Below are positions 1-64,000 of a stretch of 64,000 bases of DNA, piece after piece. The stretch is taken from contig NZ_JADKSO010000003.1 of the NCBI RefSeq assembly GCF_015351245.1, positions 186,001 through 250,000 on the forward strand, given 5' to 3'. Source of the DNA: Rathayibacter sp. VKM Ac-2879 (GTDB lineage: Bacteria > Actinomycetota > Actinomycetes > Actinomycetales > Microbacteriaceae). The notes below the pieces were generated by a model that saw only the letters and a program-made list of their open reading frames with translations, ran no database searches and was not told the origin of the DNA. Made by a program: the position numbers and the translations under genes. How positions within the stretch are numbered: the stretch's first letter is position 1; the number at the start of each line of letters is the position of its first letter.

Positions 1-179
1 CCACCGTCTGGGTGCAGCTGGGCATCTGGAACCAGGAGGCAGCGGAGTACGGCGAGTCGAAGGGGCTCACCGTCGTGATGGACCGCTGCATCAAGGTCGA
101 GCACGCGCGATTCCACGGCGGGCTGCACCTGCTGGGCTTCGACACGGGGCAGATCACCGCGCGCAAGACGATCCGCTGA
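1..179 (+). CDS. CoA-binding domain protein, C-terminal fragment
   Basis: The reading frame is open from the left edge and stops at TGA 177-179. The 58 visible residues contain VWVQLGIWNQEAA, then GLTVVMDRCIKVEH, and end GFDTGQITARKTIR. This is the end of the small YccU-type CoA_binding (Rossmann) family, where the Cys in VMDRC is conserved. The N-terminal nucleotide-binding loop lies outside the window. The exact ligand and role of these proteins are not settled, so no pathway is assigned. It is followed by a G+C-rich hairpin at 243-258. Confidence 0.75.
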   Translation, partial: TVWVQLGIWNQEAAEYGESKGLTVVMDRCIKVEHARFHGGLHLLGFDTGQITARKTIR

Positions 180-242
180 GTCGGAGCCGCCTCGCGCGCG
201 GGCGAGGACGGCGAGGCGTGAGCGGGCGTCCTGCGTGACGCC

Positions 243-258
243 TCCCCCGAGAGGGGGA
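243..258 (+). terminator. hairpin, possible terminator
   Basis: TCCCCC-GAGA-GGGGGA forms a perfect 6-bp stem closed by a GAGA tetraloop, about 60 bp after the CoA-binding gene stop. No U-tract follows, so termination is only inferred. The rest of 180-428 shows no gene. TAGGCA at 342-347 could be a -10 box for the next gene. Confidence 0.35.
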
Positions 259-428
259 TCTGGCTCCGTGTTCTGTGGACGAGCACTGGGTACCGCATCC
301 CAAAGCAACACCGACGGGTTCAGTCGACGATAGGCATGAAGGGCGAGGGAGGACGACTCCCGAGCGTGACTCCACTCTGATCGAGACAACGAATCCGGCC
401 GCCCCGCGGCCCTGAAGAGGTGTTCGAA

Positions 429-1463
429 ATGATGAGACAGTCCACATCCATTCCATCGTCCACGACCGTCGGCCGAGCCGCGACGCTCCGCCGACCACGC
501 ACGCGCCTCCTCGTTGCGGGGGTCGCCTGCGGCGCCCTCGCTTTCGGGTCGCTGGCGGCTGCTCCGACGGCGTTCGCCGCGCCGGCCGCGATCACCGCCG
601 CCTCCACGACCGCTGCCGCCTGGCCCGTCGTCGCCCAGGGCGAGAACAGCGCGAACGTGCAGACGATCCAGCACCTGCTGAACGCCGCGGGCCAGTCGGT
701 CGAGGCCGATGGCGCCTTCGGCTCGGCCACGGAGGCTGCGGTCACCGCGTTCCAGAGCGCTCGCGGACTCTCGGCCGACGGGATCGTCGGCGAGCAGACC
801 TGGTCGGCGCTGATCACGACCGTGTCCTCCGGCGACACCGGCGAGGCGGTGACCGCTCTGCAAGTGCAGCTCAACAAGACCGGGGCCGGGCTCACCGTCG
901 ACGGCGAGTTCGGGGCGGCGACGCTCTCGGCCGTGCAGAACTTCCAGTCGGCGGCTGGTCTCACGGTCGACGGTGTGGCCGGACCGCAGACCTGGCAGTC
1001 CCTCGTCGGCTCGGGCTCGGGCTCGAACCCGCAGCCGGGTGAGCCCGGCGAGACCTTCGCGACGTTGAACGAGGAGCAGCTCTCGAACGTGCGCACGATC
1101 ATCGCGGAGGGCAAGACCGCCGGAGTCCCGCAGTACGGGTGGGTCGTGGCGATCGCCGCCGCAATGCAGGAGTCGCGCCTGCGCAACCTCTCGGGCGGCG
1201 ATCGCGACTCTGTCGGCCTGTTCCAGCAGCGGCCCTCGGCCGGCTGGGGCACACCCGAGGAGCTCATCGACCCGGTCTATGCCTCGCGTGCCTTCTACGG
1301 CGCGGCCAACAGCCCGACGTCGAACACGGGCTTGATGGACATCGACGGGTGGGAGTCGATGTCGGTGACCGAGGCCGCGCAAGCGGTGCAGGTGTCGGGA
1401 TACCCCGACGCCTACGCGCAATGGGAAACCCTGGCCCGTGAGGCCGTCGCGAGCGAGGGATGA
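429..1463 (+). CDS. secreted peptidoglycan-binding protein with lysozyme-like domain
   Basis: A predicted secreted wall-active protein of about 344 residues. An Arg-rich N-terminus is followed by a hydrophobic stretch ending PTAFAAPA, a Sec signal peptide. Two PG_binding_1 repeats follow (about residues 65-125 and 135-195; each has VDGxFGxAT and AFQ/NFQ...GLxxDGxxGxxTW). After a Gly/Ser/Pro linker comes a C-terminal domain with AMQESRL, GDRDSVGLFQQRPS.GWGT and YASRAFYG, a lysozyme/transglycosylase-like fold common in actinobacterial wall hydrolases. The Glu of QES is the likely catalytic acid. ATG 429 is chosen because AAGAGG (415-420) sits 8 nt upstream; GTG 420 is also in frame. The stop overlaps the start of the next gene by 4 nt (ATGA), so the two are probably co-translated. 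Confidence 0.8.
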   Translation: MMRQSTSIPSSTTVGRAATLRRPRTRLLVAGVACGALAFGSLAAAPTAFAAPAAITAASTTAAAWPVVAQGENSANVQTIQHLLNAAGQSVEADGAFGSATEAAVTAFQSARGLSADGIVGEQTWSALITTVSSGDTGEAVTALQVQLNKTGAGLTVDGEFGAATLSAVQNFQSAAGLTVDGVAGPQTWQSLVGSGSGSNPQPGEPGETFATLNEEQLSNVRTIIAEGKTAGVPQYGWVVAIAAAMQESRLRNLSGGDRDSVGLFQQRPSAGWGTPEELIDPVYASRAFYGAANSPTSNTGLMDIDGWESMSVTEAAQAVQVSGYPDAYAQWETLAREAVASEG

Positions 1464-2494
1464 GGATCATGGCCATCACCACCGAGAACCACACCGCCTC
1501 TGACGTCAACCGGTATCCCGTCCGGGACGGCTCTCCCGTCTCGTCGCGGAGTCTTCGCTCGCGGCTCGTCGCGATCGTCACAGCGCTTCTGCTCGCCGTC
1601 GGCTTCGTCGCAGGGGGGACCGCGAGCGCTCAGGCCGCCGACTGGCCCGTCCTTTCCTCCGGCGCGACCGGCGACGACGTGACTACCGCGCAGTACCTCC
1701 TCCGAGGCTCCGGGCAGACGCTCGACGTCGACGGGGCGTTCGGGAGCGGGACATCCGCCGCTGTCACGGCCTTCCAGTCGGCCAACGGCCTCGAGGCCGA
1801 CGGTGTGATCGGGGAGGCGACATGGAGCGCGATGACCGTGACGGTCCAGAGCGGCTCGTCCGGCGACGCGGTGAGCGCCGTCCAGACGCAAGTGAACGCG
1901 AACGGTGCCTCCGTAGCGGTCGACGGCGTCTTCGGCGACGCGACCACCGCTGCCGTGAAGAGCTTTCAGAGCTCCGCCGGGCTGACGGCGGACGGGATCG
2001 TGGGCCCCGCCACCTGGAAGGCGTTGATCGCGGGCGGGACGACTGCTCCGCCGAGCGGCGATGCCGCGGCCATCGCCCAGGCGATCCTCGACAACCCGGG
2101 GATCGAGCTCTACGACTCGAGCGACGACCCCGCCTCGACCGCGCTCGCCAACATCCGGGACACCGCAGCGGGTCAGCCCGCGAAGACGAGCCCTGAAGGC
2201 GACGTCGGGGTCACCTCGGTGTCGCTGGACCCCGTCATGCTCGACGCCCTGCTGAAGCTCAACACGCAGTACGGGCACACTCTGTCGGTGTCGTCGATCG
2301 CGGGTGAGGACCACACCTCGACCTCGCGCCACTACACGGGCCACGCGGTCGACATCCCGATCATCGACGGTGTCTTCGTGGCCTCCGGGGCCGACCACCA
2401 GGCCGTGCAGGACGCGTGCGCCGCGATGGGTGCGACCCTCACGCTCGGCCCGGGCAACGAGGGTCACTCCGACCACGTGCACTGCGAGTTCTGA
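1460..2494 (+). CDS. secreted peptidoglycan-binding protein with M15/DD-peptidase-like domain
   Basis: This protein of about 344 residues has the same N-terminal plan as its upstream partner: a signal peptide ending ASAQAADWP and two PG_binding_1 repeats (about residues 68-125 and 135-195). The C-terminal domain differs. It has SRHYTGHAVDIP and, at the very end, HSDHVHCEF, the two His/Asp clusters expected of a zinc site in the M15/hedgehog-type peptidase fold. A peptide-bond hydrolase acting on wall stem peptides is inferred; DD- versus LD-specificity cannot be told. ATG 1460 overlaps the previous stop (ATGA) and has GCGAGGGA just upstream; ATG 1469 is an alternative. A strong terminator follows. 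Confidence 0.78.
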   Translation: MRIMAITTENHTASDVNRYPVRDGSPVSSRSLRSRLVAIVTALLLAVGFVAGGTASAQAADWPVLSSGATGDDVTTAQYLLRGSGQTLDVDGAFGSGTSAAVTAFQSANGLEADGVIGEATWSAMTVTVQSGSSGDAVSAVQTQVNANGASVAVDGVFGDATTAAVKSFQSSAGLTADGIVGPATWKALIAGGTTAPPSGDAAAIAQAILDNPGIELYDSSDDPASTALANIRDTAAGQPAKTSPEGDVGVTSVSLDPVMLDALLKLNTQYGHTLSVSSIAGEDHTSTSRHYTGHAVDIPIIDGVFVASGADHQAVQDACAAMGATLTLGPGNEGHSDHVHCEF

Positions 2495-2506
2495 CCTCGG
2501 CTGAGC

Positions 2507-2545
2507 GGAGGGGGCGGGCGTCCGATCGAGGCGCCCGCCCCCTCC
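2507..2545 (+). terminator. intrinsic-type terminator hairpin
   Basis: A perfect 14-bp stem, GGAGGGGGCGGGCG at 2507-2520 against CGCCCGCCCCCTCC at 2532-2545, with an 11-nt loop, lies 12 bp after the M15-like gene. A U-tract is absent, as is usual in GC-rich actinobacteria. Confidence 0.75.
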
Positions 2546-2558
2546 GTCATGCGAGGCG

Positions 2559-2564
2559 TAGTCT
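2559..2564 (+). promoter_or_regulatory. -10 box of sdaA (leaderless)
   Basis: TAGTCT ends 6 nt before ATG 2571 and no ribosome-binding site is present between them. Transcription would start at or next to the start codon, giving a leaderless mRNA. Confidence 0.5.
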
Positions 2565-2570
2565 CGGTCC

Positions 2571-3950
2571 ATGAGTGCCTACGTCTCGGTCGTCGACCTG
2601 TTCAGCGTGGGGATCGGACCGTCCAGCTCGCATACCGTGGGGCCGATGCGCGCGGCGCTCGCCTTCGCGGAGCGGATCAAAGCGGACGGCCTCCTGGGCC
2701 GGGTCAGCCGCATCGGATGCGTCTTGTACGGATCGCTCGGCTCGACCGGGATCGGGCACGGCACGCCGGATGCGGTCGTCGCGGGACTCTCGGGGCTCGA
2801 CCCGGAGTCGTGCGACCCAGCACTCGTCGGCGGCGCTTGGCGGCGACTCGAGGAGGTGGGCGCCATCGCGCTGGCGGGCGAGCAGCCGCTCGCGATGACA
2901 CGCGACGACATCGCCTTCGAGCCCCGGACGCGGTTGCCCGAGCACCCGAACGCCCTCACCTTCCACATGTGGCTCGATGGGGAGGCGACGCCGGCGCAGG
3001 AGGACACGTTCTTCTCGATCGGCGGCGGCTTCATCCGGCGAGCAGGCGAGCAGGCCGACCTTGCCGGCCTCGCCCCGCACCCGTACCCCTTCGTCTCGGC
3101 GGCCGATCTGCTCGCCGTCTGCGCGCGCACGGGAGCGACCATCGCCGACATCTCGGCCGCGAACGAGCGAGCCCTGCACCCGGACAGTGACCTCGATGCA
3201 CAGCTCGACCGCATCTGGAACGCGATGGCAGCCTGCGTCGAGCGCGGACTCGAGACGGAGGGCGTCCTGCCGGGCGGCCTTGGAGTGCGCCGGCGCGCGA
3301 GCCTGCTCCGCAAGCGACTGGAGGCCTTCGAGGAGGATCCGCTGGACCGCGCCCGCGTGACCTCGGTGGAGTGGCTGCACGCCTTCGCGCTGGCGGTGAA
3401 CGAGGAGAACGCCGCGGGCGGACGGGTCGTGACCGCTCCGACCAACGGAGCCGCCGGGATCATCCCGGCCGTCGGCCATCACTACCTCCGCTTCGTGCCG
3501 GGTGCCGATCGGGAGGGGCTGCGGACGTTCCTCCTCACGGCGACCGCCATCGGCTCGCTGTTCACGACCAACGCATCGATCTCGGGAGCCGAGGCCGGCT
3601 GCCAGGGCGAGGTCGGCTCGGCGTGCGCGATGGCCGCCGGTGCCCTCTGCGCGGTGCTCGGAGGTACTCCGCAGCAGGTCGAGAACGCGGCGGAGATCGC
3701 GATGGAGCATCATCTTGGGCTCACGTGCGACCCGGTGGGCGGCCTCGTGCAGATCCCGTGCATCGAACGGAACGCGATCGCGGCGTCGACTGCGGTCAGT
3801 GCTGCGCGGCTCGCCCTGCACGGAGACGGCACGCACCGGGTGTCGCTCGACGCAGTGATCGAGACGATGCGCCAGACGGGAGTCGACATGTCGTCGAAGT
3901 ACAAGGAGACGAGCGAAGGCGGCCTGGCCGTCAACGTCATCGAGTGCTGA
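2571..3950 (+). CDS. sdaA: L-serine ammonia-lyase (single-chain, iron-sulfur)
   Basis: Converts L-serine to pyruvate and ammonia in the cytosol. The 459-residue length matches single-polypeptide iron-sulfur serine dehydratases (alpha and beta domains fused). The N-terminal beta-domain signature VDLFSVGIGPSSSHTVGPM is at residues 7-25. The cluster cysteines are visible as AGCQGEVGSA (about C344), LTCDPVGG (about C386) and QIPCIERN (about C397), agreeing with spacing in the E. coli enzyme. NxxAAGGRVVTAPTNGAAGI is the typical alpha-domain start. The gene stands alone between two terminator-like structures and appears to have a leaderless promoter (TAGTCT). Confidence 0.95.
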   Translation: MSAYVSVVDLFSVGIGPSSSHTVGPMRAALAFAERIKADGLLGRVSRIGCVLYGSLGSTGIGHGTPDAVVAGLSGLDPESCDPALVGGAWRRLEEVGAIALAGEQPLAMTRDDIAFEPRTRLPEHPNALTFHMWLDGEATPAQEDTFFSIGGGFIRRAGEQADLAGLAPHPYPFVSAADLLAVCARTGATIADISAANERALHPDSDLDAQLDRIWNAMAACVERGLETEGVLPGGLGVRRRASLLRKRLEAFEEDPLDRARVTSVEWLHAFALAVNEENAAGGRVVTAPTNGAAGIIPAVGHHYLRFVPGADREGLRTFLLTATAIGSLFTTNASISGAEAGCQGEVGSACAMAAGALCAVLGGTPQQVENAAEIAMEHHLGLTCDPVGGLVQIPCIERNAIAASTAVSAARLALHGDGTHRVSLDAVIETMRQTGVDMSSKYKETSEGGLAVNVIEC

Positions 3951-3984
3951 GCGCGGTAGCGACGAGGCGCCGCCTCCTCGCTCA
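3948..3984 (+). terminator. hairpin after sdaA, possible terminator
   Basis: TGAGCG (3948-3953) can pair with CGCTCA (3979-3984), enclosing an inner GAGGC/GCCTC stem (3964-3968/3972-3976). The hairpin begins at the sdaA stop codon. It is imperfect and has no U-tract. Confidence 0.35.
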
Positions 3985-4069
3985 GTCATGAGCACCAGCC
4001 GGCGGCTCTGACGCGCGAGTCCCGTGAACCCGGATTACGACAGCACGCGCAGATGTCGGTGGCGGCCTC

Positions 4070-4075
4070 TAGCGT
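4070..4075 (+). promoter_or_regulatory. -10 box of sulfurtransferase gene (leaderless)
   Basis: TAGCGT is followed 7 nt later by GTG 4083 with no Shine-Dalgarno sequence, the same arrangement as at sdaA. This supports GTG 4083 over the upstream ATG 4053. Confidence 0.5.
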
Positions 4076-4082
4076 GAGCCGG

Positions 4083-4970
4083 GTGAACAGCTCTTCGTCC
4101 TCCCTCCTGTCCCGGCCCGTCGTCTCGACGCAGTGGCTGGCCGACCATCTCGGTCGCGACGGTCTCGTCGTCGTCGACGCGAGCGTTCTCCTCGTGCCCG
4201 GATTCGACGGGCGACCCGGCTACCTCACGGGAGACGAGCAGTACCTCGTCGAGGGTCACGTGCCGGGGGCCGTGTTCGGCGATCTTCTCGCGCAGCTCTC
4301 CGACGACTACGCCTCCCTCCCCTTCTCGCGCCTCAGCCCGGACCGCTTCGCCTCCGCCGTCGGCGCCCTCGGGATCGACGATGACTCGACCGTGGTCGTC
4401 TACGACTCGGCGGTAGGGCAGTGGGCCTCGCGCCTGTGGTGGCTACTCCGCGCGGCGGGCCACGAGTCGGTCGCGGTCCTCGACGGCGGGCTCACGGCGT
4501 GGCGGCGGGAGGCGCGACCGCTCGAGACCGGCCACGTCGCGCCGACCGCGCGGCCCGGCATCACGGTGCGCGCCGAGCGTCCGGTCTGGGTCGATAAGAC
4601 CGAGGTCGAGCGCATCGTTCGCGGCGAAGCTCCCGGAGCGCTCGTGTGCGCCGTTCCGCCCCGCGAGTTCACCGGCGAGGCCGGCCACCGGCCACGACTC
4701 GGGCACCTCCCCGGCTCGCGGAGCGTTCCCGCCGCGCGACTCGTCGACCGCGAGAGCAACACGCTGCTGCCGCCCGAGCGCCTCCGCGAGCTGTTCGGAG
4801 ACGCTCTCTCGGCCGAACGGATCGTGCTGTACTGCGCAGGCGGCATCGCGGCCACGGCCGACGCGCTCGCGCTCGCCGTGCTCGGGGTCGAGACGGCGGT
4901 CGTCTACGACGGCTCCCTCAACGAGTGGGCGGCCGATCCCGACGCCCCGCTCGTCATCACGGCCGCGTGA
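4083..4970 (+). CDS. thiosulfate/3-mercaptopyruvate sulfurtransferase (two rhodanese domains)
   Basis: About 295 residues with two rhodanese domains. The first (about 10-145) has [17 protein letters not shown] and [10 protein letters not shown]...[22 protein letters not shown]. The second (about 165-293) has [10 protein letters not shown] and [18 protein letters not shown], placing the sulfur-accepting Cys in the CAGGIAA loop. These enzymes move sulfane sulfur from thiosulfate or mercaptopyruvate to acceptors such as cyanide or thiols; the CxGG loop does not settle which donor. Start GTG 4083 is chosen for the TAGCGT box 7 nt upstream; ATG 4053 and GTG 4074 are in frame. The 3' end overlaps the convergent DUF255 gene by 14 bp. 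Confidence 0.88.
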
Positions 4971-6807
4971 CGATCGCCTCGGGCAGACGGGTGGTCGGCA
5001 GAGCGCACACGAAGCCCTCGCAGAGATGCGCAGTGGGACGCTGGTCGCGGGAACGGCGCCCCGCGAAGAGCTCGAAGCCGGCGGCCTCCCACTCGGCGGC
5101 CTGCGCATCGGACACCACGGCCAGCACCCCGAACTCGCTCGCGCGCGCCCCGCGGAGCAGCTCCGGCGCTTCCCCCGGCGCCACCACAATGAGCTGCACG
5201 ACGGGACGCGCGAGCCGCGACGCCAGGCCCAGCACCGCCCCGAAACCCAGGGGCTGCGCGAGCGCGCCGGGGGCGACGGCGGCAACGACCGCCTCCGCCG
5301 CCTCCCGATAGCGCAGCTCTCCGGTCAGCAGGAACAGTTCGTGGGCGGCATCGGCGCACGCCGACAGACCGGAGGCGTACGCGCCCTCCGAGAGATCCGC
5401 GGCGAACGACAGCCCGCGCGCCTCGAGCGCCGCGTCGCCACCGCCCGGCAGCGCGAACGGCGGCCACCCCTCTGCGCCTGCCTCGAGAGCGCCGTCGATC
5501 AGCTCGCGCGCGGCACGCGCGAACCGGGGCGACCCCTCCGCGAGCGCAAGCCGCAGCAACCCGTTGGCGAGCATCCCCAGATCCTCACGCGCGGGACGCG
5601 CCCTCGACACCACGCCCTCAAGGGAGGCGCGCACGGCGAGCCGACCGTCCACGAGATGCCGCTCGAGCACGAACTCCGCCGCACCCCGAGCCGCGTCGAG
5701 CCAGTCCGAGCGGCCGAGCACGGCTCCCGCGCGGGCGAGGGCCCCGATCGCGAGCCCGTTCCACCCCGTGACGACCTTCTCGTCAAGCGGAGGCGCAGCC
5801 AGCCGTGACCGATCCTCCGCCAGGTAGTAGCCGCCCTCCGACCGACGGCCGTCGACGATGCTCTCGGAGTCCTGCGCGCTCGCGAACCCGCCGCTCGGCC
5901 GCCGCAACGTGGTGAGGAGGAAGCCGGCCACCCCCTCCGCCACGGCCGTCAGCGCGGTCACGTCGGACCCCGCCCGCCCGAGCAGCACAGCGGCGACATC
6001 GAGCAGTTGCGCGTTGTCGTAGAGCATTCGCTCGTAGTGCGGCTCGCTCCAGTCGGCCCGGGTCGCGTAACGGAAGAACCCGCCGTCGCGATCGCGCAGC
6101 GGGGAGGCGGCGAGCGCCAGGAGGGTGCGCTCGGCCAGCGCGGCACCGGAGGGCCGTGACGCGAGGAACCCGAGCACGGGCGCCACCGGGAACTTCGGGG
6201 CACCACCGAAGCCGCCGTGCTCACGGTCTTCGTCCTCGGCCAGCAGGCGGACGGCCGCGTCGAGTGCCGTGTCGTCGAGAACTTCGGTCGTCGTCGGCGT
6301 CGCGGCCGTCGCCTCCCGAAGCGCCGCCGCGAGGGAGGAGGCCGTCGTCTCGACCTCGTCGCGGCGCTGCCGCCACGCCTCGGCGACCGCGTCGAGCACG
6401 TCCGAGAAGGCGGGCACCCCCTGGACCGCTCGCGGCGGGAAGTAGGTGCCGGCAAAGAACGTCTCGCCTCCGGGCGTCGCGAACACGGTGAGTGGCCAGC
6501 CGAGCTGGGGGGTGAAGGCACTGGCCGCGGTGAGGTAGGAGGTGTCGACGTCGGGATGCTCCTCGCGGTCGACCTTCACGGCGACGAACTCCGCGTTCAC
6601 TCGGGCTGCGAGCACCGGGTCCGAGAACGATTCGCGTGCCATCACATGGCACCAGTGGCAGGTGGCGTAGCCGATGGAGATCAGGACGGGAACGTCGCGG
6701 CGCTCGGCCTCAGCGAAGGCCTCCTCGCCCCAGGGGAACCAGTCGACGGGATTGTCCGCGTGCGAGCGGAGGTAGGGGCTGACACTGGAGCGCAGTCGTT
6801 CGGCCAT
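4957..6807 (-). CDS. DUF255 / thioredoxin-like domain protein (YyaL family)
   Basis: A 616-residue protein of the DUF255 (spermatogenesis-associated protein 20) family: an N-terminal thioredoxin-like domain with [17 protein letters not shown] and the CxxC-like ATCHWCHVM, then a long alpha/alpha-barrel-like C-terminal region ([25 protein letters not shown]). The biochemical role is unproven; redox or sugar-processing roles have been suggested from the folds. ATG 6807 is preceded by TAGCGT at 6814-6819 with a 6-nt gap, so the mRNA is probably leaderless. The gene converges on the sulfurtransferase gene, and the two coding ends overlap by 14 bp. Confidence 0.9.
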
Positions 6808-6889
6808 GCACCAACGCTAGACCGGCGGGCTCCGGGCACAACCTCAGCCAGGACAGGCTCTCGCGCACCATCGTGCGCGAACCGCGCTG

Positions 6890-7218
6890 TCAGCTGACGT
6901 TGTGCCACTCGGACTCGACCTCCTCGCCCGCGGGCAGGAGCGGCAGGGCGACGACCGGCGCGAGGGCGAGGGTGGCGAAGGCGAGCGGATAGCCGACCAG
7001 CCCGATGAGCGGTGGCGGTCACGAAGAGCAGGGCTGCCACCGCCGGGATCCCGTCGGACAGAGCGAGCAGCACGAGCACCGTCGCGCCGTACTCGGAGGA
7101 GCGGGATCAGGAAGGGCGGGACCGACACGAAGACGGTCGTCGCGGCCTGCGCGGCGACGCCGAGCGCGAGCATCGTCCACGGGTGCGGGGTGCGGAGCTC
7201 CTCCGACGTAAACGGGAC
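6890..7218 (-). pseudogene. MFS transporter pseudogene with internal deletion
   Basis: Pieces of one transporter are readable in three frames. Reading leftwards: TSEELRTPHPWTMLALGVAA and VSVPPFLIPLL (first membrane segment); after a shift near 7094, EYGATVLVLLALSDGIPAVAA; after another near 7008, GLVGYPLAFATLALAPVVAL and a normal C-terminus EVESEWHNVS stop at 6890. Only about 107 codons remain of the roughly 400 in an MFS protein, so some 0.9 kb of the middle is gone. A TAGCGT box at 7225-7230 lies 6 nt before GTC 7216-7218, which is in frame; the start was plausibly GTG before mutation. It is a relic, probably of a minor multidrug or sugar efflux protein. Confidence 0.75.
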
Positions 7219-7227
7219 CCTCGCACG

Positions 7228-7461
7228 CTACCGCTCGAAAAACCACCCGCGGGGGCGCTCGGCGCCACGGGAGGCGGCGCCGCCTCCGCCACGCCGCCCC
7301 AGAGCGAGGTAGGCGAGGCTGCCGACGAACGGGGCGATCACGATGAAGGCGACCCAGCCCACCTTCGCCACCTTCGACAGCCGGGGGTTCGAGAGCACGC
7401 CGCTGATCGCGAAGAGCAGCAGCACGAGGTTCACGACCACGAGCAGCGACTGCGGATTCAT
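7228..7461 (-). CDS. PLDc_N domain small membrane protein
   Basis: 77 residues. The start region NPQSLLVVVNLVLLLFAIS is a membrane segment, followed by KVGWVAFIVIAPFVGSLAYLALGRR. The pattern W..F..IPF.G...Y...G matches the PLDc_N (cardiolipin-synthase N-terminal) family, found alone in many actinobacterial membrane proteins. ATG 7461 is chosen because upstream codons are not membrane-like. The stop lies next to the relic MFS promoter. Function unknown; membrane location is a safe inference. Confidence 0.78.
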   Translation of the reverse strand: MNPQSLLVVVNLVLLLFAISGVLSNPRLSKVAKVGWVAFIVIAPFVGSLAYLALGRRGGGGAASRGAERPRGWFFER

Positions 7462-7587
7462 GGCGGCTCCACGACGTCGTGCGTCTCGGACGAGAAGCGG
7501 CGCCGTGGCGCCCGACCGGGACAGGGGGATCTCGCGACATTTCGCGAGAGAGGGCATTCTCTCACGCGGGCGTACCATAGGAGGCTC

Positions 7588-11481
<3,894 letters not shown>

Positions 11482-11503
11482 GCCCGGCAGGCGACCGTCC
11501 GGG

Positions 11504-11509
11504 TAGTGT
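11504..11509 (+). promoter_or_regulatory. -10 box of MFS gene (leaderless)
   Basis: TAGTGT is followed 6 nt later by GTG 11516 with no ribosome-binding site. It fits the window-wide leaderless pattern. Confidence 0.45.
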
Positions 11510-11515
11510 CGACCG

Positions 11516-12721
11516 GTGGGCACGTACACCGAACTCTTGAAGACCCCCGGGGTGGGGCGCATCATCGCGGCACAGCTCACCGCACGGTTCCCCTTCGGGA
11601 TGCTCTCGCTCGCGTTCCTCCTGCATGTCGAGCGGGTGCACGGCTCCTACGCGGCAGCGGGGCTCGTGCTGGGCTCGATGTCGGTCGGGCAGGCCATCGC
11701 CGGGCCGCTGACCAGCCGCCTGATGGGCCGGCTCGGCATGCGCCGGGTGCTCACGCTGACCCTCGTGGTCTGCGCGAGCGCGATCGTCGCGATGGCGCTC
11801 CTGCCCCTCGAGGTCTGGCAGTTCGTCGTCATCGGCTTCGTCTCCGGGCTGAGCATGCCTCCCGTGCAGCCGGCCGTGCGCACGATCTATCCCAAGATGG
11901 TGACGGGCTCTCAGCTGACCCCGCTCTTCTCGCTCGACGCCTCGGCCCAGGAGATCATCTGGGTGCTCGGTCCGGTGCTGACGACGTTCGTGTCGATCCA
12001 GGTGTCGACGGTCGCGGGCATCGTGACCGCCGCGGTGTTCCTCGTCGGAGGCGGCATCTGGTTCATCGCGTCTCCGGAGGTCGGGCGGGTGCGCATCCCG
12101 CGCTCGCGGCGACGGCTCGGCGCGGTGCTGACGAAGCCTCCCGTGCTGCTGGCGACGGTCGTGGGGTTTCTTCTGGTCGGGGCGTGTGCGGCTCTGGAGG
12201 CGGGCGTCGTCGCCATCTTCGCTCACGGCGGCCCCCAGTCGGGCGTCGTCCTCGCGATCTTCGCGGCGGGCTCCCTCCTCGGCGGTCTCGTGCTCGGCCA
12301 CCTCCCGATCAGCCGGTGGGCGACGGCGCGACGCATGTCCATCGTGACCGTGGGCATGGGACTCGCCGCCGCCTCCACGAACTTCTGGTGGCTGAGCGGG
12401 ACCCTGTTCGTCGCGGGGATCGGCATTGCGCCGGCACTCGCCGCCCTCTTCGCGATCACGGCCTCGAGCGTGCGCTTCTCTGACACGGCGGAGGCGTACG
12501 GCTGGGTCGGCACGGGGCAGCTCATCGGAGCGGCGCTCGGCTCGGCCATCGCGGGAGTGCAGATCGACCACTCCGGACCGACCGCGGCGATCGTGGTCGC
12601 AGCCGTTTTCGCCGGCCTCGGGTTCCTCGTGCCGGCGTTCGGGCGGCGGTTCCACCCGGATCTCCGCGGCCGCGACGCGAGCCCGCTCCCCGACACCGAG
12701 CCGGTGACGCTGCCGAGCTGA
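11516..12721 (+). CDS. MFS transporter
   Basis: 401 residues with about 12 hydrophobic segments. The first half holds GLVLGSMSVGQAIAGPLTSRLMGRLGMRRVL, matching the MFS motif-A region between TM2 and TM3 (here G.LMGRLGMRR). SVRFSDTAEAYGWVGTGQLIGAALGSAIAG lies near the end. It resembles the actinobacterial efflux-type MFS group, but the substrate cannot be read from sequence. The leaderless start GTG 11516 is supported by TAGTGT. It is followed after 42 bp by an aldo/keto reductase on the same strand. Confidence 0.88.
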   Translation: MGTYTELLKTPGVGRIIAAQLTARFPFGMLSLAFLLHVERVHGSYAAAGLVLGSMSVGQAIAGPLTSRLMGRLGMRRVLTLTLVVCASAIVAMALLPLEVWQFVVIGFVSGLSMPPVQPAVRTIYPKMVTGSQLTPLFSLDASAQEIIWVLGPVLTTFVSIQVSTVAGIVTAAVFLVGGGIWFIASPEVGRVRIPRSRRRLGAVLTKPPVLLATVVGFLLVGACAALEAGVVAIFAHGGPQSGVVLAIFAAGSLLGGLVLGHLPISRWATARRMSIVTVGMGLAAASTNFWWLSGTLFVAGIGIAPALAALFAITASSVRFSDTAEAYGWVGTGQLIGAALGSAIAGVQIDHSGPTAAIVVAAVFAGLGFLVPAFGRRFHPDLRGRDASPLPDTEPVTLPS

Positions 12722-12763
12722 CATCGACGACCGGTGTCGGTGGAACGTGTGACCATGGAAAGC

Positions 12764-13582
12764 ATGAGCGTTCCCCTCCTCCCCCTCAACGACGGCCGCG
12801 CGATCCCGCAGATCGGGCTCGGCGTCTACAAGATCGGTGATGCCGAGGCGTCGCGCGTGGTCGCCTCCGCGATCGAAGCGGGCTACCGCCACGTCGACAC
12901 GGCGACGCTCTACGCCAACGAGCGCGGGGTGGGCGAGGGCATCAGGGCGAGCGGGCTCCCGCGCGAGCAGGTCTTCGTGACGACCAAGGTGTGGAACGAC
13001 GACCACGGCTTCGACGAGACGCTCGCCGCCTTCGACCGCAGCCTCGAACTGCTCGGCACCGACTACGTCGACCTCTACCTCGTGCACTGGCCGATCCCCT
13101 CCCGCGACCGTTACGTCGACACTTACCGGGCTCTCGAGCGCCTGCGACAGGAGGGTCGTGCGCGCTCGATCGGCGTCTCGAACTTCGCCATCGAGCACCT
13201 CGAGCGCCTCCTCGACGAGACCGGAGTCGTGCCAGCCGTCAACCAGGTCGAACTGCACCCACGGCTCCCGCAGGACGAGCTGCTCGCCTTCGACTCGGCG
13301 CACGGGATCGTGACGCAGGCATGGTCGCCGCTGGCACGCGGGCGCCTCCTCGACGATCCGGTGCTCGCAGGTCTCGCCGCCGCGCACGGCGTCTCGCCCG
13401 CGCAGGTCGTGCTGCGTTGGCACGTGCAACGAGGGGTCGGCGTCATCCCGAAGTCGGCCGACCCGGGGCGGATCCGGCAGAACCTCGACGTGTTCGGGTT
13501 CGAGCTCGACGCCGACGAGATGGCGGCTCTCGCCGGACTCGCCACCGGCGAGCGCACGGGCCGCGACCCGCGATTCGATTGA
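12764..13582 (+). CDS. aldo/keto reductase
   Basis: About 272 residues with the full AKR signature set: IGLGVYKI near the start, GYRHVDTATLYANERGVGEGI with the catalytic Asp and Tyr, the Lys in TTKVWN, DYVDLYLVHWP with the catalytic His, IGVSNF, and IPKSADPGRIRQNLDVF for NADPH binding. It resembles the 2,5-diketo-D-gluconate reductase subgroup; the substrate is not predictable. ATG 12764 is taken as start (family-like beginning; GACCAT box 7 nt upstream); ATG 12755 and GTG 12734 are in-frame alternatives. The next gene begins 8 nt after the stop. Confidence 0.9.
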   Translation: MSVPLLPLNDGRAIPQIGLGVYKIGDAEASRVVASAIEAGYRHVDTATLYANERGVGEGIRASGLPREQVFVTTKVWNDDHGFDETLAAFDRSLELLGTDYVDLYLVHWPIPSRDRYVDTYRALERLRQEGRARSIGVSNFAIEHLERLLDETGVVPAVNQVELHPRLPQDELLAFDSAHGIVTQAWSPLARGRLLDDPVLAGLAAAHGVSPAQVVLRWHVQRGVGVIPKSADPGRIRQNLDVFGFELDADEMAALAGLATGERTGRDPRFD

Positions 13583-13590
13583 GGCGCGAG

Positions 13591-14316
13591 GTGACGACGC
13601 GAACGGCGCTCCTCCTGCACGGGCTCGGCGGCGACGGAGGCACCTGGTGGCGCGTCGCGGAGGGGCTGCGTGCGGCGGGGTGGACTGTCGACACTCCCGA
13701 TCTGCGCGGCCACGGAGAACGGGGCACCAGGGGAGGCTCCTCCCGGCACGACGACTACGCCGACGACGTGCTCGCCCTCAGTCCTTCCGAAGGCCCGTGG
13801 GACCTCGTGGTCGGCCACTCCCTCGGCGGGGCGATCGCCGTGCGTGCCGCGGCACGGGACGCGGAGTGGGCGCGACGGCTCGCGCTGCTCGACCCGGTCC
13901 TGCGCCTCGAGCCGCACGAGCGCGCCGACGTCAGGGCGGGCGAGCTCGCCGCCTTCGACACGACACCCGAGGAGCTCGCGCGCGAGACTCCGCAGTGGAG
14001 CGAGCGCGACCGCGCCGAGAAGCTGCGGGCACTTCGCGCGGCAGACCGCGCCTCCGTCGCCGCCACGATCGACGACAACGACCCGTGGGACCTGCTGACC
14101 GACGTGCCCGCGCTTCGGCTGCCCGTGCTGGTGCTCGGAGGCGATCCCGAGGTGTTCACCTTCTTTCCGCCGGCCCTCGCCGCCCGGGTCCTGCACGCGA
14201 ACCCGCGGGTGCGTTACGCCTCCGTGCAGGGCGCCGGCCACAGCCCTCATCGCGAGCGGCCGGAGGCGACCCTCGCGATGCTCCGCGAGTGGGCCGAGAG
14301 CGCGGCCACGGCCTGA
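13591..14316 (+). CDS. alpha/beta hydrolase
   Basis: 241 residues. LLLHGLGGDGGTWW gives the oxyanion-hole region, VVGHSLGGAIAV holds the nucleophile Ser (GHSLG), VLVLGGDPE carries a candidate acid, and GAGHSPHRERP the catalytic His. Typical of small cytosolic esterase-like hydrolases; the substrate is unknown. GTG 13591 with GCGCGAG just upstream is taken as start because it lies 8 nt after the aldo/keto reductase stop, suggesting coupling with that gene. The frame is open further upstream but that part is a shadow of the reductase gene. Confidence 0.87.
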   Translation: MTTRTALLLHGLGGDGGTWWRVAEGLRAAGWTVDTPDLRGHGERGTRGGSSRHDDYADDVLALSPSEGPWDLVVGHSLGGAIAVRAAARDAEWARRLALLDPVLRLEPHERADVRAGELAAFDTTPEELARETPQWSERDRAEKLRALRAADRASVAATIDDNDPWDLLTDVPALRLPVLVLGGDPEVFTFFPPALAARVLHANPRVRYASVQGAGHSPHRERPEATLAMLREWAESAATA

Positions 14317-14416
14317 ACGATCCGTGCCCTCGATGCGAAAGGCCGCCCACGGCACCCCGTGTTTCGGTCCCGTGAAATCTCGGCACAGGGGGTGGGGCAC
14401 CTCCCGTTTCTGTGAA

Positions 14417-14422
14417 TAGCCT
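14417..14422 (+). promoter_or_regulatory. candidate -10 box for the M28 peptidase gene
   Basis: TAGCCT lies about 90 bp before GTG 14511, giving a normal leader with GGGAG at 14500-14504. No clear -35 element is seen. Confidence 0.3.
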
Positions 14423-14510
14423 CGCAGAGAACGCGTACTCCTCCCAGCTTCGCGGAGGCGGCGCACCGGGTCGCCGCAGTGGCGCCCGTTCTCGAGAAAA
14501 GGGAGCCCCC

Positions 14511-16268
14511 GTGGCGCGAACCACCAGGAACCACCCGAGCAGCACACGCCGCCGCAGAACGCTCATCGGCGCGAGCGGAATGATCGGCGCCGGCGCCATG
14601 ATCGCCGGCGTCGCCTTCGCGCCGTCGGCGAGCGCCGTCGAGCCCGTCGACTTCGCGGCAGCCGTCACGGTCGACGGCATCATGACCCATCTGGAGGCGT
14701 TCCAGGCGATCGCCGACGCGAACGACGGCAACCGGGCGATCGGCACGGACGGTTACGAGCAGAGCGGCGAGTACGTCGAGGCCGTGCTGAAGGCCGCCGG
14801 CTACACGACCGAGCGACAGGACTTCACGACCGCGACCCAGACGATCGACGCGTTCTCGCTCGAGACGGCTCCCGCGGTGACGGGCGTACCGATGGAGTTC
14901 ACACCGTCGACCCCGGCCGGCGGCGTGAGCGCCGAGCTCGTGACCCCCGTCGACCCGCTCGGCTGCGACGCCGACGCGTGGGCCGGCGTCGACGCGACGG
15001 GGCTCATCGCGCTGGTCAGTCGCGGGGCGTGCAGCTTCCTCGAGAAGTCGACTGCCGCCGGCGCGGCAGGCGCCGCCGCGATCCTCATCTACGACAACGT
15101 CGCGAGCGACGCGCTCAACGGCACCTATGGCGGGCCCGACGACTCCGCGATCCCGGGCGCGGGCCTCACCCAGGCCGAAGGCCAGTCGCTCCTCGCCGCC
15201 CTGCCGACGACGGCCGCTCTGACGATCGAGCAGACCACCTCCGAGGTCGAGACGTTCAACATCCTCACCGAGACTCCGGGTGGCGACCACGACAACGTGG
15301 TCATGCTCGGCGCCCACCTCGACGGCGTGCCCGAGGGCCCGGGCATCAACGACAACGGCTCCGGGTCGGCGACACTCCTCGAGACCGCCGTACAACTCGC
15401 GGAGGCGGGCCCGACCACCAACGCGGTCCGGTTCGCCTGGTGGGGCGCCGAAGAGGTGGGCCTCGTCGGCTCGTACACCTACGTCGATTCCCTCTCGGAG
15501 GAGGAGGCGGCGAAGATCGCGACGTACATGAACTTCGACATGATCGCCTCGCCCAACTATGTGATCTCGGTCTACGACGCGAACGAGTCGAGCTTCGAGG
15601 CTCCGGTCACGGTGCCCGCGGGCTCGATCGCCACGGAGAAGGCGTTCACCGACTACTTCGACTCGATCGGTCAGCCCTGGATCGACACGGCCTTCGACGG
15701 CCGTAGCGACTACGACGGCTTCATCTCGGTCGGCATTCCCGCCTCCGGAGTCTTCACGGGGGCCGACGACGTGAAGACCGAGGAGGAGGTCGCCCTCTTC
15801 GGCGGCACCGCGGGCATCCCGCAGGACCCGAACTACCACACGGCCGCCGATGACCTGTCGAACGTGAACAAGGAGGCTCTCGGCATCACCTCGAAGGCGA
15901 TCGCGTTCGTGACGGCCTCCTTCGCGAACGACACCTCGACCATCGACGCCGAGAAAGATCCGTCGACGCCCACGCCGACTCCGACCGCGACGCCGGAGCC
16001 GACCACCACGCCCACAGCGGAGCCGACCGCGACTCCGACCGCAGAGCCCACGGCGACTCCGACCGCGGAGCCCACCGCCGCGCCGACGGCGCAGCCCGCC
16101 CCGAGCAGTACCCCGACCGCGGTCGCGGGACACTCGGGGACGCGCCCGCCGCTCGCCACGACAGGCGCGGACGCGGCGCTGCCGCTCGGGATCGGCGGCC
16201 TGCTGATCGCAGCCGGTCTCGGCGGTCTCGTGCTCGCCCTGCGACGCCCTCGGGCCGAGCGCGGCTGA
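14511..16268 (+). CDS. secreted M28-family metallopeptidase with LAXTG-type anchor
   Basis: 585 residues. An Arg-rich N-terminus and signal peptide end PSASAVEP. A PA-type insert contains SRGACSFLEKSTAAGAAGA and LIYDN. The M28 zinc ligands are visible in order: His of MLGAHLD, Asp of INDNGSGS, Glu-Glu of WWGAEEVG, Asp of NFDMIASP and His of YHTAADDLSN. The family removes N-terminal residues from peptides. A Thr-Pro-rich spacer (AEPTATPT repeats) leads to LATTG, a hydrophobic helix and RRPRAERG, a sortase E-type (LAXTG) cell-wall sorting signal. It is therefore probably wall-anchored. GTG 14511 has GGGAG 6 nt upstream. A terminator follows. Confidence 0.88.
   Translation: MARTTRNHPSSTRRRRTLIGASGMIGAGAMIAGVAFAPSASAVEPVDFAAAVTVDGIMTHLEAFQAIADANDGNRAIGTDGYEQSGEYVEAVLKAAGYTTERQDFTTATQTIDAFSLETAPAVTGVPMEFTPSTPAGGVSAELVTPVDPLGCDADAWAGVDATGLIALVSRGACSFLEKSTAAGAAGAAAILIYDNVASDALNGTYGGPDDSAIPGAGLTQAEGQSLLAALPTTAALTIEQTTSEVETFNILTETPGGDHDNVVMLGAHLDGVPEGPGINDNGSGSATLLETAVQLAEAGPTTNAVRFAWWGAEEVGLVGSYTYVDSLSEEEAAKIATYMNFDMIASPNYVISVYDANESSFEAPVTVPAGSIATEKAFTDYFDSIGQPWIDTAFDGRSDYDGFISVGIPASGVFTGADDVKTEEEVALFGGTAGIPQDPNYHTAADDLSNVNKEALGITSKAIAFVTASFANDTSTIDAEKDPSTPTPTPTATPEPTTTPTAEPTATPTAEPTATPTAEPTAAPTAQPAPSSTPTAVAGHSGTRPPLATTGADAALPLGIGGLLIAAGLGGLVLALRRPRAERG
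16018..16094 (+). repeat. 24-bp coding repeats in the wall-spanning linker
   Basis: About three degenerate 24-bp units encode AEPTATPT repeats in the M28 peptidase just before its sorting signal. The length of such a spacer can change by slippage. Confidence 0.6.
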
Positions 16269-16280
16269 CCCCGCCCCCTG

Positions 16281-16322
16281 GGAGCCGCCCGACGTCGCCT
16301 CGCGCGACGGCCGGGCGGCTCC
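16281..16322 (+). terminator. terminator hairpin after the M28 gene
   Basis: GGAGCCGCCCG (16281-16291) pairs with CGGGCGGCTCC (16312-16322), 11 bp perfect, with further pairing (GTCGC/GCGAC) inside the loop. It starts 12 bp after the stop codon. Confidence 0.7.
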
Positions 16323-16434
16323 GTCGTCTCGCCCCTCACCGTCGAAGCCGGTGTGCGCGACGAGCCGGAGGGAGCGATGCCTTTCACGATGTCACGGGCT
16401 TCCCGCCGCTCCCGAGACGGTGTTCACTGAGCCC

Positions 16435-17331
16435 ATGCGAGCGATCTGGAAAGGCGCGATCACCTTCGGCCTGGTCAACGTGCCGGTGAAGATCTACAGC
16501 GCGACCGAGGATCACGACATCACCCTGCATCAGGTCCACGACACGGACGGCGGGCGGATCCGCTACCAGCGCCGGTGCGAGGTCTGCGGCGAGGTCGTGT
16601 CGTTCGACCACATCGACAAGGCCTACGACGACGGCGAGCGCACCGTCGTGCTGTCGAAGGCGGAGCTCACGGCGCTCCCCGAGGAGCGCGACCGTGAGAT
16701 CGATGTGGTGCAGTTCGTGCCGAGCGAGCAGGTCGATCCGATCATGTTCGACCGCGCCTACATCCTCGAGCCCGACTCCCCCTCCCCCAAGGCCTACGTG
16801 CTGCTGCGGCGGACGCTCGAGCAGACCGATCGCACGGCGATCGTCGAGTTCGCGCTGCGGCAGAAGACCCGGCTGGCCGCGCTTCGGGTGCGCGGCCAGC
16901 TGCTGATGCTGCAGACCCTCCTCTGGGCCGACGAGGTGCGCGAGGTCGAGTTCCCCTCGCTCGGGGGGACGACCCGGATCGCAGCGCGCGAGCTCGAGAT
17001 GTCGGCGCACCTCGTCGACTCCTACTCTGAGGACTTCGACGCGACCAAGTTCCATGACGCCTATCAGGAGGAGCTGCGCACGCTCATCGACGCGAAGCTC
17101 GAGCAGGGCGACGCGCTCGACACGGCGGCGACCTTCGGCGAGGCCCCCGAGGAGGAGGGCGGCGGCGAGGTGCTCGACCTCATGGAGGCGCTCAAGCGCT
17201 CGGTCGAGCGCAGTCGCGAGGCGAAGGCGGCCTCTGCGAGGGGCGCGGGCACGACCGACACCGCACCGACGACGACCGAGAAGACGGCCGCTCCCCGCAC
17301 GTCCGCTGCGACGAAGAAGGCGGTGTCCTGA
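16435..17331 (+). CDS. ku: Ku protein (non-homologous end joining)
   Basis: 298 residues, the standard bacterial Ku length. It begins MRAIWKGAITFGLVNVPVK, the family hallmark. CEVCGEVV, FVPSEQVDPIMFDRAY, YVLLRRTLEQ and the central LRVRGQLLMLQTLLWADEVR are all typical. Bacterial Ku forms a homodimeric ring on DNA ends and recruits LigD. The tail after residue 250 is low-complexity Ala/Thr/Lys, as in many actinobacterial Ku proteins. No ligD is in the window. ATG 16435 has a TTCACT box 6 nt upstream (possible leaderless); upstream codons are not family-like. Confidence 0.95.
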   Translation: MRAIWKGAITFGLVNVPVKIYSATEDHDITLHQVHDTDGGRIRYQRRCEVCGEVVSFDHIDKAYDDGERTVVLSKAELTALPEERDREIDVVQFVPSEQVDPIMFDRAYILEPDSPSPKAYVLLRRTLEQTDRTAIVEFALRQKTRLAALRVRGQLLMLQTLLWADEVREVEFPSLGGTTRIAARELEMSAHLVDSYSEDFDATKFHDAYQEELRTLIDAKLEQGDALDTAATFGEAPEEEGGGEVLDLMEALKRSVERSREAKAASARGAGTTDTAPTTTEKTAAPRTSAATKKAVS

Positions 17332-17340
17332 TCCGGCGAG

Positions 17341-17772
17341 TCAGTCGACGTCGTCGAGATCGACGGCGGCCGCGGTGACGAGCGCGAGCAGCGCCTCCGC
17401 GTAGGCGTTCTCCGCCGACTCGGCCTCGAACGACCTGGCAGAGTCTCGGAGCTCGATCTCGACCGCGAAAAGCACCTCCTCCGCGGTGACGATCCGGTGG
17501 AGGGAACGGAAGGCTCCGCGCAGCAGCTCGCGCAACTGGTCCTCCCTGGGGAGCCAGAGCGAGTCGTCCAGGGCGACCGAGTCGAGCGCCCACTCCGTCG
17601 TGCCGTTGAAGCCGAGCACGGTGCCGCTCGGGTACTCGTGTGCCTCGATCGTCATATCGCTGACGGTGAAGACCTCGCCGTCGAGGCGTTCGACACAGAA
17701 GCGGTCGCCGCTCGACGGCGTCCAGCGCACGCCCGCCGTGCGCAGGGCGCGGGCCAGCTCGGAGGAGATCAT
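17341..17772 (-). CDS. conserved actinobacterial protein of unknown function
   Basis: 143 residues, soluble and acidic. It contains TPSSGDRFCVERLDGEVFTVSDMT, TVLGFNGTTEWALDSVAL and WLPREDQLRELL. Proteins with this pattern are widespread in actinobacteria and are sometimes labelled pilus assembly protein, but no ATPase or receiver motif supports that here, so no function is assigned. ATG 17772 has GGAG-like sequence upstream. It converges on ku, stop to stop, with a 9-bp gap. Confidence 0.7.
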   Translation of the reverse strand: MISSELARALRTAGVRWTPSSGDRFCVERLDGEVFTVSDMTIEAHEYPSGTVLGFNGTTEWALDSVALDDSLWLPREDQLRELLRGAFRSLHRIVTAEEVLFAVEIELRDSARSFEAESAENAYAEALLALVTAAAVDLDDVD

Positions 17773-17906
17773 CGCCCGAGTCTGCCCCTGCTTCCCGGAT
17801 ATCGCCCGCGGACCGCTCGCGGTTCTCCGTTGCCCGTTTCCCGGGACGGGTGGCCCCGGTTTAATGGACCGGGTTGCGTAATCTGAAGGAGTCGGGGGAC
17901 GCGGAG

Positions 17907-18293
17907 ATGACGCCGCAGGAGTGTCGCGAGACGAGCGTCGATCTGGTGGTCGCGACTCGGGAGCTGCTCGAGTGCCGAGAGGCCAGGGCCGCCGAGGTCT
18001 TCTCCACGAACGGTGCGGGATCGGCCATCGCCTTCGATCTCTGGGCGCCACCCGACGACGAACGAGCAGCCGCCTGCCTCCGCGTGGCCCGCTACTGGAC
18101 GTCGCTCGGCCTGACGGTCGATGTCTTCGGAGGACCATCGCGGCCCTGCGTGCGCGGAACGGGTGACACGATCCTCCGGGCGATCTTCGACACCGGCTCC
18201 CTGGCCGATCTGTACGCGCTCTCGGTCACCGTCCGCTGCCCGGGCGGAGGCACGGCCCCTCGGCTCGACGACGGTGCCCTCCTCGGCGAGTGA
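17907..18293 (+). CDS. hypothetical protein
   Basis: 128 residues, acidic, with no clear signal peptide or membrane segment. The pattern SAIAFDLWAPPDDERAAACL, then GLTVDVFGGPSRPCVRGTG, then FDTGSLADLYALSVTVRCPGG resembles a loosely conserved actinobacterial family often seen as lipoproteins, but no lipobox Cys is present near the N-terminus. Two Cys (in PSRPC and VRCPG) could form a disulfide if exported. Start ATG 17907 is uncertain: TTG 17874 is in frame, and AAGGAG at 17886-17891 is poorly placed for either. TAATCT at 17879-17884 is a possible -10. Confidence 0.5.
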   Translation: MTPQECRETSVDLVVATRELLECREARAAEVFSTNGAGSAIAFDLWAPPDDERAAACLRVARYWTSLGLTVDVFGGPSRPCVRGTGDTILRAIFDTGSLADLYALSVTVRCPGGGTAPRLDDGALLGE

Positions 18294-18344
18294 GATCCCG
18301 CGCCACTCCTCGCGACGGAGGCGGCCCCGATGTCGGTGGATGAG

Positions 18345-18398
18345 TTTACGTTCATGAAACGTCCGGTTCACGGCCCGGGCACCCGCGGTGCTTAGCGT
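18345..18398 (+). promoter_or_regulatory. promoter region of the secreted nuclease gene
   Basis: The 185-bp gap before the nuclease gene holds TAGCGT (18393-18398) as candidate -10, about 80 bp upstream of the ATG. Upstream is a small dyad, ACGTT-CATGA-AACGT at 18348-18362, centred on the palindrome TTCATGAA, followed by GGTTCAC at 18366-18372. The dyad could be an operator. No coding sequence is seen in the gap. Confidence 0.35.
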
Positions 18399-18478
18399 GG
18401 CAATGCGTACCCCACATCCGGGGCGCGCGAGCCCCGTAGCGCTGATCCGCTGACCGCAGCGGTGACCGAGAGGACCCC

Positions 18479-21400
18479 ATGCCCGACGCCCCCGCCCTCT
18501 CCCGGCACCGTTCCTGGCGACGTCTCGGCCTCGCCGCGCTCGCCGGTCTGGCCGTCACGGCCGGCCCGCTCGTCGCCGTCCCTGCCTCAGCCTCTCCCGC
18601 CGGAGACGAGCTGGTGATCAGCGAGGTCTTCGCGCGCGGAGGCTCGGCAGGCGCGACGTACCGCAACCGCTACGTCGAGCTGTACAACCCCACGGGAGGC
18701 GCCGTCGCCCTCGCCGGGCTCTCGCTCCAGTACCGCTCGGCGACAGGAACGGCCAACCCGTCCACGACCGTCGCGCTCACCGGATCGGTCCCGGCCGGCG
18801 GGCACTTCCTGATCGCTGGAGCGAGCAACGGCGCGAACGGCGCCGCGCTTCCCTCACCCGACCAGACCGCCAACGGACTCAACCTCGCCGCGGCCGGAGG
18901 CACCCTCTTCCTCGTCGAGGGAACGGCGACCCTCGTCGCCCCGCCGACCGGCGCGGCCCAGCAGCCCGCCTCGGTGATCGACCTCGTCGGCTACGGCAGC
19001 TCCGCCACCTTCGAGGCCAGCGCCGCGCCGGCGCCAACGCTGACGCAGTCGATCGCACGCGTCGACTCCGCCACGGGCGACACCGACGTCAACTCGGCCG
19101 ATTTCGCGGTCGGCGAGATGACGCCGCAGTCCTCGGGCGCGGGATCCGGCCCGACGCCCACTCCGACTCCGACGGCGCCTCCCACTCCGACGCCCACTCC
19201 GACCGCGCCGCCGACGACCGCGCCCACGGTCTCGATCGCCGAGATCCAGGGCACCGGCGACGCCTCCCCGCTCGCCGGGCAGACCGTCACCACCACGGGA
19301 GTCGTCACCGCGCGCTACCCCTCCGGCGGCTACAACGGATACGTCATCCAGACCGCGGGCAGCGGAGGCGGCGGGGCGCGCACGGCCTCCGACGCCCTCT
19401 TCGTCTACTCCTCCGCCACCGTCGGCTCCGTCGCGATCGGCGACTCCGTGCGCGTCACGGGGGCCGTCAGCGAGTTCAACGGCCTCACCGAGCTGACTCC
19501 CACCTCGGCCGCGGCCGTCGTGCGGCTCGACGCTCCTGCCACGGCGCCGACGCCATCGGCCGTGCCTCTTCCGCGCACCGCCTCCGAGCGAGAGGCGCTC
19601 GAGAGCATGCTGATCGCGCCCACCGGCGCCTTCACGGTCACCGACACCTTCGACCTCAACAGCTTCGGATCGATCGGTCTGGCGTCCGGCGACTCGCCCC
19701 TGCTCACGCCCACCGAGGTCGCCCGCCCGGGCTCGAGCGAGGCCGCGGCCATCGTCGCCGACAACGCCGCACGCGCGATCACCCTCGACGACGGGGCATC
19801 GATCAACTTCCTCGGCTCGACGGCCAACAAGGCGATCCCGCTGCCCTACCTGACCCCCACTGCCCCCATTCGCGTGGGAGCCCCCGTGACCTTCACCCGC
19901 CCCGTCGTCCTCGACTACCGCAACGGCGGTTGGGCCTTCCAGCCCACCACCCCGTTGACCGCGGAGAACGCCTCCTCGGTGCAGCCCGCGACCTTCGCCA
20001 ACACACGCGAGGCGAGGCCGGCGGCGGTCGGCGGCGACCTGTCGATCGCCTCCTTCAACGTCCTCAACTACTTCCCGACGACAGGCGACTCGATCCCGGG
20101 CTGCACCTTCTACACCGATCGCGACGGCGACCCCGTGACCGTCAACGGCGGCTGCGACGCCCGTGGGGCGGCGAACGCCGACGACCTCGAGCGCCAGCAG
20201 GCCAAGATCGTCACGGCCATCAACGGGTTGGGCGCGGGAGTCGTCTCGCTTGAAGAGATCGAGAACTCGGCGAAGTTCGGCAAACCACGCGACGAGGCCC
20301 TCGCCACTCTCACGGCCGCCCTCAACAGCGCCCTCGGCTCCGAGCAGTGGGCGTATGTGCCCTCGCCCTCCGCTCTCCCCGCCCTCGCCGACGAGGACGT
20401 CATCCGCACCGCCTTCCTCTACCGCACGGCGCTCGTCGAGCCCGTCGGGGAGTCGACCATCCTGAACGACACGGTGGCGTTCTCGAACGCGCGCAAGCCG
20501 CTCGCGCAAGAGTTCCGCCTGATCGGCGACCCCTCGAGCGAGTTCGTCGCGATCGTGAACCACTTCAAGTCGAAGGGCTCGGGGACGGGGGCTGACGCCG
20601 ACCAGGGCGACGGGCAGGGCGCCTCGAACGCCTCGCGCGTCAAGCAGGCGACCGCGCTCGTGGACTTCGCCGACCGCCTTCAGCACGAGAAGGACACCGA
20701 CCTCGTCTACCTCCTCGGCGACTTCAACTCCTACTCGGCGGAGGATCCGGTGATGGTCATCACGAACGCCGGCTACATCGACCAGGGCGCGAAAGACGGC
20801 AAGTACTCCTACGCCTTCGACGGCGCGGTCGGCTCGCTCGACCACGTCTTCGCTTCCCGGGCCGCCGACGCGACCGTCACGGGCGTCGACACGTGGAACA
20901 TCAACAGTGGGGAGTCGGTGGCCCTCGAGTACAGCCGCTACGACTACAACGCGACGATCTTCTACGACACCTCGGCCTACCGCTCTAGCGACCACGACCC
21001 GGTGGTCGTCGGCCTCGACCTGCCCGAGGACGCGGTGGAGGTCAGCGCGCTCGCCACGTACGGCGCTGCACAGACGGTCGAGACCGGGGCGGCGATCGCC
21101 TCGCGCGGAGTCGAGGCGCGTGCCTCCGACGGCTCGCTCGTGGCCGGCGCCGAGGTGACCTTCACGATCGACGGTCCGGCGAGCTTCGCCTCCGGAAGCA
21201 CCTCGGCCACAGGAGTGACCAACGCGGCCGGCGTGGCCGTCGCGCCGACGATGACCGCCGGCGGCTCAGCCGGGTCGGTACGCGTCACCGCGACGGCCGG
21301 GAACGCCTCGGCGGTCCTTCCCGCGATCACCGTCGTCGTGCGCTCGGCGACGATCGACGTGTCCGCCGCCGCGAGCACCGGAGTCGTGGGCGGCACGGTC

Positions 21401-21631
21401 ACCGTCACGGTCACCGCGACGAACAACGGCAGCGCTCCCGTGCAGCTCACGGTCTCGACCCGCTACGGCGCGAAGAGGTTCGCCTCGGTCGCCCCGGGAG
21501 CGAGCGTCAGCTACACCGCCAAGTCCTACCTCTCCTCCATCCCCGCAGGGACTGCAACGGTCGTGGCGGTCGCTGCCGACGGCTCTCAGCGGACAGTGAC
21601 GGCGCCCTACTCCGCCCGGAAGGCGAGCTGA
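18479..21631 (+). CDS. ExeM/NucH-family secreted endonuclease
   Basis: 1050 residues. A signal peptide ends VPASASPAG. A lamin-tail domain follows (about 40-150: LVISEVFARGGSAG, RYVELYNPT), then a TPTPTPTAPP linker, an OB-like DNA-binding domain (about 250-480) and the endonuclease/exonuclease/phosphatase domain (about 515-845) with SIASFNVLNYFPTTGD, VSLEEIEN, IVNHFKSKGSG, LLGDFNSY and SSDHDPVVVGL. These carry the Asn, Glu, Asp and His residues of the metal-dependent active site. Two C-terminal Ig-like/Big domains follow (about 850-1050), with no sorting signal. An extracellular DNase acting on environmental or matrix DNA is inferred. Its stop overlaps the in-frame upstream start (ATG 21631) of the next gene. 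Confidence 0.92.
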   Translation: MPDAPALSRHRSWRRLGLAALAGLAVTAGPLVAVPASASPAGDELVISEVFARGGSAGATYRNRYVELYNPTGGAVALAGLSLQYRSATGTANPSTTVALTGSVPAGGHFLIAGASNGANGAALPSPDQTANGLNLAAAGGTLFLVEGTATLVAPPTGAAQQPASVIDLVGYGSSATFEASAAPAPTLTQSIARVDSATGDTDVNSADFAVGEMTPQSSGAGSGPTPTPTPTAPPTPTPTPTAPPTTAPTVSIAEIQGTGDASPLAGQTVTTTGVVTARYPSGGYNGYVIQTAGSGGGGARTASDALFVYSSATVGSVAIGDSVRVTGAVSEFNGLTELTPTSAAAVVRLDAPATAPTPSAVPLPRTASEREALESMLIAPTGAFTVTDTFDLNSFGSIGLASGDSPLLTPTEVARPGSSEAAAIVADNAARAITLDDGASINFLGSTANKAIPLPYLTPTAPIRVGAPVTFTRPVVLDYRNGGWAFQPTTPLTAENASSVQPATFANTREARPAAVGGDLSIASFNVLNYFPTTGDSIPGCTFYTDRDGDPVTVNGGCDARGAANADDLERQQAKIVTAINGLGAGVVSLEEIENSAKFGKPRDEALATLTAALNSALGSEQWAYVPSPSALPALADEDVIRTAFLYRTALVEPVGESTILNDTVAFSNARKPLAQEFRLIGDPSSEFVAIVNHFKSKGSGTGADADQGDGQGASNASRVKQATALVDFADRLQHEKDTDLVYLLGDFNSYSAEDPVMVITNAGYIDQGAKDGKYSYAFDGAVGSLDHVFASRAADATVTGVDTWNINSGESVALEYSRYDYNATIFYDTSAYRSSDHDPVVVGLDLPEDAVEVSALATYGAAQTVETGAAIASRGVEARASDGSLVAGAEVTFTIDGPASFASGSTSATGVTNAAGVAVAPTMTAGGSAGSVRVTATAGNASAVLPAITVVVRSATIDVSAAASTGVVGGTVTVTVTATNNGSAPVQLTVSTRYGAKRFASVAPGASVSYTAKSYLSSIPAGTATVVAVAADGSQRTVTAPYSARKAS

Positions 21632-21693
21632 TGCCCGCCTCCGACAGCACGTCCGCCTCCCGACCCGCCACGACTCGACACCTGGAGCCTCCC

Positions 21694-22110
21694 ATGCCAG
21701 ACCAGACCCTCTCCCGCCGCACCCTCGTCCGCAGCGCGGGCTGGACCGTGCCTGCGGTAGCCGTCGCGGTCGCCGCCCCGATGGCCGCCGCCTCCGGGGG
21801 CACCGCGTCCAGGATCACGGTGCTCAGCGAGCAGCGCCAGTCGATCGAGGAAGGCGTCACCCTCGTGGTCGTGGTCAACGACTCCGCCGGCCAGCCGGTC
21901 TCCGGCCTCGTGACGGCGGAGCTCCCCGACACGGGAGCAGCGGTGTTCCTGTTCCCCGACGAGGGGACGCGCGGGTTGCGGGCCTCCGTCCGCGCCGACG
22001 ACGGCGGACTCGCCGTGTTCCCGGTGGATGCCTCCGCGCCCGTGTCGCTAACGGTGCAGCTCGCGAGCGGCGGCTTCTCGACGAGCACGTCTCTCGAGAT
22101 CGTCGAGTGA
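21694..22110 (+). CDS. Tat-exported small Ig-like protein
   Basis: 138 residues. SRRTLVRSAGWTVPAVAVAV is a twin-arginine signal ending MAAASGG. The mature part of about 100 residues looks like a single Ig/Big-type domain (ITVLSEQRQSIEEG, LVVVVNDSAGQPVSG, SVRADDGGLAVF, VSLTVQLASGG). ATG 21694 has TGGAG 8 nt upstream; ATG 21631, overlapping the nuclease stop as TGATG, is in frame and would add 21 residues before the Tat motif. Close linkage suggests it is made with the nuclease and may share surface or substrate contact. No function is assigned. Confidence 0.7.
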   Translation: MPDQTLSRRTLVRSAGWTVPAVAVAVAAPMAAASGGTASRITVLSEQRQSIEEGVTLVVVVNDSAGQPVSGLVTAELPDTGAAVFLFPDEGTRGLRASVRADDGGLAVFPVDASAPVSLTVQLASGGFSTSTSLEIVE

Positions 22111-22173
22111 GGCCGCGTCGGCACTCGGCCTCGGGTGTCGACGCGTCACCTCGCCTCCGCCGCACACCGTGCG

Positions 22174-22179
22174 TAGGCT
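22174..22179 (+). promoter_or_regulatory. -10 box of 2TM gene
   Basis: TAGGCT lies 28 nt upstream of ATG 22208 and is followed by GGAGGAG, so this gene has a short normal leader. Confidence 0.4.
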
Positions 22180-22207
22180 GGTCGCGTCACCAAGCGGAGG
22201 AGTCGAC

Positions 22208-22597
22208 ATGACCGACGTGTGGGGGTCGCCCGACCCGGCGTCACGACGAGACGCCTCCCCCGGCAGCGACGCGGTCCCGTCCGATCCCGAGCGCTCCGGC
22301 TCGCTGGCCCGAGCCGCCCGACCCGAGGACGTCCAGCGCGCGCAGGCCGTCCGCGAGCTCAAGCGCCGCCGCGAGTTCCTCGGCACTCTGGGCGGCTGGG
22401 CGAGCGTCTCGGCCATCACGACGGTCGTCTGGATCGCCACTGGCGCGGACGGCTACTTCTGGCCGATCTGGCCGATGATCGGGCTCGGCTTCGGAGTCGT
22501 GAAGCACGCGACGACGATCTGGGGACCGACGAGGAAAGAGATCACCGAGGAGGACATCGCGGCCGAGATGCGCCGCCGCGAACGGCCTGGGCGCTGA
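22208..22597 (+). CDS. 2TM domain-containing membrane protein
   Basis: 129 residues. The first 50 are disordered and Pro/Ser/Asp-rich. Then AVRELKRRREFLGTLGGWASVSAITTVV and FWPIWPMIGLGFGVVKHA make the two membrane helices of the 2TM family (KRxxF..H...Y.....L, WP..GWG.g). The tail is Arg/Glu-rich. Function unknown in this family; some members are attached to sensor kinases. ATG 22208 is fixed by GGAGGAG at 22197-22203. Confidence 0.8.
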   Translation: MTDVWGSPDPASRRDASPGSDAVPSDPERSGSLARAARPEDVQRAQAVRELKRRREFLGTLGGWASVSAITTVVWIATGADGYFWPIWPMIGLGFGVVKHATTIWGPTRKEITEEDIAAEMRRRERPGR

Positions 22598-22654
22598 GCC
22601 AGGCCACCGCTCACGCCTGCCGCGCTCACGCAGGCTCTCTCGCAGACCGGCTGG

Positions 22655-22755
22655 TACAGTGCCGAGTGAGCGCGCCGGCGGCCCGATCGGCGAGGCTCAC
22701 GGCACAGCGTGGCGCGCCGGTTCCGAGGCGTGCCGCCTCCGGCACCGCCCCCTGA
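22655..22755 (+). promoter_or_regulatory. candidate promoter and 29-codon leaderless leader ORF
   Basis: TACAGT (22655-22660) is a good -10 box. Five nt further, GTG 22666 opens a 29-codon frame ending TGA 22753-22755, 14 nt before the TTG start of the next gene. The frame encodes an Arg/Ala-rich peptide with no recognisable domain. It could be a leader peptide or chance. Confidence 0.3.
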
Positions 22756-22769
22756 CGGTTTGGACACCC

Positions 22770-24071
22770 TTGGCCGATCCCACCCCGCCCTTTCTGCCCG
22801 CCCACGACCTTCCGCCCCGGCGCCCGAGCCGGCGCGCCGTGGTCCTCGGGGGCGTCGGCGTCGGCCTAGGACTCGCCGGCCTCGGCGGAGCGGGCTACGC
22901 CGCCTATCGCGTCCTCGTCCCGGAGGACTCCCCTGCCGTGCCCGGCGACCCGAACGCGCCAGCGCCCGAGCTGCACCTGCTGCCCGGTGTCCCGGCTCCG
23001 GTGGCCTCCTTCGGACCCAACGGCACGCACTGGCCCTCCCTCACGCCGTGGCTCTCGGGCGACGTCGACCTCGAGGTCGAGGTCGAGTGCTCGTGGTCGG
23101 CGATCGGCGAGGCGATCACCTCGGCCGTCGCGAAGGCAGGACCGGCCGACATGGTCCGGATCCTGGTCGCGCCCGGCGAGCTGCCGGGTGGCGGCGCCGG
23201 TTCGAGCTCGGCGCCGATGATGCAGGACATCGGCTCGCGCGACCGCGCGAACCGCATCCTCGTCTACCCGCGTGACGGCTACGGGAGCGTCACCACGGCG
23301 AACTCCTGGCGTCTCCTCCGGGTCTACGGCGTCGCCTTCGCGGGCATCGTCACCACGGGCGCGTTCCTCGCGAGCGGGTGCACCGGCTCCGCCTTCGCTC
23401 GGATGAAGACCAACGCTTACAACGTCTACGGCGTCGACGACACCGACTTCACCGAGAACATCGAGCTGGTCGAGGTCGTCGTGCCCGACGCCCAGCTGCG
23501 CGACGAGGACGTCTCGAGCATGCGCACGCCGACCGACGGAGCGGGGGGCCTCCGCTACATCTACCGGATCGCCTGCTCCACCGCTCCCGCCTTCAAGAAG
23601 AAGGGCTCGAACGCGCACACCGACACAGTGCAGCTGTCGGGCCAGGGCGGCAACTACTACGGCGACATCACCAGCATCGACTGCATCGACTTCGCCTCGA
23701 CCAACTCCGCGTTCCAGATCGGCTCGGCGTCCAACGTCCGCTACGAGCACTGCCTCGTGATCGGCGGCGACCTCGTCACGCGCGTGTTCCCGCTCCCCGC
23801 CGGCGCCGACACGGGAGGCGGCTACAACGCGTCCAACGGCCCCGGCGCCGACTTCGGCTGCACCGCGGTCGACAGCGTGTTCGTCGGGCCGATGGGTGCC
23901 GCGACGTGGGCGTCGGTCACGAACTCGCGCGTCGGCTATGCGACGAGCGGCTCCGACCCACGCGAGGGATCGTGGACGATCGACCCGTCGATCCTGGAGT
24001 GGAGTGAGGCCGACGTGCGCGAGCGCAGCCCGCAGACCACCGACGACTACCTCGCGAGCATCTGGAGCTGA
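22770..24071 (+). CDS. secreted right-handed beta-helix-like protein
   Basis: About 433 residues. SRRAVVLGGVGVGLGLAGLGGAG is a signal or anchor with a twin-Arg start. The mature part has repeated short strands and turns (NRILVYPRDG, RLLRVYGVAFAGI, SNVRYEHCLVIGG, VDSVFVGPMG, SVTNSRVGYA) as in parallel beta-helix polysaccharide-active proteins. NAHTDTVQLSGQGGNYYG resembles the conserved H(T/S)D.IQ turn of that group. No catalytic residue can be fixed, so glycan binding or cleavage is inference. TTG 22770 is the most downstream start that keeps the signal peptide; it has a poor ribosome-binding site. The gene ends 21 bp from the convergent helicase gene. Confidence 0.65.
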   Translation: MADPTPPFLPAHDLPPRRPSRRAVVLGGVGVGLGLAGLGGAGYAAYRVLVPEDSPAVPGDPNAPAPELHLLPGVPAPVASFGPNGTHWPSLTPWLSGDVDLEVEVECSWSAIGEAITSAVAKAGPADMVRILVAPGELPGGGAGSSSAPMMQDIGSRDRANRILVYPRDGYGSVTTANSWRLLRVYGVAFAGIVTTGAFLASGCTGSAFARMKTNAYNVYGVDDTDFTENIELVEVVVPDAQLRDEDVSSMRTPTDGAGGLRYIYRIACSTAPAFKKKGSNAHTDTVQLSGQGGNYYGDITSIDCIDFASTNSAFQIGSASNVRYEHCLVIGGDLVTRVFPLPAGADTGGGYNASNGPGADFGCTAVDSVFVGPMGAATWASVTNSRVGYATSGSDPREGSWTIDPSILEWSEADVRERSPQTTDDYLASIWS

Positions 24072-24092
24072 GCGTCCGGGGACGCGCCGTCG

Positions 24093-26642
24093 TCACCGCC
24101 CGCCGGTTCCCTCCGTGCCGTCGAGACGCCCCACGGAGGTGACCCGCACGACGGCCGCTCCGGCCTCGTCCGACTCCGCGAGGTCGACGGTCGCCGAGAT
24201 GCCCCAGTCGTGGTCGCCCGCCGGATCGTCGAGGATCTGCCGCACGACCCAGCGGTTCGGCTCCTCGGTCACGAGCAGCATCGCCGGGCCGCGCGCGTCG
24301 GGGCCGATGCCGATGCTCGCGTGCTCTCCGTAGTAGTCGTCGAGCGCCGCTCCCCACGCGTCGGCATCGAAGCCCGCCGCGGCGTCGAGTTCGCCGAGCG
24401 CCTCGTGGTCGTCGAGCGCGGCGAGCGTCACCCGGCGGAACAGCTCGTTGCGCACGAGCACCCGGAACGCGCGGTGGTTCGCGGTCAGGCGGCGCGGGGC
24501 GGGAGGCACGATCGCCTGGTCCGCCGCGTGCAGAGCCGGGTTCACCAGCTCTTCCCACTCATCGACGAGGGAGGAGTCGACCTGTCGCACGAGCTCGCCG
24601 AGCCACTCGATCAGGTCGTGCAGCTCCTCGTTCTTGAGCTCGTCGGGGATCGTCTGCCGCGCCGCGCGGAACGCGTCGGACAGATAGCGCAGCACGAGGC
24701 CCTCCGAGCGTGAGAGCTTGTAGAAGGCGGTGTACTCGCCGAACGACATCGCGCGCTCGTACATGTCGCGCACGACCGACTTGGGCGACAGCTCGAAGTC
24801 GCGCACCCACGGCTGGGCGGCCGTGTAGGTGGCGAACGTCGCCTCCAGGAGCTCGTCGAGCGGCTTGGGGTGTGTGACCGCCTCGAGCAGCTCCATCCGC
24901 TCCTCGTACTCGATCCCCTCGGCCTTCATCGCGGCCACCGCCTCGCCGCGCGCCTGGAACTGCTGCGCGCCGAGGATCGGACGGGGGTCGTCGAGCGTGG
25001 CCTCGAGCACCGAGATCACGTCGAGCGCGAAGCTCGGCGACTCCGGGTCGAGCACGTCGAAGACGGCGAGAGCGAACGGCGAGAGAGGCTGGTTGAGGGC
25101 GAAGTTCGGCTGCAGGTCGACGGTCAGGCGGATGCGCACCACTCCATCCGCGCCGATGCTCTGCTCGACGACTCCCGCCTCCCGCAAGGTGCGATAGATG
25201 CCGAGCGCGCGCCGCGCGAGCTGGAGCTGCCGCTTCCACGACTCGTGGTTGTCGAAGATCAAGGCGTGCACGTTCGTATAGACGTCGCCGCCGCGCGCGA
25301 TCACGTTGAGCAGCATCGCGGAGGTGATGGTCATGTGCGAGGTGAGCGTCTCGGGCTCCGCGTCCATCAGCTTGCGGAAGCTCGGCTCGCCCCAGCTCAC
25401 GAAGCCCTGCGGGGCGCGCTTGGCGACCCATTTCCTCCGCTTCTTGGGATCGTCGCCCATCTTGTCGAGAGCCTTGCGGTTCTCGGACTCGTGCTCGGGC
25501 GCCTGCACCACGACCGTGCCCGCGGTGTCGTAGCCCGCGCGACCGGCGCGTCCCGCGATCTGATGGAACTCACGCGCCGAGAGCTGCCTCATGCGCGTGC
25601 CGTCGTATTTGGTCAACGCCGTCAACACGACCGTGCGGATGGGGACGTTGATGCCCACGCCGAGCGTGTCCGTGCCGCAGATCACCCGCAACATGCCCTG
25701 CTGGGCGAGCTGCTCGACGAGACGGCGGTACTTCGGCAGCATGCCCGCATGGTGAACGCCGATGCCCAGGCGCAGCAGCCGCGAGAGGGTCTTGCCGAAC
25801 GCCGTCGTGAAGCGGAAGCCCCCGATCACCTCGGCGATGCGGTCGCGGTGCTCACGGGAGGCGATGTTCGCGCTGGTGAGCGCCTGCGCGCGCTCCAGGG
25901 CAGCGGCCTGCGAGAAGTGCACGACGTAGACGGGCGATTGGCTCGTCGCGAGCAGTTCCTCGATGGAGTCGTGGATCGGCGCGATCTCGTAGAAGTAGTG
26001 GAGCGGCACCGGCCGCTCGACGCCCGTGACCCGAGCGGTCTCGCGCCCTGTGCGCCGGCTGAGGTCGGCGGCGAGCGCCGTCACATCACCCAGGGTCGCC
26101 GACATCAGCACGAACTGCACGTGCGGAAGGGTCAGCAGCGGCACTTGCCATGCCCACCCGCGCGCGGGGTCGGCGTAGAAGTGGAACTCGTCCATCACCA
26201 CCTGGTCCACGGGCGTCTCCGCGCCGTGCCGCAGTGCCAGGTTGGCGAGAATCTCGGCCGTGCAGCAGATGATCGGAGCGTCGGGGTTCACCGAGGAGTC
26301 GCCGGTCACCATCCCGACCTGGGATGCGCCGAACACGTCGACCAGCGCGAAGAACTTCTCGGACACGAGAGCCTTGATCGGTGCGGTGTAGAAGCTGCGC
26401 CGGCCGGAGGCGAGGGCCGCGGCGTGCGCGCCGATCGCGACGAGGGACTTCCCCGTGCCAGTCGGCGTCGAGAGGATCAGGTTCGCGCCGGACGCGATCT
26501 CGAGCATCGACTCGTCCTGCGCCGGATACAGCGGCAGCCCGCGCGACTGCGCCCATTCGGTGAACGCCAGGTACACCGCGTCCTCGTCGACGCGCCCGTC
26601 CGCATCGGGCGTCGGCATCCGGTCGAGCAGCGTCGAGGTCAT
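24093..26642 (-). CDS. DEAD/DEAH-box RNA helicase with DUF3516 domain
   Basis: 849 residues of a superfamily-2 helicase. Q-motif region LPLYPAQDESM; Walker A STPTGTGKSLVA near residues 58-69; motif II VMDEFHFYADP (DEFH instead of DEAD/DEAH); motif III LMSATLGDV; motif VI HQIAGRAGRAGYDTAG near residue 365. The C-terminal half (about 430-849) is the DUF3516 region found in actinobacterial homologues. RNA remodelling is inferred; no partner is known. ATG 26642 has GGGAGG upstream and starts 47 bp after the MOSC gene on the same strand. Confidence 0.92.
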   Translation of the reverse strand: MTSTLLDRMPTPDADGRVDEDAVYLAFTEWAQSRGLPLYPAQDESMLEIASGANLILSTPTGTGKSLVAIGAHAAALASGRRSFYTAPIKALVSEKFFALVDVFGASQVGMVTGDSSVNPDAPIICCTAEILANLALRHGAETPVDQVVMDEFHFYADPARGWAWQVPLLTLPHVQFVLMSATLGDVTALAADLSRRTGRETARVTGVERPVPLHYFYEIAPIHDSIEELLATSQSPVYVVHFSQAAALERAQALTSANIASREHRDRIAEVIGGFRFTTAFGKTLSRLLRLGIGVHHAGMLPKYRRLVEQLAQQGMLRVICGTDTLGVGINVPIRTVVLTALTKYDGTRMRQLSAREFHQIAGRAGRAGYDTAGTVVVQAPEHESENRKALDKMGDDPKKRRKWVAKRAPQGFVSWGEPSFRKLMDAEPETLTSHMTITSAMLLNVIARGGDVYTNVHALIFDNHESWKRQLQLARRALGIYRTLREAGVVEQSIGADGVVRIRLTVDLQPNFALNQPLSPFALAVFDVLDPESPSFALDVISVLEATLDDPRPILGAQQFQARGEAVAAMKAEGIEYEERMELLEAVTHPKPLDELLEATFATYTAAQPWVRDFELSPKSVVRDMYERAMSFGEYTAFYKLSRSEGLVLRYLSDAFRAARQTIPDELKNEELHDLIEWLGELVRQVDSSLVDEWEELVNPALHAADQAIVPPAPRRLTANHRAFRVLVRNELFRRVTLAALDDHEALGELDAAAGFDADAWGAALDDYYGEHASIGIGPDARGPAMLLVTEEPNRWVVRQILDDPAGDHDWGISATVDLAESDEAGAAVVRVTSVGRLDGTEGTGGR

Positions 26643-26689
26643 GGCCCCATCCTCCCAGGCGGGCGCTGCGTGCCGGTCCGCGCCTCCGC

Positions 26690-27325
26690 TCAGGCCAGAG
26701 CGCGCTCGATCGAGACCAGCAGGGCCGGTGCGAGCCGCAAGGCCCCCTGTTCGGCCGCCTCGAGGAGGGCCTGCGCATCCTCCGGGCGGCGCTCGCGGAA
26801 CCAGCGGTCGACCGGCACGCCGTGCTCGGGGCGCGAGAGGACCTCGATCGCGTCTCCCGCCTCGAGGGAACCGCGGCGGAGCACGCGCACATAGGCGCCG
26901 ACACGCCCCGCCTCAGTGAAGCGGCGCACCCACTGGGGTTCGTCGAGGACGCGCTGGAACGTCGCGCAGGGCGTCCGCGGCATCGTCACCTCGACCTCGA
27001 CGGAGGCCCCGATGCGCCAACGCTCGCCGATCACTGCGCCGCTCACCTCGAGCCCCTCGCTGCGCAGATTCTCGCCGAATCGACCCGGAGGCAGCTCCCG
27101 CCCGAGCTGCTGCTCCCACCACTGCGCGTCCTCGCTCGAGTAGGCGTACAGCGCCTTGTCCTCGCCCCCGTGGTGGGCACGGTCGGCCTGCACATCGGCG
27201 TAGAGACCAAGCTCACGAACCACGACAGGCCCCTCGACGGGCCGCTTGTCGATGGCGGTCACGCCGACCGTGCCGGGGTCGGGCAGGAGGCGGGCGACGC
27301 GACAGACGGCGAGGAGTCGGGGCAT
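26690..27325 (-). CDS. MOSC domain-containing protein
   Basis: 211 residues, close to the YiiM/YuaD type. KRPVEGPVVVRELGLYADVQADRAHHGG is followed by KALYAYSSEDAQWWEQQLGRELPPGRFGENLRSEGL, the MOSC core, and then RTPCATFQRVLDEPQW, which holds the conserved Cys. MOSC domains bind molybdenum-sulfur or related cofactor chemistry and act in detoxification by reduction of N-hydroxylated compounds. ATG 27325 has CACCAT 6 nt upstream (27332-27337), consistent with a leaderless start. Confidence 0.9.
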   Translation of the reverse strand: MPRLLAVCRVARLLPDPGTVGVTAIDKRPVEGPVVVRELGLYADVQADRAHHGGEDKALYAYSSEDAQWWEQQLGRELPPGRFGENLRSEGLEVSGAVIGERWRIGASVEVEVTMPRTPCATFQRVLDEPQWVRRFTEAGRVGAYVRVLRRGSLEAGDAIEVLSRPEHGVPVDRWFRERRPEDAQALLEAAEQGALRLAPALLVSIERALA

Positions 27326-27398
27326 AGGGTCATGGTGCCATCGCTGACGTCGCCGCGTGAGCGACGCGACGGCCCGTCGGCCCGGCCACCGGCCGCGA

Positions 27399-27761
27399 TC
27401 AGCCCCGACGCCTCGCCAGCACGCGGGCCAGCGCGCGCCTCCCGAGCAGGAACATGCCCAACACCACCGCCGTGACGACCACGAACCCCAGCTGCACGCC
27501 CTGCTCGGAGGCGGCCCGCAGCACCATCCCGCCCGCCACGGTGACCGCCCAGACGACGAGACCGGAGGGCACGATCCGCTCCGGCGTCTGCCACGAGCGC
27601 GACACGACCCAGCCCAGCAGGAGGGCGGCGAGGAACGGCCAGAGCGTCGTCAGCACGCCGACAGCAGTGAGGTCCTCCTCGTGGCTGGCTCGCCCGATGA
27701 GCGCGAACACCAGCACGAGCACGGCATCGAAGGCGAGGCCCAGGGCCGCGCGGCGGTTCAC
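27399..27761 (-). CDS. DUF3054 family membrane protein
   Basis: 120 residues, mostly hydrophobic, with four likely helices: LGLAFDAVLVLVFALIGRASH, GVLTTLWPFLAALLLGWVV, IVPSGLVVWAVTVAGGMVL and LGFVVVTAVVLGMFLLGRR. This matches DUF3054 (about 110-130 residues; GR.SH after helix 1 and W.....G...R). The GTG start overlaps the DUF3097 stop (GTGA), so the pair is translationally coupled. Function unknown. Confidence 0.82.
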   Translation of the reverse strand: MNRRAALGLAFDAVLVLVFALIGRASHEEDLTAVGVLTTLWPFLAALLLGWVVSRSWQTPERIVPSGLVVWAVTVAGGMVLRAASEQGVQLGFVVVTAVVLGMFLLGRRALARVLARRRG

Positions 27762-28606
27762 GCCGGCTCCGTCACGAAGTCGATGAGCTGCTCGACCCGG
27801 CCCAGCAGCGCGGGCTCCAGATCGTGGAAGGTGCGCACCCGGCCGAGGATGCGCTGCCAGGCCCGAGCGATGTCGGCCTGCTCCTCGTGCGGCCAGCCGA
27901 GCGCCGCGCAGATCCCGTGCTTCCACTCGACCGTTCGTGGGATCTCAGGCCAGCGCTCGAGACCGAGGCGGGCGGGCTTCACGGCCTGCCAGACGTCGAC
28001 GAAGGGATGCCCGACGATGAGCACGTGCGCGCCGTGAGGGCCTGCCGCGACCGCGTCGGCGAGACGCGACTCTTTCGACCCGCGGACGAGATGGTCGACG
28101 AGGACGCCGATGCGCCGGCCCGGGCCCGGGCGGAAGGCGCGGACGACCTCGTCGAGGTTGTCGACGCCCTCGATGTACTCGACGACGACCCCCTCGACGC
28201 GCAGGTCGTGTCCCCACACCTTCTCGACGAGCTCCGCGTCGTGGCGGCCCTCGACGTAGAGGCGGCTCGGCAGCGCGACGCGCGCCTTCGCGTCGGCCAC
28301 ATGGAACGAGCCGGAGGCGGAGCGGGCGCGTCCCAGCCCGGCGTCGCGCTTGAGTCCGGGGGCCTTGAGCGACACCGGCCGGCCGTCGAGGAGGAACCCC
28401 GGGCCGAGCGGGAACACCCGAACCTTTCCGAAGCGGTCCTCGAGCCGCACCATGCGCAACTCGACCCCGAGCACGGCGCCGACGAAGCCGGAGGCGACCT
28501 CCTCGACCACGAGGTCGCGCTGGGCCTCGACGACCGCCACCTCGACCCTGTTCTTCGCCCGCCAGTCGCCGGCGAGCACGTCCTGCCCGTACCTGTCCTC
28601 GTCCAT
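27758..28606 (-). CDS. DUF3097 family protein
   Basis: 282 residues with the actinobacterial DUF3097 pattern: DRYGQDVLAGDWR at the start, then GAVLGVELRMVRLEDRFGKVRVFPLGPGFLLDG, LYVEGRHDAELVEKVWGHDLRVEGVVVEYIEG and IGVLVDHLVRGSKESRLA. The EGRHD and VDH..GSKE motifs recall a TOPRIM-like fold (Glu, then Asp-x-Asp-like), so nucleic-acid chemistry is possible but unproven. ATG 28606 has TACCCT at 28614-28619 with a 7-nt gap: leaderless. It is coupled to the DUF3054 gene downstream. Confidence 0.88.
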   Translation of the reverse strand: MDEDRYGQDVLAGDWRAKNRVEVAVVEAQRDLVVEEVASGFVGAVLGVELRMVRLEDRFGKVRVFPLGPGFLLDGRPVSLKAPGLKRDAGLGRARSASGSFHVADAKARVALPSRLYVEGRHDAELVEKVWGHDLRVEGVVVEYIEGVDNLDEVVRAFRPGPGRRIGVLVDHLVRGSKESRLADAVAAGPHGAHVLIVGHPFVDVWQAVKPARLGLERWPEIPRTVEWKHGICAALGWPHEEQADIARAWQRILGRVRTFHDLEPALLGRVEQLIDFVTEPA

Positions 28607-28681
28607 CGGGTCGAGGGTAATCGCAGTCCCGCGCCAGAGCCCGCGCAGACACGGCGGAGGCAGCTCTGCTTACATGAGCAG

Positions 28682-28963
28682 GTGACCGAGGACCTCGAAC
28701 CCGCCGCCGAGCTGTTCAAGGTGCTCTCCTCCTCCTCGCGACTGCGGCTCCTGCGCGTGCTCGCGGAGGAGACGTCGACGGTCGGACGGCTCGCCGAGAC
28801 GACCGGGCTCTCGCAGCCCCTCGTCTCGCAGCATCTGCGCACGCTTCGCTCCGCCGGACTCGTCGCGGTGGAGCGCGTCGGGCGGGAGGCGCACTACTCG
28901 GTCGCCGACACGCACGTCACCCACATCGTCGACGACGCGGTGAGGCACGCCCTGGAGGACTGA
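28682..28963 (+). CDS. ArsR-family transcriptional regulator
   Basis: 93 residues, a compact winged helix: AAELFKVLSSSSRLRLLRVL, then TVGRLAETTGLSQPLVSQHLRTLRSAGLV for the recognition helix, and GREAHYSVADTHVTHIVDDAV for the wing and last helix. No metal-site CxC (alpha3) is present; the two His of DTHVTHIV at the C-terminal helix are positioned like the alpha5 site of some zinc sensors, which is suggestive only. GTG 28682 has TTACAT ending 6 nt upstream. It diverges from the DUF3097 gene, so it may autoregulate or control that gene. Confidence 0.85.
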   Translation: MTEDLEPAAELFKVLSSSSRLRLLRVLAEETSTVGRLAETTGLSQPLVSQHLRTLRSAGLVAVERVGREAHYSVADTHVTHIVDDAVRHALED

Positions 28964-28973
28964 GCCGGTCCGT

Positions 28974-28988
28974 CACTCCCGAAGGGAG
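28974..28988 (+). terminator. small hairpin after the ArsR gene
   Basis: ACTCCC-GAA-GGGAGT, a 6-bp stem 11 bp after the stop codon. It is short and without a U-tract. Confidence 0.35.
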
Positions 28989-29057
28989 TCGTGCCCGGCA
29001 CGTGCCGAGATGCCCGCGAGTGTGACGCCGCGAGGCCGGCTCCCGGGAAGCGTCGAT

Positions 29058-29063
29058 TAGGCT
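29058..29063 (+). promoter_or_regulatory. -10 box of the riboflavin operon
   Basis: TAGGCT lies 13 nt before the first paired base of the FMN riboswitch, so transcription would begin around 29070. Confidence 0.5.
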
Positions 29064-29075
29064 GACGGGAAAGCA

Positions 29076-29206
29076 CGTGCTCCGGGGTCGGTGGGAATTC
29101 CGAACCGGCGGTGACAGTCCGCGAGCCGCGCTCCCCTCGAGGGAGTGGCGGTTGACCTGGTGGAACTCCAGGACCGACGGTGAAAGTCCGGAGGAGAGGC
29201 AGCACG
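29076..29206 (+). promoter_or_regulatory. FMN riboswitch (RFN element)
   Basis: The closing stem P1 pairs CGTGCT (29076-29081) with AGCACG (29201-29206). Between them are the conserved RFN segments GGGGTCGGTG, AATTCCGAACCGGCGGT, GACAGTCCGCGA, GACCTGGTG, ACTCCAGGACCGACGGT and GAAAGTCCGGA, in canonical order with a variable hairpin at about 29128-29150. It binds FMN and should turn down the rib genes when flavin is abundant. The 90-nt stretch to ribD holds the expression platform; whether it acts on transcription or translation is not clear. Confidence 0.95.
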
Positions 29207-29295
29207 AGCGTCACGCACCAGCGCGGCGCTGAGCGACGGTGTCCGCGCACCGCCGATCGAGACCCCGGAGTTCGGCGACGAGCGGAAGACCGGGA

Positions 29296-30372
29296 ATGAC
29301 CATCGACTACGAGCACGCGATGCGCAGAGCGCTGGCGCTCGCCGAACGCGGCCCCGCCCGCGGCCCGAACCCGCGCGTCGGCTGCGTGATCCTCGCTCCC
29401 GACGGCACCGTGCTCGGCGAGGGCTGGCACCACGGAGCCGGGACCGCGCACGCCGAGGTCGACGCCCTCTCGCACGTCCCGCCGGGCGCCGCCTCCGGAG
29501 CCACGGCGGTCGTCTCGCTCGAGCCCTGCGACCACACGGGGCGTACCGGGCCGTGCAGTCGCGCGCTCATCGAGGCGGGAGTCGCGCGCGTCGTCTATGC
29601 CGTCAACGACCCGGGGCTGCGCTCGGCCGGAGGCGGCCTCACCCTCCGCGCGGCCGGCGTCGACGTGATCGAGGGCGTCCTCGCCGAGGACGGCGAGGAG
29701 TTCCTGCACGTGTGGCTGACCGCGACGCGCCGCCACCGTCCCTTCGTCGCCCTCAAGTGGGCCTCGACCCTCGACGGGCGCACGGCTGCGGCCGACGGCA
29801 GCAGCCGGTGGATCACCGGAGCTGCCGCCCGTCACCGTGTGCACGAGCAGCGGGCCGCGAGCGATGCGATCCTCGTCGGCACCGGCACCGTCCTCGTCGA
29901 CGACCCGGCCCTCACTGCTCGGAGTGACGGAGGCGAGAACCTCGCGCACCAGCCGCTCCCCGTCGTCGTCGGTCGACGTGAGATCCCCGTCACCGCCCGC
30001 CTCCACAGCCACCCGCGCCCCGTGCGCCTTGAGCGCGACCACGACCTTCCCGCCGTCCTCGACCGGCTCTACGCCGCCGAGATCCGCAGTGTCTACGTCG
30101 AGGGCGGGCCGACACTCGCCTCCGCCCTGGTGACCGCCGGCCTCGTCGACGAGTACCTGGTGTTCCTCGCCCCTGCCCTCCTCGGCGGCCCGCGTCTCGC
30201 GCTCGGCGACCTCGGGGTCGAGGGCATCGACGGCGCGCACCGCCTCCGCCTGCGCTCGGTCGAGCTGCTCGGCGACGACCTGCTCGTGACCGCGCGCCCC
30301 GGCGCCCTGCCCGCAGGCGGTTCCGGCGCGCCGGGCCGCCTCCCCCATGCCCTGCAGATGGAGACGCACTGA
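29296..30372 (+). CDS. ribD: bifunctional riboflavin deaminase/reductase RibD
   Basis: 358 residues. The N-terminal deaminase domain (1-145) has the zinc site HAEVDAL (H52, E54) and PCDHTGRTGPC (C78, C87). The C-terminal reductase domain (150-350) has ALKWASTLDGRTAAADGSSRWITG and DAILVGTGTVLVDDP for NADPH and substrate. It performs the second and third steps of riboflavin synthesis from GTP. ATG 29296 starts about 90 nt after the riboswitch, and its stop overlaps the next start (TGATG). Confidence 0.95.
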   Translation: MTIDYEHAMRRALALAERGPARGPNPRVGCVILAPDGTVLGEGWHHGAGTAHAEVDALSHVPPGAASGATAVVSLEPCDHTGRTGPCSRALIEAGVARVVYAVNDPGLRSAGGGLTLRAAGVDVIEGVLAEDGEEFLHVWLTATRRHRPFVALKWASTLDGRTAAADGSSRWITGAAARHRVHEQRAASDAILVGTGTVLVDDPALTARSDGGENLAHQPLPVVVGRREIPVTARLHSHPRPVRLERDHDLPAVLDRLYAAEIRSVYVEGGPTLASALVTAGLVDEYLVFLAPALLGGPRLALGDLGVEGIDGAHRLRLRSVELLGDDLLVTARPGALPAGGSGAPGRLPHALQMETH

Positions 30373-30998
30373 TGTTCACCGGAATCGTCGAGGAGATCGG
30401 TGTCGTCACCGCGAGAGAGACGAGCGAGGACGCGATCCGCCTGAGCGTGCGCGGCCCGCTCGCGGTCGAGGGGGCCCAACGCGGCGACTCGATCGCGGTC
30501 TCGGGAGTGTGCCTGACCGTGGTCGAGCACACGGCCGAGGGCTTCACCGCCGACGTGATGGCGCAGACCCTGCGCATGTCGACGCTCGACGAGGTAGCGG
30601 TGGGTGACTCCGTCAACCTCGAGCGCGCGGCGCGACTCGGCGACCGACTGGGCGGACACCTCGTGCAGGGCCACGTCGACGGCACGGCCCAGGTGCTCGA
30701 CGTGCGGCCGGGAGACGCGTGGCGCGTCCTGCGCCTCTCGCTGCCTGCCGAGGCCGCCCCCCTCGTGACCGACAAGGGCTCGATCGCGGTCGACGGCGTC
30801 TCGCTGACCGTCTCGGCGATCAGCGCCCCGGAAGAGCCCGCGCAGTGGTTCGAGGTGTCGCTCATCCCCGAGACTCTCGCGGCCACGACCCTGGGCTCCC
30901 GGACCGTCGGCGAGCTGGTCAACATCGAGACCGACATCCTCGCCCGGCACGTCGAGCGCCTGCTCGCGCTGCGCGGCGCGGCGAAGGCCCGCGCATGA
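30372..30998 (+). CDS. ribE: riboflavin synthase alpha subunit
   Basis: 208 residues made of two similar lumazine-binding barrels, each starting with the MFTGIV or GHLVQGHVDG type motif. MFTGIVEEIG is at residues 1-10; SIAVSGVCLTVVE near 42; LGGHLVQGHVDGTA near 94; SIAVDGVSLTVSAI near 137; NIETDILARHVERLL near 180. It dismutates two 6,7-dimethyl-8-ribityllumazine to riboflavin. Start overlaps the ribD stop, and its own stop overlaps ribBA by 4 nt (ATGA), so the genes are translationally coupled. Confidence 0.95.
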   Translation: MFTGIVEEIGVVTARETSEDAIRLSVRGPLAVEGAQRGDSIAVSGVCLTVVEHTAEGFTADVMAQTLRMSTLDEVAVGDSVNLERAARLGDRLGGHLVQGHVDGTAQVLDVRPGDAWRVLRLSLPAEAAPLVTDKGSIAVDGVSLTVSAISAPEEPAQWFEVSLIPETLAATTLGSRTVGELVNIETDILARHVERLLALRGAAKARA

Positions 30999-32284
30999 GT
31001 CTCGCGGGCATCCCGGAGGCGGTCGAGGCCCTGCGCGCCGGCCGTCCCGTCATCGTCGCCGATGACGAGGGGCGCGAGAACGAGGGCGACGTCATCGTGT
31101 CGGCGCAGCTCGCGAGTCAGGAGACGATCGCGTGGATGGTCAGGCACTCCTCAGGGTTCCTCTGCGCGCCGATGACCAACGAGATCGCCGATCGCCTCGG
31201 GCTCCCGCTGATGGTCGCCGAGAACGAGGACCCGCGAGGCACCGCGTACACCGTGTCGGTCGACGCGGCCGACCGCCACTCCACCGGCATCAGTGCCTCC
31301 GACCGCGCCCACACCCTCCGCGTGCTCGCGGACCCCGATTCGACGCCCGCGAGCCTGCATCGTCCCGGCCACATCCTCCCTCTGCGCGCGGTCGAGGGAG
31401 GGGTCCGGGAGCGCGACGGCCACACCGAGGCTGCGGTCGACCTGATGCGGCTCGCCGGCCTCGTCCCCGTCGGCGTCATCTCCGAGATCGTGGCGGAGGA
31501 CGGCGAGATGATGCGTCTCCCCGGCCTCATCGCGCTCGGCGAGCGAGAGGGCGTGCCGGTCACGACGGTCGCGGCCCTCATCGCCTATCTCGAGGAGCTG
31601 CACGCCGAGGGTGAGCGGCCCGCTGCGGCGCCGAGCGCCGAGAGCCCCCGGGTGGCGTTCGAGGTCGAGACCACCGTGCCGACCACGCACGGGCCGTTCC
31701 GCCTCCGCGCCTACCGCGACCGCCAAACCGGGGCCGATCACGTCGCGATCCTGGCGGGCGAGGTCGCCGCAGGCAGGCCGACGCTCGTGCGTGTCCACTC
31801 CGAGTGCCTGACGGGCGAGGCCTTCGGCTCGCTCAAGTGCGAGTGCGGCCCGCAGCTCGACGCGGCGCTCGACACGATTCAGCGCGACGGTGGAGTCGTG
31901 GTCTACCTTCGCGGGCACGAGGGGCGCGGCATCGGTCTCATCAACAAGCTCCGCGCCTACCGGCTGCAGGAGAACGGGCTCGACACCCTCGACGCCAACC
32001 TCGCGCTCGGCTTGCCCGCCGATGCGCGCGACTACGGCGCGGCGGTCGGGATCCTCGAGGATCTGGGCCTCCACGAGGTGCGCCTTCTCACCAACAACCC
32101 GGAGAAGGTGCGCCAGCTTACCGATCGCGGCATCTCCGTCCTCGAGCGGGTTCCCCTCGTGGTCGGCGTGGGCGCCTTCAACGAGGGCTATCTCGAGACC
32201 AAGCGCGACCGTATGGGACACGACCTCGACGGCCGTCTCGGCCTCGACGACCACGGCACCGTCGGTGCCCTCACGAAGGAGTAG
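30995..32284 (+). CDS. ribBA: bifunctional DHBP synthase / GTP cyclohydrolase II
   Basis: 429 residues. The N-terminal DHBP synthase half (1-205) has [12 protein letters not shown] with metal-binding Glu/Asp, [12 protein letters not shown], and [11 protein letters not shown] near residue 120. The C-terminal GTP cyclohydrolase II half (about 215-425) has [19 protein letters not shown], holding the three zinc Cys, then [11 protein letters not shown] and [13 protein letters not shown]. It supplies both precursors of riboflavin: dihydroxybutanone phosphate from ribulose 5-phosphate, and the pyrimidine from GTP. The stop is followed 2 nt later by ribH. Confidence 0.95.
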
Positions 32285-32286
32285 CA

Positions 32287-32760
32287 ATGGCCGGTAGCGG
32301 CGCCCCCACCACCTCCCCCCTCGACGGCGCCGGCCTGCGGGTCGTGGTCATCGCGGGGACCTGGCACGAGCAGATCAGCGACGGCCTGATCGCGGGCGCA
32401 AGCCGTGCGCTCGACGAGGCCGGAGCCTCCTGGTCGCTGGTGCGCGTGCCCGGCTCGTTCGAGCTGCCCGTCGCCTCCAAGGCCGCGCTCGACGCGGGGG
32501 CCGACGCCGTCGTCGCTCTGGGCGTGATCATCCGCGGCGGCACTCCGCACTTCGAGTACGTCTCCGACGCCGCCACCTCGGGGCTGACGAACGTCTCGAT
32601 CCAGACCGGGAAGCCGGTCGGCTTCGGCGTGCTCACGCTCGACGACGAGCAGCAGGGTCTCGACCGGGCGGGTCTGCCCGGCTCGAAGGAGGACAAGGGC
32701 CGCGAGGCGGCGGAGGCGGCGGTCGCGACCGCGCTGCTCTTGCGGTCGCTGCGCAGCTAG
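32287..32760 (+). CDS. ribH: 6,7-dimethyl-8-ribityllumazine synthase
   Basis: 157 residues. [52 protein letters not shown] with the catalytic His, [16 protein letters not shown] and [12 protein letters not shown] are the standard lumazine synthase motifs. It condenses dihydroxybutanone phosphate with the ribitylamino-pyrimidine and forms icosahedral or pentameric shells. It is the last gene of the FMN-controlled operon. The usual TxxQAxxRAG motif appears in diverged form as [10 protein letters not shown]. Confidence 0.95.
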
Positions 32761-32835
32761 GCGGCGATCGAAGCCGACCGGCCGCGGGCGTCCCCCGTGG
32801 TGGGGTCGCCGAGGCCTGAACCTGGGAGAACACGG

Positions 32836-32873
32836 CGTAAAGTGGACGGGTCGTCATGAGCGACCCGTCACTT
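32836..32873 (+). promoter_or_regulatory. promoter with large inverted repeat upstream of MHS transporter
   Basis: TAAAGT (32838-32843) is a candidate -10. Overlapping it, GACGGGTCG (32845-32853) pairs perfectly with CGACCCGTC (32861-32869) across a 7-nt loop, and AAGT/ACTT extends the stem with one bulged G. The dyad sits exactly on the expected transcription start. It could be an operator, or a bidirectional terminator between ribH and the next gene. Confidence 0.4.
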
Positions 32874-32957
32874 CTCCCCCTGCCCCGGCGGCCCGCGACG
32901 CCCGATCGACGCCCCGCCCGCCGGCTCCGGAGAACCCTCGTCCCACGGAGCCTCCCT

Positions 32958-34307
32958 ATGCCCTCCTCGCAGCCCGTCACCGACGCGCCCCCGGCCACAC
33001 CGCAGAACTCTCGTGGCCGGGTGATCCTCGCGAGCCTCATCGGCACCTCGATCGAGTTCTACGACTTCTACGCATACGCGACAGCGGCGGTCCTCGTGTT
33101 CCCGGCGCTGTTCTTCGCCAGCGAAGACGCGACGACCGCGCAACTCGCCTCGTTCGCGGTCTTCGGAGTCGCGTTCATCGCGCGCCCGATCGGCTCGATC
33201 ATCTTCGGGCACTTCGGAGATCGCATCGGTCGCAAAGGCACGCTCGTGGCCTCCCTCCTGACGATGGGCGTCGCGACGTTCCTGATCGGCTGCCTCCCCA
33301 CCGCTCTCACCCCGGGCTGGGAGTTCCTCGCCCCGTTCCTGCTGGTTGTGCTGCGCTTCTGCCAGGGGCTGGGCCTCGGCGGCGAGTGGTCCGGAGCCGC
33401 GCTGCTCGCGACCGAGAACGCCCCGGCGGGCAAGCGCGCCATCTACGGCACCTTCCCCCAGCTGGGCGCGCCGATCGGCTTCATCGTCGCGAACCTGCTG
33501 TTCTTGGTGCTCTCGATCACCATGAGCGACGAGACCTTCGCCGCCTGGGGCTGGCGAGTGCCGTTCCTCGCGAGCGCGGTGCTGGTGGCGGTCGGCCTGT
33601 ACGTGCGCTTCACGCTCGTCGAGACGCCGGCGTTCCAGAAGGTCGTGGAGCAGGGCGAGGTCGCGAGGCTGCCGCTCGCGCGGGTGTTCGTGACCAGCTG
33701 GGCGCCGCTCATCCTGGGGACTTTCATCATGCTGGCGACCTACGTGCTGTTCTACCTGATGACCACGTTCACCCTCACCTACGGCACCGCACCGAACGCG
33801 GGCGCGGTGCCCGGTCTCGGCTATGCCCGCAACGACTTCCTGCTCATGCTGATCGTCGGCGTGGTGTTCTTCGGAGTCTTCACCCTCGTCTCGGGACCGC
33901 TGGCCGAGAAGTTCGGGCGCCGTCGCCTCCTGATCGTTGTCACCTCGGCGATCCTGGCGTTCGGCCTGCTGTTCGTTCCGCTGTTCAGCGGCGGGTTCGT
34001 CGGCGCCATGGCCGTCCTCATCCTCGGCTTCACGCTGATGGGGCTCACCTTCGGACCGATGGGCGCCGTGCTTCCCGAGCTTTTCCCGACCAACGTGCGG
34101 TACACCGGATCGGCGATGTCGTACAACCTGGCGTCGATCCTCGGAGCGGCGGTCGCGCCTATCGTCGCCGTCGCGCTGTGGAAGGCGGCGGGCGGGAGCA
34201 CCGTGCTGGTCGGCCTGTACCTCAGCGCCGCGGCGGTGTTGACGTTGATCGCTCTGATCATCTCGAAGGAGACGCGTCACGTGTCCTACACGGACAACGT
34301 GTCGTAA
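32958..34307 (+). CDS. MHS-family MFS transporter (metabolite:H+ symporter)
   Basis: 449 residues, 12 membrane segments. LIGTSIEFYDFYAYATAAVLVFP near residue 22 and RPIGSIIFGHFGDRIGRKGTLVASLLTMG are the hallmarks of the MHS family (ProP, ShiA, KgtP-like). ARGLGLGGEW-type sequence appears as CQGLGLGGEWSGAALLATENAP. Members take up osmolytes, shikimate, dicarboxylates or citrate with protons; the substrate cannot be fixed. ATG 32958 has CGGAG 7 nt upstream. A strong terminator hairpin follows. Confidence 0.92.
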   Translation: MPSSQPVTDAPPATPQNSRGRVILASLIGTSIEFYDFYAYATAAVLVFPALFFASEDATTAQLASFAVFGVAFIARPIGSIIFGHFGDRIGRKGTLVASLLTMGVATFLIGCLPTALTPGWEFLAPFLLVVLRFCQGLGLGGEWSGAALLATENAPAGKRAIYGTFPQLGAPIGFIVANLLFLVLSITMSDETFAAWGWRVPFLASAVLVAVGLYVRFTLVETPAFQKVVEQGEVARLPLARVFVTSWAPLILGTFIMLATYVLFYLMTTFTLTYGTAPNAGAVPGLGYARNDFLLMLIVGVVFFGVFTLVSGPLAEKFGRRRLLIVVTSAILAFGLLFVPLFSGGFVGAMAVLILGFTLMGLTFGPMGAVLPELFPTNVRYTGSAMSYNLASILGAAVAPIVAVALWKAAGGSTVLVGLYLSAAAVLTLIALIISKETRHVSYTDNVS

Positions 34308-34328
34308 GCGGTTCCGCTGCAGGCAGTG

Positions 34329-34358
34329 ACGGCCCGTCGGGAGTGTCCGGCGGGCCGT
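34329..34358 (+). terminator. terminator hairpin after MHS transporter
   Basis: ACGGCCCG (34329-34336) pairs with CGGGCCGT (34351-34358), with additional CGG/CCG pairing inside the loop. It begins 22 bp after the stop. Confidence 0.65.
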
Positions 34359-34406
34359 CCGCGTCTCCGGGCCGCCGCGGCGGGTTCGCAGCGATGAGGA
34401 GGCACA

Positions 34407-34622
34407 ATGGACGACGGCACGACCACGGCTCTCGCAGGAGCGCTGGAGCCGACGGCCCGATCACCGCGCTCCGCGCGATCGACGGTCTGCGCGTCGAGCT
34501 CGACCGGGCCGAGGCCCGTGCCGGGCGCGGGACGCGAACGTCTCCTGGCCGTCGTTCGTGCTCTGCCTCGGTACCAGCCGGCGGGCGGTCCACACGAAGC
34601 AGGGCATGAGCGAGGAACGAGC
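34407..34622 (+). pseudogene. HTH (cross-over type) regulator pseudogene, two frameshifts
   Basis: A strong GAGGAGG site (34396-34402) precedes ATG 34407, giving MDDGTTTALAGALE. The family sequence then continues in another frame as GADGPITALRAIDGLRVELD-RAEARA and, after a second shift near 34524, in a third frame as VSWPSFVLCLGTSRRAVHTK-QGMSEERA. The last segment is the helix-turn-helix of a small actinobacterial DNA-binding family (SW..I...LG.SRQAVH.KHG) often found beside ABC exporters. The gene is broken at both shifts. The third frame runs directly into the ABC transporter frame. Confidence 0.6.
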
Positions 34623-34623
34623 G

Positions 34624-36438
34624 ATGAGCACCACGACCGACGGCACGCGCGGCAGGAGGCGGCCTGGCCGCGGCAAGGACGACGGGCCTCGTGCCTCCTT
34701 CTCGCAGCTCGTGCCCTACTTGCTCGAGCACAGGGGCATCCTGTCGATCGTCGTGCTGCTCAGCCTGCTCGGCGCCGCGACGAGCCTGGCTCAGCCGCTC
34801 CTCGTCGGCCAGGTCATCACGCGAGTCCAAGACGGGCTCGACCTGGGCCCGCTGGTCTGGGCGCTCGTCGCGCTCGTCGTCGCCTCCGGTCTGATCTCCG
34901 GCTTCGCCCACTACCTCCTGCAGCGCACCGGCGAAGGCATCGTGCTCTCGAGCCGCCGGCGCCTGGTCGCGCGGCTTCTGCGCCTTCCGATCCGCGAGTT
35001 CGACGCTCGGCGCACCGGGGATCTCGTCTCACGAGTGGGATCCGACTCCACGCTACTGCGCGCCGTGCTCACCCAGGGGCTCGTCGACTCCATCGCAGGC
35101 TCCCTGGTGTTCGTCGGCGCACTCGTGGCCATGGCGATCATCGACTGGGTGCTGCTGCTCATCATCGTCCTGGTGGTCTCGGTGGCCCTCGGTCTCGCCC
35201 TCACCCTGGGCCGCGGGATCCGCACCGCCAGCCGCATGGCGCAGGAGAAGGTGGGCGATCTGGCGGCCTCGGTCGAGCGCGCGATCAGCGCCGTCCGCAC
35301 GATCCGCGCGGCGGGGGCCACCGATCGTGAGATCGCCGTGGTCGACCGTCATGCGACGGAGGCATACCACCTCGGCCTCCGCGTCGCCCACGTCTCGGCA
35401 CTGGTCGTCCCCGTCGCCGGCATCGCCCTGCAGGTCGCATTCCTCGCCGTGCTCGGCGTCGGCGGCTACCGGGTCGCCTCCGGAGCCATCGATATCGCCC
35501 AGCTGGTCTCCTTCATCCTCTTCCTGTTCATGATGGTGATGCCGCTGGGCAACTTCATCGGCGCGATCACCTCGGTCAATTCCGCCCTCGGCGCGCTCGG
35601 GCGCATCCAGGAGATCATCGACCTGCCCATCGAGGGCGACGGCGACTCGGCGACGGGCGGATTCGGCGCCGGTGTCACCGACGAGGCGATCGCGTTCGAG
35701 GACGTCGTGTTCTCCTACGACGAGGCCGCCCTGAGCGCCGATCCGGAGGCTCGCGACCGCACCGTCCTGCGTGGGGTCTCGTTCACCGTCCCCCGCGGCA
35801 AGCGCACCGCTCTCGTCGGTCCGTCCGGTGCGGGGAAGAGCACGATCCTCGCGCTGATCGAGCGCTTCTACGATCCCGAGGCCGGCGTCGTCCGCCTCGG
35901 CGGCGTCGACATCGCCGCCATCGATCGTGATGCCCTGCGCGCCCACATCGGCTACGTCGAGCAGGATGCTCCCGTGCTGGCGGGCACGATCCGCGAGAAC
36001 CTCGTGCTCGGACGGCCGGACGCGGACGACACCGAGTGCCTCCGCGTACTCGAGGCCGTCAACCTCACCGAGGTGCTCGAGCGCAACCCGCTGGGCCTGC
36101 ACGCGCCCGTCGGCGAGAGCGGGGTGATGCTCTCGGGAGGCGAGCGCCAACGCCTCGCGATCGGCCGCGCCCTGCTCGCCGCCCCGCCCATCCTGCTGTT
36201 GGACGAGTCGACGTCGAGCCTCGACGGCCTCAACGAGCAGCGCCTGCGCCGTGCGATCGACGCCGTCGCCGAGAACCGCACCCTGCTGGTCATCGCGCAC
36301 CGGCTCTCGACAGTGGTCGACTCCGACCACATCGTCGTCTTGCAGAAGGGCGAGGTCGTCGGAGTCGGCACCCACTCCGAGCTGGTCGAGTCGACTCCGC
36401 TTTACCGCGATCTGGCCAAACACCAGCTCCTCGTCTGA
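34624..36438 (+). CDS. ABC exporter, fused permease and ATPase
   Basis: 604 residues. Six membrane helices in residues 30-320 are followed by an ATPase domain (about 350-600) with Walker A GPSGAGKST near residue 399, Q-loop YVEQDAPVLAGTIRENL, signature LSGGERQRLAIGRALL, Walker B ILLLDESTSSLDG and the H-loop IAHRLSTV. A homodimeric half-transporter of the MsbA/LmrA exporter class; lipid or drug substrate unknown. ATG 34624 has AGGAA 6 nt upstream; ATG 34606 is in frame. Its neighbour, a broken HTH gene, may once have regulated it. Confidence 0.93.
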   Translation: MSTTTDGTRGRRRPGRGKDDGPRASFSQLVPYLLEHRGILSIVVLLSLLGAATSLAQPLLVGQVITRVQDGLDLGPLVWALVALVVASGLISGFAHYLLQRTGEGIVLSSRRRLVARLLRLPIREFDARRTGDLVSRVGSDSTLLRAVLTQGLVDSIAGSLVFVGALVAMAIIDWVLLLIIVLVVSVALGLALTLGRGIRTASRMAQEKVGDLAASVERAISAVRTIRAAGATDREIAVVDRHATEAYHLGLRVAHVSALVVPVAGIALQVAFLAVLGVGGYRVASGAIDIAQLVSFILFLFMMVMPLGNFIGAITSVNSALGALGRIQEIIDLPIEGDGDSATGGFGAGVTDEAIAFEDVVFSYDEAALSADPEARDRTVLRGVSFTVPRGKRTALVGPSGAGKSTILALIERFYDPEAGVVRLGGVDIAAIDRDALRAHIGYVEQDAPVLAGTIRENLVLGRPDADDTECLRVLEAVNLTEVLERNPLGLHAPVGESGVMLSGGERQRLAIGRALLAAPPILLLDESTSSLDGLNEQRLRRAIDAVAENRTLLVIAHRLSTVVDSDHIVVLQKGEVVGVGTHSELVESTPLYRDLAKHQLLV

Positions 36439-36468
36439 GCGGAGGCGTGGGTCGCCGCCGGCCGCGCG

Positions 36469-37207
36469 TCAGCGCGGGGGGAGCCGCAGCGCGCCGTCGA
36501 GTCGGATGACCTCACCGTTGAGCATCGGGTTCTCGACGACGTGCCGCACGAGGGCGGCGAATTCGGCGGGTCGGCCGAGCCGGGTGCGGGGTCGCCGAGC
36601 CCAGCGCCTTCCGCGCCGGCTCGGGAAGAGCGGCGAGGAGGGGCGTGTCGAAGGTGCCCGGAGCGATGCAGACAATGCGCAGGAGGTCCGCGGCGAGCTC
36701 GCGTGCGAGCGGGAGCGTGAGCGCGGCGACCGCTCCTTTCGAGGCCGCGTAGGCGACCTGGCCGATCTGGCCCTCGACGGCGGCGATGGAGGCGGTGGTC
36801 ACGAGCACCCCGCGCTCGCCCTCGATCGGGTCGCGCTCGCGGATCGACGACGCCGCCAGACGGAGCACGTTGACGGTGCCGACCGTGTTGATCCGGAGCA
36901 CACGCTCGAACTCCTCGAGCGGCAGCGGGCCGTCGCGTCCGAGCAGGCGGCCGGGAGTCGCGATCCCCGCGCAACAGACGGCGACCCGCAGATCGCTGAC
37001 GGCGCCGATCGCACGGTCGACCGCCGCCGTGTCGAGCACGTCCCCGACCACGAGGCGTATGCCGTTCGGGAGTCGCGCGGCCTCGATCGCCCCGGGCAGG
37101 TCGAGCACGGTGACGTGGGCGCCGGCCTCGCTGAGCGCGATCGCGGTCGCCGCGCCGAGCCCGGAGGCTCCGCCCGCGACGAGTGCGCCTGCTCCGTCGA
37201 GCCGCAT
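36469..37207 (-). pseudogene. SDR-family dehydrogenase gene with a frameshift
   Basis: From ATG 37207 the frame encodes a type II 3-hydroxyacyl-CoA dehydrogenase-like SDR: ALVAGGASGLGAATAIALSE for NAD binding, CCAGIA, the Ser of [11 protein letters not shown] and YAASK with the catalytic Tyr and Lys, then [16 protein letters not shown]. Near 36590 the family sequence leaves this frame and continues as [20 protein letters not shown] and [17 protein letters not shown], stopping at TGA 36469-36471. The original frame runs 25 codons further with unrelated Arg-rich sequence. The protein is therefore truncated just before the C-terminal dimer/substrate region, or the shift is a sequencing error. 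Confidence 0.7.
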
Positions 37208-37659
37208 CAGGAGCTCGGACTCGGGCGGGGCGAGCCAGAGGGTGAGGGCGTCGCGGTCTCAGCCGCTGCGTCGGTGGTCGGAGCGGCGGGAGTCGGAGCG
37301 GCAGTGGCGAGCGCGGCGGCGGTGCAGTCGGTGAACGTCGCGTCGTACTGGTCGCGGAGGCGTTGCGCCGCTGCCGTCGCCGCCGCGTTCGCGTCCGCGG
37401 GTAGCGTCGGGCGCTCGCCCAGGCCGTACCGCGCGAGGCAGTTGGTGATGAAGCGGGACACGGCCGCACTGTCGATCGAGCCGACATCGTCGGTGGCGGT
37501 GCCGGAAGAGCCCGGTGTCGTGGAGGTGGAGTGCAGCGTGGCGTCGCCGGGCACCTCGGCCGGGGAGGCGACGCATGCCGAGAGGGCGAGCATCACGGTG
37601 GGCGCGAGCATGACGAGGGCGCGGCGGGAGCGACGTCGGCGCCGGAGGCTCTGGGGCAT
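37207..37659 (-). CDS. putative lipoprotein
   Basis: 150 residues. RRRRRSRRALVMLAPTVMLALSAC ends in a lipobox (LSAC), so the mature protein is likely lipid-anchored. The mature part is Thr/Ala/Ser-rich with SRFITNCLARYGLG and YDATFTDCTAAAL, each holding one Cys, and a Pro/Ser tail. No family is recognised. ATG 37659 has GTGAGG 6 nt upstream; ATG 37665 is alternative. Its stop overlaps the start of the SDR gene (TGATG), so the two form an operon. Confidence 0.65.
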   Translation of the reverse strand: MPQSLRRRRRSRRALVMLAPTVMLALSACVASPAEVPGDATLHSTSTTPGSSGTATDDVGSIDSAAVSRFITNCLARYGLGERPTLPADANAAATAAAQRLRDQYDATFTDCTAAALATAAPTPAAPTTDAAAETATPSPSGSPRPSPSS

Positions 37660-38067
37660 GGTCATCCTCACTCTGGGGTGGGGTTGGGGTCGAGGCGCCG
37701 GACGGGGTGCGTCTCGAGACCGGGCAGTGTGGCGGTCGCGGGGCACGGCGCGAGTGGTGGCGCGGGAGGGATTGCTCGCGGGAGGGGATCTGTCGAGGGA
37801 GGAGGGTGCGGTACCGGACGACAGGGTGGTCTTTGGGACAGCATGTCCCTAAGGACAGGGTCCGGCGAGCGTACCGCAGAGCCGCCCTCACGGGGCGCCG
37901 CGGCGCGGATCGTTGCGTCGTGGCGCATCGACGATGCAACCACCGCGCTCCGCGCTCTTCGAGGATCGACCCCTCGGACAGTGCCTGACGAGCGCGACCG
38001 GCCCCCTCGTGCGGGAGCGGTCGCCGCGCCTCGCTTCTCGAGCCAGTCCCTCCGACGCCGTGCTCTC
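37660..38067 (-). other. 408-bp gap with one dyad, no gene seen
   Basis: No reading frame here has recognisable protein content. The clear structure is GGGACA-GCA-TGTCCC at 37835-37849, a perfect 6-bp dyad with a 3-bp spacer, flanked by two CAGGGT copies (37822-37827 and 37856-37861). It lies 176 bp upstream of the lipoprotein start and may be an operator for that transcript. Confidence 0.4.
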
Positions 38068-38862
38068 TCAGGCCAGCGCCCACATGGCCACCGCGCTCGC
38101 GGCGGCGACATTGAGCGAGTCGATCCCGTGCCGCATCGGAATCTGCACCGCGACGTCAGCAGCGGCCAGAGCTTCGGGGGTGAGCCCATCGCCTTCCGTG
38201 CCGAGCACGAGAGCGACCCGGTCGGGGGCACGCGCGGCGAACTCCCGCAGCGGTATCGCCTCGGGGGTGAGCGCCATCGCGGCGATCGAGAAGCCCGCAG
38301 AGTGGAGAAGGCGCGTCGTGCTGTCCCAGTCGCCCACACGGGTCCAGGGCACCTGGAGGACGGTGCCCATGCTGACCCGGATGGCCCGGCGGTAGAACGG
38401 ATCGGAGCAGCGCGGGGTGACGAGCACGGCGTCCGCGCCGATCGCTCCGACCGAGCGGAAGATGGCGCCCACGTTCGTCGGATCGACGACGTCCTCGAGC
38501 ACGACAACTCGTCGCGCGCCGCGGAGGACCTCGGAGGGGTGGGGCAGCTCCGGCCTGTTCATCGCCGCGATGAGTCCGCGGTGCAGCGTGTAGCCGGTGA
38601 GCTCCGCGAGGAGTTCGCCCGGCCCGGTGAACACAGGCACGTCGAGAGCGCCGAGGAGTCGTTCCGCCTCAGCGACGGAGCCGCCGAGTGCGAGCACGGA
38701 GCGCGGCCGGTGCCCAGCCGCCAGAGCCCGTTCCAGTACGAGCCCCGACTCGGCGATGTAGAGCCCGTGCGCGCCGCGCGCGTTCTTGAGGGCGACGTCA
38801 GTGGCGTGCGCGTAGTCGCGCAGCCGGGGGTCCTCGAGCGAGGTGACCTCGATCCGCTCCAT
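38068..38862 (-). CDS. TrmH/SpoU-family RNA 2'-O-methyltransferase
   Basis: 264 residues. An N-terminal substrate-binding region (GLYIAESGLVLERAL, FTGPGELLAELTGY) is followed by the SPOUT knot: VVLEDVVDPTNVGAIFRS (motif 1 with the catalytic Asn/Arg), LVLGTEGDGLT (motif 2) and IPMRHGIDSLNVAAASAVAM (motif 3). It methylates ribose in rRNA or tRNA using S-adenosylmethionine; the target nucleotide is not predictable. It begins 3 nt after the gabD stop, so the two genes are probably one transcript. Confidence 0.93.
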   Translation of the reverse strand: MERIEVTSLEDPRLRDYAHATDVALKNARGAHGLYIAESGLVLERALAAGHRPRSVLALGGSVAEAERLLGALDVPVFTGPGELLAELTGYTLHRGLIAAMNRPELPHPSEVLRGARRVVVLEDVVDPTNVGAIFRSVGAIGADAVLVTPRCSDPFYRRAIRVSMGTVLQVPWTRVGDWDSTTRLLHSAGFSIAAMALTPEAIPLREFAARAPDRVALVLGTEGDGLTPEALAAADVAVQIPMRHGIDSLNVAAASAVAMWALA

Positions 38863-38865
38863 CGC

Positions 38866-40368
38866 TCAGCCGAACGGGTCGGGGGTGAGCGTGTACTTGG
38901 TGTCGAGGTACTCGTGGATGCCCTCGAGGCCGCCTTCGCGCCCGAGCCCGGACTGCTTGACGCCGCCGAACGGAGCAGCTGCGTTGGACACGACGCCGAC
39001 GTTGAGCCCCATCATCCCCGTCGCCAGACGCTCGATCATCCGCTGGCCTCTCGCGAGGTCGCGCGTGAAGACGTACGACACCAAGCCGAACTCCGTGTCG
39101 TTCGCGAGGGCGACGGCGTCATCCTCGTCGCGGAACGTCGTGATCGCCAGCACCGGTCCGAAGATCTCCGTGTGGTGGAGCTCGCTGCCCGTGGGGACGT
39201 CCGTGAGGACCGTCGCCTCGAAGAAGTGCCCGGAGCCCTCGACGATGCCGCCGCCGACGCGGAGCCGCGCACCACGCTCTAGAGCGTCCTCGACGAGCGA
39301 GCGCGCCTTCGCGACGGCGCGGTCGTCGATCAGCGGGCCGACGGAGACTCCCGACTCGCTGCCGCGGCCGAGCGTCAGGGCGCTCACTCTCTCGGTCACC
39401 CGCTGGGCGAACTCCTCGGCGACCGACTCGTGGACGAAGAAACGGTTGGCGGCGGTGCAGGCCTGACCGATGTTACGGAACTTCGCTTGCATCGCCCCCT
39501 CGACCGCGCGCTCGAGATCGGCATCCTCGAACACGAGGAAGGGCGCATTGCCTCCGAGTTCCATCGAGGTGCGCAGCACGTTCTCGGACGCCTGCCGGAG
39601 CAGGGTGCGGCCGACGGGAGTCGAGCCGGTGAAGGACAGCTTCCGCAGTCTCCGGTCGGCGAGGAGAGGCTCCGAGACCGCACCCGCCTGCGAGGTCGTG
39701 ATGACGTTGATCACCCCATCGGGGAGCCCTGCCTCGCCGAGCAGGGCGGCGAAGGCGAGGGTGGTGAGCGGAGTCAACTCGGCCGGTTTCACCACGACGG
39801 TGCAGCCGGCCGCGAGCGCCGGTGCGATCTTGCGGGTGGCCATCGCCAAGGGGAAGTTCCACGGCGTGATGAGGTAGCACGGACCGACCGCGTGCTGCGA
39901 GACGATCATCCGCCCGGTGCCCTCGGGGTTCACCCCGTAGCGACCCGAGATCCGCACCGCCTCCTCGCTGAACCAGCGGAGGAACTCGCCACCGTAGGCG
40001 ACCTCGCCCCGTGCCTCCGCGAGAGGTTTGCCCATCTCGAGGCTCATGAGCAGCGCGAAGTCGTCCTTGCGCTCCTGCAGGAGGTCGAACGCCCGGCGGA
40101 GAATCTCACCCCGAGCGCGAGGCGGTGTCGCGGCCCACTCCTCCCCCGCAGCGACGGCAGCGTCGAGGGCTCGGAGCCCGTCGTCGGGAGTCGCATCGGC
40201 GACCGACGCCAGGACCTTCTCGGTCGACGGGTCCTCCACGTCGAGGACTCGCCCGCCCGATGCATCGACCCACGCCCCGCCGATGAGGAGCTTCGATGGC
40301 ACTCGCGCGAGCAGCGCGATCTCGGCGGCGCTGCGCTCGGCAGAACCACGGACAACGGATTCAGTCAC
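38866..40368 (-). CDS. gabD: NAD(P)-dependent succinate-semialdehyde dehydrogenase
   Basis: 500 residues of the aldehyde dehydrogenase superfamily. ITPWNFPLAMATRKIAPALAAGC, FTGSTPVGRTLLRQASE for cofactor, MELGGNAP with the general base Glu (about residue 270), FRNIGQACTAANRF with the catalytic Cys (about 304), EIFGPVLAITTF and GLNVGVVSNAAAPFGGVKQSGLGREGG all match succinate-semialdehyde dehydrogenases. It oxidises succinate semialdehyde to succinate (GABA degradation). No gabT is in the window. GTG 40368 is the start. TACACT near 40435-40440 is a plausible -10. Confidence 0.92.
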   Translation of the reverse strand: MTESVVRGSAERSAAEIALLARVPSKLLIGGAWVDASGGRVLDVEDPSTEKVLASVADATPDDGLRALDAAVAAGEEWAATPPRARGEILRRAFDLLQERKDDFALLMSLEMGKPLAEARGEVAYGGEFLRWFSEEAVRISGRYGVNPEGTGRMIVSQHAVGPCYLITPWNFPLAMATRKIAPALAAGCTVVVKPAELTPLTTLAFAALLGEAGLPDGVINVITTSQAGAVSEPLLADRRLRKLSFTGSTPVGRTLLRQASENVLRTSMELGGNAPFLVFEDADLERAVEGAMQAKFRNIGQACTAANRFFVHESVAEEFAQRVTERVSALTLGRGSESGVSVGPLIDDRAVAKARSLVEDALERGARLRVGGGIVEGSGHFFEATVLTDVPTGSELHHTEIFGPVLAITTFRDEDDAVALANDTEFGLVSYVFTRDLARGQRMIERLATGMMGLNVGVVSNAAAPFGGVKQSGLGREGGLEGIHEYLDTKYTLTPDPFG

Positions 40369-40524
40369 GGGAGGCAGCCTTCTCTTCGGATCGGAGCGCG
40401 AGAGCCGCGCCAGGAGGAGCTTTTCGTCCTTTCAGTGTAGGCGGCGATTCCGCTCGACCACGAGATGGCCGCGAATCCGTGGACAACTCCGCCACCGTCA
40501 GGCTGGGGAGGGATGATGCCGCGG

Positions 40525-41094
40525 TCAGTGGGAGCGCTCGACCCGGACACCGGCCGCGGCGATCTCGCGCAAGGCCGCCGCGCTGCCCTCCTCCGAGACG
40601 CCGGCGACGAGATCGTCGAGAACGCGCACCGCGATCCCCTCCGACCGCGCATCGAGAGCGGAGGCGCGGACGCAGTAGTCCGTCGCAAGGCCGACCACGT
40701 CGAGCTCGGTCACCCCGAGGCGCACGAGAAGCTCCGGCACCGATTCCCCCTCACTCGTCACTCCTTCGAACGCCGAGTACGAGGGCCGCCCCTGGCCCTT
40801 GCGGATGTGCACATCGACCGCCGCGAGGTCGAGGGCCGAGTGATAGTCGGCGCCGGCCGTACCCGCGACGCAGTGGACCGGCCAGGTGTCGACGAAGTCG
40901 GGCTCGGTGGCGAAGTGACCCCCGTTGTCCGAGTCGCCGTCGTGCCAGTCGCGCGAGGCGAGCACCGTGTCGTACCGGGTGGCGCTCAGGTACGCCGAGA
41001 TGCGCCCGGCGACGGCGTCACCGCCCGCAACGGCGAGCGCTCCCCCCTCGGTGAAGTCGTTCTGCACGTCGACGATGAGGAGAGCCGTGGTCAT
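40525..41094 (-). CDS. pncA: nicotinamidase / isochorismatase-family hydrolase
   Basis: 189 residues. LLIVDVQNDFTEGGAL with catalytic Asp9, HIRKGQG with Lys99, and LATDYCVRA with nucleophile Cys141 form the triad. Metal ligands Asp49, His51 and His60 lie in SRDWHDGDSDNGGHF. This matches PncA, which deamidates nicotinamide to nicotinate for NAD salvage. AAGGA lies upstream of ATG 41094. The start is 15 bp after the dacB stop, suggesting co-transcription. Confidence 0.92.
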   Translation of the reverse strand: MTTALLIVDVQNDFTEGGALAVAGGDAVAGRISAYLSATRYDTVLASRDWHDGDSDNGGHFATEPDFVDTWPVHCVAGTAGADYHSALDLAAVDVHIRKGQGRPSYSAFEGVTSEGESVPELLVRLGVTELDVVGLATDYCVRASALDARSEGIAVRVLDDLVAGVSEEGSAAALREIAAAGVRVERSH

Positions 41095-41109
41095 CGTGGT
41101 CCTTTCAGA

Positions 41110-42525
41110 TCAGGAGTCGGAGAGCGAGCCGCCGCAGCGATAGAACCCCGTCACGAGAGTGTCGATGGCGGTTTTCGCGGAGTCGTCCACCTCGCCCAGA
41201 GCGTAGACCGCGAACGTCAGCGTGGCACCGTCCTGCGCCGAGACCACTCCCGCGAGCGTGTAGCCGGTGTCGATCCACCCTGTCTTCGCGCGGACCGCGC
41301 CAGCTGCCACGGCGTTGTCGCCGGCGAAGCGGTCGGAGTAGGAGAGCGATCCGGTCCGCGCCGAGACGGGGAGCCCGTCCAGCAGCACGCCGAGCGATCC
41401 CTCCCTGGCCTGAACGTGACGCAGCAGCTCGGTGAAGAAGGAGGGCGTGATCGCATTGTCGTCGCTCAAGCCCGAGCCGTCGACGACGGTGACGCCGCTG
41501 GTGTCGACTCCATACCCGGAGAGGCCCCGCACCATCCCCGCCTGCTCGGCGGCGAACGTGTTCCCGGCGCCAGTGCGGATGGCCACGAGCCGGGCGAGCA
41601 TCTCGGCGATGGCGTTGTCCGAGACGAGCAGCATCTGCTGCACCAGGGCCGCGACAGGAGCCGACTCGACGGTACCCAACACCGCGGATCCCGCCGGAGC
41701 GGTGCCGCGCACGACGTCGACGGGACCGGACAACTCGTCGGCGAACGCCTCTCCCGCCCGCCCGATCGGGTCCGTTCCGCGCTCGGAGGTGGGACGCGTC
41801 GGGTCCTCGCGGTCACCGTCGACCTGGAGAGCCGTGATCTCGGGCATGTAGCCGTCTGTCTGCTCCTTGCGGTTCCAGCTCGGCTGCCAGGTCTCGCCCG
41901 CGTACAGCGATCCGTCGAGCACCACCGAGGTGATCGGGGTGCCCGCCGTCCCGGCGTCGGTCTCCCAGGCGCTCTCGACCTGCGCGGCGAGGTCGTCCAG
42001 GTGCGCCGCGCCCGCGTAGCTCGACTCCTGGCCGCTCGGGAGACGACTGAGAGTGAGGTCGCCGCCGCCGACCAGGACGATGCTCCCGGGTGTCTCGCCG
42101 CGCACGACCGTGGTCGGGATCCGTGTCTCCGGCCCCAGTACGGCGAGGGCCGCGGCGGCCGTCAGCACTTTCAGGGCGGAGGCGGTGCGCGAGGCGGTGG
42201 TTCCGCCGCGGTCGAAGAGCACCTCACCGCTCGTGGCGTCCACCACCCGCGCCTGCATCGATCCCAGGCGGGGATCCGCAGCGAGCTCGGCGACGGAGCA
42301 CGTGCGCACGGGCCGCGGAGTCTCGTCAGCGGCGGGCCGGTCGGTGGCGGTCGGCTCCTGAGGCGGGGTGGCCGTGGGGGACGGGGATCCGATCGAGACC
42401 GGCTCGGAGTCGCGGCCGAGTGTCGATCCGATGGCGAAGGCGCCGGCTCCGAGGGTGAGCGCCCCGACCACGAGAGCCGAGACGATCGCCGCGAGCCGGA
42501 GCCGAGGGGAAGGGGTCGCGGTCAT
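41110..42525 (-). CDS. dacB: D-alanyl-D-alanine carboxypeptidase/endopeptidase (PBP4, S13)
   Basis: 471 residues. RLRLAAIVSALVVGALTLGA is a signal or N-terminal anchor. The penicillin-binding motifs are SALK (Ser116, Lys119 in RTASALKVLTAA), SDN (Ser302 in LLVSDNAIAEML) and KTG (Lys414 in RAKTGWIDTGYTLAG). The large insert between SxxK and SxN is typical of S13/PBP4 proteins. It trims D-Ala from or hydrolyses wall cross-links outside the membrane. Start ATG 42525 is preferred over ATG 42546 because TACCAT (42533-42538) lies 7 nt upstream: a leaderless mRNA. Confidence 0.93.
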   Translation of the reverse strand: MTATPSPRLRLAAIVSALVVGALTLGAGAFAIGSTLGRDSEPVSIGSPSPTATPPQEPTATDRPAADETPRPVRTCSVAELAADPRLGSMQARVVDATSGEVLFDRGGTTASRTASALKVLTAAAALAVLGPETRIPTTVVRGETPGSIVLVGGGDLTLSRLPSGQESSYAGAAHLDDLAAQVESAWETDAGTAGTPITSVVLDGSLYAGETWQPSWNRKEQTDGYMPEITALQVDGDREDPTRPTSERGTDPIGRAGEAFADELSGPVDVVRGTAPAGSAVLGTVESAPVAALVQQMLLVSDNAIAEMLARLVAIRTGAGNTFAAEQAGMVRGLSGYGVDTSGVTVVDGSGLSDDNAITPSFFTELLRHVQAREGSLGVLLDGLPVSARTGSLSYSDRFAGDNAVAAGAVRAKTGWIDTGYTLAGVVSAQDGATLTFAVYALGEVDDSAKTAIDTLVTGFYRCGGSLSDS

Positions 42526-42532
42526 CCGGGCC

Positions 42533-42538
42533 ATGGTA
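42533..42538 (-). promoter_or_regulatory. -10 box of dacB (leaderless)
   Basis: TACCAT on the minus strand, 7 nt before ATG 42525, decides between the in-frame ATGs. Confidence 0.5.
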
Positions 42539-42585
42539 ATCGCCACAGACGTGGGCTGGCTGGACGGTGCAGAGCTTCGCGGGAC

Positions 42586-42639
42586 GAGTCTGTGGATGAC
42601 GACAAGTCTGTGGAAGACAGGGAGTCTGTGGAAGACAGG
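42586..42639 (+). repeat. three tandem 18-bp repeats next to tRNA-Thr
   Basis: Three units, 42586-42603, 42604-42621 and 42622-42639, share GTCTGTGGAxGAC; the last two differ by one base. The array ends 2 bp from the 3' end of tRNA-Thr (which is on the minus strand), between the tRNA and the dacB promoter. On the minus strand each unit contains TTCCACAGAC or ATCCACAGAC. Confidence 0.85.
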
Positions 42640-42641
42640 GA

Positions 42642-42713
42642 GCCGCCTGTGGGAATCGAACCCACGACCTTCTCATTACGAGTGAGACGCTCTGCCGACT
42701 GAGCTAAGGCGGC
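42642..42713 (-). tRNA. tRNA-Thr (anticodon CGT)
   Basis: 72 nt on the minus strand. Acceptor GCCGCCT/AGGCGGC, D-arm GCTC...GAGC, anticodon stem TCTCA/TGAGA around CTCGTAA with anticodon CGT, T-arm GTGGG-TTCGATT-CCCAC. CCA is not encoded. It reads the codon ACG. Confidence 0.97.
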
Positions 42714-42794
42714 GTGACGCAGAGCCTCGGCCCCGGACACGAGTACACAGCATAGCCTGCTCGCCGGCCCGGCCGTGAATCGTCGACGGCGACC

Positions 42795-43406
42795 TCAGCG
42801 GAGGACGGTGCGCAGTTCGTCGAACGAGCTGGCCATGCGTCCGGCGAGCGCTTCCCGACCGTCGTGGTCGACCCAGGCCGCCCAGGCGTGCCGCACGGCG
42901 GCGAGCCCGAGGAGCGTGAGCATCCGCGCCCGACTGCGCACCTCCTCGGGAGAGTCGGCACCGCGTGCGAGCCTCTCGACGACGAGCCCTTCGATCGCGA
43001 GCTCGAACTCGCGCATCCCCGCGATCTTGAGCCCGACGAGGTGCGGATGCTCGCGGAACAGCGCCCGCCGGAGGACATGCAGTTCGTGGTCCTGTTCGAG
43101 CGGCTCCTCCATCGCGGCGACGAACACCTTCTGGAGGTCGTCGAGTACGGCCCCGGTCCCGCAGAGGAACGCCGTAGCGGTCTCATCCCCGATCACGGGA
43201 AGACCGCCGACGAGCGCGTCCTCCTTCGAGGCGAAGTAGTTGAAGAACGTGCGCGTCGAGACGTCGGCCTCGCGCGACACGTCCTCGATCGTGACGCGCT
43301 CCGGGCCACGCTCGCTCGCGAGGCGCAACACGGCGATCTCGATCGCCCTCCGCGTCGCGATGCGCTTGCGTTCGCGCAGTCCCGGCCGCTCCCGCTCGCT
43401 CAACAC
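42795..43406 (-). CDS. TetR/AcrR-family transcriptional regulator
   Basis: 203 residues. The N-terminal helix-turn-helix is clear: RRAIEIAVLRLASERGPERVTIEDVSREADVSTRTFFNYFASKEDAL. The C-terminal ligand domain (about 85-203) is mostly helical; the ligand is unknown. GTG 43406 has GAAGGA 6 nt upstream; TTG 43403 is alternative. Its start overlaps the stop of the S33 hydrolase gene, so it is the last gene of the topA-tmk-holB-hydrolase run. Confidence 0.9.
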   Translation of the reverse strand: MLSERERPGLRERKRIATRRAIEIAVLRLASERGPERVTIEDVSREADVSTRTFFNYFASKEDALVGGLPVIGDETATAFLCGTGAVLDDLQKVFVAAMEEPLEQDHELHVLRRALFREHPHLVGLKIAGMREFELAIEGLVVERLARGADSPEEVRSRARMLTLLGLAAVRHAWAAWVDHDGREALAGRMASSFDELRTVLR

Positions 43407-44923
43407 TGCGGGTCCTTCGCAGGCACGGTGCCCTCGAGAAGGTAGGCGTCGACCGCGTCGTTCACGCACGAGTTCGATTTGTTGTAAGCGGTGTGCCCCT
43501 CGCCCGTGTAGGTCACGAGGTGCCCCGCCTCGAGCTCGCCGGCCAACGCCTGCGCCCAGACGTAGGGGGTCGCGGGGTCGTTCGTCGTGCCGACGACGAG
43601 GATCGGGGCGGAGCCCGCGGCCGTGATCGGCGCCCGCGTGCCCGTGAAGGCGACCGGCCAACGGCCGCAGAGGATGTCGCCGTACGCCATGTAGCGGCCG
43701 ATGGTCGGTGCCGCGGCGACGAGCGCGGTCTCGTTGGCCCGCATGGCGACAGGGTCGGCGTCGTAGGAGTAGTCGACGCAGTTGATCGCGAGGAACGCCT
43801 CGGTGGTGTTCTCGGGATAGCTGCCGTCGGAGGTTCGACCGTTGTAGGCGTCCGCGTACTGAAACGCGAGATCGGCGCTGCCGCGGCGGACGTCCGTGAG
43901 CATCTCGCTGAGGTTCTTCCCGCCCTCGGCGCTGTAGAGCGGGTAGACGATGGCGGTGACGAGCGTGTTCGCGCCGAGTTCCCGGCCGTCGTTCGCGCGA
44001 ATCGGGGACACGTCGACGCGGTCGAGCAGGGCGCGCACGTCTGCCATCGCGCTGTCGACCGAACCGGTGAACGGGCAGCCGGCGGAGCCGAGACAGTCGG
44101 CGAGGTACGTCCGCAAGGCGCTCTCGAACCCCTTCGCCTGCTCGAGCACCACGTCGGAGGAGCTCGCGGCGGGATCGATGGCGCCGTCGAGCACGAGACG
44201 TCCCACACGATCGGGGAAGAGTCCGGCGTAGGTGGCGCCGAGGAACGTGCCGTATGAGTAGCCGAGGTAGCTCAGTGTCTGATCGCCGAGGGCCGCACGC
44301 ACGACGTCGAGGTCTCGGGCCGCGCTCGTCGTGCCGAGCTGGGCGAGGAGCGGCCCGCTGCGCTGCTCGCATCCCGCCGCGAAGGCGTCGGCGGAGGCGG
44401 TCTGCGCCTGGATCCATGCGTCGCTTCCGCGTGTGCCCGGCGTGATGTCGTACAGATACGAATCGAGTGCCGCCGAGTCGAGGCACGAGACGGCGGTGGA
44501 GGCTCCGACGCCTCGAGGATCGAATCCGACGATGTCGTAGCGCGCGGCGAGCGCGGAGTCCACGGCGTATCCGACGCTCGTACGGATGAAGTCGACTCCG
44601 GAGGCGCCGGGGCCGCCCGGGTTCACGAGGAGCGAGCCGAGCGGATGGCCGTCCGTGGCCGGTCGGCGGAGGAGGGCGATGGTGGCGGTCGCACCGCCGG
44701 GGTCGTTCCAGTCGAGGGGAACGGTGGCGTCGGCGCAGAGGGCCTCATCGCCGCAGTCGTCCCAGACGAGCACTTGCGAGTAGTACGGCGCGAGTTCGGC
44801 GTCGACCGACTGCGGCGCGGGGGTGGAGGTTCGGTTCACCGTCGGCCCGGGCGCGAGACAGGCGCTCAACAGCGATGCGGCGGCAGCGAGGACGGCGAGC
44901 GACCACCAGCGACGCGCGCGCAT
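43400..44923 (-). CDS. secreted alpha/beta hydrolase lipoprotein (S33/TAP-like)
   Basis: 507 residues. WWSLAVLAAAASLLSACLAPG ends in a lipobox, so a lipid-anchored extracellular protein is likely. LLVNPGGPGASGVDF is the oxyanion region, LGYSYGTFLGATYAGLFPD holds the nucleophile Ser (GYSYG), VVGTTNDPATPY the acid Asp, and YTGEGHTAYN the His. This is the tripeptidyl-aminopeptidase (SlpD/SlpE-like) group of actinobacteria, with a TAP-like C-terminal domain. ATG 44923 overlaps the holB stop (TGATG); GTG 44926 is also in frame. Peptide substrates are inferred from the family. Confidence 0.9.
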   Translation of the reverse strand: MRARRWWSLAVLAAAASLLSACLAPGPTVNRTSTPAPQSVDAELAPYYSQVLVWDDCGDEALCADATVPLDWNDPGGATATIALLRRPATDGHPLGSLLVNPGGPGASGVDFIRTSVGYAVDSALAARYDIVGFDPRGVGASTAVSCLDSAALDSYLYDITPGTRGSDAWIQAQTASADAFAAGCEQRSGPLLAQLGTTSAARDLDVVRAALGDQTLSYLGYSYGTFLGATYAGLFPDRVGRLVLDGAIDPAASSSDVVLEQAKGFESALRTYLADCLGSAGCPFTGSVDSAMADVRALLDRVDVSPIRANDGRELGANTLVTAIVYPLYSAEGGKNLSEMLTDVRRGSADLAFQYADAYNGRTSDGSYPENTTEAFLAINCVDYSYDADPVAMRANETALVAAAPTIGRYMAYGDILCGRWPVAFTGTRAPITAAGSAPILVVGTTNDPATPYVWAQALAGELEAGHLVTYTGEGHTAYNKSNSCVNDAVDAYLLEGTVPAKDPQC

Positions 44924-46089
44924 CACGCCGCCACCGCTCGGCGGGCGGCGGTCACGAGCATTGCTTCGAGCGCCAGGACCGGGGACACGTTGGCGTCGAT
45001 CCGCTCGCGCGCGGTCGTGATGGCATCGAGGACCGCGAGGGTCTTCTCGGGCGACGTGGAGCGGGCGAGCGCTGTCATCTCGACACGCACCTCCTCGTTG
45101 ATCACCCCGCCCGGCGCTCCGAGCTGGAGGCGCACCACGTCGCGGTAGAGCGACAGCAGGTCGACGAGGATGCGGTCGAGGCCGTCGCGCAGGCTGCGGG
45201 TGGCACGCCGCTTCTGGTCTTCTTCGAGGGCGCGCAACTGTGAGCGGAGCTGGGCGGGCACCGTGCCGCCGGGCTCGACGCCGAGGGACCGCAGCGCCTG
45301 CTGTCGTTCGGCGTCGTCGCGTTCGAGGGTGATCGCCTTCGCGTCGTCGGTCGCGACCTCGATCAGGCGTGCCGCTCCGAGGACGGCATCGGAGACCCCG
45401 CGGAGGTGGAGGGCGATGTGGAGCGTCTCGGCGCGCCGCTCGCGGGCGTTCGCATCGGTTGCAAGCCGATGCGCCATGCCGATGTGGCTTTGCGCCTGGC
45501 GGGCGGCACGTTCCGCCGTCGCCGCGTCGACTCCGTCGCGACGCTGAAGCAGGCCCGCGACGTCGTCGATGCTCGGTACCCGGAGACGCACCGAGCGCAC
45601 GCGCGAGCGAATCGTCGGCAAGAGGTCGGCTTCGCTCGGCGCGCAGAGAATCCAGACCGTGCGCTCCGGCGGCTCCTCGAGTGCCTTGAGCAGCACGTTG
45701 GAGGTTCGCTCGCTCATCCTGTCGGCGTCTTCGATGATCATGACGCGATAGCGCGACACCGACGGTGAGTACTGGGAGCTCGCGACGAGCCGACGGACCT
45801 CGTCGATCGTGATGACGACGCGCTCGGTCGTGAGGACGGCGAGGTCGGGGTGCGACCGCGCCGCGACCTGGCGGCAGTCCGGACACTCCCCGCAGCCGCC
45901 GCGCCGACAGAGCAGGGCGGAGGCGAACGCGTAGGCGAGGTTCGACCGGCCCGAGCCGGGAGGACCGGTGAGCAGCCAGGAGTGCGTCATGGAGCCCGAT
46001 TCGGCTCCGCGCTCGTCGCGTGGCGTCGAGGCGTCCTGCAGGGCGCCGATGGCGTGCTCCTGCCCGACGAGTTGGCTCCAGACGGTCAT
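44923..46089 (-). CDS. holB: DNA polymerase III subunit delta'
   Basis: 388 residues. LVGQEHAIGAL at the start, LLTGPPGSGRSNLAYAFASALLC in the P-loop position, then a zinc module CRRGGCGECPDC, VVITIDEVRRLV, RVMIIEDADRMSERTSNVLLKALEEPPE and IRSRVRSVRLRVP are typical clamp-loader motifs. The P-loop has Arg where ATP-binding subunits have Lys, as expected for the non-hydrolysing delta' subunit. It loads the sliding clamp with DnaX and delta. It is 9 bp from the tmk stop in a conserved actinobacterial order. Confidence 0.94.
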   Translation of the reverse strand: MTVWSQLVGQEHAIGALQDASTPRDERGAESGSMTHSWLLTGPPGSGRSNLAYAFASALLCRRGGCGECPDCRQVAARSHPDLAVLTTERVVITIDEVRRLVASSQYSPSVSRYRVMIIEDADRMSERTSNVLLKALEEPPERTVWILCAPSEADLLPTIRSRVRSVRLRVPSIDDVAGLLQRRDGVDAATAERAARQAQSHIGMAHRLATDANARERRAETLHIALHLRGVSDAVLGAARLIEVATDDAKAITLERDDAERQQALRSLGVEPGGTVPAQLRSQLRALEEDQKRRATRSLRDGLDRILVDLLSLYRDVVRLQLGAPGGVINEEVRVEMTALARSTSPEKTLAVLDAITTARERIDANVSPVLALEAMLVTAARRAVAA

Positions 46090-46098
46090 GAGTCCACG

Positions 46099-46746
46099 CT
46101 AGCCGCGACCACCGACAGGGCGTCCGTGATCGAGCAGCTCCGCGACACGCGCGCGGATCGCCGTCGCGATGTCGTCGATCGCCGCGCTCGCATCGAGGAC
46201 GAGTACGCGTTCCTGATCCTCCGCGGCGATCTGGAGGAACCCGGCACGCACGCGCTCGTGGAACTCGGCCTTCTCGGCTTCGAGTCGGTCGAAGCGCTTC
46301 TGGGCGGCGACGAGCCGCGACCGCGCGGCAGTCGGATCGAGGTCGAGGAGAACCGTGAGGTCTGGCCGCAGCTCGTGCGTCGCCCACTCCGAGAGGGTGC
46401 GAACCTCCGCAGCATCGAGGACGCGGCCGGCGCCCTGGTAGGCGACGGAGGAGTCGATGTAGCGATCCTGGATCACGACCTCGCCGCGTTCGAGCGCGGG
46501 GCGCACGAGCGTCCCGATGTGCTGGGCGCGGTCCGCGGCGTAGAGGAGCGCCTCCGCCCGGGGATCGACCTCGCCCCGATGGTGGAGGACGATCTCCCGG
46601 ATCTGCACCCCTACTTCCGTCCCGCCGGGCTCGCGGGTGCGGAGGACGCGCTCACCGCGGCCGACGAGCCACTCCTCGAGGAGCTGCGCCTGCGTCGTCT
46701 TGCCGGCGCCGTCGCCTCCCTCGAGGGTGACGAAGAGCCCGGTCAC
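46099..46746 (-). CDS. tmk: thymidylate kinase
   Basis: 215 residues. LFVTLEGGDGAGKTTQAQLLEEWL is the P-loop, TREPGGTEVGVQIR the DRx-like motif, and VIQDRYIDSSVAYQGAGR the substrate-binding region. It phosphorylates dTMP to dTDP. GTG 46746 overlaps the topA stop by 4 nt (GTGA). Confidence 0.96.
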   Translation of the reverse strand: MTGLFVTLEGGDGAGKTTQAQLLEEWLVGRGERVLRTREPGGTEVGVQIREIVLHHRGEVDPRAEALLYAADRAQHIGTLVRPALERGEVVIQDRYIDSSVAYQGAGRVLDAAEVRTLSEWATHELRPDLTVLLDLDPTAARSRLVAAQKRFDRLEAEKAEFHERVRAGFLQIAAEDQERVLVLDASAAIDDIATAIRARVAELLDHGRPVGGRG

Positions 46747-49583
46747 GACTCGGTCGCAGCCGGGGCGTCGGCCGCCGGGGCGGCCTTCCTCGTCGTGGCG
46801 CGCGCGGAGGCGGGCTTCACGGCCGTTGTCTTCGCAGCGGTCTTCTTTGCAGTCGTCGTCTTCGCGGCCGCGGTCTTCGCAGCCGGCTTCTTGGCCGGGG
46901 CCCGCTTGACGGGCGCCTTCTTCGCGGGGCCCTTTGCGCGCTTGTCGGCGAGCATCTGCACGGCCTGCTCGAAGTCGATCTCCTCGATCGCCTGCCCCTT
47001 GGGGATCGTGACGTTCGTCTCGCCGTCGGTCACGTAGGGGCCGAAGCGTCCGTCGCGGATGCGGATCGGCTTGCCACTGACCGGGTCGGCCTCGAACTCC
47101 TTGAGGGCGCTGGAGGCCCGGCGCGCCCCGTACTTGGGCTGGGCGAACACCTCGAGTGCCTCCGCGAGCTCGACCTCGAAGATCTGGTCCTCGCTCGTGA
47201 GCGAGCGACTGTCCGTCCCCTTCTTCAGGTACGGGCCGTAGCGGCCGTTCTGCGCGGTGATCGGCTCGCCCGTTTCCGGATCCTCGCCCACCGTTCGCGG
47301 CAGATCCAGCAGTCGCAGAGCCGTCGCGAGATCGATCGACGCGACGTCCATCGACTTGAACAGCGAGGAGGTGCGCGGCTTGACCACGGCAGGCTTCTTG
47401 GCCCCGCGCTTGGCGGGTGCCGTCGTGGCCTCGAGGACCTCTCCGGTGGCGGGATCCGCGGCGGGCTCGGCATCCGGATCGGTCTCGGTCACATAGGGGC
47501 CGAATCGTCCGTCCTTGACCACGACGATCTTGCCGTTCTCGGGGTTGCTGCCGAGCACGCGATCGGTCTGGACGGGGGCGTCGATGAGTTCTTGCGCCTT
47601 TGCGGGCGTGAGCTCGTCGGGCGCGAGCTCGAGCGGCAGGTTGACCCGGCGGGGGGTCTCCTGACCCTCCTCGGCGACCTCGAGATAGGGTCCGTACTTG
47701 CCGATTCGCAGAGTGATGTCGTCGGTGATCCGCACCGAGTTGATGCTCTTCGCGTCGATCTCGCCCAGGTTGTCGACGACGTGGCGCAGACCGGGATGCG
47801 AGCCTCCGCCGAAGTAGAAGCGGGTGAGCCAGTCGACCCGGTCCTCTTCGCCGCCCGCGATCTTGTCGAGGTCGCCCTCCATCTCGGCGGTGAAGTCGTA
47901 CTCGACGAGGTCCGAGAAGAAGTCCTCCAGCAGCCTCACGACCGAGAAGGCGATCCAGTTCGGCACGAGAGCCGTCCCCCGCGGAGTCACGTACCCGCGG
48001 TCGACGATCGTCGAGATGATCGAGGCATAGGTCGAGGGGCGGCCGATGCCGAGCTCCTCGAGCGCCTTCACGAGGCTGGCCTCGGTGTAGCGCGGAGGTG
48101 ACGACGTCTCGTGACCCTTCGCCTCTACTTCCGAGACGATCAGGCTTTGCCCGACCTCGAGCGGAGGCAGCTTGGCGTCCTTCTCGTCGCGCGTCCCGTG
48201 CCGTTCCTCGTCGCGGCCCTCCTCGTACGCGAGCAGGAAGCCCCGGAAGGTGATGACCGTGCCGGAGGCGGTGAACTCGGCGGCCTGGGCGGTGTCGCCC
48301 GCAGGGTTGGCGAGCAAGGTGACCGTGGCGGTCGATCCCTTTGCGTCGGCCATCTGGGAGGCGACCGTGCGCTTCCAGATCAGCTCGTAGAGGCGGAGGT
48401 CGTTTCCGCGGAGGGTCCCCGAGAGCTGGTCCGGGGTGCGGAAGGTCTCGCCCGCGGGACGGATCGCCTCGTGCGCCTCCTGTGCGTTCTTGTTCTTGCC
48501 CGAGTAGACGCGCGGCTTCTCGGGGACGGTCTCGGCGCCGTACAGTGCGGCGGCCTGGGAGCGCGCGGCGTTGAGCGCCTGCTGCGAAAGCGCGGGAGAG
48601 TCGGTGCGCATGTAGGTGATGTAGCCGTTCTCATAGAGCGACTGCGCGACGCTCATCGTCTGGCGCGCCGAGAAGCGGAGCTTGCGCGCCGCCTCCTGCT
48701 GGAGCGTGGACGTCGTGAAAGGGGCCGCGGGACGACGGGAGTACGGCTTCGACTCGAGGTTCGAGACCCTCACCGTGGTCGCGGGGTCGCGAAGGGCTTG
48801 GGCGAGGGCCGTCGCGCCCTGCTCGTCGAGGACGGTGACGTCGCCCTTGAGCTGTCCGCGGTCGTCGAAGTCGCGCCCGCTGCCGATCCGCTTGCCGTCG
48901 AGTCGCGCCAAGCGTGCATCGAAGCTCACCGATGCATCCGACTCGGGGGCGAGCACGGTGGCGAGGTCCCAATAGCTCGCCGAGATGAAGGCGAGTCGCT
49001 CGCGCTCGCGGTCGACGACGAGGCGAGTGGCGGCCGACTGCACGCGGCCCGCCGAGAGGCCCGGGCCGACCTTCCTCCAGAGGACGGGCGAGATCTCGTA
49101 GCCGTAGAGACGGTCGAGGATTCGACGCGTCTCTTGAGCGTCGACGAGAGAGGTGTCGATGTCACGCGTGTTCTCGCGTGCCTTCTGGATGGCGTCCTTG
49201 GTGATCTCGTGGAAGACCATCCGGTGGACCGGGACCTTCGGCTTGAGTTCCTCGAGGAGGTGCCACGCGATGGCCTCGCCTTCGCGATCCTCATCAGTGG
49301 CGAGGTAGAGCTCGTCGGCGTTCTTCAGTGCCCGCTTGAGGTCGGCGACCGTCTTCTTCTTCTGGTCCGAGACGACGTAGTAAGGCTCGAAGCCGTTCTC
49401 GACGTCGACCGAGAACTTGCCGAGCGGGCCCTTCTTGAGCTCCGGAGGGAGGTTCTTGGGCTCGATGAGGTCGCGGATGTGCCCGACGGAGGCGAGCACC
49501 TCGTAGCCGTCGCCCAGGTACTGGGCGATGGTCTTGGCTTTCGCCGGCGACTCGACGATCACCAGCTTCTTCGTGCCGGACAC
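46743..49583 (-). CDS. topA: DNA topoisomerase I
   Basis: 946 residues. KLVIVESPAKAKTIAQYLG starts the TOPRIM domain; ATDEDREGEAIAWHL holds the metal-binding acidic residues; NGYITYMRTDSPALS carries the catalytic Tyr (about residue 324). Four short C-terminal repeats follow (GPYVTETDP, GPYLKKGTDS, GRFGPYVTDG), typical of actinobacterial TopA lacking zinc fingers, and then a Lys/Ala-rich tail (about 880-935). It relaxes negative supercoils. GTG 49583 has GAGGAG 4 nt upstream. The gene leads the tmk-holB-hydrolase-tetR run. Confidence 0.97.
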   Translation of the reverse strand: MSGTKKLVIVESPAKAKTIAQYLGDGYEVLASVGHIRDLIEPKNLPPELKKGPLGKFSVDVENGFEPYYVVSDQKKKTVADLKRALKNADELYLATDEDREGEAIAWHLLEELKPKVPVHRMVFHEITKDAIQKARENTRDIDTSLVDAQETRRILDRLYGYEISPVLWRKVGPGLSAGRVQSAATRLVVDRERERLAFISASYWDLATVLAPESDASVSFDARLARLDGKRIGSGRDFDDRGQLKGDVTVLDEQGATALAQALRDPATTVRVSNLESKPYSRRPAAPFTTSTLQQEAARKLRFSARQTMSVAQSLYENGYITYMRTDSPALSQQALNAARSQAAALYGAETVPEKPRVYSGKNKNAQEAHEAIRPAGETFRTPDQLSGTLRGNDLRLYELIWKRTVASQMADAKGSTATVTLLANPAGDTAQAAEFTASGTVITFRGFLLAYEEGRDEERHGTRDEKDAKLPPLEVGQSLIVSEVEAKGHETSSPPRYTEASLVKALEELGIGRPSTYASIISTIVDRGYVTPRGTALVPNWIAFSVVRLLEDFFSDLVEYDFTAEMEGDLDKIAGGEEDRVDWLTRFYFGGGSHPGLRHVVDNLGEIDAKSINSVRITDDITLRIGKYGPYLEVAEEGQETPRRVNLPLELAPDELTPAKAQELIDAPVQTDRVLGSNPENGKIVVVKDGRFGPYVTETDPDAEPAADPATGEVLEATTAPAKRGAKKPAVVKPRTSSLFKSMDVASIDLATALRLLDLPRTVGEDPETGEPITAQNGRYGPYLKKGTDSRSLTSEDQIFEVELAEALEVFAQPKYGARRASSALKEFEADPVSGKPIRIRDGRFGPYVTDGETNVTIPKGQAIEEIDFEQAVQMLADKRAKGPAKKAPVKRAPAKKPAAKTAAAKTTTAKKTAAKTTAVKPASARATTRKAAPAADAPAATES

Positions 49584-49730
49584 AGTTCTCCTCGGTTGAT
49601 GATGTCGGGTCGGACGATCGGGGAGTCCGACGAGTCCCCCTCTCCGGGGGAGGCGGTCTGCGGCGACCGCTCGGGGGGAACACCGTGGCGTTCACGTCGG
49701 CTTCGGGGGCCCGACAGGCACACCATACAC
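49584..49730 (-). promoter_or_regulatory. topA promoter and structured leader
   Basis: On the minus strand TATGGT (49720-49725) is a good -10, predicting a leader of about 130 nt. The leader contains three adjacent hairpins on either-strand dyads: GTCGGAC/GTCCGAC (49609-49615/49625-49631), CCCCC/GGGGG (49636-49640/49646-49650) and GCGGTC/GACCGC just beyond (about 49653-49670). Such a leader could act in post-transcriptional control. Confidence 0.4.
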
Positions 49731-49863
49731 ACTGACGCGGGGCGTCCCGCCCGTGCGGCGGGCGGGCGGAGTCGGCGAATGCGCTTCGGAAGAGCTGGGC
49801 GTCTGACAAATCGGGGGCGCGCAACCGGTGACGCGGAGCCTGGATCGGCGCATGATGAGGGGC

Positions 49864-50112
49864 ATGGCAACGACGCACACCACCACCGCTCCCTCTTACA
49901 CCGCGAAGCTCGTCGACGGCCCGCTGGAGGGCAAGACCGTCCGGCGCCCCTACGACGGCGAGTCGGCACCTGCCGCCCGCCTCGAGATCCCGGGCAGCCG
50001 GGCCGGGTCGCACTACATCTACCTGCTCGCCGGCTCGCTCGAACACGATGAGGGGGCGGGTGCGCGTCCGACGGCCGCCGCCTACCGCTATCAGCGTCTC
50101 AGCTCCGACTGA
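49864..50112 (+). CDS. small hypothetical protein
   Basis: 82 residues, hydrophilic. TAKLVDGPLEGKTVRRPYDGES, LEIPGSRAGSHYIYLLAGS and AAYRYQRLSSD suggest a compact beta domain; proteins of this length and pattern occur in actinobacteria with no assigned role. ATG 49864 is preferred over GTG/ATG codons at 49828-49863: CATGAT lies 7 nt upstream (possible leaderless start) and GAGGGG is too close to serve as a binding site. Confidence 0.6.
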   Translation: MATTHTTTAPSYTAKLVDGPLEGKTVRRPYDGESAPAARLEIPGSRAGSHYIYLLAGSLEHDEGAGARPTAAAYRYQRLSSD

Positions 50113-50272
50113 CACGGATCGAGGCGACTCGGGCACGCCGAGAGCCGTCTGCCGTCGGGACCCGTCATCTGCGGGTCCCGACGACCCGCTCCTCCTTCTG
50201 GAGGCCCGACCATGCCCACCGCAGAAGCGACGTGCGCTCCGGGCCGCCCGACCTCGTGGCAGCGGCGTGCGC

Positions 50273-50644
50273 TCACGGAGGAGGGCCCGCCCGCGATCGC
50301 GCCGCAAGCACGAGCGGGCCCACGCCGACCTCCACCGAGACGGTGACCTCCCTCTCTTCGATCACGCACGAAGAGACGTCGGCGTCGTCGGCCCGCGCGA
50401 CCTTCGCCGCTGCGGAGCAGGGCTCGCCGGGGACGAGCCCGGAGGCGACATCTGCCGCCGCGAGTGCCGCCGCGTCAGCCGCTGCCACCGCACGCTGGTG
50501 GCCCACGACACCTGCGCAGCCTCCGAGGACCGCGGTGGTGACGAGGATCGTCCCCACGACCACCCCGATGGCGACGACGGCGGCCGACCCCTCTTCGCCG
50601 TCGGTCGGAGGCGCGCACGCGCCCCAGGCGGTCGCGCGCCTCAT
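50273..50644 (-). CDS. TadE-like protein of the tad locus (Rv3654c-type)
   Basis: 123 residues. GEEGSAAVVAIGVVVGTILVTTAVLGGC is the membrane segment preceded by a DG/EEGSA-type sequence, then HQRAVAAADAAALAAADVASG and two Cys (EPCSA, SSCV) likely paired. This is the helicase/secretion-neighbourhood TadE-like family. These pseudopilin-like proteins are usually the last gene of actinobacterial tad loci. ATG 50644 overlaps the upstream TadE stop (ATGA). Confidence 0.8.
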   Translation of the reverse strand: MRRATAWGACAPPTDGEEGSAAVVAIGVVVGTILVTTAVLGGCAGVVGHQRAVAAADAAALAAADVASGLVPGEPCSAAAKVARADDADVSSCVIEEREVTVSVEVGVGPLVLAARSRAGPPP

Positions 50645-50988
50645 CCGCCTCCTCCTAACGCGCACGACCGCACGGCGACCGGTAGGCCCAGGGTCGGGAC
50701 CGGCCGGAGCTCTGCCGTCACCCGGACGCAGACGAGTCCGTCCTCTTCGGTGGTCGCGACCGTCGCTCCGAGCTGCGCCCGCTCGACGGGGAGCGCCGGA
50801 TCGTCCCCGCGTGCCGCCGACCGTGCCGCGTCGGCAGCCGCATCGACCAGTCGCACATAGTGTGCGGACGCGGCCACCGACCCGAGGCACAGCGCGAGGA
50901 CGACCACGACCGCAGGGAGCACTACCGCCATTTCGGCTGTGGCGGAGCCTTGGTCCGCGCTGAGCGCCCTGCGGAGCCGCGCCCTCAC
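50641..50988 (-). CDS. TadE-family pilus assembly protein
   Basis: 115 residues. DQGSATAEMAVVLPAVVVVLALCLGSV is the TadE signature (GSATAE followed by the membrane segment; ATAE is where prepilin peptidase would cut). AHYVRLVDAAADAARSAARGDD is the conserved Rv3655c-like region. One Cys pair (LVCVRV, VRSCAL) may form a disulfide outside. The GTG start overlaps the DUF4244 stop (GTGA). Confidence 0.82.
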   Translation of the reverse strand: MRARLRRALSADQGSATAEMAVVLPAVVVVLALCLGSVAASAHYVRLVDAAADAARSAARGDDPALPVERAQLGATVATTEEDGLVCVRVTAELRPVPTLGLPVAVRSCALGGGG

Positions 50989-51245
50989 CCCGCGGCCGTC
51001 AGAGCGCGGGTCACCAACTCGGTCAGGATGCCCCGCACCTCGTCTCCCTTGAGGATGACGACGAGGAGCCCGGCAAAGCCCACCGCGGCCATTGTCGCGA
51101 TCGCGTACTCAGCGGTCGCCGATCCCTCGTCCTCGCGCAGCCTCCGCAGAACTCGGTCTCCGAGCCGCCCGCTCCGCGCGTCCCCGAGTCGCCGCGCGGC
51201 GGCTATCCCCACCCCGAGCCCACTGTCGGTCCTCATTCCGTTCAT
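50985..51245 (-). CDS. DUF4244 protein, Flp-pilin-like
   Basis: 86 residues. LREDEGSATAEYAIATMAAVGFAGLLVVILKG is the pilin-like segment with the GSATAEY cleavage motif; VRGILTELVTRAL follows. DUF4244 proteins take the place of the major Flp pilin in many actinobacterial tad loci. ATG 51245 is chosen because GGAGCGGA lies just upstream; GTG/ATG codons further up lack such a site. A regulatory element lies 84 bp upstream (51329-51365). Confidence 0.75.
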   Translation of the reverse strand: MNGMRTDSGLGVGIAAARRLGDARSGRLGDRVLRRLREDEGSATAEYAIATMAAVGFAGLLVVILKGDEVRGILTELVTRALTAAG

Positions 51246-51328
51246 CGTTCCGCTCCATCCCTGCCCCGCTTCGTCCGCCCCGCAACGAGCATCGTCGACA
51301 CGCACCTCCCGCACGACAGTCGCAAACG

Positions 51329-51365
51329 GATCGGTGGACAACATCGGACGTTCCCCACTGTGGAG
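51329..51365 (-). promoter_or_regulatory. tad bipartite element, copy 1
   Basis: GATCGGTGGACA (51329-51340), 17 bp, CTGTGGAG (51358-51365) on the + strand. The same two words with the same 17-bp spacing occur at 53462-53498 upstream of tadA. This copy lies between tadB-tadC and the DUF4244 gene, upstream of the latter. A GATGCT hexamer (minus strand, 51288-51293) lies at the same 36-bp distance that the tadA -10 box has from copy 2. Confidence 0.55.
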
Positions 51366-51369
51366 GGGA

Positions 51370-52392
51370 TCATGCCGCTACCGCGAAGGTCGAGAAGAGG
51401 ACCGCGATCACCATCGGGGCGACCCCGAGCAACAGGAACGACGGGAGAACGCACACCCCCAACGGGAGCATGAGCGTCACCCCCAGACGAGCGGCCCGCT
51501 CCCGGGCGGCGGACGCCGCCCGCACTCGGGTCAGCGCCGCTTCGCTGCGCAGGAGGCGACCGGCGGGTACCCCCGCAGCGCTCGACAGCCCGAGCACCGC
51601 TTCAGCCGCGTCGAGGGTTCCTACGCCGGCGGCGAGGCCGCAGTCGTCGAGCGCCGCGAGCACCCGGTCACGTGCGCCGCCGACCGAGGAGCCTCCGGCG
51701 AGCGCCACGGCGAGCAGGTCCAACGCAAGGCCCGGCGCAGGGTCCGTGGGCGACGCCCCTCTCACCAGACGACGTGTCCACAGCTGGGCCGTGGCCATCA
51801 GCATCAGTCCGCCAGCGAGACAGACGACGCCGGGCAGCGTGCCCGTGAGGACGCCGATGACGTCGAAGCCGAGCAGCCCGCCGAATCCGAGGGCGACGAT
51901 CGGGAGGGCACCCACCACACGCCCCGTGGCCGCCGGACCGGCCAGGGCCACGTCGATGTCGCGACGGGCTCGTGCCAGTTCTCGCATCGACTCCGCCAAC
52001 TCGGCGAGCGCGGCGGCGACGGGCGCGCCCGAATCGGACGCGACCCTCCACGCTGCGGCGAGCGCCGCCCACGCGCCCGCCTCTTCGTCGCCTCGACTCG
52101 ACGCGCCGACGAAGCGTCGGCGCCTCACGGGGATCGTGCGCCAGACTCCGCGGGGCGTGCCCAACCGCGCCGCAGGCGCCCCCCGCAGGATCGCCTCCGT
52201 CACGTCTCGGCCGCGCCCCGCCTCGACCGCGACCGCGCGCAGGAGCCGCCGCCTCCGCGCGGCCGCGGCGCCCGGACCGACCACGGCGGCGAGGTGCGCC
52301 AGCGCCGACGCAGGGGCGACTCCCGCGGCGAGGAGGACCGACAACCTCTGCACCACGGCCGCGACTTCGTCGAGTCCCTCCGCGCGGCTCAT
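51370..52392 (-). CDS. tadBC: type II secretion F-family protein, TadB-TadC fusion
   Basis: 340 residues in two similar halves. The N-terminal half (about 1-190; VVQRLSVLLAAGVAPASALAHL, then membrane pair VGALPIVALGFGGLLGFDV) is TadB-like. The C-terminal half (about 200-340; LALDLLAVALAGGSSVGGAR, then GVTLMLPLGVCVLPSFLLLGV) is TadC-like. In most tad loci these are two genes of about 300 residues each; here both are shortened and joined. They form the inner-membrane platform that meets the TadA ATPase. ATG 52392 overlaps the tadA stop (ATGA). Confidence 0.85.
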   Translation of the reverse strand: MSRAEGLDEVAAVVQRLSVLLAAGVAPASALAHLAAVVGPGAAAARRRRLLRAVAVEAGRGRDVTEAILRGAPAARLGTPRGVWRTIPVRRRRFVGASSRGDEEAGAWAALAAAWRVASDSGAPVAAALAELAESMRELARARRDIDVALAGPAATGRVVGALPIVALGFGGLLGFDVIGVLTGTLPGVVCLAGGLMLMATAQLWTRRLVRGASPTDPAPGLALDLLAVALAGGSSVGGARDRVLAALDDCGLAAGVGTLDAAEAVLGLSSAAGVPAGRLLRSEAALTRVRAASAARERAARLGVTLMLPLGVCVLPSFLLLGVAPMVIAVLFSTFAVAA

Positions 52393-53414
52393 CGGTCCGA
52401 CCGTGATCGGAGCGGCAGCCCGCCTTCCTCGACCCGCAGCCGGCCTGCGGCATCGAGCGCGAAGCGGCCGTGGGCGGCAAGTCGTCGCCGCCCGCGCGCG
52501 CGTTCGAGATGCAGCACCAGATCGATGGCGCTGACCGTCTGCCTCGCGATCGCCTCCGGCCCCATGCCCGCCAAGGCGCCGAGCGCCTCGAGCCGCGCGG
52601 GCACGTCGGCGAGCGAATTGGCGTGCAGAGTGCCGGCGCCTCCGTCGTGCCCCGTGTTGAGGGCCGAGAGCAACTCGCGCAGCTCGACACCACGGCATTC
52701 TCCGAGCACGAGGCGGTCCGGACGCATGCGTAACGCCTCCCGGACGAGCCGGTCGAGGCCGATGCCGCCGGCTCCCTCGAGATTCGCTTGGCGCGACTCC
52801 AGCGAGACCACGTGGGGATGGGCCGGGCGCAGCTCCCCCACGTCTTCGATCGCGACGATCCTCTCGTGGGCGGGCGCACGGCCGAGCAGGGCGCCGAGGA
52901 GGGTGGTCTTGCCCGAGCCTCCCGCGCCGGTGACCAACAGATTCCACCGCGCGTCGACGGCTCGATGCAGGAGGTGCAGCCCCGCCTGGTCGATCATCTC
53001 GGCCTCGCGCAGATCGTCGAGGCTCCACGTCTCCGCTCGGGGGAGCCGCACCGAGATCTGCGTCCCGCCCGTCGCCACAGGCGGCAACACCACATGAACG
53101 CGGACGCCGTGGCGCAGGCGTACGTCGACGCACGGGCTCGCCTCGTCGACATGACGTCCTCCCGCGGCGACCAATGCCACCGCGAGGCGTCGAACGCCGG
53201 CGTCGTCGACACTCCAGCGCCGATCGCGCTCGGCCCCGCCGCCTCGGTCGATCCAGAGGCCTGAGCCGCCGTTGACGAAGAGGTCGGTGACCGCCGGGTC
53301 GGCGGCGTAGGGCGCCAGCGGGCCCAGGGCTTCGGCCGACGCTCGCGCCGCCGGCTCGTTCGCGGCCGTCCGGCGGTACTCCTCGGGGACCAGGGGGACG
53401 AAGTCTGCACTCAT
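52389..53414 (-). CDS. tadA: TadA/CpaF-type secretion ATPase
   Basis: 341 residues. LLVTGAGGSGKTTLLGALLG is Walker A, IVAIEDVGEL the Asp box, RMRPDRLVLGECRGVELRELLSALNTGHDGGAGTLHANS the Walker B and His box, followed by ARQTVSAIDLVLHL. It powers the tad pilus or secretion system. ATG 53414 is fixed by TACCGT at 53421-53426 with a 6-nt gap (leaderless). It heads the minus-strand tad operon. CpaE/Ssd and the TadV prepilin peptidase are absent from this stretch. Confidence 0.93.
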   Translation of the reverse strand: MSADFVPLVPEEYRRTAANEPAARASAEALGPLAPYAADPAVTDLFVNGGSGLWIDRGGGAERDRRWSVDDAGVRRLAVALVAAGGRHVDEASPCVDVRLRHGVRVHVVLPPVATGGTQISVRLPRAETWSLDDLREAEMIDQAGLHLLHRAVDARWNLLVTGAGGSGKTTLLGALLGRAPAHERIVAIEDVGELRPAHPHVVSLESRQANLEGAGGIGLDRLVREALRMRPDRLVLGECRGVELRELLSALNTGHDGGAGTLHANSLADVPARLEALGALAGMGPEAIARQTVSAIDLVLHLERARGRRRLAAHGRFALDAAGRLRVEEGGLPLRSRSDR

Positions 53415-53420
53415 TCCGGC

Positions 53421-53426
53421 ACGGTA
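53421..53426 (-). promoter_or_regulatory. -10 box of tadA (leaderless)
   Basis: TACCGT on the minus strand, 6 nt before ATG 53414. No recognisable -35 is present; the bipartite element at 53462-53498 begins 36 bp upstream and may replace it. Confidence 0.5.
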
Positions 53427-53461
53427 GGTCGGACTCAGGCCTCGGCGAGGGCGTCCCCTCC

Positions 53462-53498
53462 GATCGGTGGACAGAACGCCGAATCGGTCTCTGTGGAG
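53462..53498 (-). promoter_or_regulatory. tad bipartite element, copy 2
   Basis: GATCGGTGGACA (53462-53473), 17 bp, CTGTGGAG (53491-53498) on the + strand, identical in both words and in spacing to copy 1 at 51329-51365. It lies 36 bp upstream of the tadA -10 box. Confidence 0.55.
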
Positions 53499-53599
53499 AA
53501 GCCACGATGCGCACCAGGCGCACACCACGATGCGCTTCCGCGAGCAGCGCTCGAGCGGTGGCGACCAGCAGTCTCAGCTACCGCCTGAGCGGTCCGAGG

Positions 53600-53702
53600 A
53601 AAAAGAAGGGGGCGGCACCCATTGGGGGGAACGGGTGCCGCCTCGGCGGCGCTGGATTGGGGGGAATCACTTGCGCCGCTGAGACCGAAGTTCATTCGGC
53701 CG
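53600..53702 (-). ncRNA. 6C RNA
   Basis: On the minus strand two hairpins each present six consecutive C in the loop. The first pairs GCGGCGC (53673-53679 region) with its complement at 53646-53652 around a 20-nt loop; the second pairs 53633-53642 with 53611-53620 (10 bp, perfect) around a 12-nt loop and is followed by a U-rich stretch (CTTCTTTTT), forming a terminator. The two loops share the 11-bp word TTCCCCCCAAT. This is the conserved actinobacterial 6C motif; in mycobacteria the homologous small RNA also lies beside the tad locus and uses its C-rich loops to pair with G-rich mRNA sites. Length about 103 nt. Confidence 0.9.
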
Positions 53703-53708
53703 TGTGTA

Positions 53709-53737
53709 AGAGTACGCCACACTCCAGATTTCGCCAA
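53709..53737 (-). promoter_or_regulatory. promoter of the 6C RNA
   Basis: On the minus strand, -35 TTGGCG (53732-53737), 17-bp spacer, -10 TACTCT (53709-53714). The expected start is near 53702, just before the first hairpin. It is the best housekeeping-type promoter in the window. Confidence 0.75.
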
Positions 53738-53826
53738 GTCCGGAAGAGCCTCTCAGCCGACTTTTCTCCGAACCTCTCCCAACTCTCAGGGTTGGAAGCC
53801 GGACGGCCGCTGTCGGACCCTGGCGC

Positions 53827-53832
53827 TACGGT
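53827..53832 (+). promoter_or_regulatory. candidate -10 box of acs
   Basis: TACGGT lies 59 bp upstream of ATG 53892, which has AAGGAG at 53876-53881. The remaining 53740-53891 sequence has no gene. Confidence 0.35.
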
Positions 53833-53891
53833 GGTCGAGACCGACCGCGCCGGCCGGTGACAGGTCGACCTCGCGAAGGAGCGAATCGCAG

Positions 53892-55886
53892 ATGTCCTCC
53901 CCCCTCGACGACGCCGAAGCCGGTGTTCCGGCGACTATCGATCACCTTTTGAACGAGTCGCGCCGGTTCCCGCCTCCCCCTGCCTTCGCCGCAGACGCCG
54001 TCGCGGATGCCGGGCTCTACGAGGAGGCGGCCCGCGACCGACTCGCCTTTTGGGCCGCCCGTGCCCGAGAGCTGGTGCACTGGCACCGTCCCTTCACTCG
54101 CATCCTCGACTGGAGCGAGCCTCCTTTCGCGACGTGGTTCGACGATGGCGAGCTGAACGTCGCTTACAACTGCCTCGACCGCCATGTGATCGCAGGGCAC
54201 GGTGATCGCGTCGCGATCCATTGGGAGGGCGAGCCAGGCGACTCCCGCTCGATCACCTATGCCGAGCTCACGGCCGAGGTGAAACGCGCCGCCAACCTGC
54301 TCACGAGCCTCGGCATCCGCGCGGGCGATCGCGTGGCGATCTATCTCCCGATGGTCCCGGAGGCAGTGATCGCCATGCTCGCCGTCGCGCGCCTGGGCGC
54401 CGTCCACTCGGTCGTCTTCGGAGGCTTCAGCGCCGAGAGTCTGCGTGCGCGCATCGACGATGCGGAGGCGAAGCTCGTCATCACCGCCGACGGCGGGTGG
54501 CGCAAGGGCGCAGTCTCGCCCCTCAAACCGGCCGTCGACGCCGCCCTCGCACTCAGGGGGGAGTCGACCGTCGAGCACGTGCTCGTGGTGCGGCGCGGCG
54601 GAAACGATGTGCACTGGCACGAGGGCCGTGACCTCTGGTGGCATGAAGAGATCGTGGCGGTCGACGCCGACCATGTCGCGCGGGCGTTCCCCGCCGAGCA
54701 GCCGCTCTTCATCCTCTACACGAGTGGAACGACCGGTAAGCCCAAGGGCATCCTGCACACCAGCGGGGGCTACCTCACTCAGGTCGCGTATACGCATCGC
54801 GCCGTCTTCGACCTGCATCCCGAGTCCGATGTCTATTGGTCCACGGCCGACGTCGGCTGGATCACCGGGCACAGCTACGTCGTCTACGGCCCGCTGGCCA
54901 ACGGCGCCACGCAGGTGATGTACGAGGGCACGCCCGACAGCCCCCACCCTGGCCGCTGGTGGGAGATCGTCGAGAAGCACGGCGTGACGATCCTCTACGC
55001 GGCGCCCACAGCGATCCGCTCGTTCATGAAGCTCGGCCGCCAGATCCCCCAGAGTTTCGACCTCTCGAGCCTGCGACTGCTCGGCTCCGTGGGCGAGCCC
55101 ATCAACCCGGAGGCGTGGGTCTGGTATCGCGACGTCATCGGAGGCGGGCGGACACCGATCGTGGACACGTGGTGGCAGACCGAGACGGGCGCGATCATGG
55201 TCTCCCCACTGCCGGGCGTCACCACACTCAAGCCCGGTTCGGCACAGGTGGCGGTCCCCGGAGTCTCGATCGCCGTGGTCGACGACGAAGGCCGGCCCGT
55301 CGGCGCAGACGCGGGCGGGCTGCTCGTCATCACCGAGCCGTGGCCGTCGATGCTCCGCGGCATCTGGGGCGACCCGGAGCGCTACGTCGAGACCTATTGG
55401 TCGAAGTTCGGCGATCGCTACTTCGCGGGCGACGGAGCCCGGATCGATCGCGACGGCGACCTCTGGCTGCTCGGCAGGGTGGATGACGTGATGAACGTCT
55501 CGGGGCACCGTCTCTCGACCGCCGAGATCGAGTCGGCTCTCGTCTCGCACTCGGCCGTCGCCGAAGCGGCGGTCGTCGGTGCCGCCGACGAGACCACCGG
55601 CCAGGCGGTCGTCGCTTTTGTCTGCATCAAGGATGCCCACAAGGACGCGCTGACCGACCACGACACGCTCGTGAGCGGGCTCCGTGCGTGGGTTGGTGAC
55701 CAGATCGGCCCGATCGCGCGCCCCCGCGACATCTACCTCGTGTCGGAGCTCCCGAAGACGCGAAGCGGCAAGATCATGAGGCGACTCCTCCGCGACGTGG
55801 CCGAAGGCCGCGAGGTCGGTGACACGACAACGCTGGCAGACACGATGGTCATGAGCACGATCAAGGGTCAGGTCACCGGCAAGTAG
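53892..55886 (+). CDS. acs: acetyl-CoA synthetase (AMP-forming)
   Basis: 664 residues. DWSEPPFATWFDDGELNVAYNC near the start, FGGFSAESLRARI, the P-loop YTSGTTGKPKG near residue 276, WSTADVGWITGHSYVVYGPL, WWQTETGAIMVSP, and KTRSGKIMRRLLRD with the catalytic Lys that can be acetylated. It activates acetate to acetyl-CoA via acetyl-AMP. ATG 53892 has AAGGAG upstream. About 1.1 kb downstream lies a diverged remnant of a second acs 3' end. The intact copy ends TTLADTMVMSTIKGQVTGK. Confidence 0.96.
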   Translation: MSSPLDDAEAGVPATIDHLLNESRRFPPPPAFAADAVADAGLYEEAARDRLAFWAARARELVHWHRPFTRILDWSEPPFATWFDDGELNVAYNCLDRHVIAGHGDRVAIHWEGEPGDSRSITYAELTAEVKRAANLLTSLGIRAGDRVAIYLPMVPEAVIAMLAVARLGAVHSVVFGGFSAESLRARIDDAEAKLVITADGGWRKGAVSPLKPAVDAALALRGESTVEHVLVVRRGGNDVHWHEGRDLWWHEEIVAVDADHVARAFPAEQPLFILYTSGTTGKPKGILHTSGGYLTQVAYTHRAVFDLHPESDVYWSTADVGWITGHSYVVYGPLANGATQVMYEGTPDSPHPGRWWEIVEKHGVTILYAAPTAIRSFMKLGRQIPQSFDLSSLRLLGSVGEPINPEAWVWYRDVIGGGRTPIVDTWWQTETGAIMVSPLPGVTTLKPGSAQVAVPGVSIAVVDDEGRPVGADAGGLLVITEPWPSMLRGIWGDPERYVETYWSKFGDRYFAGDGARIDRDGDLWLLGRVDDVMNVSGHRLSTAEIESALVSHSAVAEAAVVGAADETTGQAVVAFVCIKDAHKDALTDHDTLVSGLRAWVGDQIGPIARPRDIYLVSELPKTRSGKIMRRLLRDVAEGREVGDTTTLADTMVMSTIKGQVTGK

Positions 55887-56019
55887 TTCCTTTTCACGAC
55901 GGGTGCCGGACCGCAATCGATGCGCCGCTGGCGTCCGTCGTCGTGTCGGAGGCAGTCGATACGCTCTGATCGACTCACAACGGGTCCCCGGCCGCTGCGA
56001 TTCGTGAAACCCTAGGGTC

Positions 56020-56199
56020 ATGGACGCGATCACACAGCTCGTGCTGCTTATCACGCTCGCCGCGATTGTCCTGTACGCGCTGTACGGGGTGGTTCGGAAG
56101 GCGATCCGAGATGAGCTAAGCTCCCCTCGTTCAGATCAGGCCGACCCGAAGGCTACTCCGGGTCGTCGCGGTTCGACCTCCGAAGAGCCTGGCAACTAG
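56020..56199 (+). CDS. small single-span membrane protein
   Basis: 59 residues. ITQLVLLITLAAIVLYALYG is a membrane helix followed by positively charged VRKAIRD (so the tail is cytosolic) and a polar Ser/Asp/Pro tail. No family is recognised. ATG 56020 is only 1 nt after TAGGGT (56013-56018); if that is the -10 box, transcription would start inside the gene and the true start might be GTG 56041. It lies in a stretch of lower G+C than its surroundings. Confidence 0.5.
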   Translation: MDAITQLVLLITLAAIVLYALYGVVRKAIRDELSSPRSDQADPKATPGRRGSTSEEPGN

Positions 56200-56243
56200 T
56201 TCGCAGTTCCCGGCTCATGCAACCGAGCTGGTTGATACCTGTC

Positions 56244-56285
56244 CCTCGTTGAACAAGCGTGTCTGGTGACCGACCAACAACGAGG
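56244..56285 (+). promoter_or_regulatory. inverted repeat covering the ribosome-binding site
   Basis: CCTCGTTG (56244-56251) pairs with CAACGAGG (56278-56285), and the second arm overlaps the GAGGAG binding site (56282-56287) of the ATG at 56294. In mRNA this hairpin would mask translation initiation of the secreted-protein gene. Confidence 0.45.
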
Positions 56286-56293
56286 AGATAATT

Positions 56294-56971
56294 ATGTCGA
56301 TTCGCAAGATGTCCTGCGCCATTCTCAATGGAGGCGCTTTGGTGCTCGGAATGCTCGGCATTGCACCAGGCGGCGAATCCCGGCGACTACGTCGGCCTTG
56401 AACAGTTTGTCGAGAGCATCGGCGGAGAGTTCGCAATCAGTACGAACGCGACGGGACCGACCACCGCGGAAGGCGCCGAGCAGGCCCTTGCTGAGAACGC
56501 GACGGTCCCCGAAGGTGACTTGCTTGCAGCCGCTGGGACTCTCCCCAGGATTCTTTCACGGCGGCTGTGACCTCCTTTCGCCAGGGAACCAGCCCTCTTG
56601 TCGATGTGACGGGTAGCTGGGATTGGCGCGATGACTTTGCGGGCCAGACTGATCCGCGGGCTGTCGCCTCTCTTGGCTTCTCCTCATCGTGCGGTACGAG
56701 GTCGAACTTCCGCGCTTATACAGAAGACCTCAATGGCAGCTCCACCAGTACAACCTCGCTCTACGACAGCGGAGTGACAAGCAATGCTGCGGTATGGGAG
56801 GTGAACGCCGCCGTGAGCGGCTTCGTCAACAGTGCCGACACCGGACGTGTGTCAGTTACCTGGGACACGTCGGGCTGCACCGACGCCCTTCAGGCGGCAT
56901 TCATTTACGAGGGGAACCAAGGCGGAGCTCTCGACTCCATCTCCGCACGCTTCGGAGCGCTGAGTCTCGGC
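56294..56971 (+). pseudogene. secreted-protein gene with two frameshifts
   Basis: ATG 56294 gives a signal peptide (ILNGGALVLGMLGIA). After a shift near 56363 the frame continues QAANPGDYVGLEQFVESIGG and AEGAEQALAENATVPEGDLLAAAG, and after a second shift near 56550 as SFTAAVTSFRQGTSPLVDVTG, DFAGQTDPRAVASLGFSSSCG, SNAAVWEVNAAVSGFVNS and WDTSGCTDALQAAFIYEG. The mature protein would be about 200 residues with two Cys and a beta-rich look. No family is recognised. The frame runs without a stop into the acs remnant. Codon use is less GC-biased than neighbouring genes. Confidence 0.6.
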
Positions 56972-57135
56972 GTCGTCCACGAGCTGCCCAAGACCCGCTC
57001 GGGAACGATCATGCGACGCCTCCTGCGTGACGTCGCCGAGGGCCGGGCGGTGGGCGGTGGGCGGTGGGCGACACGATGACGCTCGCCGACGCCCAGGTGA
57101 TGTCGGCGATCACCTCCGCGATCGCCGCCGACTGA
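56972..57135 (+). pseudogene. 3' remnant of a second acs gene
   Basis: VVHELPKTRSGTIMRRLLRDVAEGRAVG matches the end of Acs (intact copy: ELPKTRSGKIMRRLLRDVAEGREVG), and after a frameshift GDTMTLADAQVMSAI...AAD stop at 57133-57135 matches its last residues. Codons and G+C differ from the intact copy, so it is not a recent copy. The catalytic Lys codon is Thr here (SGTIMRR). A 7-bp tandem repeat causes the frameshift. It looks like the end of the resident acs left after DNA was inserted. Confidence 0.75.
57049..57069 (+). repeat. 7-bp tandem repeat GGTGGGC x3
   Basis: Three perfect units at 57049-57055, 57056-57062 and 57063-57069 inside the acs remnant. One unit would leave the Acs frame intact; the two extra units add 14 bp and shift it. 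Confidence 0.8.
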
Positions 57136-57159
57136 CGCACCCGCTCGTCCCTCGCGAGA

Positions 57160-57615
57160 TCAGGCGAAGGCGACGATCAGCTCGACCTCCACCGGAGCCC
57201 CGAGCGGCAGCTCGGCGACGCCGACGGCCGAGCGCGCGTGGCGCCCGGCCTCGCCGAACACCTCCCCCAGCAGCTCGGAGGCTCCGTTGATCACTCCCGG
57301 CTGCCCCGTGAACCCCGGCCCCGAGGCGACGAAGCCGGTCAGTTTGACGATCTGCGTCACCCGGTCCAACGACCCGATCGCGTCGGCGACGGCGGCGAGC
57401 GCGTTCAGGACGCAGACCCGCGCGAGGTCCTTCGCGACCTCGGGGCTCACCTCCGCGCCGACCTTGCCCACCGTTGCCAGGGTCCCGTTGACAAAGGGGA
57501 TCTGCCCGGCCGTGTACACGAGCGATCCCTGGACGACCGCCGGCACGTAGGCACCGGCTGGAGCGGCCACGGCGGGCAGCTCGATGCCCAGCTCGGCCAG
57601 GCGCTCGGCGATCAC
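57160..57615 (-). CDS. RidA family protein
   Basis: 151 residues, the longer actinobacterial form of RidA. YTAGQIPFVNGTLATVGKVG, VCVLNALAAVADAIGSLDRVTQIVKLTGFVAS and GEAGRHARSAVGVAELPLGAPVEVELI match the family, including the Arg (HARSAVG) that binds imine intermediates and the terminal VE.E. RidA hydrolyses reactive enamines such as 2-aminoacrylate. GTG 57615 overlaps the DUF4177 stop (GTGA). Confidence 0.92.
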   Translation of the reverse strand: MIAERLAELGIELPAVAAPAGAYVPAVVQGSLVYTAGQIPFVNGTLATVGKVGAEVSPEVAKDLARVCVLNALAAVADAIGSLDRVTQIVKLTGFVASGPGFTGQPGVINGASELLGEVFGEAGRHARSAVGVAELPLGAPVEVELIVAFA

Positions 57616-57782
57616 GCGCCGGCCTCGACGACGGGGCGCTTGAGGTACGCGACGAGCCCGCCCTCGGGCCCGGTGACGATCTGCACGAGCTCCCACCCCT
57701 CTGAGCCCCAGGTGTTGAGGATCGCCGTGGTGTTGTGGATCATCAGCGGGGTGGTGACGTACTCCCAGCGGGGGACGGACAT
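57612..57782 (-). CDS. DUF4177-type small protein
   Basis: 56 residues. RWEYVTTPLMIHNTTAILNTWGSEGWELVQIV and GGLVAYLKRP match the short DUF4177 pattern (WEY.......LN..G..GWELV.V......AYLKR). Function unknown. GGAGAG lies just upstream of ATG 57782. It diverges from the PBP gene and is coupled to RidA. Confidence 0.8.
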   Translation of the reverse strand: MSVPRWEYVTTPLMIHNTTAILNTWGSEGWELVQIVTGPEGGLVAYLKRPVVEAGA

Positions 57783-57869
57783 GGCTCTCCTCGAGTGCGG
57801 CCGGTGCGGGACGACGACTGAGTGCGCATCGGCGGGATGGGTGCCGACGGCTCGTCCGAGCCCGGCGAC

Positions 57870-57875
57870 TACGCT
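57870..57875 (+). promoter_or_regulatory. -10 box of PBP gene (leaderless)
   Basis: TACGCT ends 6 nt before ATG 57882, with no ribosome-binding site. Confidence 0.5.
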
Positions 57876-57881
57876 GATTCT

Positions 57882-60248
57882 ATGTCGGGGGCAGCGGGAG
57901 CCAGGGTCGTCAGATCGATCGGAGGCGCGATCGGAGGCTTCCTCGGGATCGTCGCGATGAGCGTCGTCGCGGGGGTCCTCGTGGCCGCCTCCATCACTCC
58001 GGCGATCGCTCTCGGCGGCATGGCTACGAGCAACACCGTCACGCTCTTCGACAATCTGCCCGAGTACCTCGAGATCGGCACTCTGGCTCAGAAGAGCGAC
58101 GTCTACGCGAAGGACGCGTCCGGGGGTGACGTGCTGCTCGCCTCCTTCTACGCGCAGAACCGCGTGGAGGTCGGCTGGGACGCGATCTCGCCGTTCGTCA
58201 AGGACGCGGTCGTCGCCTCCGAGGACCCGCGATTCTACGAACACGGAGGCGTCGACCTGCTGGGCACCGTGCGCGCGGCGACCGCGACCGCGGCAGGCGG
58301 CCCCGTGCAGGGCGGGTCCTCGATCACCCAGCAGTACGTGAAGAACGTGCTCGTGCAGAAGGCCGAGGCTCTCACCGACCCGATCGCTCGTGACGCCGCG
58401 TACCGCGACGCGACCGAGACCACGGTCGAGCGCAAGGTGGCCGAGATGCGGCTCGCGATCGGGATGGAGAAGCGCTACCCCAAGGACGACATCCTGCTCG
58501 GCTACCTCACTATCGCGCTGTTCGGAGGCACGGTCTACGGGATCGAGGCCGCCGCGCGCTACTACTTCGGCATCGGCGCGAGCGAGCTGAGCCTCCCCCA
58601 GGCGGCCGCTCTCGTCGCCATCGTCAACAATCCGGAGAAGTTTCGCTTCGATCGCCCCGACAACCCCGAGAATCCCGCCTCTGCGGGCTACCCCCGCACG
58701 CTCGAGCGCCGCAACTACGTCATCGAGCAGATGGCGCGCGCATCGACGATCACTCCCGAGCAAGCGCAGGATGCGATGGCGGCTCCCCTCTCGCCGACCA
58801 TCACCGAGCCGAGCACGGGGTGCCAGACCGCGGGAGTCGCGGCCTTCTTCTGCGACTACGTCACCTGGGTCGTCAAGAACGACGACGCGTTCGGCGCGAA
58901 CCAGGAGGAACGGGACGCGACCTTCAAACGCGGCGGCTATCGCCTCTACACGACCCTCGACGCGCGGCTCCAGGAGGCTGCCGTCTCGGCGACGAGAGAC
59001 TGGATCCCCACGTCGATGGCGAGCGTCGACATCGGCAGCGCGAGCGTCTCGGTCGAGGTGGGCACCGGCCGCATCCTCGCGATGACCCAGAACAAGGAGT
59101 ACTCGAACGATCCGGACGTGACGGGACCGGGATACACGAGCGTCAACTACACCACCGACTTCGCCTACGGAGGCTCCTCCGGGTTCCAGGTCGGCTCGAC
59201 CTACAAGGTGTTCACCCTCGCCGAGTGGCTGCAGGAGGGGCACTCTCTCGGCGAGAGCGTCGACGGCACGCGGCGTGAGTACCGCACGTTCCGAGACAGC
59301 TGCGAGCCCGACGGCACCTACTACGGCGAGCCCTGGAACCCGCGCAACGACGAGGGTGGCAACGGAGGCGTCACCACGGCCTTACAGGCCACGACCGGCT
59401 CGATCAACACCTCCTTCGCGGCGATGGCGCAGCAGCTCGACCTGTGCGGGATCCGCAACACGGCTCAGGCGATGGGCGTGCACCGCGCCGATGGACGAGA
59501 GCTGCAGAAGCTCGCGCCGACCATCCTGGGCACCAATGAGATCGCTCCGCTGACGATGGCCACCGCCTTCGCCGGCTTCGCGAACAAGGGCACGGTGTGC
59601 ACACCCATTGCCATCGACCGGATCGTGGACCGCACGGGAGCCGACATCCCGCCACCCGTCTCGACGTGCACCCAGGGCATGTCCGAGAAGGTCGCAGCGA
59701 CTGCGGGCTTCGCCCTGCAGCAAGTGATGGCGCGCGGAGGGACCGGGGCGCCGTCGGATCCCGGCACCGGGATCCCGCACATCGGCAAGACCGGCACGAC
59801 CGACGACGCCCTGCACACCTGGATGGTCGGGTCGAGCACGAAGGTCGCCACCGCGACGTGGGTCGGCAACGTCTCGGGCCTCACCTCGATGCGTAGCTTC
59901 AGCCTCAATCGCGTCAACGCCGGTCAGGTGCGGCATCAGATCTGGCCGCGCATCATGCGCGTCGCCGACGCGACGTACGGAGGCGGCGCCTTCCCCGCCC
60001 CCGAGCGTTCGCTCGTCGACGCCCCGCTCGCCGCCGTGCCGCAGCTCGCCGGGCAGAGTCCCGCAGTCGCCACCGCGCGCCTGCGCGAGCTCGGCTTCAC
60101 GGTGACCGTGTCGCCGGACCGGGTCCCGTCGGACCGCCCCGCGGGCACGGTCGCGCAGACGAACCCTCCCGCCGGCTCGCGGATCGCCCGAGGTGCGGCG
60201 ATCACCCTCCAGCTCAGTGCCGGCTCGACCGCCCCACCGGGTGGCTGA
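57882..60248 (+). CDS. class A penicillin-binding protein with PASTA domain
   Basis: 788 residues. A membrane anchor (about 12-40) is followed by the glycosyltransferase 51 domain (about 75-260) with EDPRFYEHGGVDLLGT (catalytic Glu about 114) and GGSSITQQYVKN. The transpeptidase domain (about 385-690) has STYK (Ser about 439), SIN and KTGTTDD (Lys about 636). A C-terminal PASTA domain (about 715-783; VPQLAGQSPAVATARLRELGF) follows. It polymerises and cross-links peptidoglycan outside the membrane. ATG 57882 is fixed by TACGCT; no SD is present. Confidence 0.95.
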   Translation: MSGAAGARVVRSIGGAIGGFLGIVAMSVVAGVLVAASITPAIALGGMATSNTVTLFDNLPEYLEIGTLAQKSDVYAKDASGGDVLLASFYAQNRVEVGWDAISPFVKDAVVASEDPRFYEHGGVDLLGTVRAATATAAGGPVQGGSSITQQYVKNVLVQKAEALTDPIARDAAYRDATETTVERKVAEMRLAIGMEKRYPKDDILLGYLTIALFGGTVYGIEAAARYYFGIGASELSLPQAAALVAIVNNPEKFRFDRPDNPENPASAGYPRTLERRNYVIEQMARASTITPEQAQDAMAAPLSPTITEPSTGCQTAGVAAFFCDYVTWVVKNDDAFGANQEERDATFKRGGYRLYTTLDARLQEAAVSATRDWIPTSMASVDIGSASVSVEVGTGRILAMTQNKEYSNDPDVTGPGYTSVNYTTDFAYGGSSGFQVGSTYKVFTLAEWLQEGHSLGESVDGTRREYRTFRDSCEPDGTYYGEPWNPRNDEGGNGGVTTALQATTGSINTSFAAMAQQLDLCGIRNTAQAMGVHRADGRELQKLAPTILGTNEIAPLTMATAFAGFANKGTVCTPIAIDRIVDRTGADIPPPVSTCTQGMSEKVAATAGFALQQVMARGGTGAPSDPGTGIPHIGKTGTTDDALHTWMVGSSTKVATATWVGNVSGLTSMRSFSLNRVNAGQVRHQIWPRIMRVADATYGGGAFPAPERSLVDAPLAAVPQLAGQSPAVATARLRELGFTVTVSPDRVPSDRPAGTVAQTNPPAGSRIARGAAITLQLSAGSTAPPGG

Positions 60249-60344
60249 GCACGCTGCCTCCGGCTCGAACGATGCCTGCCACCCAGGCCCGCCCGGCAGA
60301 ATGGACTTCGGTCGCGCTCGCGGCCACCCCCGAGAGAAGGATCC

Positions 60345-61286
60345 ATGACCGGACGCAGCCGCCGCCCCCTCACTACAGTCCTCGCGACGCTCGCCACGGC
60401 GGGAAGCGCCGCGGCCGTGTGGGGCATTGCGGTCGAGCGCACCCTCTTCACCGTGCGCCACGTGTCCTTCCCCGTCCTCCCCGCCGATGCCGCGCCCATC
60501 CGCATCCTGCACCTCTCCGACCTGCACATGGCCCCGTGGCAGTCGAAGAAGCAGGAATGGATCCGTTCGCTCTCAGCTCTCGCACCAGACCTCGTGGTCG
60601 ACACGGGCGACAACCTCGGTCACCGTGATGGCGTCCTCGGCATCCGCAGCGCTCTGGCTCCCTTCGCCGGCGTTCCCGGAGTCTTCGTCAACGGTTCGAA
60701 CGACTATTTCGGGCCGCGCATCAAGAACCCGTTGCGGTACTTTCGCGGCCCGTCGATCAACCCCTCCGCCGATCAGGTCGACCTCGACACGGAGGCGCTC
60801 ACCGGTTTCTTCACCGAGGAGCTCGGCTGGATCGACCTCAACAATCGCGCGCAGAGCGTCACCGTCCGAGGCACGCGCGTCGAGTTCTTCGGAGTGGACG
60901 ATCCGCACATCGAACGGGACCGCATCGATCTCGTGGCCGGCGCGGTCGATGAGCTGCGCGCCTCCGAGGACGAGCCTGCGAGCGTGAGTATCGGCGTCGC
61001 CCACGCGCCGTACCAGCGGATTCTCGACGACTTCGTGGTCAGGGGGGCGACTGTGATTCTCGCCGGCCACACGCACGGCGGCCAGGTCTGCGTCCCGGGA
61101 TTCGGCGCCCTCGTCACCAACTGCGATCTGCCGCGCGACAAGGTGGCGGGAGCGACCAGCTGGGACAACGGCCTCCGCAGCTCCTACCTCAACGTGTCGG
61201 CCGGAGTCGGCACGTCGATCTACGCGCCGGTCCGTTTTGCGTGCCGGCCCGAGGTGAGCCTCATCACGCTCGAGCCAGCGAGCTAG
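60345..61286 (+). CDS. metallophosphoesterase
   Basis: 313 residues. An N-terminal hydrophobic segment is followed by the calcineurin-like motifs ILHLSDLHMAPW (D-x-H), VVDTGDNLGH, FVNGSNDYFGP (with GSND in place of GNHD/E), VAHAPYQ and ILAGHTHGGQ. It binds two metals and cleaves phosphoesters; the location on the outer or inner face is unclear. ATG 60345 has AGAAGGA upstream. It follows the PBP gene on the same strand, as in many actinobacteria. Confidence 0.92.
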   Translation: MTGRSRRPLTTVLATLATAGSAAAVWGIAVERTLFTVRHVSFPVLPADAAPIRILHLSDLHMAPWQSKKQEWIRSLSALAPDLVVDTGDNLGHRDGVLGIRSALAPFAGVPGVFVNGSNDYFGPRIKNPLRYFRGPSINPSADQVDLDTEALTGFFTEELGWIDLNNRAQSVTVRGTRVEFFGVDDPHIERDRIDLVAGAVDELRASEDEPASVSIGVAHAPYQRILDDFVVRGATVILAGHTHGGQVCVPGFGALVTNCDLPRDKVAGATSWDNGLRSSYLNVSAGVGTSIYAPVRFACRPEVSLITLEPAS

Positions 61287-61328
61287 CCACAGCGAGGCCG
61301 CGTGTCCGCCGCTCCTCCCGAAATCGGC

Positions 61329-61334
61329 TAGTAT
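61329..61334 (+). promoter_or_regulatory. -10 box of tRNA-Pro
   Basis: TAGTAT lies 39 nt before the tRNA; the surrounding TAGTATTAATG is an unusually AT-rich patch. Confidence 0.45.
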
Positions 61335-61372
61335 TAATGAGGCTCGTGGGCGGTCCTCCGCCTGCAGTCCAC

Positions 61373-61446
61373 CGGGGTGTGGCGCAGCTTGGTAGCGCGC
61401 CTCGTTCGGGACGAGGAGGTCGTGGGTTCGAATCCCGCTACCCCGA
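61373..61446 (+). tRNA. tRNA-Pro (anticodon CGG)
   Basis: Acceptor CGGGGTG/TACCCCG with discriminator A, D-arm GCGC...GCGC, anticodon stem CCTCG/CGAGG around TTCGGGA with anticodon CGG, T-arm GTGGG-TTCGAAT-CCCGC. CCA is not encoded. It reads CCG. Confidence 0.97.
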
Positions 61447-61453
61447 CCGGTGA

Positions 61454-61489
61454 GAAGCCCGGCCAGGATCGATGATCCGGCCGGGCTTC
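61454..61489 (+). terminator. terminator of tRNA-Pro
   Basis: GAAGCCCGGCC (61454-61464) pairs with GGCCGGGCTTC (61479-61489), continued inwards by GGATC/GATCC after one bulged A, leaving a 3-nt loop. It begins 8 bp after the tRNA. Confidence 0.85.
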
Positions 61490-61687
61490 GTCGTTCCCGG
61501 AGCTCTGCCGTCCCCGCACAGCTCCCGTACCCGCGCAACTCCCGTGCGCGCAGCCGTCCCGTCCCGCGCCACGGAAGAGCCGGATCCGCGTCTCCCCGGC
61601 CCCTCCCAGAGCAGCCACGGCAGACTGTCCTCTTCAGCCGACAGCGCGGCGCCTGCCGCGACCGCGCCGTCCGCCGAGAGGAGCCCC

Positions 61688-62203
61688 GTGACCCGGCCGC
61701 TCGCCCGCCTGACCCTCGTCGTCGGTGTGCCCTATCTGCTCGCCCTTACCCTCGTCGCCCTCTGGCAGACGCCGATCGACCGCCCTATTGATGGCGCGCT
61801 CGAGCGTGGCCTCCGCTGGCTCGCGGAGCACGGCCTCGGTGCCGTCACCTATGACACGGTGGAGGCATGGGCGAACATCGCCCTGTTCGTCCCGTTCGGC
61901 GCCCTGGCGGCGCTGAATCTCCGCGCGCGCTGGGCGTGGGTAGCCGTGCTCCTGGGCGCGGCGACGAGCGCCCTGATCGAGACGGCCCAGCTCCTGCTGC
62001 TCCCGGCTCGGTTCGCGAGCACACACGATGTCGTGATGAACACCATCGGCGCGGCGATCGGAGCCGGTCTCGGCGCCAGCCTGCGCGCCTGGCTCCTGGG
62101 ACGCGAACGCCGGAGGGCTCTGGAGGAGGATCTGGCATACGCACACATCCCGCTCCACGGCGCCTCCGGCGTCCCGATCGATCAGCAGCGCGCTGGCGGC
62201 TGA
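61688..62203 (+). CDS. VanZ-like membrane protein
   Basis: 171 residues. Hydrophobic segments LARLTLVVGVPYLLALTLVALW, AWANIALFVPFGALAAL, WVAVLLGAATSALIETAQLL and DVVMNTIGAAIGAGLGASL match the VanZ fold (N...F.PFG, ....E..Q....R....D...N..G...G). The family is linked to envelope or low-level glycopeptide resistance, but most members are uncharacterised. GTG 61688 has AGAGGAG upstream; the frame is open to 61472 but that part overlaps the tRNA terminator. It converges with ugd, 10 bp apart. Confidence 0.83.
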   Translation: MTRPLARLTLVVGVPYLLALTLVALWQTPIDRPIDGALERGLRWLAEHGLGAVTYDTVEAWANIALFVPFGALAALNLRARWAWVAVLLGAATSALIETAQLLLLPARFASTHDVVMNTIGAAIGAGLGASLRAWLLGRERRRALEEDLAYAHIPLHGASGVPIDQQRAGG

Positions 62204-62213
62204 TCGGAGTACA

Positions 62214-63518
62214 TCAGCGGCCGAGACCGCGGTAGTCCCACCCCGCCTCGCGCCACGCGGCGGGGTCGAGGCAGTTGCGTCCATCCACGATGAAGGCGTT
62301 GCCCACCAGCGCGGCCGTCGCGGCGGGGTCGAGGGCGCGGAACTGCTTCCACTCGGTGACGACGACGACCGCGTCGGCACCGCGAAGCGCCTCCTCGACG
62401 TCGGCGGTGTACGAGATGTCGGGGTAGCGACGCTGCGCGTTCGCGATCGCCTCCGGGTCGGTGGCACGCACGGTCGCGCCCAGGTCGTGGAAGCGGGCTG
62501 CGACGTCGAGCGACGGCGAGTCACGGATGTCGTCCGACTCAGGCTTGAAGGCGAGGCCGAGCACGGCGATGGTCTTGCCGTCGACCGAGCCGCCGAGGCC
62601 CTCGGTGACAATGTCGACCACACGCTGACGGCGACGGAGGTTGATCGCGTCGACCTCCTTGAGGAATGCGACCGAGCCGCCCACGCCGAGCTCTTCGGCC
62701 CGCGCCGAGAACGCGCGGATGTCCTTGGGGAGGCAACCGCCGCCGAAGCCGATGCCAGCATTCAGGAAGCGGCGACCGATGCGCGCGTCGTATCCGATCG
62801 CATCGGCGAGCTGGGTGACGTCGGCTCCCGTGACCTCGGCGATCTCAGCGATCGCGTTGATGAACGAGATCTTGGTGGCGAGGAACGCATTGGCCGACAC
62901 CTTGACGAGCTCGGCGGTTGCGTAGTCGGTCACGACGAGCGGGGTGTCGGCGGCGAGGGCGGTCGCGTAGACCTCGTCGAGAGCGGCACGCGCCGCCTCG
63001 CCTGCAGCACCGGCAGGAACGCCGTAGACGAGGCGGTCGGGGCTGATCGTGTCCTTCACCGCGAAGCCCTCACGGAGGAACTCCGGGTTCCAGGCGAGCG
63101 TCGCGCCGGTCGTGGCGACCCGCTCGGCGAGGCGCGCGGCCGTCCCGACCGGCACCGTCGACTTGCCGACGACGAGCGAGCCGGAGTCGAGGTAGGGAAG
63201 CAGTCCCTCCACGGCCGCGTCGACGAAACGCATGTCGGCCGCATTCTCACCCTGCTTCTGGGGGGTGCCGACCGCGACGAAGTGCACGGAGGCTCCCGCC
63301 GCCTCGGCCATGTCGGTCGAGAACCGCAGGCGGCCCGACGCCACACCGGAGGAGAGCAGCTCGGGCAGACCTGGCTCGAAGAAAGGCGCCGTACCGGCCG
63401 ACAGAGCGTCGATCTTCGCCTGGTCCACGTCGATGCCGATCACCTCGTGACCGAGTTCGACCATCGCGGCCGCGTGAACGGCTCCGAGGTAACCGCAACC
63501 AATAACAGAGAGCTTCAC
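62214..63518 (-). CDS. ugd: UDP-glucose 6-dehydrogenase
   Basis: 434 residues. KLSVIGCGYLGAVHAAAMVELGHEVIGIDVD for NAD, GENAADMRFVDAAVEGL, KSTVPVGTAARL, NPEFLREGFAVKDTISPDR, and GGGCLPKDIRAF with the catalytic Cys (about residue 262). VLGLAFKPESDDIRDSPSLDV is the UDP-binding domain. It oxidises UDP-glucose to UDP-glucuronate for capsule or exopolysaccharide. Start GTG 63518 has AGGAG 7 nt upstream. The initiation region is part of a triplicated 20-bp repeat (63511-63570). Confidence 0.95.
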   Translation of the reverse strand: MKLSVIGCGYLGAVHAAAMVELGHEVIGIDVDQAKIDALSAGTAPFFEPGLPELLSSGVASGRLRFSTDMAEAAGASVHFVAVGTPQKQGENAADMRFVDAAVEGLLPYLDSGSLVVGKSTVPVGTAARLAERVATTGATLAWNPEFLREGFAVKDTISPDRLVYGVPAGAAGEAARAALDEVYATALAADTPLVVTDYATAELVKVSANAFLATKISFINAIAEIAEVTGADVTQLADAIGYDARIGRRFLNAGIGFGGGCLPKDIRAFSARAEELGVGGSVAFLKEVDAINLRRRQRVVDIVTEGLGGSVDGKTIAVLGLAFKPESDDIRDSPSLDVAARFHDLGATVRATDPEAIANAQRRYPDISYTADVEEALRGADAVVVVTEWKQFRALDPAATAALVGNAFIVDGRNCLDPAAWREAGWDYRGLGR

Positions 63519-63570
63519 AGGGGTTCTCCTAGCTTCACAGGGATTCTCCAGACTTCACAGCGGTTTTCCG
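63511..63570 (-). repeat. three 20-bp repeats each holding a start codon and binding site
   Basis: Units at 63511-63530, 63531-63550 and 63551-63570 share, on the minus strand, GGAGAAxCCCTGTGAAGxT (the farthest copy is more diverged). Each contains GTG AAG. Copies 2 and 3 read GTG plus 6 codons then TGA, and that TGA overlaps the GTG of the next copy (GTGA). Two 7-codon mini-ORFs (starting at 63558 and 63538) therefore lead stop-to-start into ugd GTG 63518. Confidence 0.85.
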
Positions 63571-63654
63571 AATCAAGGGCGTCGTTGAGTCGCGTCAGGA
63601 AGGGAGGGAGAGGACGGGCGGAGGCGGCGGAGTCGTCGCGAGCACCGCTCGCGC

Positions 63655-64000
63655 CTATCGCCGCGCCAATGCTCTCAGATCTCGCGCCACGTTGCCGACA
63701 GCGGTCGCTATCTGCTCGGCGACGCGGGCGTGCGTGACCTCGCTCCGGCCGATCGGATCGTCGATGTCGTCGCCGGCGGCCTCGACAGGGGCACGGCCAC
63801 GGTGCGTCGCGGCAAGGCGGACGACGGCGCGGAGGCGAGCCGCCGGATCCTCGATGACAGGCAAAGGGACGTCAGCCACCACGAAGGGCAGCACGCGGGC
63901 GAACTCGAGGAGGGTGAAGCCCCGCAGCAGGACCGCAGGGAAGCGGCGGGCCGCGTCGACCAGATGATCGCGCGTCATCGTCAGCATGAGGTCGGCGCTC
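63655..64000 (-). CDS. low-molecular-weight protein-tyrosine phosphatase, partial
   Basis: The frame is open to the right edge; about 115 residues are visible, ending TAG 63655-63657. SADLMLTMTRDHLVDAARRFP, AVLLRGFTLLEFARVL and DDIDDPIGRS (the DP loop with the general-acid Asp) match the C-terminal two-thirds of LMW-PTP/Wzb. The catalytic CxxxxxR loop is outside the window. Such phosphatases reset tyrosine kinases in exopolysaccharide export, fitting its place beside ugd. It ends with an Arg-rich tail. Confidence 0.82.
   Translation of the reverse strand, partial: SADLMLTMTRDHLVDAARRFPAVLLRGFTLLEFARVLPFVVADVPLPVIEDPAARLRAVVRLAATHRGRAPVEAAGDDIDDPIGRSEVTHARVAEQIATAVGNVARDLRALARR

What the first reader, a model, noticed from the sequence alone, without database searches (positions are those of the whole stretch)
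63511..63570. Triplicated translation-start cassette with two overlapping 7-codon mini-ORFs before ugd
Three tandem 20-bp units each carry a binding-site-like GGAGAA and GTG AAG. Because 20 is not a multiple of 3, each upstream GTG reads 7 codons and stops at a TGA that overlaps the next GTG (GTGA). Ribosomes could start at 63558 or 63538 and be handed on to ugd at 63518 by stop-start coupling. Unit number could tune UDP-glucuronate supply, and so exopolysaccharide, by slippage: a possible translational phase-variation device. The repeat itself is directly visible; the function is inferred.
Basis: partly seen in the sequence, partly recalled or inferred. Interest (0 to 1): 0.7.

Follow-up and report, generated by a model that had tools for sequence, protein, structure and literature searches.

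The report
Start-site repeats forming coupled mini-ORFs
In a Rathayibacter-like bacterium the ribosome landing site of a sugar-modifying enzyme gene has been copied in tandem so that tiny reading frames end exactly where the enzyme gene starts, possibly feeding it ribosomes; this is a neat variant of a known arrangement rather than an on-off switch.

Summary
The repeat is real: three 20-bp units at 63511-63570 (minus strand), with GTGs at 63558, 63538 and 63518 (the ugd start). Two seven-codon frames end in TGAs that overlap the next GTG. One detail is wrong: unit 1 has GGAAAA, not GGAGAA. Of 15 related genomes, 12 have one unit. Three, forming one clade, have two: a seven-codon TTG mini-ORF whose TGA overlaps the ugd GTG. 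Their 32-bp array is identical although the flank has diverged (0 of 32 against 15 of 42 columns variable). So the array looks like a tandem duplication of ugd's own start cassette, conserved where it can be compared. Best reading: RTGA-coupled mini-cistrons, a known actinobacterial architecture, made here by start-cassette duplication. In the same family, Cryobacterium ugd genes often carry an apparently leaderless five-codon mini-ORF with the same overlap (36 of 60 loci; 28 peptides), which supports the idea but proves nothing here. The main rival is a relocated promoter (GAGAAT in the penultimate unit in all four multi-unit leaders), leaving the mini-ORF starts untranscribed. Phase variation is not supported: units have diverged, the ugd frame does not depend on unit number, and number is two in all three species of the two-unit clade.

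The parts
63551..63570 (-). Unit 1 of the start cassette: weak binding-site-like GGAAAA (63569-63564), GTG at 63558
   Evidence: Sequence; 14/20 identical to unit 2
63531..63550 (-). Unit 2: GGAGAA (63549-63544), GTG at 63538
   Evidence: Sequence; 18/20 identical to unit 3
63511..63530 (-). Unit 3: AGGAGAA, GTG at 63518 = ugd start
   Evidence: Sequence; start codon position shared with 15 of 15 relatives
63535..63558 (-). Mini-ORF 1, seven codons plus TGA (MKSGESL), TGA overlaps the GTG of mini-ORF 2
   Evidence: Read
63515..63538 (-). Mini-ORF 2, seven codons plus TGA (MKLGEPL), TGA overlaps the ugd GTG
   Evidence: counterpart MKLGEAL with TTG start in L091, L095, L100
62214..63518 (-). 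ugd, UDP-glucose/GDP-mannose dehydrogenase family protein, 434 aa (substrate not tested)
   Evidence: Pfam PF03721, PF00984, PF03720
63543..63548 (-). GAGAAT, -10-like hexamer in unit 2 (rival promoter)
   Evidence: at -30 from the ugd start in 4 of 4 multi-unit leaders and 0 of 12 one-unit leaders
63572..63577 (-). CTTGAT, place of the (C/T)ACGAT -10-like element of one-unit relatives, altered here
63655..63999 (-). 3' end of the upstream gene; its full relative in L110 is a low-molecular-weight phosphotyrosine phosphatase next to a Wzz/GNVR-type protein
   Evidence: the window fragment alone matches no Pfam family

Best explanation
The array is a tandem duplication (one to two to three copies) of the ugd gene's own 20-bp start cassette (binding site, GTG, first codons). 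Because the period is 2 modulo 3 and the start is GTGA, each upstream copy became a seven-codon mini-ORF that contains the next copy's binding site and ends on the next start. Ribosomes that start on the mini-ORFs terminate on, and can reinitiate at, ugd (RTGA coupling), so the leader works like a natural bicistronic leader that keeps the ugd binding site open and supplied. Shown: anatomy, variation of unit number among species, identity of the two-unit array in three species. Inferred: the direction of change (one copy ancestral), that the mini-ORFs are on the mRNA, are translated, and raise or steady ugd output.
For: 12 of 15 relatives carry a single cassette at ugd and three carry two. The two-unit array is identical in three species whose ugd fourfold sites differ by 27-33%: 0 of 32 array columns vary against 15 of 42 just upstream (Fisher p 6.5e-5; limits chosen after seeing the alignment). 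The upstream start is a valid codon (TTG or GTG) in each upstream unit of the four multi-unit leaders. A tandem-cassette pattern with one mismatch allowed matched 3 of 398 family genomes, each at ugd and without mismatch; I count 3 hits of the reversed-pattern control in the same table. In the Cryobacterium genus group 36 of 60 ugd leaders have TANNNT, 6-8 nt, RTG, five codons, TGA overlapping the ugd start, with 28 different peptides. By a separate scan, of 48 leaders with an RTG 5-9 nt after a TANNNT and upstream of ugd, 46 are in the coupled frame, 2 in the ugd frame and 0 in the third. Mycobacterial RTGA-coupled small ORFs are over-represented and can keep the linkage while the peptide changes (PMC4633059 passages). 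In C. glutamicum, removing the fore-cistron start lowers expression of leaderless bicistronic cassettes (PMC10367133 section 7).
Against: No expression data. -4-overlap mini-ORFs of 20 codons or fewer are common: 32 of 52 NTGA-start ugd leaders among the 73 other loci have one, though only 4 of 52 with an SD-like site. The whole two-unit array is invariant, so constraint on the mini-ORF cannot be separated from constraint on a promoter or binding site. Unit 1 in the window has no GGAG. In the multi-unit leaders the -10-like element of the one-unit leaders is altered or gone and a GAGAAT appears downstream. In one Cryobacterium clade 5 of 17 leaders lack the mini-ORF start. Among 61 loci outside Cryobacterium there is no leaderless coupled mini-ORF (0 of 61, shuffle mean 0.43). 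In the C. glutamicum work cassettes without the fore-cistron start still exceeded the monocistronic design, and the gain vanished only when the SD was mutated, so an SD alone can do part of the work. Cryobacterium counts are of related sequences, not independent events.
Confidence: 0.45

Rival explanations
1. Promoter and binding-site relocation: the duplication gave ugd a new -10 (GAGAAT in the penultimate unit) and a 5' leader of about 18 nt with a complete SD; the mini-ORF starts lie at or upstream of the transcript's 5' end and are relics.
For: GAGAAT sits at -30 from the ugd start in 4 of 4 multi-unit leaders and 0 of 12 one-unit leaders. CACGAT or TACGAT, present in 11 of 12 one-unit leaders at -18/-19, is gone in the window and L091 and altered in L095 and L100. 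Between -60 and -33, 10 of 27 columns vary in the two-unit clade; the one-unit group L094, L098, L101 of comparable divergence varies only at -5 between -51 and -1, and L096, L097, L102, L103 only at -4 between -48 and -1. The more diverged one-unit group L092, L093, L099 varies at six places between -37 and -1.
Against: GAGAAT lacks the T at position 1 of TANNNT. The sigma-70-type scan finds no promoter-like site in 63400-64000, but it expects none either, so that says little. A GTCGC-N4-GCGAC palindrome keeps its distance to the first unit, not to ugd (-43 to -45 in one-unit, -63 to -64 in two-unit leaders), which suggests that regulation still acts upstream of the array; it is not intact in the window.
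Confidence: 0.3
2. Neutral tandem duplication: ugd is translated from the last copy only, and the upstream copies are tolerated.
For: Window units have diverged (14/20 between units 1 and 2) and unit 1 has no GGAG. The leader has no unusual RNA fold (z 1.28).
Against: Identity of the two-unit array in three species against a divergent flank; valid start codons in every upstream unit of the four multi-unit leaders.
Confidence: 0.19
3. Translational phase variation: unit number changes by slippage and switches or tunes ugd.
For: Unit number differs between species (1, 2, 3); 20-bp direct repeats can in principle slip.
Against: Units are imperfect; number is two in all three species of a diverged clade; the ugd frame does not depend on unit number.
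Confidence: 0.03
4. Repeated operator: the 20-bp repeat is a row of binding sites for a regulator, two helical turns apart.
For: Spacing of 20 bp; three exact CTGTGAAG copies.
Against: The bases shared between units are those of a binding site and start codon; one-unit relatives have only the copy that is the ugd start; a separate palindrome upstream is the better operator candidate in relatives.
Confidence: 0.03

Closest known systems
RTGA-coupled small ORFs of mycobacteria (Shell et al. 2015, PMC4633059; passages seen)
   Same: Short ORF whose TGA overlaps the RTG of the next gene; the linkage can be kept while the peptide changes; actinobacteria.
   Different: There the upstream ORFs were found from leaderless transcripts; here there are no transcript data, the mini-ORFs have SD-like sites (weak in unit 1), appear to come from duplication of the gene's own start, and two are chained.
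Bicistronic design leaders, including the leaderless version in Corynebacterium glutamicum (PMC10367133; outline, section 4 part 1 and section 7 seen)
   Same: Fore-cistron with the SD for the main gene inside it and overlapping stop and start.
   Different: Synthetic, with 62-bp fore-cistron sequences and a TAATG junction; here natural, seven codons, GTGA junction.
Mycobacterial interspersed repetitive units, as described in the review PMC12548453 (one passage seen)
   Same: Repetitive sequence with an ORF joined to the gene's start at -4 spacing.
   Different: MIRUs are described there as apparently mobile and inserting at start codons; this unit looks copied from the gene's own start, and a two-unit pattern built on it was found only at ugd in 398 family genomes. 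Usual MIRU unit sizes are recalled, not seen.
Leader genes near structural genes in Actinobacteria (Korolev et al. 2016, PMC4833913; part 1 of 3 seen)
   Same: Short leader ORF proposed to raise translation by reinitiation.
   Different: Their peak is a stop-to-start distance of 10-11 bp and their set excludes overlaps.

Membership tests
RTGA-coupled small ORF | Stop TGA overlaps the RTG start of the downstream gene | tested here: met
   GTGA at 63538 and 63518; also at ugd in L091, L095, L100
RTGA-coupled small ORF | Initiated from a leaderless transcript in the published set | not testable with these tools
   No TSS data; no TANNNT in the 130 nt before the ugd start in the window
RTGA-coupled small ORF | Translated, with coupled translation of the downstream gene | not testable with these tools
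   Needs ribosome profiling or fusions
Bicistronic leader (works like) | Main gene's SD lies inside the fore-cistron and stop and start overlap | tested here: met
   GGA GAA is codons 4-5 of each mini-ORF
MIRU | Interspersed at several loci of the genome | tested here: inconclusive
   a two-unit pattern built on this cassette matched only at ugd (3 of 398 genomes); no further match in the window at 0-2 mismatches, two at 3; the window's own whole genome is not held, and MIRU sequences themselves were not compared
Phase-variable repeat (contingency locus) | Near-identical units whose number varies within a species | tested here: inconclusive
   Units 14/20 to 18/20 identical; number the same in three sister species; no within-species data
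Phase-variable repeat (contingency locus) | Unit number shifts the reading frame of the gene | tested here: not met
   ugd starts inside the last unit, so unit number cannot shift its frame; an effect through promoter spacing was not testable

The most novel reading that the evidence does not exclude
In Microbacteriaceae the ugd gene has more than once been given a coupled mini-cistron whose stop overlaps its start codon: in Rathayibacter by tandem duplication of the start cassette, in Cryobacterium as a leaderless five-codon ORF under selection for length and start but not peptide. Start-cassette duplication with a period of 2 modulo 3 would then be a simple route by which coupled leader ORFs are born.
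Probability: 0.35. Interest if true: 0.55.

Novelty: new variant of a known kind. Interest (0 to 1): 0.4.

Why it matters
Coupled small ORFs are over-represented in mycobacteria (PMC4633059), and one route to them, insertion of MIRUs at start codons, has been described (PMC12548453, passage). Here one-, two- and three-copy states of the same start cassette stand side by side in related species, which would make a second route, birth by duplication of the gene's own start, directly testable. The Cryobacterium comparison offers a candidate natural leaderless bicistronic leader on the same gene, with many peptide variants. Ugd-type enzymes supply UDP-glucuronate (established knowledge of the family; substrate not tested here), so translation of ugd may bear on exopolysaccharide make-up.

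Tried and rejected
Phase variation: rejected as the main reading (diverged units, same number in a clade, frame unaffected). RNA switch or attenuator in the leader: the stretch 63480-63570 folds no better than shuffles (z 1.28; 186 of 200 shuffles fold at least as well). Intrinsic terminator or sigma-70-type promoter in 63400-64000: none found by the scans, which expect about none. Terminator hairpin after the phosphatase gene: suspected by eye; folds of the window stretch and of two relatives have z 0.12, -1.00 and -1.09, so not claimed. The window and the two-unit clade as one exclusive group: rejected by the AU test on five concatenated genes (p 0.007 all positions, 0.002 without third positions); a sixth gene was aligned but not used. 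Independent gains, or one gain with later losses, both remain; deep forks of the tree are weakly supported. By eye there is little microhomology at the duplication ends; not computed. Plasmid collection: one match, 16% of the query. PMC9094748 searched for five coupling terms: no passage. Two searches for MIRU papers gave little: 4 listed, one of them the review used, and 1 unrelated. No paper on this array showed up in the listings (open-licence PMC only; two searches listed 20 of 61 and 8 of 129 papers).

Rows dropped: the 30%-identity second match in G002; four 57-58% identity second copies among the 64 Cryobacterium-group matches; one leader whose last 40 nt repeat another's (59 of 60 distinct). 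Two of 57 Cryobacterium-group genomes had no match at the set limit.

Full report
OBSERVATION. The minus strand reads cGGAAAACCGCTGTGAAGTC, tGGAGAATCCCTGTGAAGCT, aGGAGAACCCCTGTGAAGCT at 63570-63511. GTGs stand at 63558, 63538 and 63518. The claim that every unit carries GGAGAA fails for unit 1. The two seven-codon frames and their TGA/GTG overlaps are as described. The overlap is a necessary result of a 20-bp period and a GTGA start, so it is one fact, not two. Tandem Repeats Finder gives period 20, 3.0 copies, score 79; 1 of 60 shuffled windows reaches 79, and five other rows of the real window score 79 or more.

WHERE IT IS. The window has 70.7% G+C. Its ugd protein is 82-89% identical to the ugd of 15 genomes of one genus group that includes named Rathayibacter records. 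No genome is held for the window itself. Upstream lies the end of a gene whose full relative in L110 is a low-molecular-weight phosphotyrosine phosphatase (PF01451), preceded by a protein with Wzz and GNVR domains; that this is an exopolysaccharide neighbourhood is inference.

RELATIVES. In 12 of 15 genomes the leader has one cassette, for example ACGATTCGGAGAACCCCTGTGAAGCTT. In 3 of 15 (L091, L095, L100) it has two: CGGAGAATCCCCTTGAAGCTTGGAGAAGCACTGTGAAGCTT. The upstream copy begins with TTG, and TTG AAG CTT GGA GAA GCA CTG TGA ends on the ugd GTG, the same geometry as in the window. The three species form a supported clade (99/99; 100/100). Their ugd genes differ at 27-33% of fourfold sites, yet the 32 bases before ugd are identical, while 15 of 42 columns just upstream vary (p 6.5e-5; columns treated as independent, limits chosen after seeing the alignment). 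A pattern for two cassettes in tandem, one mismatch allowed, matched 3 of 398 family genomes, each at ugd without mismatch; I count 3 hits of the reversed control pattern. The window is not an exclusive sister of the two-unit clade (AU p 0.007 and 0.002). On the best tree the state arose twice, or arose once and was lost at least twice; deep forks are weakly supported. That one copy is the older state is inferred from its presence in the outer branch L104/L105 and in 12 of 15 relatives.

TRANSCRIPTION. One-unit leaders have CACGAT or TACGAT at -18/-19 in 11 of 12 cases. In the two-unit leaders L095 and L100 a variant stands at -39, that is the old distance from the first start codon; in L091 and the window it is gone. 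All four multi-unit leaders have GAGAAT at -30, and no one-unit leader has. The stretch upstream of the array varies more in the two-unit clade (10 of 27 columns, -60 to -33) than the matching stretch in two of three one-unit groups; the third, more diverged group also varies. This is the evidence for the promoter-relocation rival. Against it, GAGAAT is a poor -10, and the GTCGC-N4-GCGAC palindrome present in 13 of 15 relatives keeps its distance to the first unit (-43 to -45, or -63 to -64 with two units). In the window the palindrome is not intact. I cannot settle where the mRNA begins.

BACKGROUND FOR MINI-ORFS. A -4-overlap mini-ORF of 20 codons or fewer is not rare: 32 of 52 NTGA-start ugd leaders among the 73 other loci have one, but only 4 of 52 with GGAG, AGGA or GAGG before it; in the genus group plus window it is 5 of 16 and 4 of 16, those 4 being the multi-unit leaders. 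The mini-ORF alone is therefore weak evidence; duplication plus conservation is the stronger part.

CRYOBACTERIUM. Following, 57 genomes of one genus group were searched (55 of 57 with a match; 64 matches, 60 used) and 60 ugd leaders read. 36 of 60 have TANNNT, 6-8 nt, then RTG, five codons and a TGA overlapping the ugd start, with 28 different peptides. Among the 36 distinct leaders with NTG at -14 the first base is A (29) or G (7) and T and G follow. Two of 60 have the ATG one base further up, in frame with ugd. In a separate clade 12 of 17 have a six-codon version and 5 of 17 have no start there. 2 of 60 look leaderless for ugd itself, and 3 of 60 fit none of these. A separate scan for any ATG or GTG 5-9 nt after a TANNNT gives 46 of 60 in the coupled frame, 2 in the ugd frame, 0 in the third frame, 2 on the ugd start itself and 10 with none. 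Counts are of related sequences, not of independent events, and leaderlessness is read from spacing, not measured. Outside Cryobacterium, 0 of 61 loci have a leaderless coupled mini-ORF (shuffle mean 0.43, largest 3) and 5 of 61 have a leaderless-like ugd (shuffle mean 1.41, largest 6).

MECHANISM. The best-supported reading is a coupled mini-cistron leader. Mycobacterial RTGA-coupled small ORFs are over-represented (23 of 220 against 32 of 1000) and sometimes keep the linkage while the peptide changes (PMC4633059 passages). The review PMC12548453 (passages) gives NTGA as the commonest spacing of closely spaced ORFs and names delivery of ribosomes by short ORFs as a proposed function. In C. 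glutamicum, loss of the fore-cistron start lowers expression and mRNA of leaderless bicistronic cassettes, yet these still exceed the monocistronic design until the SD is mutated (PMC10367133 section 7): both the SD and the translated fore-cistron count. None of this is a measurement on the window's leader.

VERDICT. Real; a new variant of a known kind. The mini-ORF function is plausible, not shown; the phase-variation part is not supported.

Noticed in passing
L125-L183, last 30 nt before ugd (Cryobacterium genus group): An apparently leaderless five-codon mini-ORF (TANNNT, 6-8 nt, RTG, five codons, TGA overlapping the ugd start) in 36 of 60 leaders with 28 different peptides; two further leaders carry the ATG in frame with ugd.
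   Followed up: partly
L091-L103, -43 to -45 (one unit) or -63 to -64 (two units) before ugd: Palindrome GTCGC-N4-GCGAC with fixed arms and variable centre in 13 of 15 relatives; not intact in the window, where its place is near 63602-63589: a candidate operator.
   Followed up: partly
L148 and L149, 12 nt before ugd: TAGGCT six nt before the ugd ATG: ugd itself looks leaderless in these two Cryobacterium-group genomes, and similarly (TAGGGT, 6-7 nt) in L056, L075 and L080.
   Followed up: no
window 42586-42642: Tandem array, period 18, 3.2 copies, score 79, consensus GAGTCTGTGGAAGACAGG.
   Followed up: no
window 57045-57070: Exact heptamer repeat GGGCGGT, 3.7 copies; a seven-base unit could slip.
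   Followed up: no
Cryobacterium-group genomes G408, G418, G438, G443 and G154: A second ugd copy at 78-79% identity to the query with its own leader.
   Followed up: no
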